From NCBI RefSeq assembly GCF_009811555.1, contig NZ_BLIN01000003.1, forward strand, positions 1,550,001 through 1,614,000: a DNA stretch of 64,000 bases, in the 5' to 3' direction. The stretch comes from Streptomyces caniferus. GTDB lineage: Bacteria; Actinomycetota; Actinomycetes; Streptomycetales; Streptomycetaceae. Positions within the stretch are counted from its first letter, which is position 1. Each line of letters opens with the position of its first letter. The notes beneath the pieces were generated by a model. That model ran no database searches and had not been told where the DNA came from. It was given only the letters and a program-made list of their open reading frames with translations. The translations under genes were made by a program, and so were the position numbers. Shown one piece after another: positions 1 through 64,000 of this stretch.

Positions 1-1137
<1,137 letters not shown>

Positions 1138-1198
1138 ACGGGGGCCCTTTCGTCCGGGTGCGGGCCGCCCGGTGGCCGGGCGGCGCAGCATGTCCTAG

Positions 1199-1358
1199 GG
1201 GGTGTCTCTTTGGTCTCCGTGGATCAGCCTGCGGCGTCTGGTGCCGTGCATCGCAAGGCGGAGTGTCTCCCGCGGACTGGGTGTCCGTGGGTGATGCGAC
1301 AACGCCGCGAGGCGCGGTGCCAGGCGCTGCAGGCCCACGGAGACCGGAGAGACACCCC
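1199..1358. mobile_element. MITE-like element with 24-bp terminal inverted repeats
   Basis: A 160-bp non-coding element bounded by inverted repeats that start GGGGTGTCTC at 1199 and end with the reverse complement at 1358. The arms match over 24 bp with two mismatches (TT versus CC). A CTAG flanks both sides (1195-1198 and 1359-1362), as expected of a 4-bp target duplication of the YTAR kind made by IS5-family transposases. No transposase fits inside, so it would be moved in trans. It sits 61 bp upstream of the permease start and may separate that gene from the upstream operon or supply regulatory sequence. Confidence 0.7.
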
Positions 1359-1461
1359 CTAGGTCGTGGCGCCCGGCCGACGGGCCGGGCACCGCGACCG
1401 CTGGGGCCGACTCGGGCCGCACGCCGAAGGCGGTGTGCACCGCCCCCGTACCGGCGCCCGT

Positions 1462-2463
1462 TCAGTCGGCGAACGCGGGGAGGATCTCCGCTCCGTACGC
1501 GTCGATGGTGGATTCCTTGGCGTCGTGCATGGCGTAGAGCGCGAACTGGTCGACGCCCAGCGCCTCCAGTTGCCGCAGCTTGTCGATGTGTGCGGCGGCC
1601 GGGCCGAGCAGGCAGAAGCGGTCGATGACCGCGTCCGACACGAAGCCGGCGTCGGGGTTGCCGGACCGGCCGTGGTGGGCGTAGTCGTAGCCCTCCCGGG
1701 AGGCGATGTACTCGGTCAGCTCGTCCGGCACCATGCCGGAGTGCTCGCCGTAGCGTGCGACGAGGTCGGCGACGTGGTTGCCGACCATGCCACCGAACCA
1801 GCGGCACTGCTCGCGGGCGTGGTCCAGGTCGTCGCCCACATAGGCCGGTGCGGCGACGCAGATCGTGATGTCGTCCGGGTCGCGGCCGGCGTCCTTCGCG
1901 GCGGTCCGTACGGCCTTGACCATCCATTCGGTGAGGAAGGGGTCGGCCAGCTGGAGGATGAACCCGTCGGCCAGTTCGCCGGCCATGGCGAGGGCCTTGG
2001 GCCCGTAGGCGGCCATCCAGACCGGGAGCTTGCCGTCCTTGATCCAGGGGATCTTGATCCGGTGGTCGCCGACGTACGCCTCCCGGCCCTCGGCCAGATC
2101 CCGGATGACGCCGATCGCCTGGCCCAGCCGGGCCAGGGTGTTGGGCGGCCGGCCGGCCACCCGCATCGCGGAGTCGCCCCGGCCGATGCCGCAGACCGTG
2201 CGGTTGCCGTACATCTCGTTGAGGGTGGCGAAGGTGGAGGCGGTGACCTCGGGGGCCCGGGTGGAGGGGTTGGTGACCATCGGGCCGACGATCAGTCGCT
2301 CGGTGTGCTCCAGGACGCGGCTGTAGAGGACGAACGGTTCCTGCCACAGCACGGTCGAGTCGAAGGTCCAGCCGTAGCGGAAGCCGTTGCGCTCGGCACG
2401 GCGCATCAGGGACACCACGGCGGAGGAGGGCGGGTCGGCCTGCAGAACAACTCCGAAGTCCAC
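1462..2463 (-). CDS. LLM-class F420-dependent oxidoreductase (TIGR03842-like)
   Basis: Bacterial luciferase-like (TIM-barrel) flavin/F420 oxidoreductase of 333 residues. Visible landmarks are the N-terminal VDFGVVLQADPPSS, the GWTFDSTVLWQEPF segment, the conserved NPSTRAPEVTASTFATLNE region and the WMAAYGPKALAMAGELADG motif near residue 175. The GTG at 2463 is chosen because AAGGAG lies 7 nt upstream and overlaps the stop codon of the dihydropyrimidinase gene, implying translational coupling. Members of this subfamily recur next to hydA in Streptomyces. Its reaction is unproven; a step in oxidation or reduction of a pyrimidine or hydantoin intermediate is inferred from the neighbours only. 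Confidence 0.85.
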   Translation of the reverse strand: MDFGVVLQADPPSSAVVSLMRRAERNGFRYGWTFDSTVLWQEPFVLYSRVLEHTERLIVGPMVTNPSTRAPEVTASTFATLNEMYGNRTVCGIGRGDSAMRVAGRPPNTLARLGQAIGVIRDLAEGREAYVGDHRIKIPWIKDGKLPVWMAAYGPKALAMAGELADGFILQLADPFLTEWMVKAVRTAAKDAGRDPDDITICVAAPAYVGDDLDHAREQCRWFGGMVGNHVADLVARYGEHSGMVPDELTEYIASREGYDYAHHGRSGNPDAGFVSDAVIDRFCLLGPAAAHIDKLRQLEALGVDQFALYAMHDAKESTIDAYGAEILPAFAD

Positions 2464-2474
2464 GGCGGCGCTCC

Positions 2475-3884
2475 TTAAATGAGGTACTGGCATGTGCCAC
2501 GCGGGATGTACTGCCCGTGTCCCGCGCGTCCGGTGAACTGCCGCCGGTCGATGACGAGTTCACCCCGCGAGAGGACCGTTTCGACCTGCCCGGTGAGCTG
2601 TTTGCCCTCGTACGCCGAGTAGTCGACGTTCATGTGGTGGGTCTCGGCCGAGAGGGTCTGCTGGGCGGTGGGGTCGTAGAGGACGAGGTCGGCGTCGGCG
2701 CCCGGGGCGATGGTGCCCTTCTTCGGGTAGAGGCCGAACATCCTGGCCGGGGTGGCGCAGGCGATCTCGATCCAGCGACGGCGGCTGATCCGGCCCTCCA
2801 CGACGGCCTGGTGCAGGAGGTCCATCCGGTTCTCGACGCCGGGCATCCCGTTGGGGATCTTGGAGAAGTCGCCGCGGCCGAGCTCCTTCTGCCCCTGGAA
2901 GCAGAACGGGCAGTGGTCGGTGGAGACCACCTGGAGGTCGTTGGTGCGCAGCCCGCGCCACAACGCCTCCTGGTGCTCACGGGGCCGCAGCGGCGTGGAG
3001 CAGACGTACTTGGCGCCCTCGAAGTCCGGCTCGGCGAGGTTGTCGGTGGACAGGAACAGGTACTGCGGGCAGGTCTCGCCGAAGACGTTCAGCCCCTTGT
3101 CGCGGGCCTGGGCGATCTCGGCGAGGGCCTCCTCGGCGGAGACGTGGACGACATAGAGCGGGGCGCCGGCCACCCGCGCCAGCTGGATGGTGCGGTGGGT
3201 GGCCTCGGCCTCCAGGAGGACCCGGCGGACCTCGCCGTGGTAGCGCGGGTCGGTCCTCCCCTCGGCCAGCGCCTGTTCGACGAGGACGTCGATGGCGATG
3301 CCGTTCTCGGCGTGCATCATCACCAGGCCGCCGTTGTCGGCGGAGCGCTGCATCGCACGCAGGATCTGTCCGTCGTCGCTGTAGAAGACGCCGGGGTAGG
3401 CGGTGAACAGCTTGAAGGAGGTGACGCCCTCCGCCACCAGGAGGTCCATCTCCTTGAGGGTGTGCTCGTTGACGTCCGAGAGGATCATGTGGAACGCGTA
3501 GTCGATGGCGCACTGGGCGTCGGACTTGGCGTGCCAGGTGTCCAGGCCGGCCCGGAGTGACTTGCCGCGGGACTGGACCGCGAAGTCGATGAGGGTGGTG
3601 GTACCGCCCCAGGCAGCGGCGCGGGTCCCGGTCTCGAAGTTGTCGGAGGAGAAGGTCCCGCCGAACGGGAAGTCCAGGTGCGTGTGTGCGTCGACGCCGC
3701 CCGGGATGACGTATCTGCCGGTGGCGTCGAGGATGCGGTCCGCCGACTCTCCCCAGCCGGCCGCGGTGGGACTGCCGTGCGCGGCGAGGGCGGCGATCCG
3801 GCCGTCCTCCACCAGGACATCGGCATGGATCTCATCGGCGGCTGTGATCACCAGTCCGCCCCGGACGACCGTACGGCTCACCAT
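2475..3884 (-). CDS. hydA: dihydropyrimidinase / hydantoinase
   Basis: Zinc-dependent cyclic amidohydrolase that opens dihydrouracil, dihydrothymine or hydantoin rings to the N-carbamoyl amino acid. The 469-residue length is normal. Metal ligands are visible: H67 and H69 in VDAHTHLDFPFGG, the carboxylated lysine K158 in TSFKLFTAYPG, H191 in MMHAENG, and the later VHVS and STDHCPF motifs. The ATG at 3884 has AAGGAG 5 nt upstream, so a longer in-frame extension to 3977 is rejected. It heads a leftward operon with the F420-type oxidoreductase (11-nt gap). The product would feed the amidohydrolase at 6533-7375. Confidence 0.95.
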   Translation of the reverse strand: MVSRTVVRGGLVITAADEIHADVLVEDGRIAALAAHGSPTAAGWGESADRILDATGRYVIPGGVDAHTHLDFPFGGTFSSDNFETGTRAAAWGGTTTLIDFAVQSRGKSLRAGLDTWHAKSDAQCAIDYAFHMILSDVNEHTLKEMDLLVAEGVTSFKLFTAYPGVFYSDDGQILRAMQRSADNGGLVMMHAENGIAIDVLVEQALAEGRTDPRYHGEVRRVLLEAEATHRTIQLARVAGAPLYVVHVSAEEALAEIAQARDKGLNVFGETCPQYLFLSTDNLAEPDFEGAKYVCSTPLRPREHQEALWRGLRTNDLQVVSTDHCPFCFQGQKELGRGDFSKIPNGMPGVENRMDLLHQAVVEGRISRRRWIEIACATPARMFGLYPKKGTIAPGADADLVLYDPTAQQTLSAETHHMNVDYSAYEGKQLTGQVETVLSRGELVIDRRQFTGRAGHGQYIPRGTCQYLI

Positions 3885-4251
3885 CCCTGCTCCTTCCACA
3901 CCAGCGGTATCGGCGGCACGGGAACGCGGAGCTCGACGCGCACCATCCCCTCGGCAGGTCTGCTCCGCTGACGCCACGCCACAACCGGTCTACACCCGTA
4001 GATCACGGTCGAGAAGGAGACCGTAGAAGCATGTCACCCACGGTGGCAATACCGTGACCGTTAATCAGCGGAGACCTTCGTGTTGCGCCGACGATCATCT
4101 GGACGGTTCAACGCGGGGCCGGGCGGCCCGGCCGCGCCGGGCGGCGGAGGGGTGCGGGGGCGGCCCGATGGGCAGGTATGCGCCGACGCCGGGGGGCAAT
4201 CCTTACGAGCGCCACGGCATCCTGGCGGACGAGGCAGAGGGGCGACTGGGC
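3885..4251. other. divergent intergenic region, hydA / binding-protein gene
   Basis: This 367-bp stretch separates leftward hydA from the rightward binding-protein gene and must hold the promoter(s) for hydA. The part near 4000-4080 is less GC-rich (CACCCACGGTGGCAATACCG, then GTTAATCAGCGGAGACC). No convincing operator, RNA or small gene was seen. Confidence 0.5.
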
Positions 4252-5136
4252 ATGGAGCACAGCACACCGTGGGAGTTCTCCGACGACCGGGGGCGCCTCG
4301 CGGTGGCCGGGGAGCGGCCGTTGCGGATCGTGGCGTACATACAGGCGGGGGCGACGCTGTGGGACCACGGCATACGCCCCGTGGGGCTCTTCGGGTCCCA
4401 GCACGACGGCACCGTCCCCGACCCCGCCAAGGGCGGTGAACTCCCGCTCGCGGAGATCCGCTACCTGGGTTCGGGCGGCGCGCTGCACCCGGACACCCTG
4501 CTGGAGGCGGAGCCGGACCTCGTCGTGGCCGTGACCTATGACGGCGAGCAGGTCTACGGCCTGGAGCAGAAGACCGCGCTGGAGCTGGAGACGCATGTCC
4601 CGGTGGCCACGGTCGCGGTGGGGCCCGGCCGGAGCCTGGCCGAGGTCCGCGAACGGTTCGCGGCGCTCGCCGGTTCGCTGGGGCGGGGCGAACCCCTCGG
4701 CACCGCCCGCGAGTTGGACGCCGCCGAGGACGCCCTGCGGCAGGCCAGCGGCGCAGCGGTGCGGCCGCGGGTGCTGGCGCTGTCGCCGGCCGGCCCGGAG
4801 CGGGTGCACCTGGCCCGGCCCAGCTCCTGGCCGGACCTGCGGGCGCTGACCGAACACGGCGTCGGTCTGCTGGAGCCGGCCGCGGGCGCCGGGGTGAACT
4901 GGTCCACCGTCGGCTGGGCGGAGGCCGCGGCGATGAACCCGGACATCGTGCTCATGGACGTGCGGACCAACGCCGCGCGGCCCCAGGAGCTCCGGGCCGA
5001 CGAGCACTGGCGCGCGCTCGAGACCCGGGCCCGGCTGCTGCCGTGGAACCCCGAGGCCCCGTGCAGCCGGCGCGCGCACACCCGGTTCTTCACCCTGCTG
5101 GCCGATACGGTGCGCGAGTTCGCCGGGACGGAGTGA
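4252..5136 (+). CDS. Fe-siderophore/B12-type substrate-binding protein without signal peptide
   Basis: About 294 residues with the fold signature of FhuD/BtuF-type periplasmic binding proteins. It has an N-lobe (RIVAYIQAGATLWDHGIRPVGLF, EPDLVVAVTYDGEQ), a linking helix, and a C-lobe ending NWSTVGWAEAAAMNPDIVLMDV. The ATG at 4252 is preferred because homology begins just after it; upstream in-frame codons from 4054 are low-complexity and unlike the family. No lipobox or signal peptide is present, and no ABC permease or ATPase is adjacent. It is therefore either cytoplasmic or an orphan. It points opposite to the catabolic genes on both sides. Confidence 0.75.
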   Translation: MEHSTPWEFSDDRGRLAVAGERPLRIVAYIQAGATLWDHGIRPVGLFGSQHDGTVPDPAKGGELPLAEIRYLGSGGALHPDTLLEAEPDLVVAVTYDGEQVYGLEQKTALELETHVPVATVAVGPGRSLAEVRERFAALAGSLGRGEPLGTARELDAAEDALRQASGAAVRPRVLALSPAGPERVHLARPSSWPDLRALTEHGVGLLEPAAGAGVNWSTVGWAEAAAMNPDIVLMDVRTNAARPQELRADEHWRALETRARLLPWNPEAPCSRRAHTRFFTLLADTVREFAGTE

Positions 5137-5162
5137 GGCGGGCCGGGGCCCACCGCGAAGGA

Positions 5163-5193
5163 GCGGGGGCGCCCCTCTCCGCGACACCCCCGC
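5163..5193. terminator. possible bidirectional terminator hairpin
   Basis: GCGGGGG (5163-5169) pairs with CCCCCGC (5187-5193) across a 17-nt loop, between the convergent ends of the binding-protein gene (5136) and the aminotransferase gene (5214). No U tract is obvious, which is common in Streptomyces. Confidence 0.35.
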
Positions 5194-5213
5194 CCCGTCC
5201 GCGGCGGTGCCGG

Positions 5214-6536
5214 TTACGAAGCGCCCAGCAGGCCCTGGGCCGACCGCAGTGCGTCCGCGAGCAGGTCCGCGCCCTCCTCCGCCTCGGCGATCGTCAGCGT
5301 CATCGGGGGTGCGATCCGCAGCGAGGCGCCGCCCTGCCCGCCCTTGCCGACCAGCAGTCCACGTTCCCGGGCGGCCTCCACCACCAGCGAGGCGGCCTCC
5401 GGCGAGCGCTCGTCGGTGCCGGGCCGGACCAGTTCGACGCCGATCATCAGGCCCCGGCCGCGCACCTCCCGTACGAGCCCGAGGCCGGCCGCGACCGCCC
5501 GCAGCCGCTCGATGAGCAGGCCGCCGACCCGCCGGGCGTTGCCCTGGAGGTCGTGTTCGAGGAGGTAGTTGAGGTTGGCCAGGCCCGCGGCCATGGTGAC
5601 GGGGCTGCCGCCGAAGGTGGAGATGGAGTTCGCGGAGAGCGAGTTCATCACCTCGGCGCGGGCCACCACCCCGCCGATGGACATGCCGTTGCCGATGCCC
5701 TTGGCGAAGGTGAGCATGTCGGGCGGGCCGTTGCCGTCGTGCGCCTGCCAGCCCCAGAAGTGGTCGCCGGTGCGGCCCCAGCCGGTCTGCACCTCGTCGC
5801 TGATCCACAGGATGCCGTGCCGGGCGAGCACCTCGCGGAAGGCCGCGTAGAGACCGTCCGGCGGCATGGTGAACCCGCCGACGCCCTGGACGGGTTCGGC
5901 GATCAGCGCGGCGACGCCGCCCGCGGTCTGCTGGAGCATGTCCTCCAGGTCGGCGACGCAGGCGGCGGTGTACGCGGCGTCGCTCAGCTCCGCGTACGGG
6001 CCGCGGCTGCGTACCCCGCCGTGGACATAGAGCGTCTGCAGCGGGGAGAGGCTGGTCGGGGACCAGCTCTGGTTGCCGGTGATGCCGACGGTGGAGAACG
6101 ACCGGCCGTGGTAGCTGTTGCGCATCGCCAGGATCTGGTTGGAGCGGCGGTGCGTGGTGGCCAGGAGCAGGGCCGCGTCGTTGGCCTCGGTGCCGGAGGT
6201 GGTGAAGAAGACCCGGGCGTCGGGGATGCCGGAGAGCGCCACGATCCGTTCCGCCAGCTCCACCATGGGGCGGGAGAGGTAGAGCGTCGAGGTGTGGATG
6301 ATGCGGCCGGCCTGCTCGCTGACGGCCTTGGTCACCTCGGGCAGCGCATGGGCCGTCATGGTGGTGAGGATGCCGCCGAAGAAGTCGAGGTAGCGGTTGC
6401 CCTCGGCGTCGAAGACGTGGCGGCCCTCGCCGTGGGTGAGTTCGAGGGGCCGCTCGTAGTAGAGGCTGAGCCAGGAGGGCAGGACGGCCTGGTGGCGGGC
6501 GTGCAGGCTCGCCGCCTCATGGGGCACCTGGGTCAT
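5214..6536 (-). CDS. class III PLP aminotransferase
   Basis: Fold type I, class III aminotransferase of 440 residues. It probably transfers the amino group of a beta-amino acid (beta-alanine or 3-aminoisobutyrate, the end products of reductive pyrimidine breakdown) or a related omega-amine. Landmarks are the small-domain segment YLDFFGGILTTMTAH, the PLP-phosphate region FTTSGTEANDAA, SDEVQTGWGRTG, and the Schiff-base lysine in LTFAKGIGNGMSIGG. The ATG at 6536 overlaps the stop of the upstream amidohydrolase gene as ATGA, so the two are translationally coupled. Confidence 0.92.
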   Translation of the reverse strand: MTQVPHEAASLHARHQAVLPSWLSLYYERPLELTHGEGRHVFDAEGNRYLDFFGGILTTMTAHALPEVTKAVSEQAGRIIHTSTLYLSRPMVELAERIVALSGIPDARVFFTTSGTEANDAALLLATTHRRSNQILAMRNSYHGRSFSTVGITGNQSWSPTSLSPLQTLYVHGGVRSRGPYAELSDAAYTAACVADLEDMLQQTAGGVAALIAEPVQGVGGFTMPPDGLYAAFREVLARHGILWISDEVQTGWGRTGDHFWGWQAHDGNGPPDMLTFAKGIGNGMSIGGVVARAEVMNSLSANSISTFGGSPVTMAAGLANLNYLLEHDLQGNARRVGGLLIERLRAVAAGLGLVREVRGRGLMIGVELVRPGTDERSPEAASLVVEAARERGLLVGKGGQGGASLRIAPPMTLTIAEAEEGADLLADALRSAQGLLGAS

Positions 6537-7375
6537 GGCTGCACCAGCCCGTCGTACGCATCGGGGCGGCGGTCGCGGTAGAACGCCCACTGCTGCCGGA
6601 CCTCGTCGATCAGGGCGAAGTCGAGGTCGCGGACGACCAGTTCCTCCTTGGAGTCGCTGGCGACGTCGCCGACGAACCGGCCCCGGGGGTCGACGAAGTA
6701 GCTGGTGCCGTAGAAGTCGTTGTCGCCGTACTCCTCGACGCCGACCCGGTTGATCGCCGCGATGAAGTACTCGTTGGCGACGGCGGCCGCGGGCTGTTCC
6801 AGCTGCCAGAGGTAGGCGGACAGGCCGCGGGAGGTGGCGGAGGGGTTGTAGACCAGCTGGGCACCGTTGAGGCCCAACTGCCGCCAGCCCTCGGGGAAGT
6901 GGCGGTCGTAGCAGATGTAGACGCCGACCTTGCCGACGGCGGTGTCGAAGACCGGCCAGCCGGCGTTGCCCGGCTTGAAGTAGTACTTCTCCCAGAAGCC
7001 CTTGACCTGCGGGATGTGGTGCTTGCGGTAGGTGCCCAGGACCGTGCCGTCGGCGTCGATGACGGCCGCGGTGTTGTAGTAGAAGCCGGGCTGTTCGACC
7101 TCGAAGACGGGAACGACGATGACCATGCCGGTCTCCCGGGCGAGGTCCTGCATCCGCCGCACGGTCGGCCCGTCCGGCACCGGCTCGGCCCAGCGGTAGT
7201 GCTCGGGCTCCTGGACCTGGCAGAAGTACGGAGCGTTGAAGACTTCCTGGAAGCCGATCACTTTCGCGCCCTGCGCGGCCGCCGCCCGGGCGTACTCCTC
7301 GTGCTTCGCGATCATCGATTCGGTGTCGCCGGTCCAGGTCGCCTGGACCAGTGCGGCACGCACAACATCGGCCAT
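6533..7375 (-). CDS. nitrilase-superfamily amidohydrolase (beta-ureidopropionase-like)
   Basis: Carbon-nitrogen hydrolase of 280 residues, close in type to N-carbamoyl-beta-alanine or N-carbamoylputrescine amidohydrolase. The Glu-Lys-Cys triad is present: E44 in GFQEVFNAPYF, K118 in TYRKHHIPQ, C155 in YICYDRHFPE. The start ATG at 7375 follows AAAGGAG. As the third pyrimidine-degradation enzyme it would release CO2 and NH3 from the carbamoyl product of HydA, and the coupled aminotransferase would use the beta-amino acid. Substrate preference is inferred from context. Confidence 0.9.
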   Translation of the reverse strand: MADVVRAALVQATWTGDTESMIAKHEEYARAAAAQGAKVIGFQEVFNAPYFCQVQEPEHYRWAEPVPDGPTVRRMQDLARETGMVIVVPVFEVEQPGFYYNTAAVIDADGTVLGTYRKHHIPQVKGFWEKYYFKPGNAGWPVFDTAVGKVGVYICYDRHFPEGWRQLGLNGAQLVYNPSATSRGLSAYLWQLEQPAAAVANEYFIAAINRVGVEEYGDNDFYGTSYFVDPRGRFVGDVASDSKEELVVRDLDFALIDEVRQQWAFYRDRRPDAYDGLVQP

Positions 7376-7494
7376 GAGCTGCTCCTTTGTCGATGCGTCA
7401 GCCTGCAGCCCGCGCGGGATCTACGCGTGTGGAGGCGACCGTAAGCCCCGCCATGCGGCGTGGCAAGACCATCTCTCCGTGGCGCGTCCACGAG

Positions 7495-7528
7495 ATCGAC
7501 AGGCAAACTTGCAAGTTTGCCTGTCGAT
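7495..7528. promoter_or_regulatory. 34-bp perfect palindrome, likely MarR operator
   Basis: Bases 7495-7528 read identically on both strands; the half-site is ATCGACAGGCAAACTTG. The centre lies 32 bp upstream of the marR-type start, over or beside its promoter and between the divergent amidohydrolase and regulator genes. MarR proteins bind such dyads as dimers and repress their own operons. Confidence 0.8.
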
Positions 7529-7543
7529 ATTTACGCTGGAGAT

Positions 7544-7975
7544 ATGCCGGAAAAGGGCCAGGAACGCCTGGCGACGGAGCTGGGCACCACCGTCTCCCTG
7601 CTGATGCGCCATCTGCGCGCCGCCTCGCCGCACGGGGAGCTCACCCCGACCCAGCGCGCGGTGATCAGCCGGATCGCGACCGACGGCAGCGCCACCATCG
7701 CCGCCCTGGCCCGCGCCGAGCTGGTCCGCCCGCAGTCGATGCGGCTGACCGTCGGGGCCCTGGAGGAGCGCGGCGTCCTCGCCCGCAGCCCGCATCCGAC
7801 GGACGGCCGGCAGGTGGTCTTCTCGCTCACCGAGGAGGGCCGCCGGATACTCACCGTCGTACGGCAGGCCAAGCACAACTGGCTGGCCCAGGCCATCGCC
7901 GACCGGCTGACCCCGGAGGAGCAGCGGACCCTGGAGACGGCCACCGAGCTGATACGGCGGCTGATGCCGCAATGA
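7544..7975 (+). CDS. MarR-family transcriptional regulator
   Basis: 143-residue winged-helix regulator. The HTH is visible in TPTQRAVISRIATDGSATIAALA and PQSMRLTVGALEERG, and the wing in SPHPTDGRQVVFSLTEEG, followed by the C-terminal dimer helix. The ATG at 7544 follows GGAG at the short spacing of 2 nt. An upstream in-frame start at 7460 would translate through the palindrome and is rejected. Its stop overlaps the start of the MFS gene (ATGA). It probably represses itself and the exporter through the adjacent palindrome, released by an unknown small molecule. Confidence 0.92.
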   Translation: MPEKGQERLATELGTTVSLLMRHLRAASPHGELTPTQRAVISRIATDGSATIAALARAELVRPQSMRLTVGALEERGVLARSPHPTDGRQVVFSLTEEGRRILTVVRQAKHNWLAQAIADRLTPEEQRTLETATELIRRLMPQ

Positions 7976-9513
7976 ACGGCCCTTCCGCCGCCGGGCGGGG
8001 CGGCACACCGGAGGCGGCCACGGGTGCGGCGGCCGTCGCCGCCCCGCGGGACACGGATGAGCCCGCCGCCACCGGCACGGCCAACGCCCGCGGCGCGGGC
8101 ACCGGCATCAGCACGGCCACCGGCTCCGGCGCGGACACCGGCTCCGGCCGCGCCTTCGGCGCCCGGCTGATGGCGCCCCTGCTGCTCGGCTCGGTGCTGA
8201 ACCCCGTCAACTCGACCATGATCGCCACCGCGCTGGTGGCGATCGGCCGGGACTTCCACGTCGGGGCCGCCGACACCGCCTGGCTGATCTCCGCGATGTA
8301 CCTCGCCAGCGCGGTGGGCCAGCCGTCGATGGGGCGGCTCGCGGACCGCGTCGGGCCTCGCCGGGTCTTCGTCGCCGGCTCGCTGACCGTCTGCGCCGCG
8401 GGCGTCATCGGGACGCTCGCGCCCACCTTCGCGGTGCTGATCGTCTCCCGGATCGTGCTCGGCATCGGCACCGCCGCCGCCTACCCCGCCGCGATGGCGG
8501 TGCTGCGCGCCGAGTCACGGCGGACCGGCCGTCCGACGCCCCGGTACGTGCTCGGACGGCTCTCGCTCGCCGCACTCGGCAGCGCCGCCGTCGGCCCCAC
8601 GCTCGGCGGGCTGCTCGCCGCGACCGCGGGCTGGCGCGCGGTGTTCGCGGTCAACGTCCCGCTCGCGCTGCTCGCCCTGCTCGGCGCCCTCGCCTGGCTC
8701 CCGGCCGACCGCAAGGACGCCGGGCCGGGGCGCGCGGGATCCTCGGGCTCCCTCGACCCGCTGGGCATCGCCCTGTTCGCCGCGGCGCTCACCTGCGCCA
8801 TGGTCTTCCTGCTGCGCCTGGAGGACCCGCGGTGGCTGCTGCTCGCCCCGGCCGGGGTGCTCGCGGGCGTCCTGGTGTGGTGGCAGCTGCGCCATCCGGC
8901 GCCCTTCATCGACCTGCGGATGCTCGCCCGCCATGGCGCACTGGTGCGCACCTACCTCCGCCAGGGTCTGGCCTATCTCGTCATCTACTGCGTGCTCTAC
9001 GGCTTCAGCCAGTGGCTGGAGCAGGCGTACGGCGCCTCGTCCTTCCAGGCCGGGCTGATCCTGCTGCCGATGTCGCTGGCGGCCGCGGTCTGCTCGATCG
9101 TGGGCGCCCGGACGAAGGGCATCCGCGCTCCGCTGACCCTCGCCGCGGTGTGTCTCGCCCTGGGCAGCGGGGTCTTCCTCCTGCTGCACGGCAGCGGCCC
9201 GCTGATCGCGCTGCTGTGTGCCGGAGCGCTCTTCGGCATCCCGCAGGGCCTGGCGTCGACCGGGAACCAGGCCGCCGTCTACGCCCAGGCCCCGGCCGAC
9301 GGCGTGGGCGCGGCCGCCGGGCTCCAGCGCACCGCCCAGTACCTCGGAGCGATCACCGCGTCCGGCCTCATCGGGCTGCTCTACGGGCAACGCGCCACGG
9401 ACTCCGGGCTGCACGAGATCGCGCTGATCGGCATCGTGCTCGGCCTGCTGCTGCTCCTCCTGACCCTCGCCGACCGCGGCCTGCGGCCCGGCGCCACCGG
9501 GGCCGGCGAATGA
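7972..9513 (+). CDS. MFS drug-type exporter (DHA2-like)
   Basis: 513-residue major facilitator. A long Ala/Gly/Thr-rich cytoplasmic N-terminus of about 60 residues precedes the first helix (LMAPLLLGSVLNPVNSTMIATALVAI). Motif A appears as GRLADRVGPRRVF and motif C-like glycines in LGSAAVGPTLGGLLA. The membrane helices after residue 280 fit a 12-14 helix exporter. The start overlaps the MarR stop by ATGA. Efflux of a toxic compound sensed by the MarR protein is the likely role. Confidence 0.9.
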   Translation: MNGPSAAGRGGTPEAATGAAAVAAPRDTDEPAATGTANARGAGTGISTATGSGADTGSGRAFGARLMAPLLLGSVLNPVNSTMIATALVAIGRDFHVGAADTAWLISAMYLASAVGQPSMGRLADRVGPRRVFVAGSLTVCAAGVIGTLAPTFAVLIVSRIVLGIGTAAAYPAAMAVLRAESRRTGRPTPRYVLGRLSLAALGSAAVGPTLGGLLAATAGWRAVFAVNVPLALLALLGALAWLPADRKDAGPGRAGSSGSLDPLGIALFAAALTCAMVFLLRLEDPRWLLLAPAGVLAGVLVWWQLRHPAPFIDLRMLARHGALVRTYLRQGLAYLVIYCVLYGFSQWLEQAYGASSFQAGLILLPMSLAAAVCSIVGARTKGIRAPLTLAAVCLALGSGVFLLLHGSGPLIALLCAGALFGIPQGLASTGNQAAVYAQAPADGVGAAAGLQRTAQYLGAITASGLIGLLYGQRATDSGLHEIALIGIVLGLLLLLLTLADRGLRPGATGAGE

Positions 9514-9589
9514 AACCGGCCACCGACCCACGGCCACAACGGTCACACCCGCAACACCTCCACCACCCGTCACCACACAAGGAGCACCC

Positions 9590-10144
9590 GTGCCCGCCAC
9601 CACCCTCGATGCCACGACCGCCCTGGTACTGATCGACCTGCAGAAGGGCATCGCCGGTCTGCCCGTCGCCCCGCTGCCCTCCGCCGAGGTCATCGAGCAG
9701 GGCACGCGGCTGGCCGCCGCGTTCCGTGCGCGCGGGCTGCCGGTCGTCCTGGTGAACGTCACGGGCGACGCCCCGGGCCGTACCCAGGCCCCGCGGCCCG
9801 CGGGCAGCCCGCCCGCCGACTGGGCCGAGCTGGTGCCCGAGCTCGACCGGCAGCCCGGCGACATCCTCGTCACCAAGCAGCAGTGGGGCGCCTTCCACGG
9901 CACCGACCTGGATCTGGAGCTGCGCCGTCGCGGGGTGACCCAGATCGTCCTCGCCGGCATCGCCACCAGCATCGGAGTGGAGTCCACCGCCCGTGCCGCG
10001 CACGAACACGGCTACCACGTCACGCTCGCCACCGACGCGATGACCGACCTGGACGCCGACGCGCACCGCAACAGCCTGGAGAAGATCTTCCCGCGGCTGG
10101 GCGAGACCGGCACGACCGCGGAGATCCTCGGACTCCTCGGCTGA
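9590..10144 (+). CDS. isochorismatase-fold hydrolase lacking the nucleophilic Cys
   Basis: 184-residue alpha/beta protein of the isochorismatase/nicotinamidase family, starting at GTG 9590 with AAGGAG upstream. Asp16 (VLIDLQKG) and Lys96 (LVTKQQWGAF) of the usual triad are present. At the place of the catalytic cysteine (usually in a TNxCVExTAR motif) the sequence reads IATSIGVESTAR, with glycine (residue 129). EntB/PhzD-type isochorismatases also work without that Cys, so an ether hydrolase role is possible, while amidase activity is unlikely. It probably belongs to the MarR-MFS operon, 76 bp downstream of the exporter. Confidence 0.88.
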   Translation: MPATTLDATTALVLIDLQKGIAGLPVAPLPSAEVIEQGTRLAAAFRARGLPVVLVNVTGDAPGRTQAPRPAGSPPADWAELVPELDRQPGDILVTKQQWGAFHGTDLDLELRRRGVTQIVLAGIATSIGVESTARAAHEHGYHVTLATDAMTDLDADAHRNSLEKIFPRLGETGTTAEILGLLG

Positions 10145-10147
10145 GGC

Positions 10148-11635
10148 TCAGCGCGGTACGCCCTGTGGCGGCGCCGGATGCCCGGCCGGACGCCGCTCGT
10201 GCCAGCGCAGATCGTCCTGGAGCTGGGCGGCAAGCGAGATCAGCCGCGGTTCGCCATGGGCCGGGCCGAGCAGCTGGGCGCCCAGCGGCAGGCCGTCGCC
10301 GCTGAAGCCGGCCGGGACGCTCACCCCCGGCCAGCCGAGGACGTTCCACGGCCAGGCGTACGGGCAGGCAGCGATCATGGCCTGATCCGTACGCCAGCCG
10401 CTGAGCTTGGCCAGGGTGCCGATCCGCGGGGGCGGGGTGGCCGTGGTCGGCGTCAGCAGGACGTCATAGGGGCCGAACAGCGCGCCGATCCTGCGCTGTT
10501 GACGCCGCTCGACGGCGCGCGCCCGGCGCAGTACGGGCCCGCCCAGCAGCCGGCCCATCCGCGCCGCCTCCCGCGTACGGCGGTCCAGCAGGGAGCGGTC
10601 GGGGACCCGGTCGGCCCACTCCCCCACCCCGGCCGTGGCGCGCGGGACGAAGGCCAGGCCGACCAGCCCGTAGTCCGGTTCCGCCTCCTCGACGAAGTGC
10701 CCCAGCCGGGCCAGGGTGCGGGCCACCTCCGTGACCGCGGCCCGGACGTCGGGGTGCAGCGGCTTGGGGGTGAAGGTGAAGGCGGCCTTCCACGACAGCG
10801 CGATCCGCAGCCGGCCCGGGTCGCGGCCGGCCGCCTCGCGCGCCGCGATGGCGGGCGGCCGGTGCAGATCGCCGTCGTGGTTGCCGCTGGCCACGTCCAG
10901 CAGCAGCGCCGCGTCCTCGACCGTACGGGCCAGCGGTCCGATACCGGTGATCCCCTGGAAGGCCTCCGGGTCCGGCCAGGTGGAGATGCGGCCGCGCTGG
11001 GGCTTGATGCCGACCAGATGGGACCAGGCGGCGGGGATCCGCACCGAACCGGCGCCGTCGGTGCCGAGCGCCGCGGGCACCAGTCCGGCCGCGACCGCGG
11101 CGGCCGAGCCGCCGGACGAGCCGCCCGGGGTGTGGGCGAGGCTCCAGGGGTTGCAGGTGTTGCCGAAGGCCGGGCCCTCGGTGAACGGCCACTGCCCCAG
11201 TTCGCAGGCGTTGGTCTTGCCGACGATGATCGCGCCGGCCGCGCGCAGCCGCCGGACGACCTCGGCATCGCGCTCCTTGGGCGGGAATTCGCCGGCGCAG
11301 CCGAACGCGGTGGGCTCACCCGCCACATCGGTGTCGTCCTTGACGGCGACCGGCACCCCGAGCAGCGGCAGCCGCTCGCCGGCCGCCAGCCTGCGGTCGG
11401 CCTGGGCGGCCTCCGCCAGCGCCGCCTCGGGCCGTACCCGGCGGAAGGCGTTGACGCTGCCCTGGCTGGCCTCGATGCGCTCCAGCGACCGCCGTACCAG
11501 CGCGGTCGAGGTCACCCGCCCCTCGGCCAGCGCCCGTGCCTGCTCGGCGAGGCCTTCCCACTCCCCGGCCGGGGCACCGGTGTGCCCGGCCGGGGCCGGG
11601 CCGGTCCCGCTGTCCTGGCTCTCGTCAACGCTCAC
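10148..11635 (-). CDS. amidase-signature family hydrolase
   Basis: 495-residue amidase of the Ser-cisSer-Lys class. K99 (VPVAVKDDTDV), cis-Ser174 in GGSSGGS and nucleophile S197 in GTDGAGSVRIPA are all present, followed by HLVGIKPQRGRIS. GTG at 11635 is preceded by GGGAGG with 9-nt spacing. No signal peptide. It converges on the isochorismatase-fold gene with only 3 nt between stops. It hydrolyses an amide of unknown identity, and there is no GatB/GatC context, so tRNA amidotransferase function is unlikely. Confidence 0.9.
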   Translation of the reverse strand: MSVDESQDSGTGPAPAGHTGAPAGEWEGLAEQARALAEGRVTSTALVRRSLERIEASQGSVNAFRRVRPEAALAEAAQADRRLAAGERLPLLGVPVAVKDDTDVAGEPTAFGCAGEFPPKERDAEVVRRLRAAGAIIVGKTNACELGQWPFTEGPAFGNTCNPWSLAHTPGGSSGGSAAAVAAGLVPAALGTDGAGSVRIPAAWSHLVGIKPQRGRISTWPDPEAFQGITGIGPLARTVEDAALLLDVASGNHDGDLHRPPAIAAREAAGRDPGRLRIALSWKAAFTFTPKPLHPDVRAAVTEVARTLARLGHFVEEAEPDYGLVGLAFVPRATAGVGEWADRVPDRSLLDRRTREAARMGRLLGGPVLRRARAVERRQQRRIGALFGPYDVLLTPTTATPPPRIGTLAKLSGWRTDQAMIAACPYAWPWNVLGWPGVSVPAGFSGDGLPLGAQLLGPAHGEPRLISLAAQLQDDLRWHERRPAGHPAPPQGVPR

Positions 11636-11826
11636 GCTGCGTGCCCTCCCTGGAACCGCTCATTCGAACGAACGGTCCCAGGAGGCTAATCGTCATGGCG
11701 AGGACCATCAATGATGCCGCGCGGTGCGCCACATCGACGACACACGGACGGCACACAGCGGCCCGCCGTGTCGCGGCGAGGTGACGCCGGCGCGCGAACC
11801 AGGGGCGCGGCGGCCGGGGATGCCCG

Positions 11827-13662
11827 TTACGACCGGTGGACGACCATCGCCGAGCCGCCGCCGCGCCGTACCTTCTCGGCGGCGGCCAGCCAGCGGCCGT
11901 CCGGCAGCCGCTGGACCCCGGTCGCCGCCCCGATCTCCGGGTTCTGCTTGAACGCATGTCCGATCGCCTCGAGTTGCCGGCGGACCGGGCTGTTCCACAG
12001 GCCGGGTTCGAGTTCGGTCGTCGCCGCGTTGCGCTGGCTGGCGCGCGGGGCGGCGATGGCGTCGACCAGCGGCATCCCGCGATCGAAGTGGTTGACCAGG
12101 GTCTGCAGCACGGTCGTGATGATGGTCGCGCCGCCCGGCGAGCCGAGCGCCACCACCGGCCGGCCGTGGCGCAGCACGATCGTCGGCGAGATGGACGAGC
12201 GCGGCCGCTTGCCGGGACCCGGGAGGTTGGGGTCGCGCACGGCCGGGTCGGCGGGCGCGAAGGAGAAGTCCGTGAGCTCGTTGTTGAGCAGGAAGCCCCG
12301 GTGCGGGACGACGATGCCGCTGCCGCCGGTCTGCTCGATGGTCAGGGTGTAGGCGACGACGTTGCCCCACTTGTCGGCGACGGTCAGATGGGTGGTGTTC
12401 TCCCCCTCGTACGTCGTCGGGGCGGCCTTGTCGCCGGCCGCGCAGCGCTTCGGATGGCGCGGGTCGCCCGGCGCGAGCGGGCTGGTCAGCGCCTTGTCGT
12501 CGTGGATGAGGCAGGCGCGGGAGTCGGCGAAGCGCTGGGAGGTGAGGCCCTTCGTCGGTACGTCCTCCTGAGCCGGGTCGCCGACCCAGCGTCCGCGGTC
12601 GGCGAAGGCGATCCGGCTCGCCTCCAGGTACCGGTGGAGGTACTGCTTCTCGCTCAGCCGGGAGACATCGCTCTTCTCCAGGATGTTGAGCGCCTCGGCG
12701 ACGCTGGTGCCGCCGGAGGACGACGGCGCGATGCCGTAGACGTCGAGGCCGCGGTAGCGGGTGCGGGTCGGCGCCTGGCCGAGGGCCCGGTAGGCCCGCA
12801 GGTCGTCCGCGGTCAGCTTGCCGGGCCGCACCTTGCGGGTGGCGCCGGTGCGCACCGGCGGCTTCTGGACGGTGCGGACGATGTCCCGGCCCAGTGCGCC
12901 GTCGTAGAGCGCCCCGACCCCCTTCGTCGCCAACTCCCCGTACGTACGGGCCAGATCGGGGTTCTTCATCGTCGAGCCGACCACCGGCAGCTTGCCGCCG
13001 GGCAGGAAGAGGCCGGCGGTCGCCGGGAAGTCCCGGAAGCGGGCCTCGTTGTCCGCGGTCTGCTGACGGAAGGTCGGGTCGACCGTGAAGCCGCCCTGGG
13101 CCAGCTTCTGTGCGGGCCGCAGCACCTGGCCCAGGGACCGGCTGCCCCACTTGCGCAGGGCGGCGTCCCAGGTGGCGGGGGTGCCCGGGGTGCCGATGCT
13201 CAGGCCGCTGGTGACGGCGTCGGCGAACGGGATCGGGGCGCCGTTCTCCAGGAAGAGGTCCCGGCCGGCGGAGCGCGGGGCGGTCTCCCGGCCGTCGAGG
13301 GTGCGGACGGTGCGGGACCTGGCGTCGTAGGAGACGAAGTAGCCGCCGCCACCGATGCCCGCGGAGTAGGGCTCGGTGACGCCGAGGGCGGCGGCGGTGG
13401 CGACCGCCGCGTCCACGGCGTTGCCGCCCTGCTTCAGCACCGCGATGCCGGCGGCCGAGGCATCCGCGTCGACGCTGGAGACGGCCCCGCCGGAGCCGAC
13501 GGCGACCGGCGTCTTCTCCGGTGTGGCGGGGGTGGCGCTGTCCTGGGCCGCGGTGGCCGGCCGGGCGGGCGCGGCGGTCCCGGCGGCGGCCGGGACCGCC
13601 ACCAGGGAGCCGGCCAGCGCGGTGGCCGCTCCCAGGACGGTGAGGCGTCGGGCTCTGCTCAT
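11827..13662 (-). CDS. ggt: secreted gamma-glutamyltransferase
   Basis: 611-residue precursor with a Sec signal (MSRARRLTVLGAATALAGSL, then Ala-rich cleavage region). The large subunit contains the GGNAVDAAVATAAALGVTEPYSAGIGGGG signature in sections. The autoprocessing nucleophile is the first Thr of TTH in YEGENTTHLTVADKWGN, and the small subunit carries RPRSSISPTIV and GSPGGATIITT. It cleaves gamma-glutamyl bonds of glutathione-like or polyglutamyl substrates outside the cell. Start ATG at 13662 has GGAGG upstream. It stands alone on the minus strand downstream of a divergent gene at 13891. Confidence 0.95.
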   Translation of the reverse strand: MSRARRLTVLGAATALAGSLVAVPAAAGTAAPARPATAAQDSATPATPEKTPVAVGSGGAVSSVDADASAAGIAVLKQGGNAVDAAVATAAALGVTEPYSAGIGGGGYFVSYDARSRTVRTLDGRETAPRSAGRDLFLENGAPIPFADAVTSGLSIGTPGTPATWDAALRKWGSRSLGQVLRPAQKLAQGGFTVDPTFRQQTADNEARFRDFPATAGLFLPGGKLPVVGSTMKNPDLARTYGELATKGVGALYDGALGRDIVRTVQKPPVRTGATRKVRPGKLTADDLRAYRALGQAPTRTRYRGLDVYGIAPSSSGGTSVAEALNILEKSDVSRLSEKQYLHRYLEASRIAFADRGRWVGDPAQEDVPTKGLTSQRFADSRACLIHDDKALTSPLAPGDPRHPKRCAAGDKAAPTTYEGENTTHLTVADKWGNVVAYTLTIEQTGGSGIVVPHRGFLLNNELTDFSFAPADPAVRDPNLPGPGKRPRSSISPTIVLRHGRPVVALGSPGGATIITTVLQTLVNHFDRGMPLVDAIAAPRASQRNAATTELEPGLWNSPVRRQLEAIGHAFKQNPEIGAATGVQRLPDGRWLAAAEKVRRGGGSAMVVHRS

Positions 13663-13890
13663 ACCGGATATTCCTCCAAGAGCGTGCGCGAGGGGCGGCA
13701 GGGGCCGGAGCCTACTCGGCCCAACAGCGCGCGGACAGAGGGCATTTCGCCTGCTGCCGCCTCGCGACGGCGGGGATCAGCTGCCTTTTTCCGTACGGAT
13801 CCGGTAGGCCGGTACGGACCGGGACAAGCCTCCCCGGAGACCCGCCCCGCCCTCGAACACCCACCCGGCGAGCCGCTACGCTCCCCGGCC

Positions 13891-14637
13891 ATGGACGACA
13901 CCCTGCTGCTCCTGACCTCGGCGGCCGTGGCCCTGATCGTGGGCCTGGCGGCCGGCTGGGCCGTGCAATCGGCGACGGTCCGCCGGAAGCTGACCCGCGA
14001 ACAGGGCTTCTTCGGGCTGCCGGAGGGTTCGGAGTGCGTGCTGGTCACCCACCGGGACAGCTCCTCGGCCCACTGGAGCATCCCCCGTCATGACGCGCTG
14101 GCGCTGCTGGGGCTGGCCGCGGTGATCGAGAACTGTGGTGCGCACCCCGAGGTCGCCCCGCACGACACCGGCCTGCAGGGATTCGGGGCGCGTACCGAGT
14201 TCTGCGTCGGCGACCCGACCGCGCACCGGCGGCTGGCGGCCCATCTGGCCAATCTGCTGCCGGGCGTCGCGGTGCACCCGGGCGACGAGTCCGGCGCGGG
14301 CCGCGGCACCTTCACGATCGGCGGCTCCGCGTACCGGATGGAGCCCGGCGCGGTCGAATACGTCCTGCTGGCCCGGCTGACCGCCGGCGAGGGCGGCGAC
14401 CGCCCGGTGTTCCTGGCGGCCGGCCAGCGCCCGGTCACCCACCGGGCCGCGGTCCGCCATCTGGTCCGCAACCGGGCCCGGCTGGCCCGTAAGCACGGCA
14501 CCGACGGCCAGTTCTGTCTGCTGCTGAAGGTGGTCAACTCGCAGGCGTACGGGCCCGATGTCGTCGAGCTGGTCGCCGATGTCACCAAGGCCGCGCTCAC
14601 GGCCGCGGAGCCGAAGGGGCACCGGGCGGCGGCCTGA
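13891..14637 (+). CDS. membrane-anchored protein of unknown function
   Basis: 248 residues. One N-terminal hydrophobic segment (about residues 4-26, LLLLTSAAVALIVGLAAGWAV) is followed by a soluble domain with HRDSSSAHWSIPRHDALALLGLAAVI and a C-terminal helix-rich part (HRAAVRHLVRNRARLARKH). The topology suggests a single anchor. I do not recognise a named domain. It is divergent from ggt with a 228-bp shared upstream region. Codon use is ordinary for the window. Confidence 0.75.
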   Translation: MDDTLLLLTSAAVALIVGLAAGWAVQSATVRRKLTREQGFFGLPEGSECVLVTHRDSSSAHWSIPRHDALALLGLAAVIENCGAHPEVAPHDTGLQGFGARTEFCVGDPTAHRRLAAHLANLLPGVAVHPGDESGAGRGTFTIGGSAYRMEPGAVEYVLLARLTAGEGGDRPVFLAAGQRPVTHRAAVRHLVRNRARLARKHGTDGQFCLLLKVVNSQAYGPDVVELVADVTKAALTAAEPKGHRAAA

Positions 14638-14784
14638 GGCCGGCGGGCCGGTCACGGATGGCCCGGGGCCGACGGCCCGGTGACCGGCGGGCCGATCACC
14701 CGTCCGCCCGTCCGTCCGGCCGCCCGCCCCCTCCTCCCCCGCACCGACGGGCGGCCGCCCCGCCGTTCCGCCAAGCTCGAAGGC

Positions 14785-15883
14785 ATGATCGCCGGCCTCC
14801 GCTCACCCGTCCTGCACTGGACCGGCGTGCTGCCGGTCCTGGCGGTGGTGGTGCTGGTCCTGGCGTGGGGACGCTCGCTGCCGGTCGCCCTGGTGGTGCT
14901 GGTGTCGTGCGTTCTGGCCGGGTCGGTGCTGGCCGCGGTGCACCATGCGGAGGTGATCGCGCACCGGGTGGGTGAGCCGTTCGGGTCACTGGTGCTGGCG
15001 GTCGCGGTGACCGTCATCGAAGTGGCGCTGATCGTCGCGCTGATGGCCGACGGCGGCACCAAGAGCGCCCCCTGGCCCGGGACACCGTCTTCGCGGCGGT
15101 GATGATCACCTGTAACGGCATCATGGGGCTGTCCTTGCTGATCGGCTCGCTCCGGCGCAAGGTCGCCGTCTTCAACGCCGAGGGCACCGGCGCGGCACTG
15201 GCGACGGTCACCACGGTGGCGGGCCTGAGCCTGGTCCTGCCGACGTTCACCACCAGCACGCCGGGGCCGCGGTTCTCCACCCCGCAGCTGATCTTCGCCG
15301 CGCCGGCCGCGCTGGTCCTCTACGGCCTGTTCGTGGCCACCCAGACGTTCCGGCACCGGGACTACTTCCTGCCGGTGACCACGTCCGGCGAGGTGATCCA
15401 CGGCGCGGATCATGCGGAACCGCCCTCACAGCGGGCCGCGCTGACCAGCCTCGGACTGCTGGGCCTGGCCCTGGTCGCGGTGGTCGGCCTGGCCAAGACG
15501 GTGTCCCCGGCCATCGAGTCCGGCGTGGTCGCGGCCGGTCTGCCGTCGTCCGTGGTGGGCATCGCCATCGCGCTGCTGGTCCTGCTGCCGGAGACCCTCG
15601 CGGCGACCCGTGCGGCGCAGCGCGACCGGGTGCAGACGAGCCTGAACCTGGCCCTCGGCTCGGCGTGGCCAGCATCGGCCTGACCATCCCGGCCGTCGCG
15701 CTGGCCACCGTCTGGCTGCCGGTCCCCCTGGTCCTGGGCCTGGGCGCCAGCCATATGGTGCTGCTCGCGCTGACCGTGATCGTCGGCACCCTGACGGTGA
15801 TCCCGGGCCGCGCCACCCCGCTGCAGGGCGGCGTCCATCTGGCCCTGCTGGCCGCGTACATCGTGCTGGCGGTCAGCCCGTAG
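14785..15883 (+). pseudogene. Ca2+/H+ antiporter (CaCA family) with two frameshifts
   Basis: Sequence of a full-length ChaA/Cax-type cation exchanger is spread over three reading frames. Frame 1 runs from ATG 14785 (hydrophobic helices, then VIEVALIVALMADGGTKSA). Frame 3 continues with ARDTVFAAVMITCNGIMGLSLLIG through LLPETLAATRAAQRD. Frame 2 ends with ASIGLTIPAVALATVWLP...AVSP. Adding one C in the run at about 15069-15073 and one C near 15668 restores a single frame of about 366 residues. The acidic helix E and N motifs are intact. Either a recent pseudogene or two sequencing errors: both missing bases precede TGGCC, which is suspicious. Confidence 0.85.
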
Positions 15884-16085
15884 GGCGGGCCGGGACGCGC
15901 GGGTCGCCCAGTTCGCGAAGGATCTCCGCCTCGCTGCCGGGCCGCTCGGCGAGCTCTGTCTCGATGTGCTCGGCGAGATCCGAGCCGAGCTCGTGCCGGC
16001 GGTCCGCGGGGAGGACCGCCGGCTCGCGCGCGACGGCCGCGAGGTACTGCCGGACCGATGCGCTCTGTGCGCTGGTGGTTTTCAT
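15873..16085 (-). pseudogene. truncated HAAS-domain protein remnant
   Basis: 70 codons. Residues 1-60 (VRQYLAAVAREPAVLPADRRHELGSDLAEHIETELAER) match the HAAS/DUF1700-like domain that normally follows a PadR regulator gene and continues into membrane helices. Here the protein stops just after LRELGDPRVPARPTG, so the usual C-terminal half is missing. Start ATG at 16085 overlaps the upstream padR remnant stop by ATGA. The 3' end overlaps the end of the broken antiporter gene. Probably non-functional, though the short domain could still fold. Confidence 0.65.
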
Positions 16086-16204
16086 CGCTCTGCCTCTCCA
16101 GATGCCTCGCGCATCAGGGCGAGCACGCAGTACTCCAGCACGCCCTTGCGGAGTTGGCTCGCAGCCTTGCCCGCGGCGCGGTCGCTCGCCTCACCAGGTT
16201 CCAT
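16082..16204 (-). pseudogene. PadR-family regulator, only the first ~35 residues left
   Basis: The N-terminus AASQLRKGVLEYCVLALM is a typical PadR helix 1, but the sequence then runs ASGEAER and stops. The rest of the winged helix (usual YGYEL...GTIYPLL) and the dimerisation helix are absent. An internal deletion has joined the start of padR directly to the HAAS gene with an ATGA overlap. The likely start is ATG 16204; ATG 16213 is an alternative. Confidence 0.65.
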
Positions 16205-16222
16205 GCAATGCATAGCACCTGG
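16194..16222. promoter_or_regulatory. dyad operator over the padR-remnant start
   Basis: A 29-bp interrupted palindrome: CCAGGT, 3 nt, ATGC, 3 nt, GCAT, 3 nt, ACCTGG. The ATGC-N3-GCAT core resembles PadR-family sites (ATGT-N-ACAT type). It covers the start codon, as expected for autoregulation, although the regulator gene itself is now truncated. Confidence 0.55.
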
Positions 16223-16404
16223 CATGAACATGAGTAGACGGAGTGGCCCTCGGCGCCACTCCGCCGCCCCGCCGGCTCGCTTCCTCGCGGGACGCGACGG
16301 GGGGCGCAGGGGCGGGACAGCCCACCGCACCGGCCCCGGACCCGGCCGGGCGCTCCGGAACTCCGGTAGCCGGTGCTCAGGTGGCCGGTACCCCCGGGTC
16401 CCGG

Positions 16405-16872
16405 CTATCCGAACTGCCCGGGCTGGTAGTCACCGGCGGGCTGCCGGGTGATGACGTTCAGCCGGTTGAAGGCGTTGATCACGGCGATCTGGGACACCAG
16501 GGCAGTGAGCTGCTCCTCGTCGTAGTGCTCGGCGGCACGCGCCCAGGCTTCGTCCGTGACCCCGCCGGCCGCGTCCGCGATACGGGTGCCCTGCTCCGTC
16601 AGCTCCAGCGCGGCGCGCTCGGCCTCGGTGAAGACCGTCGCCTCCCGCCACGCCGCGACCAGGTTGAGGCGCAACGCGCTCTCACCGGCCTGCGCGGCGT
16701 CCTTGGTGTGCATGTCGAGGCAGCCGCCGCAGCCGTTGATCTGGCTCGCGCGGATCTTCACCAGTTCCCGCGTCGTGGCCGGCAGCGCCGACGCCTCCTT
16801 GTCCGCCGCGATGAGGTGCTTCAGGATCTTGTGGGCGCTCGGAACGCCGAGGACGTTCAAACGGGCATCCAT
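16405..16872 (-). CDS. carboxymuconolactone decarboxylase / AhpD-like protein
   Basis: 155-residue all-alpha protein of the AhpD/CMD fold. The redox CxxC (C48, C51) lies in INGCGGCLDMHTKDA with H55, the pattern of alkylhydroperoxidase-type members rather than decarboxylases. A peroxide- or thiol-linked reductase role is therefore likely. ATG 16872 follows GAGGAG; the extended start at 16908 is rejected. Monocistronic, with 200 bp of featureless sequence between it and the padR remnant. Confidence 0.88.
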   Translation of the reverse strand: MDARLNVLGVPSAHKILKHLIAADKEASALPATTRELVKIRASQINGCGGCLDMHTKDAAQAGESALRLNLVAAWREATVFTEAERAALELTEQGTRIADAAGGVTDEAWARAAEHYDEEQLTALVSQIAVINAFNRLNVITRQPAGDYQPGQFG

Positions 16873-17029
16873 GGTGTGCTCCTCTGCCGTTGTCTTGTGG
16901 TGGCACACCTAGGACTGAACGGCTCGGCAGGATGTGACATGGACGAACGTGACGTGCGTCTCCCCTGGCCACGTCGCCCCCTCGTGGAAGGCCTCTGCCG
17001 ATCCGGCCGGTGCCCCGGGCGGACACCCC

Positions 17030-18958
17030 CTAGCCGCCGCGCGCCCTGCCCGATGGAAGCCGGTAGGGCACGTTGACCACGGTCACCCCCGGTGTGAACA
17101 GCAGCCGGGCCTTGAGGCGCAGGGCACTCTGGTTGTGCAGCGGCGCTTCCCACCAGCGGCCGACGATGTACTCGGGGATGACGACGGTGACGGCGCCGCC
17201 CGGATGCCGCGCACAGACGTCCAGGACGTAGTCGATCACCGGCCGGGTGAAGTCCCGGTAGGGCGAACTGAGCACCTGGAGCGGCACAGTGATGTCGTGC
17301 GCGTCCCACTGCTCGCGCAGCCCCCGCACATCGCCGGGCTCGACCGCCACGATCAGTGCGTCCAGCGAGGTGGGACGCATCGCCCGGGCGTAGCCGAGGG
17401 CCTTGAGCGTGGGTGCGTTCAGCGCGTTGACCAGCACCAGTACGGAGTTCCCGGCCGGCTCCCAGGGCCGTGCGCCGGGGGTGATCGCCAGTTCCCGCGC
17501 CACCCGCTCGTAGTGCTGGTGCACCGCGCGCATGCCCAGGAAGAGCAGCGGCATGGCGATCACCACGATCCATGCGCCGTGCGTGAACTTGGTGATCAGA
17601 ACGACGATCAGGACCACTCCGGTGAGCACCGCGCCGACCGCGTTGATCGCCTGCGAGCGCCGGCGCCGGACCCGTTCCCGGGCCGGCAGTCCGGGTGCGG
17701 CGAGTGCGGTCCGCCAGTGCCGGACCATGCCGGTCTGGGAGAGCGTGAAGGAGACGAAGACGCCGATGATGTAGAGCTGGATGAGGTGGGTGAGTTCCGC
17801 CTTGAACAGGACGATCAGCCCGATGGCGGCCAGCGCGAGCAGGATGATGCCGTTGGAGAAGACCAGCCGGTCGCCCCGGTTGCGCAGTTGCCGGGGAACA
17901 TAGGCGTCCTCGGCGAGGATCGACGCCAGCATCGGGAAGCCGTTGAAGGCGGTGTTGGCGGCGAGGATCAGCACACCGGCCGTGAACGCCTGCAGCAGAT
18001 AGAAGAGCACGGTGACGTCGCCGAAGGTGGCCCGGCCGATCTGGGCGAGCGCGGTGGAGGTCGGGGTGTCCGGCGGCAGCCCCAGTTCGGTGGGCTCCAC
18101 CGCGACGTGCACCTCGTAGAGCATCGCCAGGACCGTGATCCCGGCGAACATGGTGACGGAGAAGAACCCCATGATCAGCAGTGTGGTGGCGGCGTTGCGG
18201 CTCTTGGGTCTGCGGAAGGCGGGCACTCCGTTGCTGATCGCCTCGACACCGGTCAGCGCGGTGCAGCCGGACGCGAAGGCCCGCATACCCAGCAGGACGA
18301 GCGCCAGGCCCGTGTAGGACGAGACGGCGTGCAGCGGGAGATCCGCGGATGCGGCGCGGGGCGTCGCGCCGGTGGCGATCCGCACGGCCGCGAACGCGAA
18401 CATCAGATAGATGAAGAAGACGAACCCGTAGGTGGGGACGGCGAAGACCCGACCCGATTCCCGTACGCCGCGCAAGTTCATCATCGCCAGCAGCGCCACG
18501 AACCCGACGGACAGCGCCATGTCGTGGCCGCCGAGCGCCGGAATCGCGGAGGTGATCGCGGCGACGCCGGAGACCACGGAGACCGCGACGGTGAGCACAT
18601 AGTCCACGAGCAGCGCGCTGGCCGCGGTGAGCGCCGCGTTGCGCCCGAGGTTCTGCGCGCTGACGAGGTAGGCCCCGCCGCCCCCGGGGTACGCGTAACA
18701 GGTCTGCCGGTAGGACGCGACCACGACCACCAGCACCAGCACGATGGCGGCCGCGGCATACCAGGTCAGATGGAGCAGGGCGATCCCGCCGAGGCCGACG
18801 ACCAGCAGGATCTCCTCGGTGGCGTACGCGACCGAGGACAGCGGGTCGCTGCAGAAGATCGGTAGCGCCAGTCGCTTCGGCAGCAGCGTCTCACCGAGCC
18901 GCGCACTGTCCAGCGGACGGCCCACCATCATCCGCTTCGGCCTGAAGAATTGACTCAT
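17030..18958 (-). CDS. APC-superfamily amino acid/cation permease
   Basis: 642-residue transporter. It begins MSQFFRPKRMMVGRPLDS and has the APC signature LPIFCSDPLSSVAYATEEIL in helix 1, the glycine-rich loop YAYPGGGGAYLVS, about 12 membrane helices to residue 460, then a cytosolic C-terminal domain of about 170 residues (NSVLVLVNALNAPTLKALGYARAM ...). The long C-tail marks the actinobacterial APC branch often found beside Trk genes; no Trk gene is present here. Start ATG 18958 has only a weak ribosome site, and an earlier GTT/other codon is not favoured. Substrate unknown. Confidence 0.88.
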   Translation of the reverse strand: MSQFFRPKRMMVGRPLDSARLGETLLPKRLALPIFCSDPLSSVAYATEEILLVVGLGGIALLHLTWYAAAAIVLVLVVVVASYRQTCYAYPGGGGAYLVSAQNLGRNAALTAASALLVDYVLTVAVSVVSGVAAITSAIPALGGHDMALSVGFVALLAMMNLRGVRESGRVFAVPTYGFVFFIYLMFAFAAVRIATGATPRAASADLPLHAVSSYTGLALVLLGMRAFASGCTALTGVEAISNGVPAFRRPKSRNAATTLLIMGFFSVTMFAGITVLAMLYEVHVAVEPTELGLPPDTPTSTALAQIGRATFGDVTVLFYLLQAFTAGVLILAANTAFNGFPMLASILAEDAYVPRQLRNRGDRLVFSNGIILLALAAIGLIVLFKAELTHLIQLYIIGVFVSFTLSQTGMVRHWRTALAAPGLPARERVRRRRSQAINAVGAVLTGVVLIVVLITKFTHGAWIVVIAMPLLFLGMRAVHQHYERVARELAITPGARPWEPAGNSVLVLVNALNAPTLKALGYARAMRPTSLDALIVAVEPGDVRGLREQWDAHDITVPLQVLSSPYRDFTRPVIDYVLDVCARHPGGAVTVVIPEYIVGRWWEAPLHNQSALRLKARLLFTPGVTVVNVPYRLPSGRARGG

Positions 18959-19154
18959 AGGCGGACAAACTATGGGCCGCCTCGCGGGGGCAGAGGGAGG
19001 CTCGCGGGGCCGCCGCACATCGCCGCCGCGAGCCGCCGGCCTCCTCGGGCGGCGGCCCCGCACGGCCCGCCGGTGCGAGCCGATCGGGTGCCGGACCCGC
19101 CCGCTCCGGTGTCGTTCCCGTTTCCGCCGCGGACCGCGTGAGAGCACGTGGAGG

Positions 19155-20030
19155 ATGGCATCCGATAAGCGCACCAATACGCGGCGGAGGTTCCTGCAGG
19201 CCGCGGTCGTGGTCGGCGTGCTCTCCGCGGGCCGCCTCCTGTTCGGCTCCGGCAGCGGCGCTCCGGAGCCCGGCGGGCCGCCGCGGGCCCGGCCCCGCCC
19301 GCCGGAACCGCCCGACACGGCGGGCGGCCCTCCCCCGCCCGCCGGCCCCGCCGGTGCGACGCACCCCCCGCAGCCGTACCGCCTGCGCCCGATGGCCGGC
19401 GAGTCCTCCCGCTCGGGGCCGGGCGCCTCGCCGCCGCACCCCGAGGTCGCCTTCCACCTCGCCGGCGACCACCGCGAGATCTTCCTCACCTTCGACGACG
19501 GCCCGCACCCCCTCTACACCCCCGACATCCTGCGGATCCTGCGCCGCCACGAGGTCCGGGCCACGTTCTTCGTCATCGGCGAGAACGCCGTCGAATTCCC
19601 GGGCCTGCTCTACGACATCGCCGACGAGGGCCATGCCGTCGGCAATCACACCTGGACCCATCCGCAGCTCACCGCGCTGCCGCCGGGCGCCGTCCGCAGC
19701 GAACTCGGCCGCACCAGCAGCCTGATCGAGGACATCCTCGGCACCGCCCCCGACCTGGCCCGCGCCCCGTACGGCGAGTGGGACGACCCCGCGCTGAGCA
19801 TCTGCAACGACCTGGGCATGTCGCCCGTCGGCTGGGCGGTCGACTCACAGGACTGGACCCTCCCCGGGGCCGGGACCATCGCGTACACCGTCCTGGACGC
19901 GATGCACCCCGGCGCGATCGTCCTGTCGCACGACGGCGGCGGCGAACGGTGGCAGACCGTCGAGGCGCTGGAGTGGTATCTGCCGCGGCTGCTGGACGAG
20001 GGGTACCGGCCGCTCCGTATTGTGCCCTGA
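19155..20030 (+). CDS. Tat-exported polysaccharide deacetylase (NodB domain)
   Basis: About 291 residues. The N-terminus carries a twin-arginine motif (TRRRFLQAAVVVGVLSAG), then a long Pro/Gly-rich linker (residues 40-95), then a NodB homology domain. Motif 1 is LTFDDGPHPLYTPD, motif 2 the H-x3-H of GNHTWTHPQ, motif 3 RAPYGEW, and the late motif LSHDGGG. It deacetylates a surface or wall polysaccharide such as peptidoglycan or chitin-like polymer. The start at ATG 19155 lies directly behind GGAGG with almost no spacer, so the true start is not certain; upstream codons look non-coding. Confidence 0.88.
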   Translation: MASDKRTNTRRRFLQAAVVVGVLSAGRLLFGSGSGAPEPGGPPRARPRPPEPPDTAGGPPPPAGPAGATHPPQPYRLRPMAGESSRSGPGASPPHPEVAFHLAGDHREIFLTFDDGPHPLYTPDILRILRRHEVRATFFVIGENAVEFPGLLYDIADEGHAVGNHTWTHPQLTALPPGAVRSELGRTSSLIEDILGTAPDLARAPYGEWDDPALSICNDLGMSPVGWAVDSQDWTLPGAGTIAYTVLDAMHPGAIVLSHDGGGERWQTVEALEWYLPRLLDEGYRPLRIVP

Positions 20031-20243
20031 CCGTGCAGGTGAGGGGACCGCGACGGCCGAGGAGGCCGGTGCCGGGTGAGAGCGGTCACCCGGCGCTCCG
20101 GAAGCGCACCCAATGGTTTATCGTTCAATTGGAAGCGGGTGCCGGCACGACGGCGTCCGAGGGCGCTCCCCCCGGGGAAGCCGGCCCGCCGCCGCAGGGC
20201 AGCCGATGAGGCCACCGCCGTCACCACCCGCGCCACCACAGCC

Positions 20244-20275
20244 GCCCCGGCCGAATTCCCCCGTTCGGCCGGGGC
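20244..20275. terminator. strong hairpin terminator
   Basis: A perfect 12-bp stem (GCCCCGGCCGAA at 20244-20255 with its complement at 20264-20275) closes an 8-nt loop and is followed by TTCC. It lies between the convergent deacetylase (20030) and SDR (20316) genes. The rest of the 285-bp gap, including a notably AT-rich stretch near 20112-20130, holds nothing I can identify. Confidence 0.7.
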
Positions 20276-20315
20276 TTCCCGTTGCCCCGGCCGAACGCAT
20301 CGGCGCGGACGCCGC

Positions 20316-21053
20316 TCAGCGCAGGTGCGAGGCGCCGTTGACGTCGAGCACCGTTCCCGAGGTCCAGACCGCCGCCGGTGAGGCCAGGTAATGGACGGCG
20401 GACGCCACCTCCTGTGGCGAAGCGACCCGGCCGAACGGGCTCTGCTCCCGGACGTCCTCCGTGAGGCGGTCCGCGACCCGCTCGGTGGCCACGAATCCGG
20501 GGGCCACGGAGGCCACACCGATGCCGTACGGCGCCAGATGGACCGCCAGCGACTGCCCCATCGCATGCAGCGCCGCCTTGGACGCGCCGTAGGCCGGGTG
20601 GTCCGGCTCACCGCGGAACGCCCCGCGCGAGCCGATGTTGACGATCCGTCCCTCCACCTCCCGCTCGATCATGCTCCGCGCGGCGTGGTAGGTGACGTCC
20701 GCCGCCCCCAGCAGGTTCACGTCCACGATCTGCCGCCAGGCGCTGCGCCAGTCCTCGAACGACGTACGGTCCAGCGGATGCGCCCGGTTCGCGGCCGCGT
20801 TGTTGACGAGCACATCGACGCCGCCCAGCCCGTCCACGGCCGCCTCGACGATCGCCGCCGCCCCTTCCGGCGTGCTGACATCCCCCTGCACCAGCACATG
20901 CCCGCTGCCCGCCAGCCCGTCGAACGCCTCCTGCGCCGCCGCCCGCCGCGACGCGTAATGCAGGGCGACCCGGTCCCCGTGCGCGGCGAAGATCTCGGCG
21001 ACCGCGCGGCCGATGCCCCGCGAGGCCCCGGTCACCAGCACCGCCCGGCTCAT
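20316..21053 (-). CDS. short-chain dehydrogenase/reductase
   Basis: 245-residue classical SDR. It has the NADP-type Rossmann motif TGASRGIG at residues 8-15, NNAA in [12 protein letters not shown], and the catalytic Ser-Tyr-Lys set in [24 protein letters not shown]. The start ATG at 21053 follows GAGGAGG. Substrate not inferable; resembles 3-oxoacyl reductase-type members. Upstream lies the decayed MMPL transporter in the opposite direction. Confidence 0.92.
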
Positions 21054-21217
21054 CGGGCCTCCTCCTCGCCGGCGTGCGGACGGCTCTCACAGCCGGAACC
21101 GCCACGGGGCGGCAACCAGTCGGCGAACGACCAGGAATGGCTCATCAACAGATCAATCCTTACCTCTTGCCGGGCCACGAACGTGCACAAGGAATCGTAA
21201 GGAGCCGGACGGGAAGC

Positions 21218-21929
21218 GTGGTCAGCGGACGGCGTCCGGCCCCGACGGCCGTACGGGCGGGTGGCGGCCCGGACCACCTGCACGGCGTCGACGCGGCGGT
21301 GCGGCCGCTGCGCTCCGCGGGCGTGCAGGTGGAGTACGGCGGGCCGCTGGGCGCGCTCACCCTCGTACCGGCGCTGCTCGGGCTGATCGGCCGCCGCATC
21401 GACGGGCTCCGCGTCCGCCGGCCGATCGCCGAGACGGACGCCGCACCGGGCGAGGAAGCCCGCGGCACCTGGCACCGCTACGCGCAGCGGGTGGAGCGCC
21501 GCCCGTGGTGGTACCGGGCCGGCGGGGTGCTCGTCATCGTCGTGCCGGCCCTTCCGGACTTCTCGATCCAGCTGGGCCACATCGGCGACGGCGCCGACCC
21601 GAAGTCCTTCACCGACCGGCGCGCCTACGAAGGCGAGCGTGGCGCACGCGCTGGAGATCACCGCCCGGGTGATCACCTGTGCCGCGCTGATCATGGTGAG
21701 CGTGTTCGCCGCGTTCCTCATCAGCGACAACACCGTGGTGAAGATGCTGGGCCTCGGCCTGGCCGTGAGCGTACTGATCGATGCCACCGTGGTCCGGCTG
21801 CTGCTGGTCCCCGCGGTGATGACGCTGCTGGGCCGGGCGGCCTGGTGGACGCCGCGGTGGCTGGACCGGATCCTGCCGCATGTGCGGACCGAGGGCGAGG
21901 AACAGCTCCCCACGGCCGGCTCGGGCTGA
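21218..21929 (+). pseudogene. MMPL-family (RND-like) transporter remnant
   Basis: Pieces of an MMPL lipid/drug exporter (normally 700+ residues) are joined in about 235 codons. They are a periplasmic-loop scrap ([19 protein letters not shown]), a mid-protein helix ([17 protein letters not shown]), the mid-domain [21 protein letters not shown] and [20 protein letters not shown], and after a frame change the last helices ([21 protein letters not shown] ... [20 protein letters not shown]). Large internal segments are missing between these. At least three deletions are needed. GTG 21218 opens the first frame. Confidence 0.8.
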
Positions 21930-21995
21930 CCGGCCCGCGGCCGCACCGGCCGCGGCCGATCTGCGCGCGCCCCCGGATCCGACGATCATCGACAT

Positions 21996-22967
21996 ATGGC
22001 CCCGTCCGCCGAGCCCGGCTCGGCCTCGTACCCCGTGATCCGGCCGATGCTGGCCACGGTCGGCCCGCTGCCCGCCGCGCACGAGGAGGCGGCCTGGGCG
22101 TTCGAGGCCAAATGGGACGGTGCGCGCTGCATCGTCAACGCTCCCGGTGACGGAACGATCCGGCTGGTCACCCGGGCGGGCAATGACGCGACCTCGACCT
22201 ATCCGGAACTGGGGCCGCTGGGCGCACAGCTGCGGGGCCGGTCCGCGGTGCTCGACGGCGAGGTGGTGGTGCTGGACGCGCGCGGACGGCCCGACTTCGG
22301 GCTGCTGCAGCGCCGGATGGGCGTGGTGAACCCGCGCCGCACGGCCCGGCTGGCCATGGAGTACCCCGTACACCTCGTTCTCTTCGACCTCATGTACCTG
22401 GACGGATCGCTGCTCGGCTCGCCCTACTACGAGCGCCGCCGCCTGCTCGCCGGGCTGCGGCTGCGCGGCCCGAACTGGTCGGCGCCCGCGTATGTGGAGG
22501 GCCATGGGCAGCAGGCCTGGGAGGCCTCGCTGCAGGGCGGTCTCGAAGGTGTGGTGGCGAAGCGGCTGACCTCCGCGTACCTGCCGGGCGTCCGGTCGCC
22601 CGAGTGGCGCAAGACGAAGCATCTGCTGACCCTCGACGTGATCATCGGGGGCTGGACCGAGGGCCACGGCGGGCTGGCCGGACTGCCGGGTTCCGTCCTG
22701 GCGGGGGTCGCCGAACCCGCGGGGCTGCGGTACGTCGGCTCCGTCGGCTCGGGGCTGTCCGACCGGGAGCGCCGGGAACTGGCGCAGTACCTGGGAGTGA
22801 TCCCGCTCGACCACTCCCCCTTCGTCAATCCCGTGGACGTACCGCAGGCGCACTGGGCCGAGCCCCGGCTCGTCGCCGAGATCATGCTCAGCGGCTGGAC
22901 CTCGGCCGGCCGGCTGCGGCATCCGATCTGGCACCGGCTGCGCCCCGACCTCACCCACCTCGGCTGA
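21996..22967 (+). CDS. ATP-dependent DNA ligase (LigD ligase-domain type)
   Basis: 323 residues with an adenylation domain and a C-terminal OB domain, about the size of stand-alone LigD-like or LigC ligases. The nucleotidyl-acceptor lysine K39 lies in EAKWDGARC. Motif III is [11 protein letters not shown], motif [13 protein letters not shown], motif [16 protein letters not shown], and the following EWRKTKHL is motif Va. It seals nicks in double-strand-break repair (NHEJ-type) or base-excision repair. No polymerase or Ku gene is adjacent. Start ATG 21996 has a weak ribosome site. Confidence 0.92.
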
Positions 22968-23042
22968 GCGGGGGCATACCGGCGCCACGCCGGGAAGGCT
23001 CGCCATGAGGCCTCCAGCAACGGACGACGGAAGGAGTCGGTG

Positions 23043-24143
23043 ATGCCCCCTCCCACCGACCACGGCGCCGACGGCACGACGGACGGCGCACCGGACGACA
23101 CACCGCACGCGACCACCGACGGCAACACGGCATACGGCAAGAAGCCCTTCAAGCGCTCCAAGAGCCACTTCGCCGACCGCATCACGGCGGACGGCCGTGA
23201 CGGCTGGCCGGTCGAGGCCGGCCGCTACCGCCTGGTGGTCAGCCGCGCCTGCCCCTGGGCGAGCCGCGCCGTCATCTCCCGACGGCTGCTCGGCCTGGAG
23301 AACGCGATCTCGCTGGCCCTCACCGACCCGATCCAGGACGACCGCAGCTGGCGCTTCACCCTGGAGCCGGACGGCCGCGACCCCGTCCTCGGCATCCACT
23401 TCCTCAGCGAGGCCTATGACGCCCGTGAGAAGGACTACCCGGGCGGCGTCAGCGTCCCCGCCGTCGTCGACGTGCCCAGCGGGCAGCTCGTCACCAACGA
23501 CTACCAGCAGATCACCCTGGACTTCGCCACCGAGTGGCAGGCGCTGCACCGGCCCGGCGCCCCCGATCTGTACCCCGAGCCGCTGCGCGAGGAGATCGAC
23601 GTCGTGATGGCGGGCGTCTACCGGGACGTCAACAACGGCGTGTACCGGGCCGGGTTCGCCACCGGGCAGGGCGACTACGAGGCCGCCTTCCACGATCTGT
23701 TCCGGCGCCTGGACCTGCTGTCCGTGCGGCTGTCCGACCGGCGCTACCTCGTGGGCGACACCCTCACCGAGGCCGATATCCGGCTGTTCACCACGCTGGT
23801 CCGCTTCGACGCCGTCTACCACGGGCACTTCAAGTGCAACCAGTTCAAGCTGGCCGAGGACCCGGTGCTGTGGGCCTACGCCAAGGACCTCTACCAGACC
23901 CCCGGCTTCGGCGACACCGTCGACTTCCACCACATCAAGCAGCACTACTACCGGGTGCACACGGGCATCAACCCGACCGGCATCGTCCCCCTCGGACCGG
24001 ACCTCTCCGGCTGGCTGACGCCGCACTACCGCGACGAGTTGGGCGGACGGCCGTTCGGCGACGGCACCCCGCCCGGACCGGTACCGACGGCCGAAGAGGT
24101 GCCGCCCAGCGGACGCCCCGAGCCCGCGCCGACCGGTTTCTGA
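23043..24143 (+). CDS. glutathionyl-hydroquinone-reductase-like GST
   Basis: 366 residues. A disordered N-terminus (about 30 residues) precedes a thioredoxin-fold domain with the xi-class motif RACPWASRA (catalytic C70), then an all-helical GST C-domain ending in a family-specific tail (FHHIKQHYYRVHTGINPTG). Xi-class enzymes reduce glutathionyl-hydroquinones. Actinomycetes make mycothiol instead of glutathione, so a mycothiol conjugate is the more likely substrate. ATG 23043 has AAGGAG 6 nt upstream; the GTG at 23040 is too close to it. Confidence 0.92.
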   Translation: MPPPTDHGADGTTDGAPDDTPHATTDGNTAYGKKPFKRSKSHFADRITADGRDGWPVEAGRYRLVVSRACPWASRAVISRRLLGLENAISLALTDPIQDDRSWRFTLEPDGRDPVLGIHFLSEAYDAREKDYPGGVSVPAVVDVPSGQLVTNDYQQITLDFATEWQALHRPGAPDLYPEPLREEIDVVMAGVYRDVNNGVYRAGFATGQGDYEAAFHDLFRRLDLLSVRLSDRRYLVGDTLTEADIRLFTTLVRFDAVYHGHFKCNQFKLAEDPVLWAYAKDLYQTPGFGDTVDFHHIKQHYYRVHTGINPTGIVPLGPDLSGWLTPHYRDELGGRPFGDGTPPGPVPTAEEVPPSGRPEPAPTGF

Positions 24144-24366
24144 AGCGGGCCCCGGCCGGCGGCCGGCTCCGGTCCGCCGCATCCGGCCCCGGCTCCCGGA
24201 GCATGAGACCCTGAGAACAGACAGGGACACACAAGGGCAAACGCGGCGACCGAGCCGCCCGCGCACCCACCGGGCCCGCGGGCCCACGGCTCCCCGCCGC
24301 GCGCCACCCACCCACGCGATCCACCCGCCCCACGCGACCCACACACTCCAGCGAGGAGTGAGCCCG

Positions 24367-24666
24367 ATGAGGATGGTCCTGACCGCCCGGATACCCACCC
24401 CGACAGGCAATGAACTGATCCAGAACGGCGAGCTGTCGAAGATCCTGGAGTCGGCGTACGCCGCACTGAGGCCGGAGGCGGCCTACTTCACCCTCGGCGA
24501 CGGCGAGCGCACCGCCTTCTTCTACTTCGACATGAGGGAGTCGTCGCAGATGCCGACCCTCCTCGAATCGTTCTTCCTGGACCTGAACGCCAAGGTCTCG
24601 CTGCAGCCGGTGATGAACGCGGACGAGCTGCGCACCGGACTCTCGGAGCTGATGAGCGGCACCTGA
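24367..24666 (+). CDS. small protein of unknown function (99 aa)
   Basis: 99 residues beginning MRMVLTARIPTPTGNELIQNG. It looks like a ferredoxin-like/dimeric alpha-beta barrel sized protein: strand RMVLTARIP, helix SKILESAYAAL, strands AAYFTLGDGERTAFFYFDM, helix MPTLLESFFLDL. ATG 24367 has GAGGAG 7 nt upstream, better than GTG 24358. No named family is assigned. It converges on the MocR gene with a 36-bp gap. The 223 bp upstream hold no gene that I can see. Confidence 0.75.
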   Translation: MRMVLTARIPTPTGNELIQNGELSKILESAYAALRPEAAYFTLGDGERTAFFYFDMRESSQMPTLLESFFLDLNAKVSLQPVMNADELRTGLSELMSGT

Positions 24667-24702
24667 GGCGGAGCGGCACCCGAACCGCGGCGCCGCCCTC
24701 CC

Positions 24703-26031
24703 TCACTCCGGCGCGCTGTCCTCCGGCACCCCCCGCGCCAGCCCGGCCAGGACATCGAGCGCCGCGGCCAGCGCGTCGAGGGACGGCGAGGCGAGCGCCA
24801 GGCGTACGGCATTGGGAACATGGCCCGAGCCGACGGCGAACGCCCCGGACGGCGTGACCGCGATGCCGCGGCGGGCGGCGGCGGCCACGAAGGTGTCGGC
24901 CCGCCAGGGCTCCGGCAGTTCCCACCAGCAGTGGTACGCCTGCGGATCGGCCCGGACCCGGAAGCCGGCGAGCCGCTCGGCGACGATCCGCTGGCGCGCG
25001 GCGGCATCGCCGCGCTTCTCCTCCTCGATGGCCGCCGCGGTGCCGTCGCCCATCCAGCGGGTGGCCGCGTCGAGCGCGAAGCGGGCGGCCGCCCAGGTCC
25101 CCGACCTGAGGGCCGTCGCGAAGTCCTGGGTGGTGCCGGCGGGCACCGTGAGGAATCCCAGCGAGAGTCCGGGCGCGAGCCGCTTGGACAGGCTGTCGAC
25201 GACCACGGTGCGCTCCGGCGCGAGGGCCGCGAGCGGCGGCAGGTCGTTCCGGAGGAATCCGTAGATGCCGTCCTCGATGGCATGGATGTCCAACTCGCGC
25301 AGGACCGCGGCGAGTTCGGTGCGGCGCCCGCTGGGCATCGTGATGCCCAGCGGGTTGTGCAGGGCCGGCTGGACGTAGACGGCGCGCAGCGGGGCGGCGG
25401 CCCGGAGCGCCTCGGGGGTCAGCCCGTGCTCGTCCATGGCGAGGGGGACGAGCGTGACGCCGAGGCGGGTCGCGATGCCCTTCACCACGGGGTAGGTCAG
25501 CGCTTCGACGCCGAGGCGCTCGCCGGCCGGGACCAGGGCGGCGATCGCCGCGGCGATCGCCTGCCGCCCGTTGCCCGCGAAGAGCAGCTGCCCGGAGTCC
25601 GGTGCCCAGTCGGCGCGGGCGAGGTGGGCGGCGGCGGTCCGGCGGGCCGCGTCCGTACCGACGGCGCCCACCGGGCGGAGCGCGGCGGCCAGGGCGTCCG
25701 GGCGCATCAGATGTTCCAGGCTCTTGGCGAGGAGCGCGGGGTGGTCCGGCAGGACGGGGAAGTTCATCTCCAGGTCGACCCGGGCCCCGCCCGGCTCGGC
25801 CAGGGCGGGCTCGGCAGCGGGTGCGGCGGTGCGGACGAAAGTGCCGCGGCCGACCTCCCCCACCGTGAGCCCACGTCGGCTCAATTCCCGGTACACCCGG
25901 GCCGCCGTCGAACTGGCGATGCGCCGGTTCCGGGCGAACCTGCGGAGCGGCAGCAGCCGGTCACCGGGGCGGAGCCGGCCGGCGGCGATGTCGGCCGCGA
26001 GTTCATCGGCGATCGCGCGATAGTCGTCCAT
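24703..26031 (-). CDS. MocR-type regulator (GntR HTH fused to aminotransferase fold)
   Basis: 442 residues. Residues 1-70 form a GntR winged helix (IADELAADIAAGRLRPGDRLLPLRRFARNRRIASSTAARVYREL). The rest is a fold-type I aminotransferase domain with the PLP lysine in VVVDSLSKRLAPGLSLGF and the Asp/Tyr pocket in AIEDGIYGFLRND. Such proteins sense a PLP or amino-compound ligand and control a divergent gene; the divergent alpha/beta hydrolase at 26134 is the natural target. PLP-binding residues look intact. Confidence 0.92.
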   Translation of the reverse strand: MDDYRAIADELAADIAAGRLRPGDRLLPLRRFARNRRIASSTAARVYRELSRRGLTVGEVGRGTFVRTAAPAAEPALAEPGGARVDLEMNFPVLPDHPALLAKSLEHLMRPDALAAALRPVGAVGTDAARRTAAAHLARADWAPDSGQLLFAGNGRQAIAAAIAALVPAGERLGVEALTYPVVKGIATRLGVTLVPLAMDEHGLTPEALRAAAPLRAVYVQPALHNPLGITMPSGRRTELAAVLRELDIHAIEDGIYGFLRNDLPPLAALAPERTVVVDSLSKRLAPGLSLGFLTVPAGTTQDFATALRSGTWAAARFALDAATRWMGDGTAAAIEEEKRGDAAARQRIVAERLAGFRVRADPQAYHCWWELPEPWRADTFVAAAARRGIAVTPSGAFAVGSGHVPNAVRLALASPSLDALAAALDVLAGLARGVPEDSAPE

Positions 26032-26133
26032 CGGTCACTTCCCACATTGCACCGAGCACATTTTCCTTATTGTGCCGAGAGATTGCCCTCTATAGCATCG
26101 AGGAGTCAAGCCACAGCAGAGGAGACACCTCCC
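26032..26133. promoter_or_regulatory. divergent promoter/operator, MocR regulator and hydrolase
   Basis: This AT-rich 102-bp gap contains an inverted repeat GCACA (26056-26060) and TGTGC (26071-26075). A possible rightward promoter has -35 TTGTGC (26070-26075) and -10 TAGCAT (26093-26098) with 17-nt spacing. The dyad overlapping the -35 would suit MocR control. Confidence 0.5.
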
Positions 26134-26961
26134 ATGGGATCGGTCTTTCACCGAGAGATCACTGTTGGATACGAGGACGAGGGCAGCGGTGAGCCGCTGA
26201 TGCTCGTGCACGGGCACCCCTTCAACCGTTCGATGTGGCGCCCGCAGACCGAGCACTTCAGCCGGGCCGGATGGCGGGTGATCGTCCCGGACCTCCGGGG
26301 CTACGGCGACAGCATGGTCCTCCCCGGCGCGACCCCGCTGGCGACGTTCGCCCGGGACCTCGTCGACCTGCTCGACCACCTCGGGATCGAGCGCTGCGTC
26401 CTCGGCGGCCTCTCCATGGGGGGCCAGATCGTCATGGAGTGCTACCGGCTCTTCCCGGAACGGTTCCGGGGCCTGGTGCTCGCCGACACCTTCGCCTCGG
26501 CGGAGACCGAGGACGGCAGGGCCGGGCGGTACGCCATGGCGGAGCGCCTGCTCCGCGAGGGCATGGCGGGCTATGCGCGCGAGGTGCTGGCCAAGATGGT
26601 CTCCCCGCACACGATCGCCTCCCGGCCGGACGTCGCCGCGCACGTCCTGGGGATGATGACCACCACGCCCCCCGACGGTGCGGCCGCCGCACTCCGCGGC
26701 CGCGCCGAGCGCCCCGACTACACCGAGCTCCTCTCGCGCATCGCGGTGCCTGCCCTGGTGGTGGTCGGCGCGGAGGACGCCTACACCCCCGTGGGGGACG
26801 CCCTCGACATCCATGAGCGCATCCCGGATTCCCGGCTGAGGATCATCGACCAGGCGGCCCATATGCCGAATTTGGAGCAACCGGACGTCTTCAACACGGC
26901 GTTGGAGGAGTTCCTCGGCTCACTGCCGGGGACCGCGGCGACGACCACGCCGCAGGACTGA
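26134..26961 (+). CDS. alpha/beta-fold hydrolase
   Basis: 275-residue hydrolase. It has the oxyanion motif VHGHPFNRSMW, nucleophile S94 in GGLSMGG, the acid in VVGAEDAYTP and the His in DQAAHMPNLEQPD, so a full triad. It resembles small esterases, 3-oxoadipate enol-lactonase and haloperoxidase-type proteins. ATG 26134 follows AGGAG with 10-nt spacing. Divergent from, and probably controlled by, the MocR regulator. Substrate unknown. Confidence 0.9.
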   Translation: MGSVFHREITVGYEDEGSGEPLMLVHGHPFNRSMWRPQTEHFSRAGWRVIVPDLRGYGDSMVLPGATPLATFARDLVDLLDHLGIERCVLGGLSMGGQIVMECYRLFPERFRGLVLADTFASAETEDGRAGRYAMAERLLREGMAGYAREVLAKMVSPHTIASRPDVAAHVLGMMTTTPPDGAAAALRGRAERPDYTELLSRIAVPALVVVGAEDAYTPVGDALDIHERIPDSRLRIIDQAAHMPNLEQPDVFNTALEEFLGSLPGTAATTTPQD

Positions 26962-27026
26962 GCGCCACCACGGCCCCCCCACCCGTCGACGGCATGCGGG
27001 GCCGGACTCCGGCAGCCCCCGGGCCC

Positions 27027-27863
27027 TCACCCGACGACGCGACCCTGCACGGCGACCCGCCCGGACGCCACCAGCGCCCTGTGCGGAAGCACCAGCCCGC
27101 CGTCACCACCGGTGAACTCCGCCGCCAGCGCGACGAATTGCCGACGGATGCGCTCGGCCACGTCCGCCCCCTGGCTCTGCACGATCCGGCCGATGGTCGC
27201 CACCCCCGCCGCCGGACCGCTCCACCACTCCTCCGGCGTGGTGCGGTGGTCCCAGGACAGCGACCGACAGACCGTATCCGTCAGACCCGCGCCCCGCAGC
27301 AGCCCGACGAGGCCGTCTTCGGTGCGCGGGAAGTCGTCCTCGGGGGCGAGCATCGGCAGGGACGGCGGGCGGGTCACACCGGCCGCCTGTACGGCACGGC
27401 CGAGCAGCGCCTGCCCCGGCGCGGCGGGCGCAGCCCAGAGCGTCAGCGCGATCCGGCCGCCCGGCCGGGTCACCCGGCACAGCTCGTCGAGGGCCACCCG
27501 TGGCCGGCCCACGTGATTGAGCACGAAGTTGCCGACCACGGCGTCGAACCGTCCGTCCGCATAGGGGAGTTGCGGCAGCGCGGCGACATGAACACACGCC
27601 TCGGGGACGATACGGGTCGCGAGCCGCGCCATATCGGGTTCGGCGTCCACGGCCACCACCCGCGCCCCGCGCGCACAGGCCGCCGCGGCGGCCGAGCCCG
27701 TCCCCGTTCCGACATCGAGCACCCGCGCGCCCGCGACCACCCCCGCAGCGTCCAGCAACCGCGGCACCGTATGGGCACAGAGCCTGCCGAACCCCGCCTC
27801 GTACGCGGCCGCGCACCCCGCCCACGCCCCGCGTTCACTCTCGTCGAACGGTGTCTCGGGCAC
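27027..27863 (-). CDS. class I SAM-dependent methyltransferase
   Basis: 278 residues (Methyltransf_11 type). Motif I is VLDVGTGTGSAAAAAC, the acidic ribose-binding residue lies in VVAVDAEPDM, motif II in GRFDAVVGNFVLNHV and post-motif PGGRIALTLWAAP. GTG 27863 follows GGGGGAG closely. The C-terminal 100 residues (EDDFPRTEDGLVGLLRGAGL ...) are typical of small-molecule methyltransferases. It is convergent with the hydrolase gene at 26961. No biosynthetic partner is adjacent. Confidence 0.88.
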   Translation of the reverse strand: MPETPFDESERGAWAGCAAAYEAGFGRLCAHTVPRLLDAAGVVAGARVLDVGTGTGSAAAAACARGARVVAVDAEPDMARLATRIVPEACVHVAALPQLPYADGRFDAVVGNFVLNHVGRPRVALDELCRVTRPGGRIALTLWAAPAAPGQALLGRAVQAAGVTRPPSLPMLAPEDDFPRTEDGLVGLLRGAGLTDTVCRSLSWDHRTTPEEWWSGPAAGVATIGRIVQSQGADVAERIRRQFVALAAEFTGGDGGLVLPHRALVASGRVAVQGRVVG

Positions 27864-28252
27864 CGCTCCCCCTCCCCCCGGCCGACCACGCGACCGGCAA
27901 CTCGGCCCGGCTGCGGGCCCGTCGGCTCACCCCGGCAACAGCCTCGGCGACTCCACCGGCTACGGGCTCAGCCATTCGATCACCGAGAGGCGAGCGACGG
28001 CAGACGGTCGATGGCCAGTGGCCGATGACCCGTGGCCGATGGTCGCCCATCAACACCACTCTCACCACGTCCCCCACCCGTTCCCCCGCCGCCGACTCCC
28101 CCTGCCCCCAAGGGCGTTACCCACCCGTAACCTACCGATGGGTTACCTCGGGTAAGAGGTGGCCCTTAATCTCCAGTTCACATTCGGGTGCCGTACGCCC
28201 CTCCTGTCCTCGGACAGCGTGCGGCCTCCCGCATCGAGATCTGGAGCAGAAG
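27864..28252. other. divergent intergenic region upstream of the secreted hydrolase
   Basis: 389 bp between the leftward methyltransferase and the rightward secreted hydrolase. It contains a structured operator-like block at 28117-28155 (listed separately) and a less GC-rich 28135-28190. No RNA gene or small ORF with a good ribosome site was seen. Confidence 0.5.
28117..28155. promoter_or_regulatory. nested dyad of GTAACC / TTACCC half-sites
   Basis: Outer arms TTACCC (28117-28122) and GGGTAA (28150-28155) and inner arms GTAACC (28127-28132) and GGTTAC (28141-28146) are both perfect inverted repeats around the same centre. Two dimeric regulator sites or one tetrameric site 100 bp before the hydrolase start would look like this. 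The regulator is not in the neighbourhood. Confidence 0.55.
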
Positions 28253-29851
28253 ATGAGGCCCTCCCGTACGACCCTGCGTGCCGCGATCAGCACCGTCTCC
28301 GCCGCGGTGCTCGCCACCACGGTTCTCGCCGGCGCCCCGGCCACCGCCCACGCGGCAGAGCGGGAATCCGTTCCAGCGGCAGCATCGTCGGGCTCCTCCG
28401 TGAGGTTCGTCGACATCCAGGGCGACGGCGGTATCACCCTCAAGGCGAACGTCTTCACTCCGGCCGGTGCCGACGGCACCCGGCGCTACCCGGTCATCGT
28501 GCTGCCCACCAGCTGGTCGATGCCGCAGATCGAGTACATGGCGCAGGCCAAGAAACTGGCCGACAAGGGCTATGTGGTCGTCGGATACAACTCGCGCGGG
28601 TTCTGGCAGTCCGGCGGGGAGATCGAAACCGCCGGGCCGAAGGACGTCGCCGACGCCTCGAAGGTCATCGACTGGACGCTGGCCCACACCCCGGCCGATC
28701 CGCAGAAGGTCGGGATGGCCGGAGTCTCCTACGGTGCCGGGATCAGCCTGCTGGCCTCCGCGTTCGACAAGCGGATCAAGGCAGTTGCGGCGCTCAGCGG
28801 CTGGGGCGACCTCGTCGGCTCGATCTACAGCGGCCGCACCGAGCACCGGCAGGCCGCGGAGTTCCTGGGCGCCACGGGCTCGCTGACCGGACGGCCCAGC
28901 CCCGAATTCCGCACGATCATGAAGGACTTCCTTGCCTCGAACCTGGACAAGGAGAAGGACCTGATCGAGTGGGGACGCAAGCGCTCCCCCGCCACCTACC
29001 TCGACAAGATCAACGCCAATGGCGCCGCCATCATGCTGGGCAACGCCTGGGGAGATTCGATCTTCCCGCCCAACCAGACCGCCGACTTCTACGAGAAGCT
29101 GACCGGGCCCAAGCGGCTGGAATTCCGCCCCGGCGACCATGCCACGGCCGAGGGGCTCGGGCTGTTCGGGCTGCCCAACGACACCTGGACCGACACCCAG
29201 CGGTGGTTCGACCACTACCTCAAGGGCGCGGACAACGGCGTCGACCGGGAATCGCCGGTGCTGCTCAAGTCCCGTTCCACCGGCGCGTACGAGGGCTACA
29301 AGAGCTGGAAGGACGTCCCGTCCGCGCAGCGGCGGATCGAGCTCGACGGCAGCCAGCAGATCAATACCAACTGGGACTCCGGCGCGGACGGCGGGCTGGT
29401 CATCCTCTCCAGCATGCTGGACCAGTTCCTCCGGCTGCCGCCGATGGCCTCGATCCCGCTGCTGCCGCGCTCGGTGACCGCCGTCTGGAAGTCCGAGCGC
29501 TACGACACCGGCCAGCGGGTCAGGGGGACCACCCGGCTGCACACCACCCTCACCAGCACCGCGGAGAGCGGCACCGCCATCGCCTACCTCTACGACGTGG
29601 GCCCGCTCGGCATCGGCAAGCTGGTCACCCACGCGCCGTACACCTTCCACGGCAAGACCCCGAACCAGCCCTTCGGCGTCGACCTGGACCTGTTCTCCAC
29701 GGCCTACGACGTCCCGGCCGGCCACCGTCTCGCGGTCGTCGTGGACACCGTCGACCCGCTCTACATCGAACACAACCCGAGCGGCGCCCGGCTGACGTTC
29801 TCCTCCCCGGCGAACGACCCGTCGTATGTATCGGTGCCGGTGCGCGACTAG
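28253..29851 (+). CDS. secreted alpha/beta hydrolase (CocE / X-Pro dipeptidyl-peptidase type)
   Basis: 532 residues. A Sec signal peptide (about residues 1-35, ending ATAHAAERES) is followed by an alpha/beta hydrolase domain with nucleophile Ser in GMAGVSYGAGISLL, and a C-terminal jelly-roll-like domain (RGTTRLHTTLTSTAESGTAIAYLYDV) as in CocE/NonD and S15 peptidases. It likely cleaves an ester or X-Pro peptide outside the cell. ATG 28253 is preceded by GGAG; longer frames upstream are non-coding. Monocistronic, under the nested dyad. Confidence 0.9.
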   Translation: MRPSRTTLRAAISTVSAAVLATTVLAGAPATAHAAERESVPAAASSGSSVRFVDIQGDGGITLKANVFTPAGADGTRRYPVIVLPTSWSMPQIEYMAQAKKLADKGYVVVGYNSRGFWQSGGEIETAGPKDVADASKVIDWTLAHTPADPQKVGMAGVSYGAGISLLASAFDKRIKAVAALSGWGDLVGSIYSGRTEHRQAAEFLGATGSLTGRPSPEFRTIMKDFLASNLDKEKDLIEWGRKRSPATYLDKINANGAAIMLGNAWGDSIFPPNQTADFYEKLTGPKRLEFRPGDHATAEGLGLFGLPNDTWTDTQRWFDHYLKGADNGVDRESPVLLKSRSTGAYEGYKSWKDVPSAQRRIELDGSQQINTNWDSGADGGLVILSSMLDQFLRLPPMASIPLLPRSVTAVWKSERYDTGQRVRGTTRLHTTLTSTAESGTAIAYLYDVGPLGIGKLVTHAPYTFHGKTPNQPFGVDLDLFSTAYDVPAGHRLAVVVDTVDPLYIEHNPSGARLTFSSPANDPSYVSVPVRD

Positions 29852-30035
29852 GCCGCGCCTCCCCGGCGGGTGGGTGACGGGCCGGCCTGGTCTCCCGCCA
29901 CGTCGGCGGACGGCACGCACCACCTCGCGCCTGCGGATCTCCGAGGACGGTGGCACAGGGGGTGGGAGGTCGGTCCGGGTCGGACGGAGCAGGCAACGCG
30001 TTGTTGTCCGCTCCGGACGGCGGTGGCGACGCCCG

Positions 30036-30836
30036 TCAGGTCTGCTGTCTGAAGGCCCGCTGGGCCAGCAGGTCGTCGGCCGAGAGCACGGCCCCCTCCC
30101 CGTCGGTGGCCTGCAATTCTTCGATCCGGACGGTTCGGTCCACCGGGCCGGGGCCGGCCAGGCGCTCCGCATAGGGCGAGCTGGGATGGGCAGCGAGCAG
30201 GCGCACCCGGCCATCGCCGGAGCCGCGTGGGGAGATCGGCACGACCGCGGCCGGGAAACCTCTGTCGTCCGTGACGAACAGCTCGAAGTCGTCGTACCGG
30301 AAGTGGTCGATGTCCACGATGGGCTTCGGGTAGTGGTGGTACCCGGCGGCCTTCGGGAGCACCCCGGAGTGGGTACCAGCGGGCAGCGGAACCGAGGCGT
30401 TGAATATCGAGTCCGTCCACTCGGCCACCTGCTCGGCAGTCTCGATGGGGGTGTCCAGGAGCCGTTGACCGTCGTCGTAGCCGAAGCTCTCGTACCCGGG
30501 CAGGGTGTCCGGGAACGCTCCGACCACCCGGGCGGCGCAGCGGCGGATGCGGTCCACCTTCGAAGGGTCCGCGCAGAATTGCGCCGACCACTCGATGCCG
30601 AGCGGCAGCAGCAGGCACAGCCAGCCGTCGCCGTCCTTCACCCACACTCCGCCGCCGTGGTGGTCCTGGTACGGGCCGGGTGAGAACGCCCAATCACCGG
30701 TCGTCCCGACGAGCTTGACCATCAATTTGCGGCTCGCCCGGTACTGGGAGCTCTCGGTACGGGGCGGATGGTCCGCCACAGAGATGGTCCACGGAAAGTC
30801 TTCGTGCTCCGGGTGTCCCCGTTCCGGGCTGTGCAT
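30036..30836 (-). CDS. uncharacterised protein, DUF6424-like
   Basis: 266 residues without signal peptide or membrane segment. Conserved-looking stretches include FPWTISVADHPPRTES, DHHGGGVWVKDGDGWLCLL and GIEWSAQFCADPSKVDRIR. From memory these match the actinobacterial family named DUF6424; no function is known. ATG 30836 has AAGGAG in front. It is convergent with the secreted hydrolase (184-bp gap) and divergent from the membrane-protein gene at 31322. Confidence 0.7.
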   Translation of the reverse strand: MHSPERGHPEHEDFPWTISVADHPPRTESSQYRASRKLMVKLVGTTGDWAFSPGPYQDHHGGGVWVKDGDGWLCLLLPLGIEWSAQFCADPSKVDRIRRCAARVVGAFPDTLPGYESFGYDDGQRLLDTPIETAEQVAEWTDSIFNASVPLPAGTHSGVLPKAAGYHHYPKPIVDIDHFRYDDFELFVTDDRGFPAAVVPISPRGSGDGRVRLLAAHPSSPYAERLAGPGPVDRTVRIEELQATDGEGAVLSADDLLAQRAFRQQT

Positions 30837-31321
30837 GGCAATCTCCTTGGGGGAGGTCCCGGCTGTTCCGGGAGCAACTCACGTTCTCGAAAGTCAGGGT
30901 CATGCGAGCCGTTGAAAGGCATCTGAGATCCGGGAGGGAAAGGCGCTTCACTGATACCGGGAAGCAATTGCCATCCACTGCAGGCCGTGCCACTGCACGG
31001 GAGAGTTGCAGTGGCGTCCATGCACTGCGTCAGGGATTTTCTCCCGGATCGGTCCGCGCTGATTCCGCGGCGCCTGTCTCCAGGCCCTGGGTTCATTTCC
31101 ACGCGGCGAAAAGATAGAAGCCACCAGCACCGGCGATGCTACCGCCGGCCCGGAAGACGCGCCTTCCGGGCCGGGTGACTCTCCCCGTGCGGGGGCCTCC
31201 GAATGGCAACCCGATGGATCGCCACGCACGATGGTGCTCGAACCCCCGGCGCGGCGGCAGATCTCCTGAGTCCGCGCTGCACCCGTGCAGGGCACGACCG
31301 GCGGCCTGTGGAGGCGATCGC
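30837..31321. other. 485-bp divergent intergenic region with CACTGCA repeats
   Basis: Moderately GC-rich non-coding region. It contains several copies of CACTGCA/TGCAGTG: near 30975, 30991, 31008 (reverse) and 31020. Two of them form a perfect 9-bp inverted repeat (GCCACTGCA 30989-30997, complement 31007-31015; 9-nt spacer). This could be a regulator site for either flanking gene. Nothing else was recognised up to the ribosome site at about 31310. Confidence 0.5.
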
Positions 31322-32641
31322 GTGCGGACACCCCCCGTGCCTCACCCGCACCCGCACCCGCACCCGCACCCGAAAGCGCGACGGCCCTCGCTGAGAACCT
31401 GGCGGTCGCGGGTGGCCCTGGCAGCGATCGTGCTGGTCCTCCTCATGACCACGGTGATGCTGGCCCGGTTCGGCCTCGATGACTTCGTCCATGATCTGAC
31501 CTTCGCCGGTCGCCTCACCGGCGCCGTCCTTCTCGTGGTCTCGTTCACCACTCTCGTGAGCGCCGCCGCGGTCCTGGACCACTGGATCCGGCAGAGCTAC
31601 CCCTACTCCGGCCTGGTCGCGCTGATCGGCACGTTCGCGGCCTTCCTGACGAACGCCATGCTCCTGGTGCAGACAGTCAGGAACGATTCCGTGTTCTTCC
31701 CGGCACTGTTCGGGGCGCTCACGGCGGGTTCGGCATACGCCGTCTTCGCGGTGGGGCGGACGTCGGTCGTGATCCCCGCTCCGAAGCGGGTGGCCGCCGC
31801 GGTGATCGTCTCCTCGGTCATCGCGATCGCCAATTTCGGCTACCAGAACCTCTATCAGCCGTACCAGCGACAAACCAGGCCTCTCATCACGTTGTCCATG
31901 GGAAGGCCGGTGCTGAGCAAGGACCGCACGGCATTCGCCGTACCGGTCGACATCACCCTCCGAAACCACGGCGACGTGGGCTTCTACGTGCTGGGCACCG
32001 AGTTCCACGCCATGGGGAAACAGGTGCCGCTGAGCCCGAGGGACCGGCTCCGCCAGCAGTGGCGAGCCGATGCCGAGCAGTGGCAGAAATCGGAGGAAGT
32101 GAACCCGCTCTCCCGCCGGGAGATGCACCAGCCCGGCGAGTTGGTCGAGGCAAAACCGTGGATGGAACGTGGATGGTGGGTTGAGGCGAACGACACCTTC
32201 ACCACGCGAGTGGTGGTGCAACTGCCCAGGGACACGCCGTACGACCAGGTGGCGCTCTATGCTTCCGCGAGCCTCGCGCGCAAGGACCGGCTCGTGCTGC
32301 AGCCACCGTTCAATTTCGTGGCGTACTCCTGGGGCAGGCAAAAAGTCCCCGGATGGGTGAAGGCGCAACAGACAGGCGGTCGTGACTCTCTCATCTACCG
32401 TGCCAGGGTGCACGAGAACAATGCGATCGACGAACGCACGAGGGACCCGCGTCTCGTCACCGTCTACTGGAAGTTCGGCACGCACGGCGCGAGCGTGTTT
32501 TCCTCCATTGCGCGAAAAGGCGAGGAAAACCGCACCCTCCCCCCGGCGGAAGCAAGCGAGGTGGTGAACCGGTACGGCCTCGTCGACCTCATCACCGGCC
32601 CGGTCGAGCGGACCCTGTGGGACATCAAGAGCCAGCGCTGA
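31322..32641 (+). CDS. membrane protein of unknown function with His-Pro repeat N-terminus
   Basis: 439 residues from GTG 31322, chosen because GGAGG lies 7 nt upstream. A short Pro-His dipeptide repeat (residues 7-16, coded by five CCGCAC-like units) is followed by about five membrane helices (residues 32-185: VALAAIVLVLLMTTVML, GAVLLVVSFTTLVSAAAVL, YSGLVALIGTFAAFLTNAMLLV and two more). A 250-residue soluble domain follows (QTRPLITLSMGRPVLSKDRTAFAVPVDITLRNHGDVGFYVL). The latter looks beta-rich and probably faces outside. I do not recognise the family. Its 3' end overlaps the RiPP cyclase gene tail-to-tail by 17 bp, so a link to that locus is possible but unproven. Confidence 0.75.
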   Translation: MRTPPVPHPHPHPHPHPKARRPSLRTWRSRVALAAIVLVLLMTTVMLARFGLDDFVHDLTFAGRLTGAVLLVVSFTTLVSAAAVLDHWIRQSYPYSGLVALIGTFAAFLTNAMLLVQTVRNDSVFFPALFGALTAGSAYAVFAVGRTSVVIPAPKRVAAAVIVSSVIAIANFGYQNLYQPYQRQTRPLITLSMGRPVLSKDRTAFAVPVDITLRNHGDVGFYVLGTEFHAMGKQVPLSPRDRLRQQWRADAEQWQKSEEVNPLSRREMHQPGELVEAKPWMERGWWVEANDTFTTRVVVQLPRDTPYDQVALYASASLARKDRLVLQPPFNFVAYSWGRQKVPGWVKAQQTGGRDSLIYRARVHENNAIDERTRDPRLVTVYWKFGTHGASVFSSIARKGEENRTLPPAEASEVVNRYGLVDLITGPVERTLWDIKSQR

Positions 32642-34442
32642 CGGGCACCGCCGCGTCGGGCGCGCCGGAGCGCCGGTCCAGTCGTTCCAGCCAGGCCACC
32701 AGGGCGAGCGAACTGTTCACGCGATCCCAGGAGTACGAGTCCCCCAGGCCGAGCTGGGCCTCCCGCACGGCCCGGCACAGCGTCTCGACGTCGAACATCT
32801 CCGTGATCAGCGGGTGGCGGGCGGAGCGGCACAGGGCGATGAGTTCGTCGCCGTGTGTCCGCAGGCCGCGGGCGTAGAGGTCGTTGAAGGGCACCTTGAG
32901 CGCCCGGCCGCGGATCGGGGCCGGGAGGAGATCCGCCATGGCCTCTCGGAGCACGGCCTTCGGACGGCCCGGCCGGAACGCGGCGGCGGCAGGCAGCCGG
33001 CTCATCATCGCGACGACCTCCGGGTCGAGGAAGGGGTGCGAGAGGAAGAACCCGTCCCGTCGTGCGCGCTGCCAGGACAGCGGGTCGGGAGCGGCGACGT
33101 AATTGGCGGCGGCGTAGAGCGACTGTTCCGGCTTGCGTCCGTACACGAACCGGCTCTCCGCGATGCCCGCATCCCGATAGCCGTGAGCGCGCGCGAATCC
33201 GGGTCGCAGCCATCCGGGGCGGTTGAAGGTACCGAGGCCGCCGAGCACCGTTCCACCGCGGCGGAGCGCGGTGATCCGTTCGGCTGCCAGCGGGAAGGCC
33301 GGCCGCACCACGTAGGCGTGGACGATGTCCCGCAGGCCCCGCTCGCTTCCCGCGGCCCAGGCTCGTGCCTGCTCGGTCATCTGCCGTAGCCGTCCGGTGC
33401 GGGCCAGCCTGTGCAGGTGGTACGGGTTGGCGTCCACGACCGGATCGGCCCCGCAGCCGGTCAGGAGCGTGTCACAGCCCAGTTCGGCGGCCGCGGCGTG
33501 GAGCCTGGCCCAGAACGGGGCGCGGAAGGCGTGCGCCGAGGGTTCGTCGGCGTCTCCCGCGTGGTGCTGGAAGTCGTCGAAGTCGGCCACGTCGTCGGCA
33601 TCGACCATCACGGCGCGGGCCGCGGGTGTGTGACGGCGGATCGCCTCCATCGCGACGTCGAGGTACGGCCGCTCCGCGGCCAGCTCCCCGCGGGAGAAAC
33701 GCCCGGCGAGCAGGACCAGGTCCCCGGCGCCGCCCCGTTCCTCGGCCAGCAGGCGTGCGGCGAGCAGCGCGACGCTGGTGGAGTCGGTGCCGCCCGAGAC
33801 ATGGCATGCCGTCGTCGTGCCCATGCGGCGTCCGACAGCGGTCTCCAGCGCGAGGCGCAACTCCTGCGCGGCCTCGTCGAGGCAGGCGCCGTCGGCAGTC
33901 GGCTCGGGCAGGCCGGTGGCCCGGCGGGCCGGTCGCAGCGTACGGCTGCGCAGTTGCCCGGTGAGGGACAGCTCGACCACCTCGCCGCCGAGGACGCGGT
34001 GCACCCCGGCGAACGGGGTGAGGTCCGAGTGCGGTTGCGCCAGGTTCCCGGTGAGGTAGCGGCAGAAGTAGCGGGGTTCCAGCTCTGTGGCGGTCCCCAG
34101 GCAGCGGACCGAGGTGCTCACGGCGCTCACGCGGCCACCGGACTCCCGGAAGAACAGCGGGATGCGTGCCTGCTCGTCCCGCATCAGAAGGATGCGGTCG
34201 CGGCAGACCAGCACGGCCGCGTAGTCGCCGGCCGGCACGGGCGGGGCGGCCGGCTGCCTGCCGGAGTCGTCGAGGAGACCGCGCGCGCCCGCCGCCCGGT
34301 CGCGGGCCGAGCCGACCCAGCCGACGACGGCCGCGGTGCCGGCCCGTGAGGTGACCGTCGTCACGAGTCCCTGACGCGCCATGGCCTCGCTGGGCCGTAG
34401 TCTCGGTGCGCCCCCGGCCCAGTCGAGGCGGAGCGCTTCCAT
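32625..34442 (-). CDS. lasso-type asparagine-synthetase-like macrolactam cyclase (C protein)
   Basis: 605 residues. The N-terminal ~190 residues are a degenerate class II glutamine amidotransferase domain without the N-terminal Cys. The synthetase domain follows, with the ATP pyrophosphatase loop SGGTDSTS at residues 216-223, then DTLLTGCGADPVVDAN and SLYAAANYVAAPDPLSWQRARRDGF. In McjC-type cyclases this domain adenylates an Asp/Glu side chain of the precursor and closes an isopeptide ring with the core N-terminus. The ATG at 34442 lies one base after the McjB-type stop (TGACATG), so the two are coupled. Confidence 0.85.
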   Translation of the reverse strand: MEALRLDWAGGAPRLRPSEAMARQGLVTTVTSRAGTAAVVGWVGSARDRAAGARGLLDDSGRQPAAPPVPAGDYAAVLVCRDRILLMRDEQARIPLFFRESGGRVSAVSTSVRCLGTATELEPRYFCRYLTGNLAQPHSDLTPFAGVHRVLGGEVVELSLTGQLRSRTLRPARRATGLPEPTADGACLDEAAQELRLALETAVGRRMGTTTACHVSGGTDSTSVALLAARLLAEERGGAGDLVLLAGRFSRGELAAERPYLDVAMEAIRRHTPAARAVMVDADDVADFDDFQHHAGDADEPSAHAFRAPFWARLHAAAAELGCDTLLTGCGADPVVDANPYHLHRLARTGRLRQMTEQARAWAAGSERGLRDIVHAYVVRPAFPLAAERITALRRGGTVLGGLGTFNRPGWLRPGFARAHGYRDAGIAESRFVYGRKPEQSLYAAANYVAAPDPLSWQRARRDGFFLSHPFLDPEVVAMMSRLPAAAAFRPGRPKAVLREAMADLLPAPIRGRALKVPFNDLYARGLRTHGDELIALCRSARHPLITEMFDVETLCRAVREAQLGLGDSYSWDRVNSSLALVAWLERLDRRSGAPDAAVPVSAGS

Positions 34443-34443
34443 G

Positions 34444-35067
34444 TCAGGGTCCTCCGCAGTCGATCGAGAGCACCGGTGTGAAGGCGTGCCCTCGCGGATC
34501 GGCGTCGGGGATGCACAGGCCGCCCGAGACCGTCCACGCGTGCAGGGCAAACGGGTGTTCCCGCACGCCGACGTGGAGGACGGCTTTCAGGCCACACCGC
34601 CGCAGCAGGACGAAGGCCGTCACCGCCTCGGACTTGCAGTCGCCGTTGACGAACCAGCTTCTGCTGCTGTGTGACTGCACTGCTCGTTTCAGCCGCCCGA
34701 GCTCCTCCGCGGAGGGGAGGTCCGCACGGGCGTAACCCGGGGCGACCAAGGACAACAACCGGAGGACGCGCCCGAATCCAAGGGTCCGGATCAGCAGGTG
34801 CACGCCACCCAGCCAGAGCCCGACGCCGACGTCCGCGTATTTTCTGCGGCGGCCCGTCGCACACCCGGCACGCATGAGACCGATGACGAGTTCGGCGCGT
34901 TCCTCAGGGGTTCCGGAAGAGAATTTCTGGACTTCCGTCATCGCCAATCCGAGAAAACGCGTCCGCTTCCAGTCCGCGATCAGTGCTCCGTCGGACATCC
35001 GGGTGACACGGCAATGCGGTGACAGGATCCTTTCCATGGCCGCCAGGCCATCGACATACTCTGCCAC
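34444..35067 (-). CDS. McjB-type RiPP leader peptidase (B protein)
   Basis: 207 residues, the length of one-piece McjB proteins. The C-terminal transglutaminase-like protease domain has the full triad: C144 in NGDCKSEAVTAF, H176 in FALHAWTV and D188 in LCIPDADP. It aligns with E. coli McjB through LLRRCGLKAVLHVGVREHPF. The N-terminal ~75 residues (HCRVTRMSDGALIADWKRTRFLGLAMTE) occupy the place of the PqqD-like leader-recognition domain. The GTG at 35067 has GGAGG 7 nt upstream. It lies 33 bp downstream of the 38-codon precursor candidate and directly upstream of the cyclase. Confidence 0.85.
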   Translation of the reverse strand: MAEYVDGLAAMERILSPHCRVTRMSDGALIADWKRTRFLGLAMTEVQKFSSGTPEERAELVIGLMRAGCATGRRRKYADVGVGLWLGGVHLLIRTLGFGRVLRLLSLVAPGYARADLPSAEELGRLKRAVQSHSSRSWFVNGDCKSEAVTAFVLLRRCGLKAVLHVGVREHPFALHAWTVSGGLCIPDADPRGHAFTPVLSIDCGGP

Positions 35068-35086
35068 CGCATATCCTCCAGGGTTC

Positions 35087-35100
35087 CACCGTGAACGGTG
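35087..35100 (-). promoter_or_regulatory. hairpin between precursor and B gene
   Basis: CACCG (35087-35091) pairs with CGGTG (35096-35100) around a 4-nt loop, directly after the precursor stop codon and before the B-gene ribosome site. A hairpin here could let the precursor message outnumber the enzymes, as in many RiPP operons. Confidence 0.5.
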
Positions 35101-35217
35101 TCAGTGCTGGTATCCGTGACCGTCGTAGAATCCGCCGCTGAATCCGCGGATCAGACAACCGTCACCGAGAAAAACGAGCCGATGCGGCTTACGGCGCCGC
35201 AGCAATCGGAGAATCAT
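35101..35217 (-). CDS. candidate RiPP (lasso-like) precursor peptide, 38 aa
   Basis: Small gene starting at ATG 35217 with GGAGG 6 nt upstream, ending 33 bp before the McjB-type gene. The N-terminal half is basic (LRLLRRRKPHR). It continues LVFLGDGCLIR, resembling the lasso leader motif PxLVEIGDF, and ends in the Gly/aromatic-rich GFSGGFYDGHGYQH. If leader removal occurs before G25, the core is 14 residues with Asp at position 8, the right geometry for an 8-residue Gly-Asp macrolactam. The usual Thr at -2 is absent (Ile here), and the Tyr/Pro recognition motif is only partial. No other ORF in the gap fits a precursor. Product class is inferred, not shown. Confidence 0.65.
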   Translation of the reverse strand: MILRLLRRRKPHRLVFLGDGCLIRGFSGGFYDGHGYQH

Positions 35218-35250
35218 CGCCCACCTCCAGAACGGCAGCACATCAACTCC

Positions 35251-35278
35251 AGGCTACTCCCGCCCGAATGCCCCGCAA
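35251..35278 (-). promoter_or_regulatory. possible promoter for the RiPP operon
   Basis: On the minus strand, TTGCGG (35273-35278) and TAGCCT (35251-35256) are 16 nt apart and lie 34-61 bp upstream of the precursor start. They resemble Streptomyces -35 and -10 boxes. A terminator upstream (35352-35375) implies that the operon needs its own promoter here. Confidence 0.4.
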
Positions 35279-35351
35279 CCGGGCTGCCGACGCCAACCGG
35301 CCGATGTCCGGCACCTTTTCGGATCGGTGACGATCCGGGAGAAAGACGCTC

Positions 35352-35375
35352 CGCCCCGGACTCAGGCCCGGGGCG
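35352..35375 (-). terminator. hairpin terminator of the subtilase operon
   Basis: CGCCCCGG (35352-35359) pairs with CCGGGGCG (35368-35375) across an 8-nt loop, 10 nt beyond the stop of the small I9-like gene. It separates the subtilase operon from the RiPP operon. Confidence 0.6.
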
Positions 35376-35385
35376 TTCGTAGGAC

Positions 35386-35634
35386 CTACTGGATCGGGGA
35401 GTCGGGCGGGGGGAGCTGGACGGTGCGCTCCCGGTCGACGGATTCGACGCCGTCGACTGCCTCCAGAGCGGGAATCCGGTCCTCCGCGACGGTTCCGGAG
35501 AGCGTGCCGAGGGCCGGCTGCTCGCTCGTGACCGTCAGCCCGGCCCGCCGCAAGCCCGCCACCACTTCCGCGAACCGGTCGGGATCGACCGCGAGGATGA
35601 TCCCGACCGGCGCGGGCTGGGACGGCTCGCTCAC
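35386..35634 (-). CDS. small I9/propeptide-like protein coupled to the subtilase
   Basis: 82 residues (PVGIILAVDPDRFAEVVAGLRRAGL, IPALEAVDGVESVDRERTVQLPP). The strand-helix-strand pattern and the ALEAVDGVESVDRERTV tail resemble the inhibitor-I9 / subtilisin-propeptide fold. The GTG at 35634 overlaps the subtilase stop (GTGA), so the two are made together. A dedicated inhibitor, chaperone or immunity protein for the subtilase is the best inference; no experiment or close named family supports it. No signal peptide. Confidence 0.7.
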   Translation of the reverse strand: MSEPSQPAPVGIILAVDPDRFAEVVAGLRRAGLTVTSEQPALGTLSGTVAEDRIPALEAVDGVESVDRERTVQLPPPDSPIQ

Positions 35635-36965
35635 GGCGCCTGGAGCAGACCCGAGCCGACGTCCCTGGCGGGCTGCGTCAGCGGGAAGGCACCGGACAGC
35701 AGACCGACTTTGAGATCGGCCGCGGAAGCGTGGGGGTTCGCCTGGGCGAGCAAGGCGAGGACGCCCGCGACATGCGGCGTGGCCATGCTGGTGCCGCTCA
35801 GGCTCTGGTACCCGCCTCCAGGGGCGGCCGAGCGCACGTCCCTGCCGGGCGCGGCGATGTTGACCTCGCCGCCCTGGCCGTTGATGCCGCCGTTGGAGAA
35901 GAACGACGGCGTGAGTGCCTTGTCGAGCGCGCTCACCGCGAGGATGGAGGGGCAGTTGGCGGGCCGGCCGACGGGCCGGATCTCCGGCGGCCGATGGCTG
36001 TCGTTGCCCGCGGCGGCGACGATGACCGTCCCGCGCTCGAGCGCGCGCTGGGCCAGCTTCTCGTACGTCTGCGGGAAGAGCTCACCCGGTCGGACCCCGG
36101 CGCCGAGCGACATGGAGATCACTCGCGCACCGTGGGCGACGGCCCAGGCCATGCCCGCCAGGATCTGGCCATCGGTGCCGCTGCCCGCGTTGTTGAGCAC
36201 CTTCGCCACGAGGATCCGGGCCTCGCAGGCCACCCCGTAGCGGGGTCCCTGCCGGGGTTTTGCCGGACCGGCAGCGGTGCCGATGCAGTGCGTGCCGTGG
36301 CCGTTGCCGTCCTCGACGGCCTCGCCGGGCACGAAGGAGGCCGACGCCTCGATGCGCCCGCCCAGGTCCGGGTGGTCGGTGTCCACGCCGGTGTCGATGA
36401 CGGCGATCTTCACATCGCGTCCGGTCAGGCTGGACAGATTGGCCCGGATCGCCTGCAGGCCCCAGGTCCAGTTCTCCTCGTCCAGGGCCGGGCCCTGGGC
36501 AGCGGCGATTTCGGCCACGGTGTGATGGGCGACCACTTCCTCGTCGCTGCGGTAGGCCGGGAAGAACTCGGTCGGCGCCTGCTGCGGGGCGGTGATCGGC
36601 GAAGCGTAGACCATACGCTCCGGTTCTGCCGCGATGATCGAGGGTTCCGCCTCGGCCGAGGTCACCAGCGCGTGGCGCTGCTCGGGCCGCACCTCGACGA
36701 CTGCGGCGCCGAGTTCCTCGAAGAGCACCGAGACGTCGGGGCGCTCGAGGAGTTCGGCGACCTGCGCGGCGTCGGTTCCTCGGACACGTTCGACGGACGC
36801 GATGTCGGCAGCGGAACGCAGTGCGTTCAGCCCGCTCTCCTGGTCGCCCGGTTCGAGCAGGACCACGTATCGGCCTGTGTACTCCGTGCCCTGGCCCGGG
36901 ACGGTGCCATGGGGCCGATCGGGATGCTCGCCGAAGGCGCGCCTGTCCATGGGTCCGTTCGCCAT
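35631..36965 (-). CDS. S8 (subtilisin-like) serine protease without signal peptide
   Basis: 444 residues. The first ~125 residues form a propeptide-like region (YVVLLEPGDQESGLNALRS, VSVLFEELGAAVVEVRPEQRHAL). The catalytic domain has D191 in VIDTGVDTDHPDL, H223 in NGHGTHCIGT, oxyanion N321 in AAAGNDS and nucleophile S393 in SGTSMATPHVAG. All catalytic residues are intact. There is no Sec/Tat signal, so the enzyme is intracellular or leaves by another route. It heads a two-gene operon with the small I9-like protein. Because a terminator separates it from the RiPP genes, use as their leader protease is only a possibility. Confidence 0.9.
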   Translation of the reverse strand: MANGPMDRRAFGEHPDRPHGTVPGQGTEYTGRYVVLLEPGDQESGLNALRSAADIASVERVRGTDAAQVAELLERPDVSVLFEELGAAVVEVRPEQRHALVTSAEAEPSIIAAEPERMVYASPITAPQQAPTEFFPAYRSDEEVVAHHTVAEIAAAQGPALDEENWTWGLQAIRANLSSLTGRDVKIAVIDTGVDTDHPDLGGRIEASASFVPGEAVEDGNGHGTHCIGTAAGPAKPRQGPRYGVACEARILVAKVLNNAGSGTDGQILAGMAWAVAHGARVISMSLGAGVRPGELFPQTYEKLAQRALERGTVIVAAAGNDSHRPPEIRPVGRPANCPSILAVSALDKALTPSFFSNGGINGQGGEVNIAAPGRDVRSAAPGGGYQSLSGTSMATPHVAGVLALLAQANPHASAADLKVGLLSGAFPLTQPARDVGSGLLQAP

Positions 36966-37331
36966 TGAATTTCCCGCTCTCTGTGCGCTGCCCCCGGTTC
37001 GTGGACGCGCGCCGATTCACGGAGTGTCAGGCGCCGAGGATGGTGGGGCGCGGATCAGTCGCGTATCGACGCGTAGTGCCGTCGCCTGCAAGGCTGTCCG
37101 TTGCCAGGCCGTCGGCATTGCCCCCCGTCCACCGTCTCACCGGGTGTGAGGGCCCGCAACACAGCGCCGCCGCCCAGGGTTCGACCGCGCTACGGCAGTT
37201 TCGGTCGCACGTTCAACTTCCACCCGGCGGCCGGCGTCCGCTGCCGCCCTGCAACCACGAGGCGGCCCCTGAGGCGTGGGACGAGGTGGGCGCTGGGTGC
37301 ACGACGCCGTGCGTCGTGCGATAACGGCAGC
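36966..37331. other. divergent intergenic region, subtilase / unknown
   Basis: 366 bp between divergent genes, presumably with promoters for both. I see no clear -10/-35 pair, dyad, RNA or small gene. Confidence 0.45.
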
Positions 37332-38108
37332 ATGACAGAGACTCCCACGGCCACGGCGGCGGAAATCAAGATCGGCTTTTCCGGGGACGAGGCCAGGAAG
37401 GCGGCCTGCGCGCTCGAGCTCCAGGGTGGTGAGGGCCGCAGTCGCACCGTCCACTTCTGGGACGGTCCGAGGAAGGGCGACGACGGTATCGCCTTGCCTT
37501 TCCTCGACCGCGGGGTCATCTTCCGGCTGCGACTGGAGGACGGGGACCATGGGTCCAAGCGCGAAACCAGCATGACCGTCAAGCTGCGGCCGTGCCCCCG
37601 GCTGCCGCCCGACTGGCGGAAGAACCGCAAGGACGAGGACGGGGCCTGGGACTTCACGATCGAGGAGGACCGGACCGGCCCCGCCTTCACACCCGTGGTG
37701 TCCGCCTCGCTGCAGGCCGACCGGAAGGTCGAGGCGAAGCTCGTCGAGTCGGCGCTCGGACCCGGGCCCGGGGGGCTGGTCCCCCTCCTCGCCAAGCCGC
37801 ACCGCCACCTTCTGGAGGACGCCGCGGGGTTGAAGCAGGGCGACCTCGCGGAGCTGAGGGCGCTCGGGCCGGTGTACACCGTCAAGTGGAAGCAGGACTG
37901 GGGCACTCTTCCCGTGGTCATCGAGGAGTGGATCACCAAGGACCTGCGCTTCCTTGAGGCCTCGGTGCGTACGAGCACGGCCGACGCGGCCGAGGCCGAG
38001 AAGCTGCTCGAACAGGCCCTGCGGCAGCGCAACGTTGCCCCGCAGCGACGCGGCGAGACCAAGACCCGGGCCGTGCTGACCGTCCTCGCCCGCGACCTGG
38101 CACTCTGA
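37332..38108 (+). CDS. uncharacterised 258-aa soluble protein
   Basis: Starts at ATG 37332 shortly after a divergent region. The protein is hydrophilic, with alternating charged strands (KRETSMTVKLRPCPRLPPDWR, YTVKWKQDWGTLPVVIEEWITKDLRFLEASVRT) and a basic C-terminal helix. The strand-rich layout with paired Lys/Arg/Glu recalls CYTH/triphosphate-tunnel proteins, but the ExExK signature is not evident, so this is not claimed. It lies 201 bp upstream of the lipase-like gene in the same direction and may be co-transcribed. Confidence 0.65.
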   Translation: MTETPTATAAEIKIGFSGDEARKAACALELQGGEGRSRTVHFWDGPRKGDDGIALPFLDRGVIFRLRLEDGDHGSKRETSMTVKLRPCPRLPPDWRKNRKDEDGAWDFTIEEDRTGPAFTPVVSASLQADRKVEAKLVESALGPGPGGLVPLLAKPHRHLLEDAAGLKQGDLAELRALGPVYTVKWKQDWGTLPVVIEEWITKDLRFLEASVRTSTADAAEAEKLLEQALRQRNVAPQRRGETKTRAVLTVLARDLAL

Positions 38109-38309
38109 CGACGCCGTCGCCAACCACCCCTTTCGGGTCCCGCACCGGCCGGGCCGCGCCGGGACGGAGGTACCGGACATCCGACTCGGACGCCCCGTCT
38201 GGCTCGGACGGGTTGGTGCTCCGCACGCTCCTGCCGCAACCTGGCCTGGTCACCGATTGACCGCGCGCCGGCCTCACCAGCCGCACCTGCCTCGGGAAGG
38301 CGTTTCACC

Positions 38310-39881
38310 ATGGCGGAGCGATCACCCATCGTCTACCTGCGGGGATATGCCGGTCCGCCGAGCAGTGTGGACAAGCAGACCGACGACCCGTTCTACGGGC
38401 TCAACAGTGGCGCCACCCACATTCGCGTCGGCGGGGAGGGGACGCCGCGCTTCTACCAGTTCGAAGGTCCCCTGCTGAGGCTGATGAGCGACGAGGGCTA
38501 TCAGCTCCTGGTGCGCGGCGATCAGCACGCGTATCTCGAGTCGCAGGCCGATGGCGCGGTCGCGCGCGAGTCCATCTGGGTGCACCGCTTCTACGACTGT
38601 GCCGCGTCCACCTTCGGTACGTCCGTCACCGCGGCCCAGGAGGAATTCGACCTCGAAACGGCGGCCGAGCGCCTCTATGACTTCGTCCAGCTCGTCCGCC
38701 GGAAGACCGGTGCCCCCAAGGTGCACCTGGTGGCCCACTCCATGGGGGGCCTGCTCGCACGCTGCCTGATCCAGAAGGTGTGCCGTACGGCCGATCCGCG
38801 CACGGGTGAACCTCGCCGCCCCGGCAGCGAGCTCGTGGACAAGCTCTTCACCTACGGCACCCCGCACGGCGGTATCGCCTTCGACCTCGGCGGAGGGATC
38901 GTCGACTGGGCGATGGAGACCTTCGGGCCGAGTGGATCGGGCATCTTCGCCCCCGACCGGATGTACGCCTATCTGACCCCCGGGGTGTCCGACGGCGAGG
39001 ATGCCCCGCCGGGCTGGCGGCCCCACGAGATTCCGGCGGAGGCCTTCGACGCGCGCCGGGTGTTCTGTGTCGTCGGGACCAACGCGGCCGACTACGGACT
39101 GGTCGAGAAGGCGGTCGGACCGCGCAGCGACGGGCTGGTCCATATCGACAACGCCTATGTGCGCCACGCCCACCGGGCCTTCGTCCACCGCTCCCACTCG
39201 GGCCGCTACGGATTGGTGAATTCCGAAGAGGGCTACCAGAACCTGCGGCGCTTCCTCTTCGGGAACTACCAGGTCCGGGCGGACCTGCGCGGCCTGGAGC
39301 TGCCCGAGCAGCCCTCCGGTGAATCACGGGTCTGGCAGGCAGAGGTGCGGCTGGCCGTCCGGGGCCTGCCGACCGTCATGCACGAGCAGCGTGCGGCCCA
39401 CTACTGCCCCATTCAGCTGAACCAGGAATCCGCCCAGCACGGCTCTGCGGAGGGCGACACCGGCGGCGTGCCCCTGGCCACCGCGTTCCTCCTCGACCCG
39501 GTCCACTTTCGTGGCGGCCGGGAAAGCCGGCAGCCGCTCCGCTCCCGCTACACGCTGGTGCTGCGCGTCTTCCACCTCGTGGAGAAGAGCGGCCGGTTCT
39601 TCTGGGCGGACCACCTCGAGCAGGTGCCCGACTGGGAGGACACGCTGATCGTCGACGTCGGCCGGCGCGGCGTGCCCGAGGAGACAGGATCGCAGGCCTG
39701 GGCGGCATGGAACTCACGAGTCCCCGGCAGCATCGACGACACCGATCCGATCGCCGCGGAACCGTGTCGGATGGTCGAGGACGGCGAAGACCTGCACACC
39801 GAGATCCCGATGCCCGAGACGGTCCGTCCCATCCTCGGCAGCGAGTCCCGACTCCGCCTCACCGTGAGCCGCTTCAGCTGA
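38310..39881 (+). CDS. lipase-like alpha/beta hydrolase with C-terminal accessory domain
   Basis: 523 residues, no signal peptide. The oxyanion strand is SPIVYLRGYAGPPSS. The nucleophile Ser lies in LVAHSMGGLLARCLI, followed by FTYGTPHGGIAFD, as in PGAP1/lecithin-cholesterol acyltransferase-type lipases. Residues ~340-523 form a separate beta-rich domain (VWQAEVRLAVRGLPTVM ... RLRLTVSRFS). It might hydrolyse lipid or ester substrates. The stop is 3 bp from the convergent GH25 gene. Lack of an export signal is shared with the subtilase and lysins around it. Confidence 0.82.
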   Translation: MAERSPIVYLRGYAGPPSSVDKQTDDPFYGLNSGATHIRVGGEGTPRFYQFEGPLLRLMSDEGYQLLVRGDQHAYLESQADGAVARESIWVHRFYDCAASTFGTSVTAAQEEFDLETAAERLYDFVQLVRRKTGAPKVHLVAHSMGGLLARCLIQKVCRTADPRTGEPRRPGSELVDKLFTYGTPHGGIAFDLGGGIVDWAMETFGPSGSGIFAPDRMYAYLTPGVSDGEDAPPGWRPHEIPAEAFDARRVFCVVGTNAADYGLVEKAVGPRSDGLVHIDNAYVRHAHRAFVHRSHSGRYGLVNSEEGYQNLRRFLFGNYQVRADLRGLELPEQPSGESRVWQAEVRLAVRGLPTVMHEQRAAHYCPIQLNQESAQHGSAEGDTGGVPLATAFLLDPVHFRGGRESRQPLRSRYTLVLRVFHLVEKSGRFFWADHLEQVPDWEDTLIVDVGRRGVPEETGSQAWAAWNSRVPGSIDDTDPIAAEPCRMVEDGEDLHTEIPMPETVRPILGSESRLRLTVSRFS

Positions 39882-39884
39882 GCT

Positions 39885-40454
39885 TCAGTCGAACGAAGCC
39901 AGCTGCCGGTGTGCGGACCAGGCGCGCAGTGCCACCTTGTCCTTGAAGTTTCCGATGTTCGTGTCGACCGGGCGATCGGTGTACTGGTGGAACATCCACG
40001 GGTGCTGGATGTCGGGCCGGCCGGGCTTGCCGTTGTACTGGGCTATCCACAGGCCGTCCCCGGCGAACGACGTACTGTCACGGTGCAGCCAGAAATCCCG
40101 GTTGCAGTAGAGCACTGTCCTGTGCCCCGGCGTGCGGTGCTGTACGTGCTTGATCCAGTTGTCCTTGAAGGAGTTCGGGACGCCATGGTCCTCCCAGTCG
40201 AGGGCGAGGATGTCCCCGTCCGCCAGCTTGATCTTGGAGAGGAAGAAGTCGGCCTGGGCTTCAAAGGATCCGGGCCGGGCGAAATGATAGAAGCCGGTCA
40301 CCAGTCCGGCGTCTCGTGCGGTCTTGCGCTGGGCGGCCCACTTGGGGTTCGTGTAGGTGGTCCCCTCCGTGATTTTGATGAAGACGAAGGCGAATCCGTC
40401 GGTGTGGTATTTCGCCGACTGGAACGACGAGACATCGATTCCTTTGATGGTCAT
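39885..40454 (-). CDS. GH25 muramidase (lysozyme) without signal peptide
   Basis: 189 residues, essentially a bare GH25 catalytic domain of phage-endolysin type. The acidic catalytic set is visible: D7 in GIDVSSFQ, E30 in IKITEGTTYTNP, D86 and E88 in LALDWEDHG. It cleaves the MurNAc-GlcNAc bond of peptidoglycan. There is no signal peptide or wall-binding repeat, so it needs lysis, a holin or another export path. The ribosome site GAGGAG lies in the 10-bp gap after the amidase gene, so the two form an operon. Confidence 0.92.
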   Translation of the reverse strand: MTIKGIDVSSFQSAKYHTDGFAFVFIKITEGTTYTNPKWAAQRKTARDAGLVTGFYHFARPGSFEAQADFFLSKIKLADGDILALDWEDHGVPNSFKDNWIKHVQHRTPGHRTVLYCNRDFWLHRDSTSFAGDGLWIAQYNGKPGRPDIQHPWMFHQYTDRPVDTNIGNFKDKVALRAWSAHRQLASFD

Positions 40455-40464
40455 GGTCAGCTCC

Positions 40465-41061
40465 TCAGGTGGCGGCGAGGCGCCTGGCGACCCTCGCGCG
40501 CATGCTCTCCATCGTGAATCCCTTGGGATCGATCTTGCCGGGCTGCCACTCCAGGTGGCCGATCACGCTGCCGGCGTGCCAGCCGTAGGCGCGGCAGATC
40601 GCGGCTGCCGCCTTTTCGATCGCCTCGAGTTGCTTCTCCGGCCAGGGGTCGATTCCGTCGCCGAGGTTCTCGCATTCGAATCCGTAGAACCTCGCGTTGC
40701 CGTCGGTGTTCTGCTCGTTGTCAGGAGGCAGCGGCCTCTCGTCGATGACGGCCCGAAGCACATCGTCGTCGCCCGGGCCGGCGTGATTCGTGCGACCGTT
40801 GCCCACCATGTAGACGACGCCGTCCTTGCCGATGACGCCGTGGCACAGCGGGCCGGGAAGATCCGGGCGGCCGTTGTAGCAGAGGTTGACGGTGTTCTTC
40901 GTGTCGGAAGTGACGGTGTGGTGGATCATCACACCGTTCACATTGTTGAACGGACCCTTGTGATTGCGGTTGTGGTGGCGCCAATCACGGGTCTCCTCGA
41001 TGACCAGGTCTTCGTTGCGGAGTACCCGGAGCATCTGGTCCGCGGTCATGGGTGCGGCCAT
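40465..41061 (-). CDS. PGRP/Amidase_2-type peptidoglycan amidase without signal peptide
   Basis: 198 residues. The zinc ligands of a T7-lysozyme-like N-acetylmuramoyl-L-alanine amidase are visible in GVMIHHTVTSD and in GHLEWQPGKIDPKGF, with HAGPGDDD nearby. It cuts the amide between MurNAc and L-Ala, complementing the GH25 enzyme downstream. ATG 41061 has GGAGG upstream. Like the GH25 it has no signal peptide; the pair resembles a two-enzyme endolysin cassette, but no holin, tail or capsid gene is present. Confidence 0.9.
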   Translation of the reverse strand: MAAPMTADQMLRVLRNEDLVIEETRDWRHHNRNHKGPFNNVNGVMIHHTVTSDTKNTVNLCYNGRPDLPGPLCHGVIGKDGVVYMVGNGRTNHAGPGDDDVLRAVIDERPLPPDNEQNTDGNARFYGFECENLGDGIDPWPEKQLEAIEKAAAAICRAYGWHAGSVIGHLEWQPGKIDPKGFTMESMRARVARRLAAT

Positions 41062-42003
41062 GGTGTCCTCCCTCCGGCGATGGAGGATCCCGAACGGACC
41101 CCCGTCGCGGGGGACTCAGTCGATGGGGTGCTGCGGTGCGGTACGGGACCGCCTGCGCGAATTCAGGTCACAAGCCGTCCCGCAACCTGCTGTGATGGTG
41201 GGCCGATTGCCCATGTCATCTGACATCTGGCATCTGTCATCCGAGACGAGATGGCGGAGGAACGAACGTTCCCTCCCACGCGCTGCCACGGGTCTCCCCT
41301 GCGCTGCCACAGGTCGCGGATGGCACCGTGGACTTCGTGGGCCCCGGTGTCAGAGTTCCGGTGGATCGAGCCGCCCTCGAAGCCACATGACCGCCCGCGC
41401 CCCGTCCGGGTCCGGGCCGTCCTGGCCACCGCCACCCGCGCAGGCGTCCACCGGTGCACCCCTCCAGAGGGCCTGTCCCCACTACGTGTCGATGACGGTG
41501 AGGGAACCCTCCCGGAGCACTCACGGTCTGTCTCTATTTTCGCGCTACGCCTCGACTGTGGCATCTGGATCAACCTGCCCGGCCGGAGCGCGACGACGGC
41601 CCGGAACCACCCGCCGGCCTTGCGCGCCCACATGTCGGAGGGTATGGGCCTCAGCCGCGATGACCGACGAGGCCGACGGGCACGTCCACGACCACGCCTC
41701 TGGCCCGTCCGCCGCGGGCAGGCCGACGTCCGGTGGGCCCGCACCGAGGGTCCCTCGTCCCCTGCCGATGGGTGGTGGCTGCCGCCTCGGCGGGCGAGGC
41801 GGGGGCGAGGCAGGCCGGGGGAACGCCGGCGGCTGGTCAACGGTCCGCTTCCCGGCCCCCCTTGAGATCGCCTCGCGTAACGGCGACTATGGCTGCCGTC
41901 ACGGTCCGGTGCGGCATGCGGCCGCAGTGGCCGCAGCACGCTGCACCAGACTGATGGGGAGCGATGTACAGCCGACCCGAGGCGCCGGAAACAAGGTGAC
42001 ACC
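41062..42003. other. 942-bp non-coding region between lysin pair and HEIGH peptidase
   Basis: No ORF here has convincing codon bias plus ribosome site; candidate frames (e.g. 41251-41865, 41660-42007) are Arg/Pro/Gly-rich shadows. It contains the tandem heptamers at 41217-41244. The right half (41650-41860) is very GC-rich. An XRE-type regulator gene commonly accompanies HEIGH peptidases, but none was found here. Confidence 0.5.
41217..41244. repeat. four tandem 7-bp repeats (CATCTGN)
   Basis: CATCTGA, CATCTGG, CATCTGT and CATCCGA follow one another without spacers, about 160 bp upstream of the leftward amidase start. Heptamer direct repeats are the usual shape of SARP or response-regulator sites, though the sequence does not match a known SARP consensus. 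Confidence 0.55.
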
Positions 42004-42504
42004 ATGACCACACGGCAGGTCCGCAAGCGGTGCCAGGCACTCGTCAGCGCGCTCGACTTGCCCAGTCCCTTCTCCGTCGAGGCCCTCGTCCGCGAGCTGT
42101 CGGCCCGGCGGGGCCGGCCCATCCGGATCCACACCCTGACGATCGGCTCCGCCGTGGACGCCTGCGGGCTGTGGATCGCCACCGCATCCTGCGACCACAT
42201 CTTCGTCGAGGAGAAGACCACCAGGTTCCACCAGGAGCACATCGTGCTCCACGAGATCGGCCACATCCTGTGGGATCACGGCAGCGGCGAGGGCGAGAAC
42301 CACAGCGCGCTGGCCACGCTGCTGCCCGACCTCCGCCCCGACGTGGTCAGCCGGCTGCTGGCCCGCACCAGCTACACCTCCGAGCAGGAACAGGAAGCCG
42401 AACTCGTCGCCAGCCTCATCCACTCGGCCGCGGGCATGCTGCCCCCCTCGTCGTCCCCAGGGGTGCGCGGCACACTCGAAGTCGCCCTAGGAATCCGCAG
42501 GTAG
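42004..42504 (+). CDS. HEIGH zinc metallopeptidase-like protein (ImmA/IrrE type)
   Basis: 166 residues. The zinc site is H83, E84 and H87 in VLHEIGHILWDH, with a helix QEQEAELVASLIHSAAG carrying the likely third ligand Glu. Proteins of this type are annotated ImmA/IrrE-like or ParH-like and act on cognate regulators. It is directly upstream (4-bp gap) of the seven-helix membrane protein at 42509, a recurrent pairing in actinomycetes. Start ATG 42004 has a weak GGTGACACC leader. The expected XRE partner is missing. Confidence 0.82.
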   Translation: MTTRQVRKRCQALVSALDLPSPFSVEALVRELSARRGRPIRIHTLTIGSAVDACGLWIATASCDHIFVEEKTTRFHQEHIVLHEIGHILWDHGSGEGENHSALATLLPDLRPDVVSRLLARTSYTSEQEQEAELVASLIHSAAGMLPPSSSPGVRGTLEVALGIRR

Positions 42505-42508
42505 GAGC

Positions 42509-43756
42509 GTGCACATACACTCCCTCGTCGAACTGGGAACCCGCGTCGAACTCACCGGCGCGCTGGCCCTGTGGCTGGTGATCGCCCTCCGGCTGCCCAC
42601 CGCCCGCCGCTCCCGGCAGCAGAAGATGCTGCTGCTGTCCGTGATCGGCCTCGCCGGGTCGATCACCGTCTATCTCGACCCCGTCACCGCGGCACTGAAC
42701 CACACCTTTCGCTTCGCCGGCAGCTGCGGTCTGTTCATGAACGGCTGGGGCGCCCTCAGTTCGGCCCTCATCCTCGACTTCGTTCTCGCCGCCATGTCCC
42801 GGCGCCGCCCCTGGCTCGTCTACGGCCCGATGGTGCTCACCATCGCCGCGCTGATCGCGCTCAACTACACGATCGCGCCGGATGCCGGCTGCGTCACCAG
42901 CCAGGCCGTCCCCTGGTACAGCCCGTTCTGGTGGCTGCTCATCGCGGCGCACCTCATCGGCACCATCCCGTGCGCCGTGCTGTGTGTGCGCTACGGGCGC
43001 CGGGCCGGCGACGACCGGCCCGTGCGCACCGGGCTCCTGCTGCTCGCCGCCGGGTTCACCTCGTCCGCCACGTTCTGGTGCGTCGTCCTGGCCTTCCTCC
43101 TCGCCCGGCCGGCCTGGCTGGGGGCGTTGTTCCCGCTCAACATCGGGGTCACGGCCTGGCTGATGACCGCCGGGGTCTGTCTGCCCCTGGTCCTCACCGT
43201 CCGCCGGGCCGCTCGCGACATGAGCGCTCTCTGGCGCCTGCGCCCCCTGTGGCGCGAGGTCACCGAGGCCGTTCCGCACGTCACTCTGGACAAGCCGGTC
43301 CCCCGCGTCCGCGCGGTGCTCGGCCGCCCCCGCACGATCCGCCTCCGGCTCTACCGCCAGGTCATCGAGATCCGCGACGCCCTGCTCGTGCTGCAGGACT
43401 ATGTGACGTCCGAGGCGATGGAGGCCGCTCGGCACCACATCGGGGCACAGCACCTGTCCGGGGAACAGGTCGAGCCGGCGGTCACCGCCTGCTGGCTGTG
43501 CACCGCCCTCGACGCCCGGCAGGCCGCGGCCACCCCCCGGCCGAACCAACTCGCCCCCGGAGGGCCCGCCCACGACGGCCTCCGCAGTGAGGCCGACTTC
43601 CTGCTCGCCGTCCTGCGAGCCCGCGCGCTGCCCGCCGTACGCTCGTTCGCCGTTCCGCCCACACCGACCGGTCCCGCACCGACCGGTCCCGCACCGGCCC
43701 GTCCCGCAGTGCCGGACCCGCGTGCCCCCCAGTCGTCGACTTCTCGCACGAGTTAG
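42509..43756 (+). CDS. MAB_1171c-like putative transporter (DUF6545-like)
   Basis: 415 residues. About seven N-terminal membrane helices (to residue ~240; e.g. WLVIALRLPTARR, ALSSALILDFVLAAM, LMTAGVCLPLVLTV) are followed by a cytosolic helical region (RLRPLWREVTEAVPHV, RLRLYRQVIEIRDALLVLQDYV) typical of the MAB_1171c/DUF6545 family. The C-terminal tail has short Pro-Thr-Gly repeats coded by 15-bp tandem repeats near 43665-43710. GTG 42509 follows AGGTAGGAG. It forms an operon with the HEIGH peptidase and the methyltransferase. The biological role is unknown. Confidence 0.82.
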   Translation: MHIHSLVELGTRVELTGALALWLVIALRLPTARRSRQQKMLLLSVIGLAGSITVYLDPVTAALNHTFRFAGSCGLFMNGWGALSSALILDFVLAAMSRRRPWLVYGPMVLTIAALIALNYTIAPDAGCVTSQAVPWYSPFWWLLIAAHLIGTIPCAVLCVRYGRRAGDDRPVRTGLLLLAAGFTSSATFWCVVLAFLLARPAWLGALFPLNIGVTAWLMTAGVCLPLVLTVRRAARDMSALWRLRPLWREVTEAVPHVTLDKPVPRVRAVLGRPRTIRLRLYRQVIEIRDALLVLQDYVTSEAMEAARHHIGAQHLSGEQVEPAVTACWLCTALDARQAAATPRPNQLAPGGPAHDGLRSEADFLLAVLRARALPAVRSFAVPPTPTGPAPTGPAPARPAVPDPRAPQSSTSRTS

Positions 43757-43762
43757 GAATCC

Positions 43763-44581
43763 ATGACACCGCAGTCCGCCCGCACCCCCTACACCAGCGG
43801 CATGTTGAGCAATGACGCCGGCCGTGAGCGGGACCGTCTGACGTCCATCCAGGGCAGCGTCGACACGTTCACCACCGGAATCCTGGACCGCCTCCCCGTC
43901 GAAGCCTCCTGGAACTGCCTGGAGCTGGGCGCCGGCGCCGGCTCCATCGCCTACTGGCTCGCGGGACGGTGCCCGGAAGGACGCGTGGTCGGCGTCGATC
44001 TCGACACGCGCCATCTCGACGCCGGCCGTGCCGCGAACCTGGAGGTCCAGGAAGCCGACATCACGGACGAGGACTACGCCCCCGGCAGCTTCGACCTCAT
44101 CCACGCCCGCTACCTGTTCTGCCATCTCGCCGCCCGCGACGAGATGGTGGCGCGGGTCGGCCGCTGGCTCGCCCCCGGCGGCTGGCTCGTCATCGAAGAG
44201 CCCTTCCACCTGCCCGGTGCCACCTCCCCCTTCCCCGTGATGCGGCGCATCCTCGACGCCTACCAGCGCATGTACCACGAGCACGGCGCCGACCTCACCT
44301 GGGTCCGGGGCCTGCCCGCCCTCCTGGCCGGCAGCGGTCTGACCGATGTCGCCTTCGCCGCGAACCCCGCCTTCATGGGCGGACTCGACAAGGACCGCTG
44401 GCGCCCGCTCATCGACCAGGCCGCACCCACCCTCCTCGCCGACGGTCTGATCACGGAAGCCGACCTGGCGGAGTTCCACACCCTCCTCAAGGACCCGGCC
44501 TTCATCGACATCCCGCAGATGACCCTGTCCGCATGGGCCCGTCGCCCGGCGGAGGCACCGTCCGCGGACGGGCCGGTCTGA
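43763..44581 (+). CDS. class I SAM-dependent methyltransferase
   Basis: 272 residues. Motif I is CLELGAGAGSIAYWLA, the ribose acid lies in VVGVDLDTRHLDAG, then the catalytic-face segment GSFDLIHARYLFCHLA and PGGWLVIEEPF. ATG 43763 begins 6 bp after the membrane-protein stop, so it is the third gene of the HEIGH-membrane operon. It resembles small-molecule (UbiE-like) methyltransferases. The acceptor is unknown. Confidence 0.88.
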   Translation: MTPQSARTPYTSGMLSNDAGRERDRLTSIQGSVDTFTTGILDRLPVEASWNCLELGAGAGSIAYWLAGRCPEGRVVGVDLDTRHLDAGRAANLEVQEADITDEDYAPGSFDLIHARYLFCHLAARDEMVARVGRWLAPGGWLVIEEPFHLPGATSPFPVMRRILDAYQRMYHEHGADLTWVRGLPALLAGSGLTDVAFAANPAFMGGLDKDRWRPLIDQAAPTLLADGLITEADLAEFHTLLKDPAFIDIPQMTLSAWARRPAEAPSADGPV

Positions 44582-44784
44582 AGCCACCGGGAGTGGGGAC
44601 CGCCGCCGAGTGCGTGCCGGGCGCGGAATCGTTCCTCATCGGTCCGCGGGGGGGGGCGCCCGGCGGACCGATGCGGCCTGCGACGGTACGAGCCCTGGGC
44701 GCCGACGCCCCGCCGGGTGCGGTGCCCCGCCGTGTATGACGCCCCGCCAAGTGCGGCGCCCACCCCCCGCGGAATGATCACAGG

Positions 44785-45249
44785 ATGAGGAACGACGATC
44801 CGCGCCCGCACCTGCCCACCACCGAGTCCGCCGTCACGGCCATCCGTGCGATCGCGGCCGAGTACCGCCTCGACCTGACCGTCACGGACGACATCGGCGC
44901 GGACCGGACCTCCCGCCGTACCGCGGCCGGGGCGTTCACCGTCCTGGACGCGGACGGCTCGCTGCCGCACGAGGCCTTCGTGGAACTGGGCGGATCGCCC
45001 GCGGTCACCGTCCAGGTCTTCCCCGAGGACGATGCGAAGGTCACCGTGGACGGGGTGGAGTTCGCCGATGTCCCGCGGGACGCGGTGCCGGCGTTCCTGC
45101 GCTCGGTGTACGGCGGGCGGGCCCACGTCAAGGCGCGGTTCTTCCCGCCGGGCGAGTGGCTGATCGTGCCACTGCCCGGCGACGAGACCTACAAGGAGCT
45201 GATCTTCCCCGGCGGGCTCAGCCCCTGGCTCGCGCGCAGCGTCCGCTGA
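44785..45249 (+). CDS. uncharacterised 154-aa protein
   Basis: Begins MRNDDPRPHLPTTESAVTAIRAIAAEYRLDL and ends in GGLSPWLARSVR. It has an N-terminal helix and then a mainly beta protein (TVQVFPEDDAKVTVDGVEF, AHVKARFFPPGEWLIVPLPGDETY). No signal peptide or membrane helix. ATG 44785 has AGG just upstream. It is convergent with the glutamate transporter operon. No family is recognised. Confidence 0.7.
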   Translation: MRNDDPRPHLPTTESAVTAIRAIAAEYRLDLTVTDDIGADRTSRRTAAGAFTVLDADGSLPHEAFVELGGSPAVTVQVFPEDDAKVTVDGVEFADVPRDAVPAFLRSVYGGRAHVKARFFPPGEWLIVPLPGDETYKELIFPGGLSPWLARSVR

Positions 45250-45309
45250 GGCGGGGAGGGCGGCGGGCAACGCTGCCGGCGTCCTCCCTCCGCCCCTCAT
45301 GGGCGGCCG

Positions 45310-46173
45310 TCACCTGGGCGGTTGATGGCCTCCCGGCAGCAGGGTGCCCGGCTCCGGGGCGGCCACCTCGACGCCCTCCACCTTGGGATTGCGCCGCTGC
45401 CGCTTGGAGACCCAGTAGGCCAGCCAGGAGAGCAGCATGCACATCCCGATGTAGATCGGCGAGATGATCATGACGACGGGGATGAACGGCAGGTCGTAGT
45501 CGAGGTTGGAGGCGATCAGCTTGCCGGCGTGCAGGAACTCCTCGTAGGTGATGAGGTAGCCGAGCGAGGTGTCCTTCAGGGCGACCACCAGCTGGCTGAT
45601 GATCGCCGGGAGCATCGCCCGGACCGCCTGCGGCACCAGGACGTGCGTCATGACCTGGGTCTTGCCCATGCCGAGCGCATAAGCGGCCTCCCGCTGGCCG
45701 CGGTCGACGGAGTGGACGCCGGTACGGAAGACCTCGGCGAGCACCGAGCCGTTGTAGAGGGTCAGGCCGGCGACCAGCGCGATCAGCGGCTCGGCCTTCA
45801 GCGCCACATAGATGAAGAAGATCATGACCAGTACGGGCATGGCGCGGAAGAACTCCACCAGCAGCGTGCACACCCAGCGCAGGGCCCGGTGTTCCGAGAG
45901 CCGGCCGGTCGCCAGCACCCCGCCCAGCGCCAGCGACAGCACCGCCGCGAGGGCGAAGGCCTTCAGGGTGTTGCCGAGGCCCCGTAGCAGCAGCTCCTGA
46001 ATTCCCTTGTAGGTGAAGGGAGTCCACTTCGGCGCGGTGAACTGGCCGGTGGCGAAGAGGAGGTAGAGGACCCAGCCGATCAGGGCGAGGATCAGCACCG
46101 TCGAGACCAGCCCGTAGAGCCGGTGCCGCGCTTTGGTCCGCGGGCCGGGGACGTCGTAGAGGGCGGTGGTCAT
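45310..46173 (-). CDS. gluD: glutamate-type ABC transporter permease
   Basis: 287 residues of the HisM/GluD permease family. It has a cytoplasmic N-terminus (MTTALYDVPGPRTKARHRLYG), membrane helices and the EAA loop REAAYALGMGKTQVMTHVLVPQAVRAMLP that contacts the ATPase. The tail after residue 255 is charged. ATG 46173 overlaps the gluC stop (ATGA). Last gene of the leftward gluABCD operon importing glutamate or a related polar amino acid. Confidence 0.9.
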   Translation of the reverse strand: MTTALYDVPGPRTKARHRLYGLVSTVLILALIGWVLYLLFATGQFTAPKWTPFTYKGIQELLLRGLGNTLKAFALAAVLSLALGGVLATGRLSEHRALRWVCTLLVEFFRAMPVLVMIFFIYVALKAEPLIALVAGLTLYNGSVLAEVFRTGVHSVDRGQREAAYALGMGKTQVMTHVLVPQAVRAMLPAIISQLVVALKDTSLGYLITYEEFLHAGKLIASNLDYDLPFIPVVMIISPIYIGMCMLLSWLAYWVSKRQRRNPKVEGVEVAAPEPGTLLPGGHQPPR

Positions 46174-46814
46174 CGAGCGACTCCGTAGCGCTTCTCCAGC
46201 ACGTTGAAGAGCGCGCTGATGGTCAAGGTCACGATCAGGTAGCCGACGGCGATCCAGACGAAGGTCCAGATGATGCTGTAGCCCAGTTCGCTGAGCGGCT
46301 TGTAGACCCCGAGGAGTTCGGTGACGCTGAACGCGCCGGCGATCGCGGAGTTCTTGGCCAGCGCGATCAGGGTGGAGCCGATGGGCGGGATGACGGACCG
46401 GAAGGCCTGCGGGAGGACGATCCCGCCCAGCGTCTGCGGGAAGGTCATGCCCAGGCTGCGGGCCGCCTCGCCCTGCCCGACCGGCACGGTGTTGATGCCG
46501 GAGCGCACCGCCTCGCAGATGAAGGCGGAGGTGTAGCAGCCCAGCGCGAGGATGGCGAAGAGGTTGAAGGGCAGGACGAAGCCGAAGCGTGGCAGGCCCA
46601 GCACCACCGCGAAGAACAGCAGCGTCAGCGGCGTGTTGCGCAGCACCGTCACCCATGCCGTGCCGAAGGCCCGCAGCGAGCCGACCGGCGCCACCCGGAA
46701 CGCGGCCATCAGGAAACCGAGGACGAGCGCGAGCAGCGAGGCGAAGACGGTGAGTTCGACGGTGCCCAGCAGGCCCTTCCCGTAGAGGGAGAGGTTGTCG
46801 AGGAGAACGTTCAT
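46170..46814 (-). CDS. gluC: glutamate-type ABC transporter permease
   Basis: 214 residues, HisQ/GluC type. It has helices from GLLGTVELTVFASLLALVLGF, the conserved TVLRNTPLTLLFFAVVLGLP segment, and the EAA loop GEAARSLGMTFPQTLGGIVLPQAFR. It pairs with GluD as the heteromeric channel. The gene is 19 bp behind gluB and overlaps gluD by ATGA. Confidence 0.9.
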   Translation of the reverse strand: MNVLLDNLSLYGKGLLGTVELTVFASLLALVLGFLMAAFRVAPVGSLRAFGTAWVTVLRNTPLTLLFFAVVLGLPRFGFVLPFNLFAILALGCYTSAFICEAVRSGINTVPVGQGEAARSLGMTFPQTLGGIVLPQAFRSVIPPIGSTLIALAKNSAIAGAFSVTELLGVYKPLSELGYSIIWTFVWIAVGYLIVTLTISALFNVLEKRYGVAR

Positions 46815-46833
46815 CGGTCAGTTCCTTGGCGGC

Positions 46834-47772
46834 TCAGGACGCCGGGTAGCGGTTGATCGGGGGCGGCTTGGGGGCGGGCACGCCGGACGTCCCGAGGGTC
46901 GCCTCGTACGCCTTCTGCCAGTTGCCGTTCTTCTCGTTCGCGGCGAGCGCGTCATCCAGCGCGAGCCGCAGCGCGTTGTCTCCCCGGGGAACGCCGATGC
47001 CGTACGGCTCCTCGGAGAACGGCTTGCCGACCACCTTCAGCTCGTCGGGCACCTTGGCGGCGTACCCCAGCAGGATCGCGTCGTCGGTGGTGACCGCGTC
47101 GACCTGGTAGGTGAGCAGGTTGTCCACGCACACCGAGTAGGTGTCGTAGGAGACCAGTACGGCCTTGGGGTACTCGGCCTGGATGCGCTGGTAGGGGGTC
47201 GAGCCGGCCGCCGAGCAGACGCGTTTGCCGGCCAGATCCTGGGGGCCGTGGATGTCGTTCTCGTCGGCGCGCACCAGCAGCGACTGGCCCGCCATGTAGT
47301 AGGGACCGGCGAAGCCCACCAGCTTCTTGCGCTTGTCGTTGATGGTGTAGGTGCCGACGTAGAGGTCGATCTGGCCGTTCTGGAGGGCGGTCTCGCGGTT
47401 GGCGGAGGCGATCGTCTTGAACTCGATGGTGTGGGGAGGGAAGCCGAGGGCGGCGGACATCATCTTGGCGATCTCGATGTCGAAGCCGGTGTACTGGCCA
47501 GAGGCCGGGTCCCGCTCGCCGAGGTAGGGCTGGTCCTCCTTGACGCCGATGACGAGATGGCCGCGGCGCTTGGCCTTCGTCCAGGTCGGGGAGTCGGGCA
47601 GCGAGAAGTTCTTGGCGACCGGGTACTGCGGCAGTTCGCTGCCCTTGGGGCCCTTGGCCGGCGGGCTCCCTTCCCGGCCGCAGCCGGAGAGGGCCAGCGC
47701 GAGCACGGCGAACACGACGAGCACGCGGCCCACGAGGGCACGGCGCAGGGGCGAGGAGTGGCTGTGCGGCAT
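46834..47772 (-). CDS. gluB: glutamate-binding lipoprotein
   Basis: 312 residues. It has a lipoprotein signal with lipobox ALALSGC, then a type II periplasmic binding domain with HLVIGVKEDQPYLGERDPASG and TGFDIEIAKMMS for ligand contacts. ATG 47772 is 13 bp behind gluA. It captures glutamate (or aspartate/glutamine) outside the membrane and delivers it to GluCD. Confidence 0.92.
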   Translation of the reverse strand: MPHSHSSPLRRALVGRVLVVFAVLALALSGCGREGSPPAKGPKGSELPQYPVAKNFSLPDSPTWTKAKRRGHLVIGVKEDQPYLGERDPASGQYTGFDIEIAKMMSAALGFPPHTIEFKTIASANRETALQNGQIDLYVGTYTINDKRKKLVGFAGPYYMAGQSLLVRADENDIHGPQDLAGKRVCSAAGSTPYQRIQAEYPKAVLVSYDTYSVCVDNLLTYQVDAVTTDDAILLGYAAKVPDELKVVGKPFSEEPYGIGVPRGDNALRLALDDALAANEKNGNWQKAYEATLGTSGVPAPKPPPINRYPAS

Positions 47773-47785
47773 CACGGCACCCCCG

Positions 47786-48529
47786 TCAGTGCTTGAGGAT
47801 CTTGGAGAGGAAGTCCTTCGCCCGTTCGCTGCGCGGCGCGGTGAAGAAGTCCTCGGGGGTGCGGTCCTCGACGATGCGGCCGTCGTCCATGAACACCACA
47901 CGGTTGGCGGCGGAGCGGGCGAAGCCCATCTCATGGGTGACCACGACCATCGTCATGCCGTCCCGGGCGAGCTGCCGCATGACTTCCAGCACCTCGTTGA
48001 TCATCTCCGGGTCGAGGGCGGAGGTCGGTTCGTCGAAGAGCAGCGCCTTGGGGTCCATGGCGAGTGCCCGGGCGATGGCGACGCGCTGCTGCTGGCCGCC
48101 GGAGAGCTGCGCCGGGTACTTGTCGGCCTGGGAGGCGAGCCCCACCCGGTCCAGGAGTTCACGGGCGCGCCGCGCGGCCTCGTCCTTCTTCTTCTTCCGG
48201 ACCTTCATCGGCGCCAGCATCAGGTTGTCCAGCACCGTCTTGTGGGCGAAGAGGTTGAAGGACTGGAAGACCATGCCGACTTCGGCACGCAACTGGGCCA
48301 GCGCGCGGCCCTCTTCGGGCAGCGGCTGCCCGTCCAGCTCGATGGCGCCCGACTCGACGGTCTCCAGGCGGTTGATGGCCCGGCACAGGGTGGACTTCCC
48401 GGACCCGGAGGGCCCGATGACCACGACCACCTCCCCGCGGCCGACGGTGAGGTCGATGTCCCGCAGGACATGCAGTTTTCCGTAGTGCTTGTTGACCCCG
48501 CGCAGTTCAATCAGCGCATCACCGGCCAT
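47786..48529 (-). CDS. gluA: glutamate-type ABC transporter ATPase
   Basis: 247 residues. Walker A is GPSGSGKST, the Q loop [13 protein letters not shown], the signature LSGGQQQR, Walker [14 protein letters not shown] and the switch His in VVTHEMGFA. First gene of the operon; ATG 48529 has only a weak AGGT ribosome site. The 177-bp gap upstream contains the promoter but no clear operator. Confidence 0.93.
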
Positions 48530-48706
48530 ATGCAGACCTGCCCACTCTCATCCGTACAGCGGAGAGCCCGCAACCTACCGGGGGGAACAGGGCGCTTCTT
48601 CACTGACACGCACGCATGCACGGAGATGGGCGGATAAATCAGGGTTACGGATGAACCTTCCGCACGGCCGGCGCGGGGCTGCCGCCCGCGCTCCCGACCA
48701 CCGGGG

Positions 48707-49147
48707 TCAGCTCTCCGAGGCCTCGGCGTAGACCTGCGACAACTCGGGCGCGCCGACATCGGCCCACTCGTGACCCGTGGCCACCACGTCGATCTCCCGC
48801 CCGGACGCCAGCCGGACCACCGGCTGCCCGTCCGGCCATACGTGCCAGACGGCGCCGCGCACCGTGCGGACCAGGACCGTGCCGAGGTAGAGACCGGCGT
48901 CGTTGCCGAGCCAGGGCAGCACCTCCGGGTCGTCCCGCCATACGGGCTGCAGCTGGTCCAGCGCCTCCAACGACCCTACGGAGTCGTCCAGTTCCACGCC
49001 CGCGGTGGCGGCCTGGGCCCGCAGGAGTTCGCACTCGGACAGCAGCTCCACGACGCTGTCGGGATCGGCGCGCACCGACTCCGCCAGCGGTACGGACCGG
49101 TGTGCGCGCTGCCGCTTGCGCCACCTGTCCAGGAAAGACATGTTCAT
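48707..49147 (-). CDS. DUF6278-like protein of unknown function
   Basis: 146 residues beginning MNMSFLDRWRKRQRAHRSVP. It has an N-terminal basic helix and then helices (VVELLSECELLRAQAATAG) and a beta part (GLYLGTVLVRTVRGAVWHVWPDGQPVVRLASGREIDV). From memory this matches DUF6278, small soluble actinobacterial proteins without known function. Two in-frame ATGs (49147, 49141) are possible. Same strand as the glu operon but 177 bp upstream; probably separate. Confidence 0.72.
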   Translation of the reverse strand: MNMSFLDRWRKRQRAHRSVPLAESVRADPDSVVELLSECELLRAQAATAGVELDDSVGSLEALDQLQPVWRDDPEVLPWLGNDAGLYLGTVLVRTVRGAVWHVWPDGQPVVRLASGREIDVVATGHEWADVGAPELSQVYAEASES

Positions 49148-49363
49148 GGTCTGCAGGGTCCCACCCGCCCTGTGGTCGCGGCCACAGGCGCGCGGCACAC
49201 CCGTGCCCCGTTCGTCACCTTGACGCCTCCCCCGCGCCTTCCTACCTTCATGGCGCTCGGATCGGATCTGCTGGATCCCAGGAACCCCCCAGCCCCTTCG
49301 CGGGACCGGCCTGGAACGCAGTGCACACCTGCCCGTTGGCGCCAACCGGAGGGATACGGACCG

Positions 49364-51175
49364 ATGCGTGGACGACGATGGGGCACCGCCCTGGTCCTGC
49401 TGCTCACCGCGACCGCACTGCCGGCCACCGATGCCGGAACCGCGACGGCCGTCGCGGCGCACCGCCCGCGCCTCCCACTGCCCTTGGCGCGACTCTTCGA
49501 CAACCGGGCCGTCAGCGACAACTCCCGGCCCGGCGCGGCCGACTTCGACGGTGCGGGCCACTCGCTGTCCGCTCAGGACCTCGCGGCGGCCGGCTGGTCG
49601 CCCGGGAGCACCCCGACCCTCGACGGAGCCCGGCTCCGCCTGCCGCGCACCGCGCCCGGAACGCCGGACAACGTGGTGGCGGACGGTCAGCAGGTGACCG
49701 TGGGCGGCCGGGGCGAGGCGCTCACCTTCCTGGTCGCCGGGACGGGCGGTGCCCCCTCGGGCACCGGGACCGTGCGCTACCGGGACGGCTCGCACAGCAG
49801 CTATGAACTCACCGCCCCCGACTGGCGGTCGGGGCCGCTCGCCACCAAGGCGGTGACGCTGCCGCATATCAACGGTCCGGGCGGGCAGCTGCCCGGGGCG
49901 GCCCGGCTGTATGCGGTGACCGTGGCGCTGCGGGCGGGGCGGGAGCTGAGCTCGGTGGTGCTGCCCGAGCCGGCCGCCGCGTCCGGCGCGCTGCATGTGT
50001 TCGCGGTGTCCGTACGGGACAGCGGGCGCGGCAGGACCGGGAGTTGGGCCGCGAGCACGGCCGGCTACCGGGCGGTCGGCCCCTGGACCGACCGTACGCT
50101 GCGACTGGTGGTGCACAGCGGCGCGGGCGGGCCGCGGGCGCGCATACGGATCGCCAACACCTTCGCCGCCGCGCCGGTGGACATCGGAGCGGCCAGCATC
50201 GCGGTGCGTGGCGCGGGGGCGGCGGCGGACCGCGCGCCGGTACCGCTGACCTTCGCGAAGGGGCACCGGGGCGTGCGCGTTCCGGCCGGGGCCGAGGCGT
50301 TCAGCGATCCCGTCGACTTCACCGTCCCGGCCGGCACCGACCTCGTGGTGAGCATCCATTTGCCGGGGACGGTGACGGCGGCGCCGGTGCACCAGGAGGC
50401 GGCCCAGCTGTCGTACCTGAGCGCCGCGGGCAGCGGGGACCGCACCGCGGACACCACGGGCGCGGCCTACCCGGAGACGATGACCTTCTGGCCGTTCCTG
50501 ACGGGCGTCGATGTCGCGGGCGGCCCCGGCTCGATCGTGGCCCTGGGCGATTCGATCACCGACGGGGTGAAGTCGACGAGCGGCGCCAACCGGCGCTGGC
50601 CCGATGTGCTGGCCCGCCGCTTCCAGGCGCAGCACGCGCTGCCCCGCTACGGCGTGGTCAACCAGGGCATCTCGGCGAACCGCATCGTCACCGACCGCTA
50701 TCCGGGCGACGGGGTCAGCACGGACACCGGAGGGGTGAGCGCCCAGCACCGGCTGGAGCGCGATGTGCTGGCGCAGCCCTCGGCGCGGACGGTGGTGGTG
50801 TTCGAGGGCATCAACGATGTGCGCTGGGGGACCTCGGCCGATGAGGTCATCGCCGGGCTGCGGGCCCTTGCGCGGCGTTCGCACGAGCGGGGGCTGCGGG
50901 TGGTGGTGGCGACCGTCGCGCCGTGCGAGGGCTACCCCGACTGCAGCCCGGCCGTGGAGGCCCGCCGCCAGGCCGTCAACGCGTTCGTACGCGACCAGGC
51001 CGGCACGGTCTTCGACGCCACGCTGGACTTCGACGCGGTGCTCCGCGATCCGCAGCGGCCCGCCCGGCTGCTGCCCGCCTACGACAGCGGTGACCACCTC
51101 CACCCCGGCGACACGGGCCTGGAGGCACTCGGCAACGCCGTGGACCTCCGGGCGCTGGTGCCGGAGCGGGACTGA
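49364..51175 (+). CDS. secreted SGNH/GDSL hydrolase with N-terminal beta domains
   Basis: 603 residues. It has a signal peptide (MRGRRWGTALVLLLTATALPATDAG cut near residue 32), about 350 residues of beta-rich modules (including a GAADFDGAGHSLSAQDL start typical of secreted actinobacterial glycoproteins), then the SGNH domain. Block I is VALGDSITDG, block III FEGINDVRWG and block V DHLHPGDTG, giving Ser, Gly, Asn and Asp-His. It likely deacylates or deacetylates a polysaccharide or lipid outside the cell. GGAGGG precedes ATG 49364. Confidence 0.9.
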   Translation: MRGRRWGTALVLLLTATALPATDAGTATAVAAHRPRLPLPLARLFDNRAVSDNSRPGAADFDGAGHSLSAQDLAAAGWSPGSTPTLDGARLRLPRTAPGTPDNVVADGQQVTVGGRGEALTFLVAGTGGAPSGTGTVRYRDGSHSSYELTAPDWRSGPLATKAVTLPHINGPGGQLPGAARLYAVTVALRAGRELSSVVLPEPAAASGALHVFAVSVRDSGRGRTGSWAASTAGYRAVGPWTDRTLRLVVHSGAGGPRARIRIANTFAAAPVDIGAASIAVRGAGAAADRAPVPLTFAKGHRGVRVPAGAEAFSDPVDFTVPAGTDLVVSIHLPGTVTAAPVHQEAAQLSYLSAAGSGDRTADTTGAAYPETMTFWPFLTGVDVAGGPGSIVALGDSITDGVKSTSGANRRWPDVLARRFQAQHALPRYGVVNQGISANRIVTDRYPGDGVSTDTGGVSAQHRLERDVLAQPSARTVVVFEGINDVRWGTSADEVIAGLRALARRSHERGLRVVVATVAPCEGYPDCSPAVEARRQAVNAFVRDQAGTVFDATLDFDAVLRDPQRPARLLPAYDSGDHLHPGDTGLEALGNAVDLRALVPERD

Positions 51176-51272
51176 CGCCGTAGCGGGCCCGACGGCGCGG
51201 GCCCGTCGGCGGGCGGTGCGGGCAGGCCGCACCGGCTCCCGTCGGCGGCAGGTCGCCCCGGAGCGGGCCGCC

Positions 51273-52052
51273 CTAGACGTCGAGGTCCACCACGACCGGG
51301 GCGTGGTCCGAGGCGCCCTTGCCCTTGCGCTCCTCACGGTCCACATAGGCGTCCGAGACGGCCTTGGCGAACGGCTCGTTGCCGTAGACGAGGTCGATGC
51401 GCATCCCGCGGTTCTTGGGGAAGGCGAGCTGGCGGTAGTCCCAGTAGGTGTAGGGCCGGTCGTACTTGAGGGGGCGCGGCACGACGTCCGACAGACCCGC
51501 CTCGCGCAGGGCGGTCAGGGCGGCGCGCTCGGCGGGCGTGACATGGGTGGCGCCCTCGAAGACGGCCGGGTCCCAGACGTCCTCGTCGGTCGGTGCGACG
51601 TTGTAGTCGCCGAGGACAGCGAACGGGCGGGAGCCCGCCGCGTCCTCGGCGACCGCCGCCTTCAGCGCCTCGAACCAGCCGAGCTTGTAGGTGTAGTGCG
51701 CATGACCGACCTCGCGGCCGTTGGGGACGTACACCGACCACACCCGGGCCGGGCCGCAGGTCGCCGAGACGGCCCGCGGCTCCTGCACCCCGTCGTACTC
51801 CGGGCCGCCGGGCAGGCCCATGACGACGTCGTCGAGACCCACCTTGGACACCAGCGCCACGCCGTTCCACCTGCCGTCGGCGTTGACCGCGGCTTCGTAG
51901 CCGAGCTCGCGCAGCTGGTCGTACGGGAACTGCTCGGCGGTGCACTTGGTCTCCTGGATGCACAGCACGTCCGTGCCGGTGCTCTCCAGCCAGGCCAGCA
52001 GCCTCGGGAGGCGGGCGGTGATCGAATTGACGTTCCAGGTCGCGATGCGCAT
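51273..52052 (-). CDS. xth: exodeoxyribonuclease III
   Basis: 259-residue EEP-fold nuclease acting at AP sites and 3' ends in base excision repair. Landmarks are MRIATWNVNSITARL, the metal ligand Glu in CIQETKC, the catalytic segment VLGDYNVAPTDEDVWDP, RIDLVYGN and the terminal SDHAPVVVDL. ATG 52052 is the family start; the 8-codon extension is rejected. Confidence 0.95.
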   Translation of the reverse strand: MRIATWNVNSITARLPRLLAWLESTGTDVLCIQETKCTAEQFPYDQLRELGYEAAVNADGRWNGVALVSKVGLDDVVMGLPGGPEYDGVQEPRAVSATCGPARVWSVYVPNGREVGHAHYTYKLGWFEALKAAVAEDAAGSRPFAVLGDYNVAPTDEDVWDPAVFEGATHVTPAERAALTALREAGLSDVVPRPLKYDRPYTYWDYRQLAFPKNRGMRIDLVYGNEPFAKAVSDAYVDREERKGKGASDHAPVVVDLDV

Positions 52053-52089
52053 GCCTGCAAACCTACCGCGCGGCACTGACAGCCGGCCC

Positions 52090-52731
52090 TCAGCGCAAGC
52101 CGGTGCTGTGGCCCGGGGTGAGACGGCCGTGGTCGGTACCGCCCAGCTTGTCGATCATGGAGTCGTAGATCGGGCGGGCATGGTCCTGGAGCAGGCTGTC
52201 GTGGATGTCGATGGCCCGACGCGGCGCGACCTCGCGCACATAGTCGATGATCTCGGCGACCTTGTTCCAGGGGGCGTGGACGGGCAGCAGCAGGGTGTCG
52301 ACCGTACGCCCCTCCGGGACGGTGAGGGCGTCGCCCGGGTGGAAGACCGCGCCGCCGTCGATGAAGTAACCGACGTTGGTGACACGCGGGATGTCGGGGT
52401 GGATGACGGCGTGCATCTGGCCGTGCACCTCCACCTCGAAGCCGGCGGCGGTGAAGGTGTCCCCTTCGCCGACCGTGTGCACCCGGCCGGGGAAGGCGCC
52501 GACGAGCTGGTCGGCGACGCTGGCCAGCGTCCAGATCTCGGCCGCCGGGTTGGCTTCCATGCCCGCCCGCAGCCGGTCCTCGTTGAAGTGGTCCACATGC
52601 TCATGGGTGACGAGGATCGCGTCCGCGCCGACGGCCGCGTCCTCCTCGCTGAACACACCCGGGTCGATGACGAGCGTCCGCCCGTCCTTCTCCAACCGGA
52701 CACAGGCGTGGGTCTTCTTGGTGAGTTCCAT
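52090..52731 (-). CDS. metallo-beta-lactamase-fold hydrolase (UlaG-like)
   Basis: 213 residues. The metal-binding motif THEHVDH is followed by further ligands in GQMHAVIHP and VFHPGDAL, the layout of UlaG/TQXA-type MBL proteins. The N-terminus MELTKKTHACVRLEKDGRTLVIDPG is typical. ATG 52731 is chosen; the upstream 28 codons are Arg-rich. Located 37 bp upstream of xth on the same strand, possibly co-transcribed. Substrate unknown. Confidence 0.88.
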   Translation of the reverse strand: MELTKKTHACVRLEKDGRTLVIDPGVFSEEDAAVGADAILVTHEHVDHFNEDRLRAGMEANPAAEIWTLASVADQLVGAFPGRVHTVGEGDTFTAAGFEVEVHGQMHAVIHPDIPRVTNVGYFIDGGAVFHPGDALTVPEGRTVDTLLLPVHAPWNKVAEIIDYVREVAPRRAIDIHDSLLQDHARPIYDSMIDKLGGTDHGRLTPGHSTGLR

Positions 52732-52842
52732 GGGGCCATCTTGCCGTGGCGGGCCGCGGCGGGTGCGCTCCCGCCCCTCGCCGCGGCACATCCATTCCCG
52801 GCCTCGCCGCGGCACGTCCGCGCGCCGCCCCGTGGGAGCCCG

Positions 52843-54126
52843 TCAGCTCTCCGGCGTCGTCTCTTCCCGTATCACCCGCTGGGCGACCGCGAAGGCGGAG
52901 TTCGCCGCCGGGACACCGCAGTAGACGGCGGTGTGCAGCAGGACTTCCTTGATCTCCATGGGGGTGAGGCCGTTGCGCAGGGCCGCGCGGATGTGCAGCG
53001 CCAGCTCGTCGTGGTGGCCACGGGCGACCAGCGCGGTGAGCGTGATGACGCTGCGGGTACGGCGGTCCAGGCCCGGTCTGGTCCAGGTCTCGCCCCAGGC
53101 GTAGCGGGTGATGAAGTCGTGGAAGTCGCCGGTGAAGTCGTCGGCGGCGGCCTCGACCCGGTCGACATGGGCGTCACCGAGGACCTCACGACGGACCTTG
53201 ATGCCCGCTTCGTACGTGGCGCCTCGGGCCTGTTCCGGCTGGGCGAAGCCGGACTCTATGGCGGCGGGCGGCGCCGCCGGGGGCGGCGGAGGCGCGATCT
53301 GCGGCTTGGGGGCGGCGGCGCCGATGGCGTTCTGGCCGCCGGGGCCGGGCTTGTCGTGCCAGGCCGTGGAGAAGTGCCGGATGAGGAGTTCGGTGACCGC
53401 CGCGGGCTGCTCGACCGGCGCGAGGTGAGAGGTGCCGGGCACCAGCGCCATGCTCGCGTCCGGGATTCCGGCGACGAGGGTGCGGGCGTCGGTGGTCGGC
53501 GTGACCTGGTCCTCTGAGCCGACGACGGCGAGCGTGGGAACGCCGATCCGGCCGAGGGAGGACCGTACGTCGAAGGACGCCAGCGCCTCGCAGGCGGCGA
53601 TGTAGCAGCCGGGATCGGTGGTCCGCACCATCTGGACGGCCCATTCGACGATCGCGGGCTGGGCGCCGGCGAAGCCCTGGGTGAACCAGTGCTCGGGCGC
53701 CGTGCGGGCGATCGGGTCCAGCCCGTTCGTGCGGATGACCACCCCGCGCTGGCGCCAGGCGTCGGCGGTGCCGTAGCGCGGCGAGGTGGACACCAGGGCG
53801 AGCGAGGTGACCTGGTGCGGGCGGGTGAGCGCCAGCTGGATGCCGATGGCTCCGCCGATGTTGCAGCCGGCGTAGCCGAAGCGGTCCACGCCCAGGGCGT
53901 CGAGGGTGGCGATCAGCCGGTCGGCCAGTTCGGCGATGGAGGCCGCCGCGTGGGCGGGCGAGCCGCCGTGCCCGGGCAGGTCGAAACGGATGACGCGCCA
54001 GTGGCGGGTCAGCTCGGGGATCTGCCGGTCCCACATGTGCCATGTGGTCCCGAGCGCCGCGCCCAGTACGAGTACGGGGGCGTCGTCGGGGCCGTCGATC
54101 CGGTGCTGCAGGGTCTTCTCACTCAC
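52843..54126 (-). CDS. pcaL: PcaL: 3-oxoadipate enol-lactonase / 4-carboxymuconolactone decarboxylase fusion, altered nucleophile
   Basis: 427 residues. Residues 1-265 are an alpha/beta hydrolase (enol-lactonase, PcaD), residues ~300-427 a carboxymuconolactone decarboxylase (PcaC) with HHDELALHIRAALRNGLTPMEIKEVLLHTAVYCG, and a Pro/Ala linker lies between. In the beta-ketoadipate pathway the fusion does two consecutive steps. The acid (VVGSEDQVTP) and His (GTSHLAPVEQP) are present. The nucleophile elbow, however, reads GYAGCNIGGA, with Asn (AAC) where Ser (AGC) is expected. That one base may disable the lactonase half. No other pca gene is in the window. Confidence 0.88.
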   Translation of the reverse strand: MSEKTLQHRIDGPDDAPVLVLGAALGTTWHMWDRQIPELTRHWRVIRFDLPGHGGSPAHAAASIAELADRLIATLDALGVDRFGYAGCNIGGAIGIQLALTRPHQVTSLALVSTSPRYGTADAWRQRGVVIRTNGLDPIARTAPEHWFTQGFAGAQPAIVEWAVQMVRTTDPGCYIAACEALASFDVRSSLGRIGVPTLAVVGSEDQVTPTTDARTLVAGIPDASMALVPGTSHLAPVEQPAAVTELLIRHFSTAWHDKPGPGGQNAIGAAAPKPQIAPPPPPAAPPAAIESGFAQPEQARGATYEAGIKVRREVLGDAHVDRVEAAADDFTGDFHDFITRYAWGETWTRPGLDRRTRSVITLTALVARGHHDELALHIRAALRNGLTPMEIKEVLLHTAVYCGVPAANSAFAVAQRVIREETTPES

Positions 54127-54309
54127 CCGGCCACGCTACCGACTCTCTGACAAGATCCTGACACCTGGGTCAGGAAGAGCTGCCGGATTGCGACCGCCGG
54201 GCGCGTCCGAGACGGGGTTTGCACAGGTCAGGGCCTCGCTGTGGAGATGGTGTGGACGACCGGGTAACCCGGCTCGTCGTAGCTCACCATGATCCGCCGG
54301 TACGGACGC

Positions 54310-54387
54310 GGGTGCCTTGCCCGTGACCAGGACCGGGGCGTCTACCGGCCCATCAAAGCGGCCTTGCAGGGTGTGTCGATATCTCAC
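54310..54387 (-). pseudogene. truncated second copy of the pcaL 5' end
   Basis: About 26 codons reading TLQGRFDGPVDAPVLVTGK, parallel to TLQHRIDGPDDAPVLVLG at the start of PcaL, preceded by the same GTGAGTGAGA sequence. The reading frame then degenerates (SVPADHGELRRAGLP). It lies between pcaL and the IS110 element and looks like the stump of a duplicated or related alpha/beta hydrolase gene. Confidence 0.65.
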
Positions 54388-54420
54388 TCACCCCCTTCAC
54401 GCTCTCAGATCTCACAACAG

Positions 54421-55641
54421 CCCCTATAAGGGGGGTCACGGCTGTATGGCTTTGACCAGGTGAAACACCTCGCGGGCGGCGTAGCGTTTGAGGCATCGGA
54501 CGATTTCACGTCGGGTCTTGCCCTGTTTGATGCGGCGTTCGTAGTACTCCTGGGTGCGCGGGTCGCAGCGCAGGCGGGTCTGCACGATTCGGTGCAGGGC
54601 GGCGTTGGCCTGCCGGTCGCCGCCGCGGTTGAGGCGGCGGTACTGCCGCGCGCCCGAGGAGTGCTCGACCGGGCTGACCCCGCACAGCGCGGCAAACGAT
54701 GCATCGCTGCCCAGACGCTCCGGGTTGTCCCCCATGGTGATCAGCGCAGTCACGGCCGTGTCCGGACCGATGCCCACCAACGCGAGCAGCTGCGGGGCGT
54801 GGCGTTCCGCGAGCCGGGTCAAGCGGTGTTCTGCGTCTTGGATCTGCTCGGTGAGCTGCTCGATCCGGTGGGCCAGCAGGCACAGCGTGGTGCGGGTGGC
54901 CTGCAGTACCGTCTCTTCGTCGCCTTCGTCGTCCTTGCTGCCGTCGGCGAACCGCGCGCAGGCACGGAAGAGTTCCACGTTGCCCAGCCCGGCCAGCTCT
55001 TCCCGCAGGGCGGGATCAGCGGTAACGAGAACGGCCTTGATCTGATTGATCGCTTGAGTGCGGGCCTTGACTGCCGACCCCTTGGTAAGTTTGTACATCC
55101 GGGCGATCTGTACGGGTCCATCGCCCGTTTTGGCGCGGGCGCGTGCCCGCCCGCTCAGCACCGCCCGGGCGGCGTTCTGGGCATCGAGAGGATCCGACTT
55201 GCCACAAAGACGACGGTCGGTCCGATCGGGCCGGTTCACCTCGAACACTTCAACGCCCTGGGACAGCAGGTAGCGGGACAGGGCGGCTCCGAAGGACCCG
55301 GTTCCTTCCACTCCGGCCTTCCGTACCGTGCCCAAGCCGCCGGCCCACTCGAGTAGCGCACGGTATCCGGCGGCGGTGGCCGGGAACCCTTCGGTGCCGA
55401 GCACTGCCCCGAGAGAGGAGAGGACGGCGGCCACATGAGTGTCCCGGTGCGTGTCCACCCCCAGAACCACCTCCGCCGTGGACTGGCGTCGGCGGGTACG
55501 CGGAGCAGGGGGCGTACTGGACGCGTTATGTCTGGGCATGCCCGTTCGCCTTCCGGTCCGATGGCTCATCGCGTTGCCGGCACCGGGCCGCGTCGGGCGG
55601 TCAGAATTGTGATGACGCCTGATTGATCGGCAAGCCCCTAT
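54421..55641 (-). mobile_element. IS110-family insertion sequence (bounds approximate)
   Basis: About 1.22 kb with one transposase gene and no terminal inverted repeats, as in IS110. The 9-bp sequence AGCCCCTAT occurs at both ends (54419-54427 and 55633-55641) and may be the core/target repeat left by site-specific recombination. The leading non-coding end (55540-55641, transposase upstream side) is where IS110 elements encode their bridge RNA; here it is only about 100 nt. Confidence 0.7.
54436..55539 (-). CDS. IS110-family transposase (DEDD recombinase)
   Basis: About 367 residues. The N-terminal RuvC-like DEDD domain has Asp in LGVDTHRDTHVA, Glu in AGVEGTGSFGAAL and the paired Asp of KSDPLDAQNAARA. 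The C-terminal Tnp domain has the nucleophilic Ser region CGVSPVEHSSGARQYRRLNRGGDRQANAALH. Both domains are complete, so the element may be active. ATG 55539 has GGAAGG upstream. Confidence 0.92.
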   Translation of the reverse strand: MPRHNASSTPPAPRTRRRQSTAEVVLGVDTHRDTHVAAVLSSLGAVLGTEGFPATAAGYRALLEWAGGLGTVRKAGVEGTGSFGAALSRYLLSQGVEVFEVNRPDRTDRRLCGKSDPLDAQNAARAVLSGRARARAKTGDGPVQIARMYKLTKGSAVKARTQAINQIKAVLVTADPALREELAGLGNVELFRACARFADGSKDDEGDEETVLQATRTTLCLLAHRIEQLTEQIQDAEHRLTRLAERHAPQLLALVGIGPDTAVTALITMGDNPERLGSDASFAALCGVSPVEHSSGARQYRRLNRGGDRQANAALHRIVQTRLRCDPRTQEYYERRIKQGKTRREIVRCLKRYAAREVFHLVKAIQP

Positions 55642-56024
55642 CGAGACACACCCCGCCAGCCCGGTACCAACAACGCACCATCCCCGGCCAACGGTCGACG
55701 CTGTGCGAGAAAGACACGCCGGTCAAACGTCTCATGAGTCAGACCCCGGACCCGGGACAGCACCGACCAAGTCTCCCGCCCTACAGGACGCATGAATAGC
55801 TGTGGTGGAACCTGACCGCCGACGGCGACCATTCGCCAACTGGCGCCCGCTGGTGACAAAGAGCGCACGCATTGGGAAGAAATTGGCGGCCCTCCGAGTC
55901 CGGCTCAATGCCGGCACGCACGGCCCCATACTCGGGATCGTCGCATCTGCAACAAACCCTCTCAGCCTGCTCTCACGGCACCCCCTTGGCCGGTGAGCCG
56001 ACCGCGACGCCCACGCTGCCCGAT
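55642..56024. other. non-coding junction between IS110 and TerD remnant
   Basis: About 380 bp of lower GC. A minus-strand frame (55638-55868) contains RGLTHETFDRRVFLAQRRPLAGDGALLVPGWRG, which could be debris of another element, but I cannot assign it. No intact gene seen. Confidence 0.4.
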
Positions 56025-56505
56025 GAGGCGTGCGAAGGGCTGACCGTCGCGTTCAGGTTCGGCGGCGCAGACGCCGACCTCACCCTGTTCCTCACCGACG
56101 CGCAGAGCCAGGTCTCCCCAGACGAGGACTTCGTCTTCTACAACCAACCGTCCGCCGCCCACGGGGCAGCGCGCCTCCTGGGCAAGCAGACCAACGGCAC
56201 GCACACCGTCGAGCGCGACGCCGTCCACCTCACAGCCCCCAGAGCACATCCAGCGCATAACGATCGCGATCAACATGGACGTCGACACCGGCCTGGCATG
56301 CGGCTACTCACCCACGCAGAACTGTCCGTGGCGTGTGCCACAGCCAGTTGGACGTTCCAGCCGCACGCCGACCCTGCCATCCGCGCGATGGTCGTCGCCG
56401 AGCTCTCCCGGCACCGGTCCCCCAACGGCCAGCCGGTGTGGAAACTCCGCGCGGTCGGACAGGACTGGGCCGACGGACTCGACGGCCCCCGGGGCGCGGC
56501 TGTGT
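56025..56505 (+). pseudogene. TerD-family (tellurium-resistance-like) gene remnant
   Basis: Frame 3 carries LTVAFRFGGADADLTLFLTDAQSQVSPDEDFVFYNQP and later LTHAELSVACATASWTFQPHADP, AIRAMVVAEL and WKLRAVGQDWADGLDG, matching the TerD fold (calcium-binding DEDFVFYN). The central piece (EHIQRITIAINMDVDTG) is in frame 1, so two compensating frameshifts or a mutated stretch near 56230-56300 break it. The 3' end runs into the end of zwf at 56505 and the last residues are lost. The start codon is not evident. Confidence 0.7.
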
Positions 56506-57914
56506 CAGTTGGGCGGCCTCGTCGGCAGCCATGGTTCGTGCCATGGCGGATATCCGGCGACGAGCTTGCTCGTTCCCGCTGGTCCCCAGGTCCCCTGCCG
56601 GTAGCGCTCGGGGTCGCCGGGCGCCTCCAGCAGTGGCTGGACGATTCGCCACGTCTCCTCCACCGAGTCCTCCCGGGTGAACAGGCTCGCGTTGCCCTGC
56701 ATTGCGTCACTGAGCAGGCGCTCGTACGGCTCGGGTGCCTCACCGAGTTCAGCCGCGAAGAGGAGGTCGAGGTCCACCGGCTGCGTGTCCTGCTTGCCCG
56801 GCTGCTTGGCCTGGATGCGGAAGTTCACGCCAGGGCTCGGATCGATCCGCAGGATCCACTGGTCGGGCTCGGGCGCGAACCGCTCCGCGAACGCAAGCCG
56901 CGGCGGGCGCTTGAACACGATGCGGATCTCGGTCACTCGCTCGGGGAGCGACTTGCCGGCGCGGATGAAGAACGGCACCCCGGACCAGCGCCAGTTCTCG
57001 ACCTCCAGCCGCAATCCGACGAAGGTTTCGGTGCGTGAGCCCGGCCGCACGCCGGGGACCTGCAGGTACCCCTCATACTGCCCGCGGACGTAGTGGGCCG
57101 GGTCGGCGTCGGGGATCGTCCGGAACACGTCAACCCGGCGGTCCCTAAGTGCGTCCGCATCGGCGGCTGACGGCGGCTCGGACGCCACCAGGGCGAGCAG
57201 CTGCAGCAGGTGATTCTGCACGACGTCGCGGAGTGCGCCGACCGGGTCGTAGAAGTGGCCACGGTCCTCGACCCCGAAGTCCTCGGCCATGGTGATCTGC
57301 ACGCAGGAGACGTGGTCGCGGTTCCATACCGGCTCGAACACGGAGTTGGCGAACCGCAGGAACTGGATGTCCATCGCCGGCTCTTTGCCGAGGAAGTGGT
57401 CGATCCTCAGCAGCTGATCCTCATCGAGGAGCTGACGCAGCTCGGCGTTGAGGGCGCGCGCCGACGCGAGGTCATGCCCGAAGGGTTTCTCCACGACGAC
57501 CCGGGCGCCCTTGGTCAGCCCGGCGCCTGCCAGGCCCCCGACCACCTGGGCGAACAGCGACGGCGGGATCTCCAGGTAGAAGACCGGGCGCCGCTTGCCG
57601 TTGACCGCCCGGGCGAGGCGATGGAACGTCTCCGGGTCGGCGTAGTCGCCCTGCACATAGCTGAGTCGAGCGGCGAACCGGGCAAAGACGCTGTCGTCCA
57701 GCGGCTCGCCCGCTGCCTTGATCGCCGCGCGGGCATGGTCACGCAGCGCGTCGTCGGACCAGTTGTCGCGCGCCACTCCGACGATCGGGCAGGTCAGCAG
57801 CTTGCGCCGCTCGAGCCGATAGAGCGAGCGGAACGTCATCTTACGTGCGAGGTCGCCACTGATCCCGAAGATGACCAGCACGTCTGCGGAAACGTTCGAC
57901 GTTTTCGAAGCCAC
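56505..57914 (-). CDS. zwf: glucose-6-phosphate dehydrogenase
   Basis: 469 residues. The NADP-binding IFGISGDLARKMTFRSLYRL, the EKPFGHD motif and the active-site RIDHFLGKE with catalytic Lys are intact. It oxidises glucose-6-phosphate to 6-phosphogluconolactone, making NADPH. GTG 57914 has AGGAGG 6 nt upstream. It is the distal gene of the leftward tkt-tal-gnd-pgl-zwf series. The C-terminal end overlaps the TerD remnant region by one base. Confidence 0.95.
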   Translation of the reverse strand: MASKTSNVSADVLVIFGISGDLARKMTFRSLYRLERRKLLTCPIVGVARDNWSDDALRDHARAAIKAAGEPLDDSVFARFAARLSYVQGDYADPETFHRLARAVNGKRRPVFYLEIPPSLFAQVVGGLAGAGLTKGARVVVEKPFGHDLASARALNAELRQLLDEDQLLRIDHFLGKEPAMDIQFLRFANSVFEPVWNRDHVSCVQITMAEDFGVEDRGHFYDPVGALRDVVQNHLLQLLALVASEPPSAADADALRDRRVDVFRTIPDADPAHYVRGQYEGYLQVPGVRPGSRTETFVGLRLEVENWRWSGVPFFIRAGKSLPERVTEIRIVFKRPPRLAFAERFAPEPDQWILRIDPSPGVNFRIQAKQPGKQDTQPVDLDLLFAAELGEAPEPYERLLSDAMQGNASLFTREDSVEETWRIVQPLLEAPGDPERYRQGTWGPAGTSKLVAGYPPWHEPWLPTRPPN

Positions 57915-57956
57915 CTCATCCTCCTTACGGAGCCGGCACGGCAATAGGGTCGGGCA

Positions 57957-58658
57957 TCATGGTCCTGTCGGCGACTGGGCGCCTACGCGAGCAGGGCTCC
58001 GGCCGGCCGCCGCCGCGTCCGCGAGGACGAGCGACGCCGCCGCCTCGACCCGGCCGGCGGGAATCGACCGGTCTCCCGCAATGAGCTTCGAGAGCGGTTC
58101 ATGCTTGTCCGCTCCGGTGATGAGCCAGAGCACCTGCTGGGCGCGAGCGAGCGCAGGATAGGTGAGTGTCATGCGCTGGTGGCCCATGTAGGGGGCCGTC
58201 AGGGCCACCGGCCGGTCCGAGACTTCGAGCACCGGGTCCTGTGGCACCAGCGAGGCGGTGTGCCCGTCCGGGCCGAGGCCCAGGTGAACGAGGTCGAAGC
58301 GCTCGGGCAGCGACCGCCCGTAGGCGGCGGCCGCCGCGTCAAGGTCGGCGTCGTTCACGGGCATCGCGATGACCTCGGCCGGAGCCGCATCGAGGCTCTC
58401 CCGCAGGTGGGTGAGGTTGCGGTCCGGGTCGCCGTCGGGCGCGACCCGCTCGTCGACCTGGAACACCGCCACGTGCTCCCAGGGGACGTCCTCATGTGCG
58501 AGCCGCGCGAACATCGCCCATGGCGTGTGCCCCCCGCTGACGGCGAACGTGAACCGGCCGTGGGCTTGCACGCAGGCCCGGGCCAGCCGCGCCACGAACG
58601 CCGCCGCGGTGCCGGCGACCGCATCGGGGTCGGCGACGACCTCAAGTTCGTGATGCAC
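57957..58658 (-). CDS. pgl: 6-phosphogluconolactonase
   Basis: 233 residues from GTG 58658, which lies 5 bp after the gnd stop. It has the sugar-phosphate isomerase-like fold with FTFAVSGGHTPWAMFARLA, VFQVDERVAPDGDPDRN, HLGLGPDGHTASLVP and PYMGHQRMTLTYPAL. It hydrolyses the lactone made by Zwf. A much longer same-frame extension to 59603 is antisense-like noise over gnd. Confidence 0.93.
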   Translation of the reverse strand: MHHELEVVADPDAVAGTAAAFVARLARACVQAHGRFTFAVSGGHTPWAMFARLAHEDVPWEHVAVFQVDERVAPDGDPDRNLTHLRESLDAAPAEVIAMPVNDADLDAAAAAYGRSLPERFDLVHLGLGPDGHTASLVPQDPVLEVSDRPVALTAPYMGHQRMTLTYPALARAQQVLWLITGADKHEPLSKLIAGDRSIPAGRVEAAASLVLADAAAAGRSPARVGAQSPTGP

Positions 58659-58663
58659 AGCCC

Positions 58664-59695
58664 TCAGCCCTTCTTTTCGGCGTGCCCACCGAACTCCGAG
58701 CGCATCGCCGAGAGGATCTTGTCGGTGAACTCCCCGGCCTGCCTGGACTCGAAGCGCTCGTAGAGCGAGGTGGTGATGACCGGTACCGGGACGCCTTCGT
58801 CCACCGCGGCGAGGACGGTCCAGCGGCCTTCCCCGGAGTCGGAGACCCGCCCGGCGAAGGCGTCGAGCGAGGGCGAGCCGGCGAAGGCATCGGCGGTCAG
58901 GTCGACCAGCCACGAGCCGACGACCGAGCCGCGCCGCCAGACCTCGGCCACCTCTCCGACGTCGATGTCGTACTGGTAGGCCCACGGATCGCGCAGCGGT
59001 GTCGTCTCCGCGTCGACCTCTTGCCGGCTTTTGCCGGCGTTCGCGCGCTCGATGATGCTGAGGCCCTCGGCGATCGCGGCCATCATCCCGTACTCGACCC
59101 CGTTGTGGACCATCTTCACGAAGTGCCCGGCCCCGTTCGGCCCGCAGTGCAGGTACCCGCGCGGGGCGGTGCCGTCGGTCCGGGTCCGGCTCGGCGTCGG
59201 CTCGGCGCTGCCCTCGCCGGGAGCGATCGTCTTGAAGATCGGGTCGAGATGGGCCACGACCTCGTCCTCGCCGCCGATCATCAGGCAGTAGCCGCGCTCC
59301 AGCCCCCAGACCCCACCGCTGGTCCCGCAGTCGACATAGTGCAGCGACTTGTCGGCAAGACGCTTGGCGCGCGTGATGTCGTCGCGGTAGTAGGAATTTC
59401 CGCCGTCGATCAGGATGTCGCCGGGCTCCAGCAACGGCTCGAGCTGGTCGAGGACGGAGTCGACGGTCGCAGCCGGAACCATGAGCCACAGGGCCCGTGG
59501 CTTGTCCAGTTTCGCAATGAAATCCCGGAGTGAGTCTGCGCCCGTCGCGCCCTCGCCGGCCAGTTCGGCGACGGCGGCCGCGTTGACGTCGGACACGACG
59601 CAATGGTGGCCGTCTCGCATCAGCCGACGCACCAGGTTCGCCCCCATCCGGCCGAGCCCGATCATCCCGAGCTGTATGGGCTTGTCTGTCGCCAT
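58664..59695 (-). CDS. gnd: 6-phosphogluconate dehydrogenase, decarboxylating (short NAD-type)
   Basis: 343 residues, the short GndA/YqeC-type form. It has the N-terminal dinucleotide motif GMIGLGRMGANLVRRL, IDGGNSYYRDD, GTSGGVWGLERGYCLMIGG and catalytic Lys and Asn in HFVKMVHNGVEYG. It converts 6-phosphogluconate to ribulose-5-phosphate. ATG 59695 has AGGAGG upstream. Intact, between the tal/pgi remnant and pgl. Confidence 0.93.
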   Translation of the reverse strand: MATDKPIQLGMIGLGRMGANLVRRLMRDGHHCVVSDVNAAAVAELAGEGATGADSLRDFIAKLDKPRALWLMVPAATVDSVLDQLEPLLEPGDILIDGGNSYYRDDITRAKRLADKSLHYVDCGTSGGVWGLERGYCLMIGGEDEVVAHLDPIFKTIAPGEGSAEPTPSRTRTDGTAPRGYLHCGPNGAGHFVKMVHNGVEYGMMAAIAEGLSIIERANAGKSRQEVDAETTPLRDPWAYQYDIDVGEVAEVWRRGSVVGSWLVDLTADAFAGSPSLDAFAGRVSDSGEGRWTVLAAVDEGVPVPVITTSLYERFESRQAGEFTDKILSAMRSEFGGHAEKKG

Positions 59696-59705
59696 GTGGT
59701 GCCTC

Positions 59706-60058
59706 CTAGTCCTTGAGCGTGCGGTAGTGCCGGATCAGCGCGTTCGCGGACGAGTCGTGGCCGAGCTCAGGCTCGGTCGCGCGGGCAGGAACAGGTCGGC
59801 GGCCCGCTGCAGGTCCTCGATGGCCAGCTCGAAGAACAGCTCCTCGCCCCTGCGCCCGCCCGCCACCTTCGCGCGGATCGCGTCGTCGTAGTCACCGGAG
59901 CCGATCGCCTTGTCGAAGATCGAGGGGTTGGAGGTGAGCCCTGTCACCGAGTACTGGTCGATGTAGTGCTGGATCTGCCCCGTATCGAGCATCGAACGGG
60001 TGATGTTGTCCAGCCAGATGCTCTGGCCCTGCTCGTGAAGCGCCTGGGTTACGTTCAC
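59706..60058 (-). pseudogene. transaldolase / phosphoglucose isomerase remnant (internal deletion)
   Basis: GTG 60058 begins a transaldolase: MNVTQALHEQGQSIWLDNITRS, TGLTSNPSIFDKAIGSGDYDD, ELFFELAIEDLQRAADLFLPA (about residues 1-92). The catalytic lysine region is absent. In a shifted frame the last 20-odd codons read EPELGHDSSANALIRHYR and LKD stop, the typical C-terminus of glucose-6-phosphate isomerase. A deletion of roughly 2-2.5 kb inside a tal-pgi fusion or gene pair would explain this. The start overlaps the tkt stop by GTGA. Confidence 0.8.
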
Positions 60059-61245
60059 CCCTGCTCCCTTCCGGCGTCCACGCACTCGCGGGCAACCTGG
60101 GTGACCTTCTCGGGGGTGAAGCCGAATTTGGTCAGAAGCTGCTTGAGCGGCGCCGATGCCCCGAACGTGTGCATGCCGACGACCGCGCCGCCGTCGCCGA
60201 CGTAGCGGTCCCAGCCGAGGGTCGCCGCCTGCTCGATGGCGACCCGGGCCCTGACCCCGGGCGGGATGACCGAGTCGCGGTATTCCTTGGGCTGACGGTC
60301 GAACAATTCCCAGCAGGGCATGCTGACCACGCGAGCCGCGAGGCACTCGGCGGCGAGTTCGTCGCGGGCCGCGAGCGCGAGTTGCACCTCCGACCCGGTG
60401 GCGAGCAGGACGACGTCGGGCCTGCCGTCCGCCGCGTCGACCAGGACGTAGGCTCCCCTGGCCACCCCGGATGCGGCCCCCACCTCGGAGCGGTCCAGGG
60501 TCGGCAGCGCCTGACGGGAAAGGACCAGCACCGCCGGCTCGTGCCTGAGCGCGGCGACGACCCGCCAGGTCTCGACGACCTCGTTCGCGTCGGCCGGGCG
60601 GAACACCAGCAGACCCGGCATCGCGCGCAGCGACGCGAGCTGCTCGAGCGGCTGGTGGGTCGGACCGTCCTCGCCGACCCCGATCGAGTCGTGGGTTGAG
60701 CGGTCAGTGGCCTGGAAGTCGCCGGCGCCGGAGAACGTGAGGTGGATCTTGGTCGACGGCGAAAGGTCCGCCGACCCGCCGAACACCCACGGCACGACTT
60801 GGGCAAGCGCGTTGAGCACCTGGCCGCTGGAGTCACGGCCGGCGATGCCCTTGGGGTCGGCCGCGAAGGTCGGCAGCGCCGACTGCCAGTCCTCCGGGTG
60901 CCCGGGGCAGTGCGAGCCGAGCTGGCGGAACGTCCTGAGGTCGTCGAGGCTCACGGCGGGTCGGCCGAGGACCTGGTAGGCGGGGTCGACGGCCTGCACG
61001 CCGGTGAGGTGGAGCAGCGACCAGAGCAATGCGGAGGCGTGTCCTTCCGACAGCACGAAGCGGTCGCGGTTGGGCCAGATCGGGTCGGCCGGGTCGAAGC
61101 GCAAGAAGCGCTGCCAGAGCGTGTACGCGACCGGGGCGATTCCCATCGGCGTCCCAGGATGGCCGGAGTTGGCCGCCTGGATGGCGTCCATGCACAGAGT
61201 GCGGATCGTGTTGACGGAAAGTGTTTCCAGGTCGTTGTTGCTCAA
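60055..61245 (-). pseudogene. tkt: transketolase with two in-frame internal deletions
   Basis: The reading frame is open (396 codons from TTG 61245, GGGAGG upstream) but transketolases have about 690. Residues 1-130 match the start ([23 protein letters not shown] to SHCPGHPE). The sequence then jumps to the middle domain (DWQSALPTFAADPKG, VFGGSADLSPSTKI) and again from GAGDFQATDRS to THDSIGVGEDGPTHQP. The thiamine-diphosphate GDG...N motif and the FGVREHAMG region are lost, so it cannot be an active transketolase. Its frame is kept, so a shortened protein could be made. Confidence 0.85.
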
Positions 61246-61302
61246 TGCGAGCCTCCCTGAAGGTACTTCCCCTGCCCGCATCTCGAGCGCGGCGGGCCGG
61301 GG

Positions 61303-62070
61303 TCAGCCTTCCCCGGCCGGGGCGAAGAGCGCCGCGCCGACAATGCCCGCATTGTTGAACAGCTGCGCCGGCACGATCTCGGTCCTGAGCTCGATGTACG
61401 GCAGGAACTTGTCGGCCTTCTTGCTGACACCGCCGCCGATGATGATCAGGTCGGGCCACAGCAGCCGCTGGACGAGTTCGAGATACTTCTCCACACGGTG
61501 CGCCCATTTCTTCCAGGACAGGTCGTCGTGCTCGCGCACCGACTCCGCGGCCCAGTCCTCGGCATCTTCGTGGTGCAGCGGCAGGTGCCCCAGCTCGCTG
61601 TTGGGCACCAGGAGCCCGTCGGAGAAGACGGCACTGCCGATACCGGTGCCGAGCGTCACCATCACGACGACGCCCTCGCGTCCCTTGCCGGCGCCGAAGC
61701 GCATCTCGGCGATCCCGGCCGCGTCGGCGTCGTTCACCACACTGACGTCGCGGCCGGTCGCTTCTGCGAAGAGCTGAGCCGCGTTCGTATCCATCCAGGC
61801 CGGGTCGATATTGGAGGCCGTCTGGACTTTGCCGCCCCGGATGACGGCCGGGAGCGTCAGCCCGACCGGTCCTGGGACGCCGATCTGGGAGAGCACCTGC
61901 ACGACCACGTCCGCGACTGCCCCCGGGGTCGCTGGTTGCGGGGTCGGGATCCGGACCCGCTCACTGATGAGGCTGCCGCGTTCGAGGTCGACCGGCGCTC
62001 CCTTGATGCCGGTCCCGCCGATGTCGACCCCCAGCACGTGGGCCGTCTTGTCCGGAATTGCCTGCGCCAC
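61303..62070 (-). CDS. ppgK: polyphosphate glucokinase
   Basis: 255 residues of the ROK/PPGK type. It has phosphate motif [35 protein letters not shown], catalytic Asp in [13 protein letters not shown] and [14 protein letters not shown]. It phosphorylates glucose with polyphosphate or ATP, feeding glucose-6-phosphate to Zwf. First gene of the leftward island, 57 bp before the tkt start; divergent from the HAD gene. Confidence 0.92.
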
Positions 62071-62354
62071 TGCCCGCTCCCCTCAGGGGCTGGCCCAAAA
62101 TGCGTTGCGTGAATTTTGGACATCAAGCCCCGCAAGAGCTTCGCTTATGCCTCTTACATTCCCATACATCCCTTACATTCGCCACATCGCTCTTATGGGG
62201 TTATTTCGATACTTCAGGGGTATATCCAAGCATTGCGTGCCCGGAAAAGCATGAGAAATCAAGCCGACTGGGAATCGGTCCGACAATTCCCCCGCACCCA
62301 TGAGCCGTTGCCTCTCCACCCGGGCCGACCGCGACCAGAGCTTACGGAGGTGTG
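62071..62354. promoter_or_regulatory. AT-rich divergent control region, ppgK / HAD
   Basis: 284 bp, far less GC-rich than the window (much of 62100-62290 near 50%). CTTACATTC occurs twice, 19 bp apart (62153-62161, 62172-62180), with a related CATACATCC between, which could be a regulator array. It must hold promoters for both the pentose-phosphate island and the HAD gene. Confidence 0.5.
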
Positions 62355-63158
62355 ATGCCAACCCGACCGATCCGCTTGCTTCTTGCCGACGTCGACGGCA
62401 CTTTGGTCACGAGCGACAAGGTCCTCACCGACCGCGCCGTCCAGGCGGTCCACAAGCTCTACGACGCCGGCGTCCTCTTCGCGGTGACCAGCGGGAGACC
62501 ACCCCGGGGCATGTCCATGATCATCGAGCCCCTGGCGCTGGCCACTGAACTCGCCGCCTTCAACGGTGGTCTCATCGTCGATCCGGATATGACTGTTGTC
62601 GAGCAGCAGGTCATTCCCGCGGAGGTGGTGGCCCCGGTCGTCGCGCTGATGGAGTCGTTCGGCCTCAGCGTCTGGATCTACCGGGGCGCCGACTGGTACG
62701 TCCGCGACGTGAAGGGGCCGCACGTGGATCGCGAGAGCTGGACGGTGCAGTTCGCGCCCACACTCGTTCCCGGCTTCGACGGGCTCGAGCAGGGCATCGC
62801 CAAGGTCGTCGGGGTCTGCGATGACCACGAGGTCGTAGAGGCGGCCGCGGTCGCCGCTCGCGCGCAGTTCGGCGAGCATGTCTCGGCCGCCCGCTCGCAG
62901 CCCTACTACCTCGATGTGACCCATCCTCAGGCCAACAAGGGCGGTGTCGTCAAATACTGGTCCGCCAAGCTCCAGATCTCCCCCGAACAGATCGCCACGA
63001 TCGGCGACATGCCCAACGACGTGCTCATGTTCGCCCACTCGGGACTGTCCATCGCGATGGGCAACGCCAGCCACGAGGTCCAGCGCGCGGCGAGGCGGGT
63101 GACGACGAGCAACGAGGAAGAGGGTTTCGCGAACGCGGTCGAGCAGTTCATCCTGTGA
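62355..63158 (+). CDS. HAD-superfamily (Cof/IIB) phosphatase
   Basis: 267 residues. Motif I is LLADVDGTLVTSD, motif II FAVTSGRPPRG, motif III Lys in HPQANKGGVVKYW and motif IV TIGDMPNDVLMF, with a type IIB cap. It likely dephosphorylates a sugar phosphate. ATG 62355 is preferred to GTG 62352 because GGAGG ends 4 nt before it. It is divergent from ppgK and 72 bp before the rpiA stump. Confidence 0.92.
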   Translation: MPTRPIRLLLADVDGTLVTSDKVLTDRAVQAVHKLYDAGVLFAVTSGRPPRGMSMIIEPLALATELAAFNGGLIVDPDMTVVEQQVIPAEVVAPVVALMESFGLSVWIYRGADWYVRDVKGPHVDRESWTVQFAPTLVPGFDGLEQGIAKVVGVCDDHEVVEAAAVAARAQFGEHVSAARSQPYYLDVTHPQANKGGVVKYWSAKLQISPEQIATIGDMPNDVLMFAHSGLSIAMGNASHEVQRAARRVTTSNEEEGFANAVEQFIL

Positions 63159-63230
63159 CCCGCGTCGCCGCATTCCCGGGCCTGGCTGCCCTGAGCCTGG
63201 CACTCGGCCTGGCCAAGGAGGAGGACATCC

Positions 63231-63368
63231 ATGAGCGTCGAGCATGACAAGCAACTTGCCGCCGAGGCTGCGGCCGAGCTCATGGAGGACGGCATGACCG
63301 TCGGCCTCGGCACTGGCTCGACCGTCGCCTGTCCGGCCACGGAAGGCCGGACAGCAGCGCCGGGTTGA
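63231..63368 (+). pseudogene. rpiA: ribose-5-phosphate isomerase A stump
   Basis: ATG 63231 with AAGGAGGAG upstream starts KQLAAEAAAELMEDGMTVGLGTGSTVA, the unmistakable RpiA N-terminus. The next codons, CPATEGRTAAPG stop, show that the rest (about 185 residues) has been lost or replaced. Only 45 residues are coded. Confidence 0.8.
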
Positions 63369-63912
63369 CCACCGCGAGGAACGTGGCGACGTCCTCACGG
63401 GGCACGGCTGGCCACGGCATCATGCGGGCGCCGCGGTACTCGGCGGGCAGCCGTAGCTGCTGCTCCCCGGCGAGCCGGGTGGCTCGGTCCGGGTGGCTGT
63501 GGTGTCGGATATGCCAGAGACTGCGGGTGTGCTTGCTGAACCGCGGTGGACAGTCCCTTCAACAAGCGCCATCCGCCCAGCCCAGAGGCGCGCTCCTCCT
63601 CTTCGGTCAACCCGCGGACGCTGGGTGACCGACGCCCGCACGTCCCTTTCCCCAAGGTGCGGACGACGTGGGCGCGGGATAGGCTTTGATGACAAGGTCA
63701 GGTTCTCCAGGCGGTTTTACCGACGCCGGGACCCTCAGCGCGATAATCAACTCTTTCTGCGGAGACCTTTGACGAGCGTGGTGCACCCCTTCGCATTCGC
63801 AGGGGTGAGCAACTGCCGAATCCCTTCCTCGAAGGCGTGCCTCGCGCTTTGGGCGTCGTAATAGTGCCGCCTCAGGGCTCGCAGATTCGCAGTCCCTGAA
63901 AGGGAGTTCGGG
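63369..63912. other. 544-bp region without an intact gene
   Basis: After the rpiA stump, a minus-strand frame (about 63350-63510) reads LRLPAEYRGARMMPWPAVPREDVATFLAVVNP, which looks like real but orphaned coding sequence that I cannot name. 63690-63910 is less GC-rich and probably carries the ferredoxin promoter. Confidence 0.45.
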
Positions 63913-64000
63913 ATGAAAGTTGTCGTTGATCTTTCCCGGTGTCAGGGGTATGCGCAGTGCGCGTTCCTGGCTCCCGACGCTTTCCGGATGCACGGCGAGG
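63913..64000 (+). CDS. ferredoxin (3Fe-4S/4Fe-4S single-cluster), N-terminal part
   Basis: 29 codons visible: MKVVVDLSRCQGYAQCAF then LAPDAFRMHGE. The C-x5-C spacing and the following sequence match small actinobacterial ferredoxins that serve P450s or ferredoxin reductases. GGGAG precedes ATG 63913. The gene continues off the right edge. Confidence 0.85.
   Translation, partial: MKVVVDLSRCQGYAQCAFLAPDAFRMHGE

Follow-up and report, generated by a model that had tools for sequence, protein, structure and literature searches.

A conserved, probable lasso-like RiPP gene set of Streptomyces with a near-invariant predicted core and a companion membrane protein

The A-B-C-F1 gene set described here is a conserved Streptomyces subfamily of probable lasso-like pathway, comprising a precursor gene (A), a leader peptidase gene (B), a macrolactam cyclase gene (C) and a gene for a membrane protein (F1). 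Based on the gene set and the invariant Gly1 and Asp8 of the predicted core, a lasso-like macrolactam is the most likely product. We assign a probability of roughly 0.7 to the reading that A-B-C constitutes a lasso-like RiPP pathway whose Gly1-Asp8 macrolactam acts with, on or through F1.

Locus layout and the precursor gene

The window, meaning the whole stretch of DNA analysed, covers 64,000 nt of Streptomyces caniferus (GCF_009811555.1, contig NZ_BLIN01000003.1, positions 1,550,001-1,614,000). The A-B-C genes span positions 35217-32625 of the window on the minus strand, and their features, together with F1, are as follows.

35251..35278, minus strand: promoter, sigma-70-like, TTGCGG-N16-TAGCCT, conserved upstream of A
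35224..35228, minus strand: ribosome-binding site GGAGG of A, 6 nt before the ATG
35101..35217, minus strand: gene A, precursor; ATG at 35217, stop ending at 35101; 38 aa, MILRLLRRRKPHRLVFLGDGCLIRGFSGGFYDGHGYQH; leader residues 1-24, predicted core residues 25-38, GFSGGFYDGHGYQH
34444..35067, minus strand: gene B, McjB-type leader peptidase; GTG start; 207 aa; C144/H176/D188
34852..35031, minus strand: RRE-like (leader-binding) candidate region of B, residues 13-72; AlphaFold model, weak structure matches
32625..34442, minus strand: gene C, asparagine-synthetase-like macrolactam cyclase; 605 aa; SGGTDS; PF00733
31322..32641, plus strand: gene F1, membrane protein; GTG start; 439 aa; convergent with C

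Genes A and B are separated by 33 bp (35068-35100), B and C meet at TGACATG, and the 3' ends of F1 and C overlap by 17 bp. An earlier sequence-only reading of this DNA had placed A, B, C, the 33-bp gap, the TGACATG junction and the ribosome-binding site correctly. Its description of a compact A-B-C locus stands as far as the three genes are concerned, but it overlooked the convergent F1, a near-constant companion. Elsewhere in the window, the frame at 28261 encodes an S15 peptidase, and a scan of all 64,000 nt found no tRNA genes.

A protein search with B returned 171 homologues, the best 120 of which showed 71-92% identity; the NCBI-named entries among these 120 are Streptomyces lasso B2 proteins. 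Using a B profile built on 16 sequences, 34 loci were taken from public Streptomyces genomes. In 34/34 of these loci, B is preceded by an ORF of 38 or 39 codons that ends alike, so that every B is paired with the same precursor, and GGAG or GGAGG precedes A in the relatives listed. Pooled dN/dS over 37 distinct DNA sequences (Nei-Gojobori counts with Jukes-Cantor correction) was 0.34 across the ORF as a whole; by part, it was 0.38 (leader), 0.27 (core) and 0.15 (residues 25-36). These values and the conservation in all 34 loci rule out a chance ORF as the identity of A and bear out the earlier claim of a real precursor. Neither outcome named earlier as a refutation, a different precursor beside the B homologues or a small ORF not conserved as protein, was observed. 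An order-level sample of 167 genomes contained A in 8, all of them Streptomyces and all already counted. One tandem A, in locus L026, was set aside as an assembly artefact, since the repeat is exact and spans an N. For a RefSeq plasmid record that carries the A-B-C locus, the table shown holds no gene A entry.

Among 34 distinct 38-residue peptides, Met1, Arg4, Gly18, Arg24, Gly25, Ser27, Gly28, Asp32, Gly33, His34 and Gly35 are invariant. Arg24 is not absolute, being His in the A of locus L113 and in a second A of genome G221. Within the core, 7 of the 14 positions (1, 3, 4, 8, 9, 10 and 11) are constant among 37 distinct peptides and 3 further positions vary in at most 3 of them; position 6 and the last two are the most variable.

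The promoter is located some 35 nt before A and shows small sequence variations at a fixed spacing. The pattern TTGC..-N16-TA...., with exactly 16 nt between its parts, is shared by 38 of the 39 distinct upstream regions, the exception being L027, and a stricter pattern matches the 64,000-nt window only upstream of A. The label "sigma-70-like" refers to the sigma-70 consensus. The second A of G221, which stands outside the 39-region count, has a different upstream sequence without the motif in this form. In the case of F1, the gene has its own GGAGG before the GTG at 31322.

The maturation enzymes and the predicted macrolactam

Both enzymes are of the lasso type that had been proposed. B passes NCBIfam lasso_biosyn_B2 (NF033537; 73.2 bits, cut-off 33) and Pfam Transglut_core3 (PF13471; 77.3 bits), while C passes Pfam Asn_synthase (PF00733; 86.7 bits). 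The catalytic Cys and His of B are present in 34/34 loci and the Asp in 32/34, in a spacing like that of McjB. The AlphaFold model of B places strands at residues 20-24, 27-32 and 37-42, followed by helices, and the N-terminus gave weak matches to lasso B1/RRE structures; in the model, the first ~80 residues would thus weakly resemble a fused RRE (leader-binding) domain. A PDB sequence search with the B profile returned no hits.

The SGGxDS motif was found in 34 of the 35 family cyclases read, the exception being L025, where the C frame is broken. A sequence search of solved structures with C returned a beta-lactam synthetase as the single hit. The best NCBIfam match of C was NF033561, the albusnodin-type model, yet its 153.8 bits fall below the cut-off of 300, and membership of the albusnodin family was rejected on this basis; C also scored below the cut-off of NF033535. 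A cyclase tree included nine of the 35 family cyclases (L175_C, 356 aa with a chance SGGxDS, was left out), and these nine formed one long-stemmed clade with 100/100 support. The earlier suggestion of a distinct subfamily is supported.

Lasso cyclases join the N-terminus of the core to an Asp or Glu at position 7-9. Only Arg24, Gly25 or Phe26 as first residue would put the Asp at 7-9, and Gly25 is constant in every peptide, which makes it the preferred cut site; a cut before Gly20 (Asp at 13) and one before Ser27 (Asp at 6) were discarded. For this predicted site, the core has 14 residues, Gly1 and Asp8 in 38/38 distinct peptides (the same 37 with the second A of G221 added), as the sequence-only reading had it. 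Asp8 is the sole core acid in 32 of the 38, and the other 6 carry a second acid at position 5 or 6. The absence of Thr from leader position -2, where the sequence-only reading had noted Ile, also extends to the family (Ile 37/38, Val 1/38, Thr 0/38). Furthermore, the YxxPxL leader motif was not found in the 34 distinct peptides: residue 8 is Arg (30), Leu (2) or Ile (2) and never Tyr, Pro11 is present in 33/34, and the conserved Leu is at 14 (31/34), not 13.

From these features, we infer a route in which gene A would give a 38-residue precursor with a basic, hydrophobic leader (residues 1-24) that the RRE-like N-terminus of B may hold. B would cleave between Arg24 and Gly25, and C would use ATP to activate the Asp32 side chain and join the new N-terminus to it. 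The predicted product has 14 residues, with an eight-residue ring (Gly1-Asp8) and a six-residue tail, GHGYQH, which may be threaded through the ring. Its calculated mass would be 1509.606 in cyclic form ([M+2H]2+ 755.81), against 1527.617 for the linear core. The mature peptide would then act with, on or through F1, and F1 would stand in place of the transporter gene of many lasso loci.

It is rather improbable that the product is an unthreaded, branched-cyclic Gly1-Asp8 macrolactam and not a true lasso. The tail has just six residues, the leader rules of known lassos are broken and sequence cannot reveal threading, all of which would suit an unthreaded ring. B and C are nevertheless lasso-type, His10 or Tyr12 could serve as plugs, and 14-mer lassos exist, as PMC9266682 describes for canucin. 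The 14-residue length proposed earlier holds in all 38 peptides but has a precedent.

The membrane protein F1 and its association with the precursor

Five helices and an Ig-like beta-sandwich are predicted for F1 (409-aa form), and the Ig-like domain is probably outside the cell. A scan of the 501-aa frame containing F1 found no Pfam or NCBIfam family at cut-off, and a PDB sequence search with the F1 profile gave no hits. Structural comparison gave its best matches to the Ig-like beta-sandwich alone and barely probed the helical part.

Genes were called and clustered in 35 neighbourhoods (the 34 loci and the window). C was present in 35/35 and F1 in 32/35 (31 of the 34 loci and the window); B fell into a common cluster in just 16/35, as the gene caller often misses it. 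The stop ends of F1 and C overlap by exactly 17 bp in 25 of 32 cases, and in 30 of 32 the overlap is 10-23 bp, the exceptions being L025, with broken C and F1 frames, and L026, with a 205-bp gap between C and F1. Within loci L007, L032 and L035, F1 was not found, tblastn included. Apart from A, B, C and F1, no neighbour family occurs in more than 8 of the 35 neighbourhoods. Six of the next-commonest families were identified as an M4 peptidase, SpoIIE/PAS, DUF6424, an alpha/beta hydrolase, a metallo-beta-lactamase fold and a squalene/phytoene synthase, with rarer neighbours classified in part. No transporter and no acetyltransferase were found among the recurring neighbours, the former in agreement with the earlier reading.

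Co-occurrence of A, B and F1 was followed in two partly overlapping samples, 297 genomes of the family and 392 of the genus, with the B and F1 searches scoring the best few candidates per genome. In the family sample, the B profile matched 28 genomes at E<=0.001, of which 10 scored at least 328 bits and the other 18 at most 33.5 bits; A (E<=0.01) was present in exactly the 10 with high-scoring B. F1 matched 38 of the 297 genomes at E<=0.001, the same 10 scoring at least 519 bits and the other 28 at most 184 bits. In the genus sample, A was found in 19 genomes, one of them weakly (G400, E 0.007), and close F1 (E<=1e-80) in exactly the 18 with a non-weak A, in all of which B adjoins A. The samples share the positives G000, G221 and G273, giving the A/B/F1 set in 25 different genomes. 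Across both samples, no genome with A-B and no close F1, or the reverse, was seen. Of the 28 A loci inspected, 26 have B next to A; the other two are the weak G400 match and the second A of G221.

Linkage and descent would inflate any p-value for this co-occurrence, and the weight is therefore carried by the genomes in which F1 is present but unlinked to A-B (G221, G237 and G241). Loci L007 and L032 appear to belong to G221 and G241, respectively, so that two of the three loci lacking F1 have the gene elsewhere in the genome. The F1 site of G221 carries the second A (39 aa) without B and C. Its flanking genes are 90-97% identical to those of the complete locus L031, whereas F1 is only 72% identical, so F1 has either evolved more quickly than the genes around it or been replaced by exchange.

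F1 probably serves the peptide as an immunity factor, receptor or exporter. That it has no role for the peptide, and accompanies it through linkage and shared descent alone, is quite unlikely. The linkage of A-B to F1 in most genomes, the 72% identity amid better-conserved flanks and the distant homologues in 28 more of the 297 genomes, which lack A, would fit such an absence of role; these homologues also imply that the wider F1 family has other uses. The retention of F1 far from A-B in the three unlinked genomes argues against it, as do the persistence of the second A with F1 where B and C are gone and the rarity of any other shared neighbour.

Among the possible roles, exporter of the mature peptide in place of immunity factor or receptor is unlikely. 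Five helices could form a path and no transporter family recurs beside A-B-C, but no likeness of F1 to a transporter turned up, with the caveat on its helical part given above. A further, speculative proposal is that F1 is the dedicated surface receptor of a near-invariant ring peptide found across Streptomyces, and A-B-C-F1 a peptide signalling module comprising maker and sensor. If true, the producer of a lasso-type peptide would here also encode, in a fixed genetic arrangement, the membrane receptor for it. The cores of known lassos mostly vary between strains; the core here is near-invariant, and its companion is a single membrane protein that matches no Pfam or NCBIfam family. Such constancy of both peptide and membrane partner points to a function inside the producer group and not to an arms race, the candidates being a signal, immunity or a cell-envelope function.

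Relation to known lasso systems

No earlier description of the locus was found in the open-licence literature; subscription papers and supplements, outside this scope, may hold one. The leader departs from the Thr(-2) and YxxP rules, and searches that rely on such motifs may therefore overlook the family. Canonical actinobacterial class II lassos share with A-B-C the Gly1, the acid at position 8, a B2-type peptidase and an AsnB-like cyclase. As described in PMC6784204, they also have YxxPxL, Thr at -2, B1 as a separate protein and, in many cases, an ABC transporter, none of which was found at A-B-C. The lack of Thr and YxxP, along with F1, distinguishes the family from these lassos as that review describes them.

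Albusnodin-type loci (albA, albB, albC and albT according to PMC9266682) resemble A-B-C in their single B protein. In comparison with them, A-B-C has no Thr at -2, no acetyltransferase among its recurring neighbours, a near-invariant core, F1 as a partner and a separate long-stemmed cyclase clade. Microcin J25 likewise combines a single B protein with a partner C (McjB/McjC), but its precursor differs. Its McjD transporter provides export and immunity, according to PMC13352647; no transporter was found among the recurring A-B-C neighbours.

Canucin A and B of Streptomyces canus are described in PMC9266682 as 14-residue lassos, a likeness in length to the predicted A core. Unlike here, the same text gives canucin A a hydroxylated C-terminal Asp14 and the system a CanB1 protein. 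The 14-mer core is thus not new, and neither is the long, fused-type B: among 20 other B2 loci inspected (Streptomycetaceae), 7 had one, some adjoined by a GNAT acetyltransferase; the fusion alone therefore does not define the subfamily. The review PMC6784204 states that all actinobacterial lasso clusters have a separate RRE, and the long, putatively fused-type B proteins of these other loci suggest that a separate RRE may not be universal.

Other genes in the window

Besides the precursor gene A, the peptidase gene B, the cyclase gene C and the membrane protein gene F1, the following genes were observed in the window:

35631-36965, minus strand: subtilase-family peptidase gene, upstream of A, with the 82-aa ORF next after it
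35386-35634, minus strand: 82-aa ORF, following the subtilase-family peptidase gene, directly upstream of A
30036-30836, minus strand: DUF6424 gene, near the module
39885-41061, minus strand: two adjoining cell-wall hydrolase genes, a glycosyl hydrolase 25 and an N-acetylmuramoyl amidase

When neighbours were compared, neither the subtilase-family peptidase nor the 82-aa ORF was found again at other module loci. The DUF6424 gene is also located near the module in five loci other than the window. A neighbour family represented by one scanned member, an M4 peptidase, occurs close by in eight loci other than the window.

Additional copies of the module and divergence of F1

Genome G088 carries two copies of A, B and F1 (G088:C1:104269-108108 and 10039446-10043285), close to either end of a 10.1 Mb contig, placed as if within terminal inverted repeats. 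Another copy of the module is carried by a 114 kb linear Streptomyces plasmid (NZ_CP106796.1), with no entry for gene A in the feature table shown for that record.

In G221, the second A, which lies beside F1 (site L098), is preceded by a palindrome, TAGTAC-N8-GTACTA, replacing the usual family promoter and possibly serving as an operator. F1 at this site shares 72% identity with its counterpart at the complete locus (L031), whereas the flanking genes of the same pair share 90–97%, indicating that F1 evolves rapidly or has been exchanged there. Distant F1 relatives (at most 184 bits) were identified in 28 of the 297 family genomes, all lacking gene A (e.g. L105–L110), and their gene neighbourhood differs between the loci inspected. 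These relatives are a wider uncharacterised membrane-protein family.

Other lasso loci in the genome

Besides the module, the genome containing the window encodes two lasso B2 loci:

G000:C1:198752 (L158): long B and GNAT acetyltransferase, resembling an albusnodin-type locus
G000:C4:28139 (L159): B1/B2 split, with an adjoining PCMT-type methyltransferase
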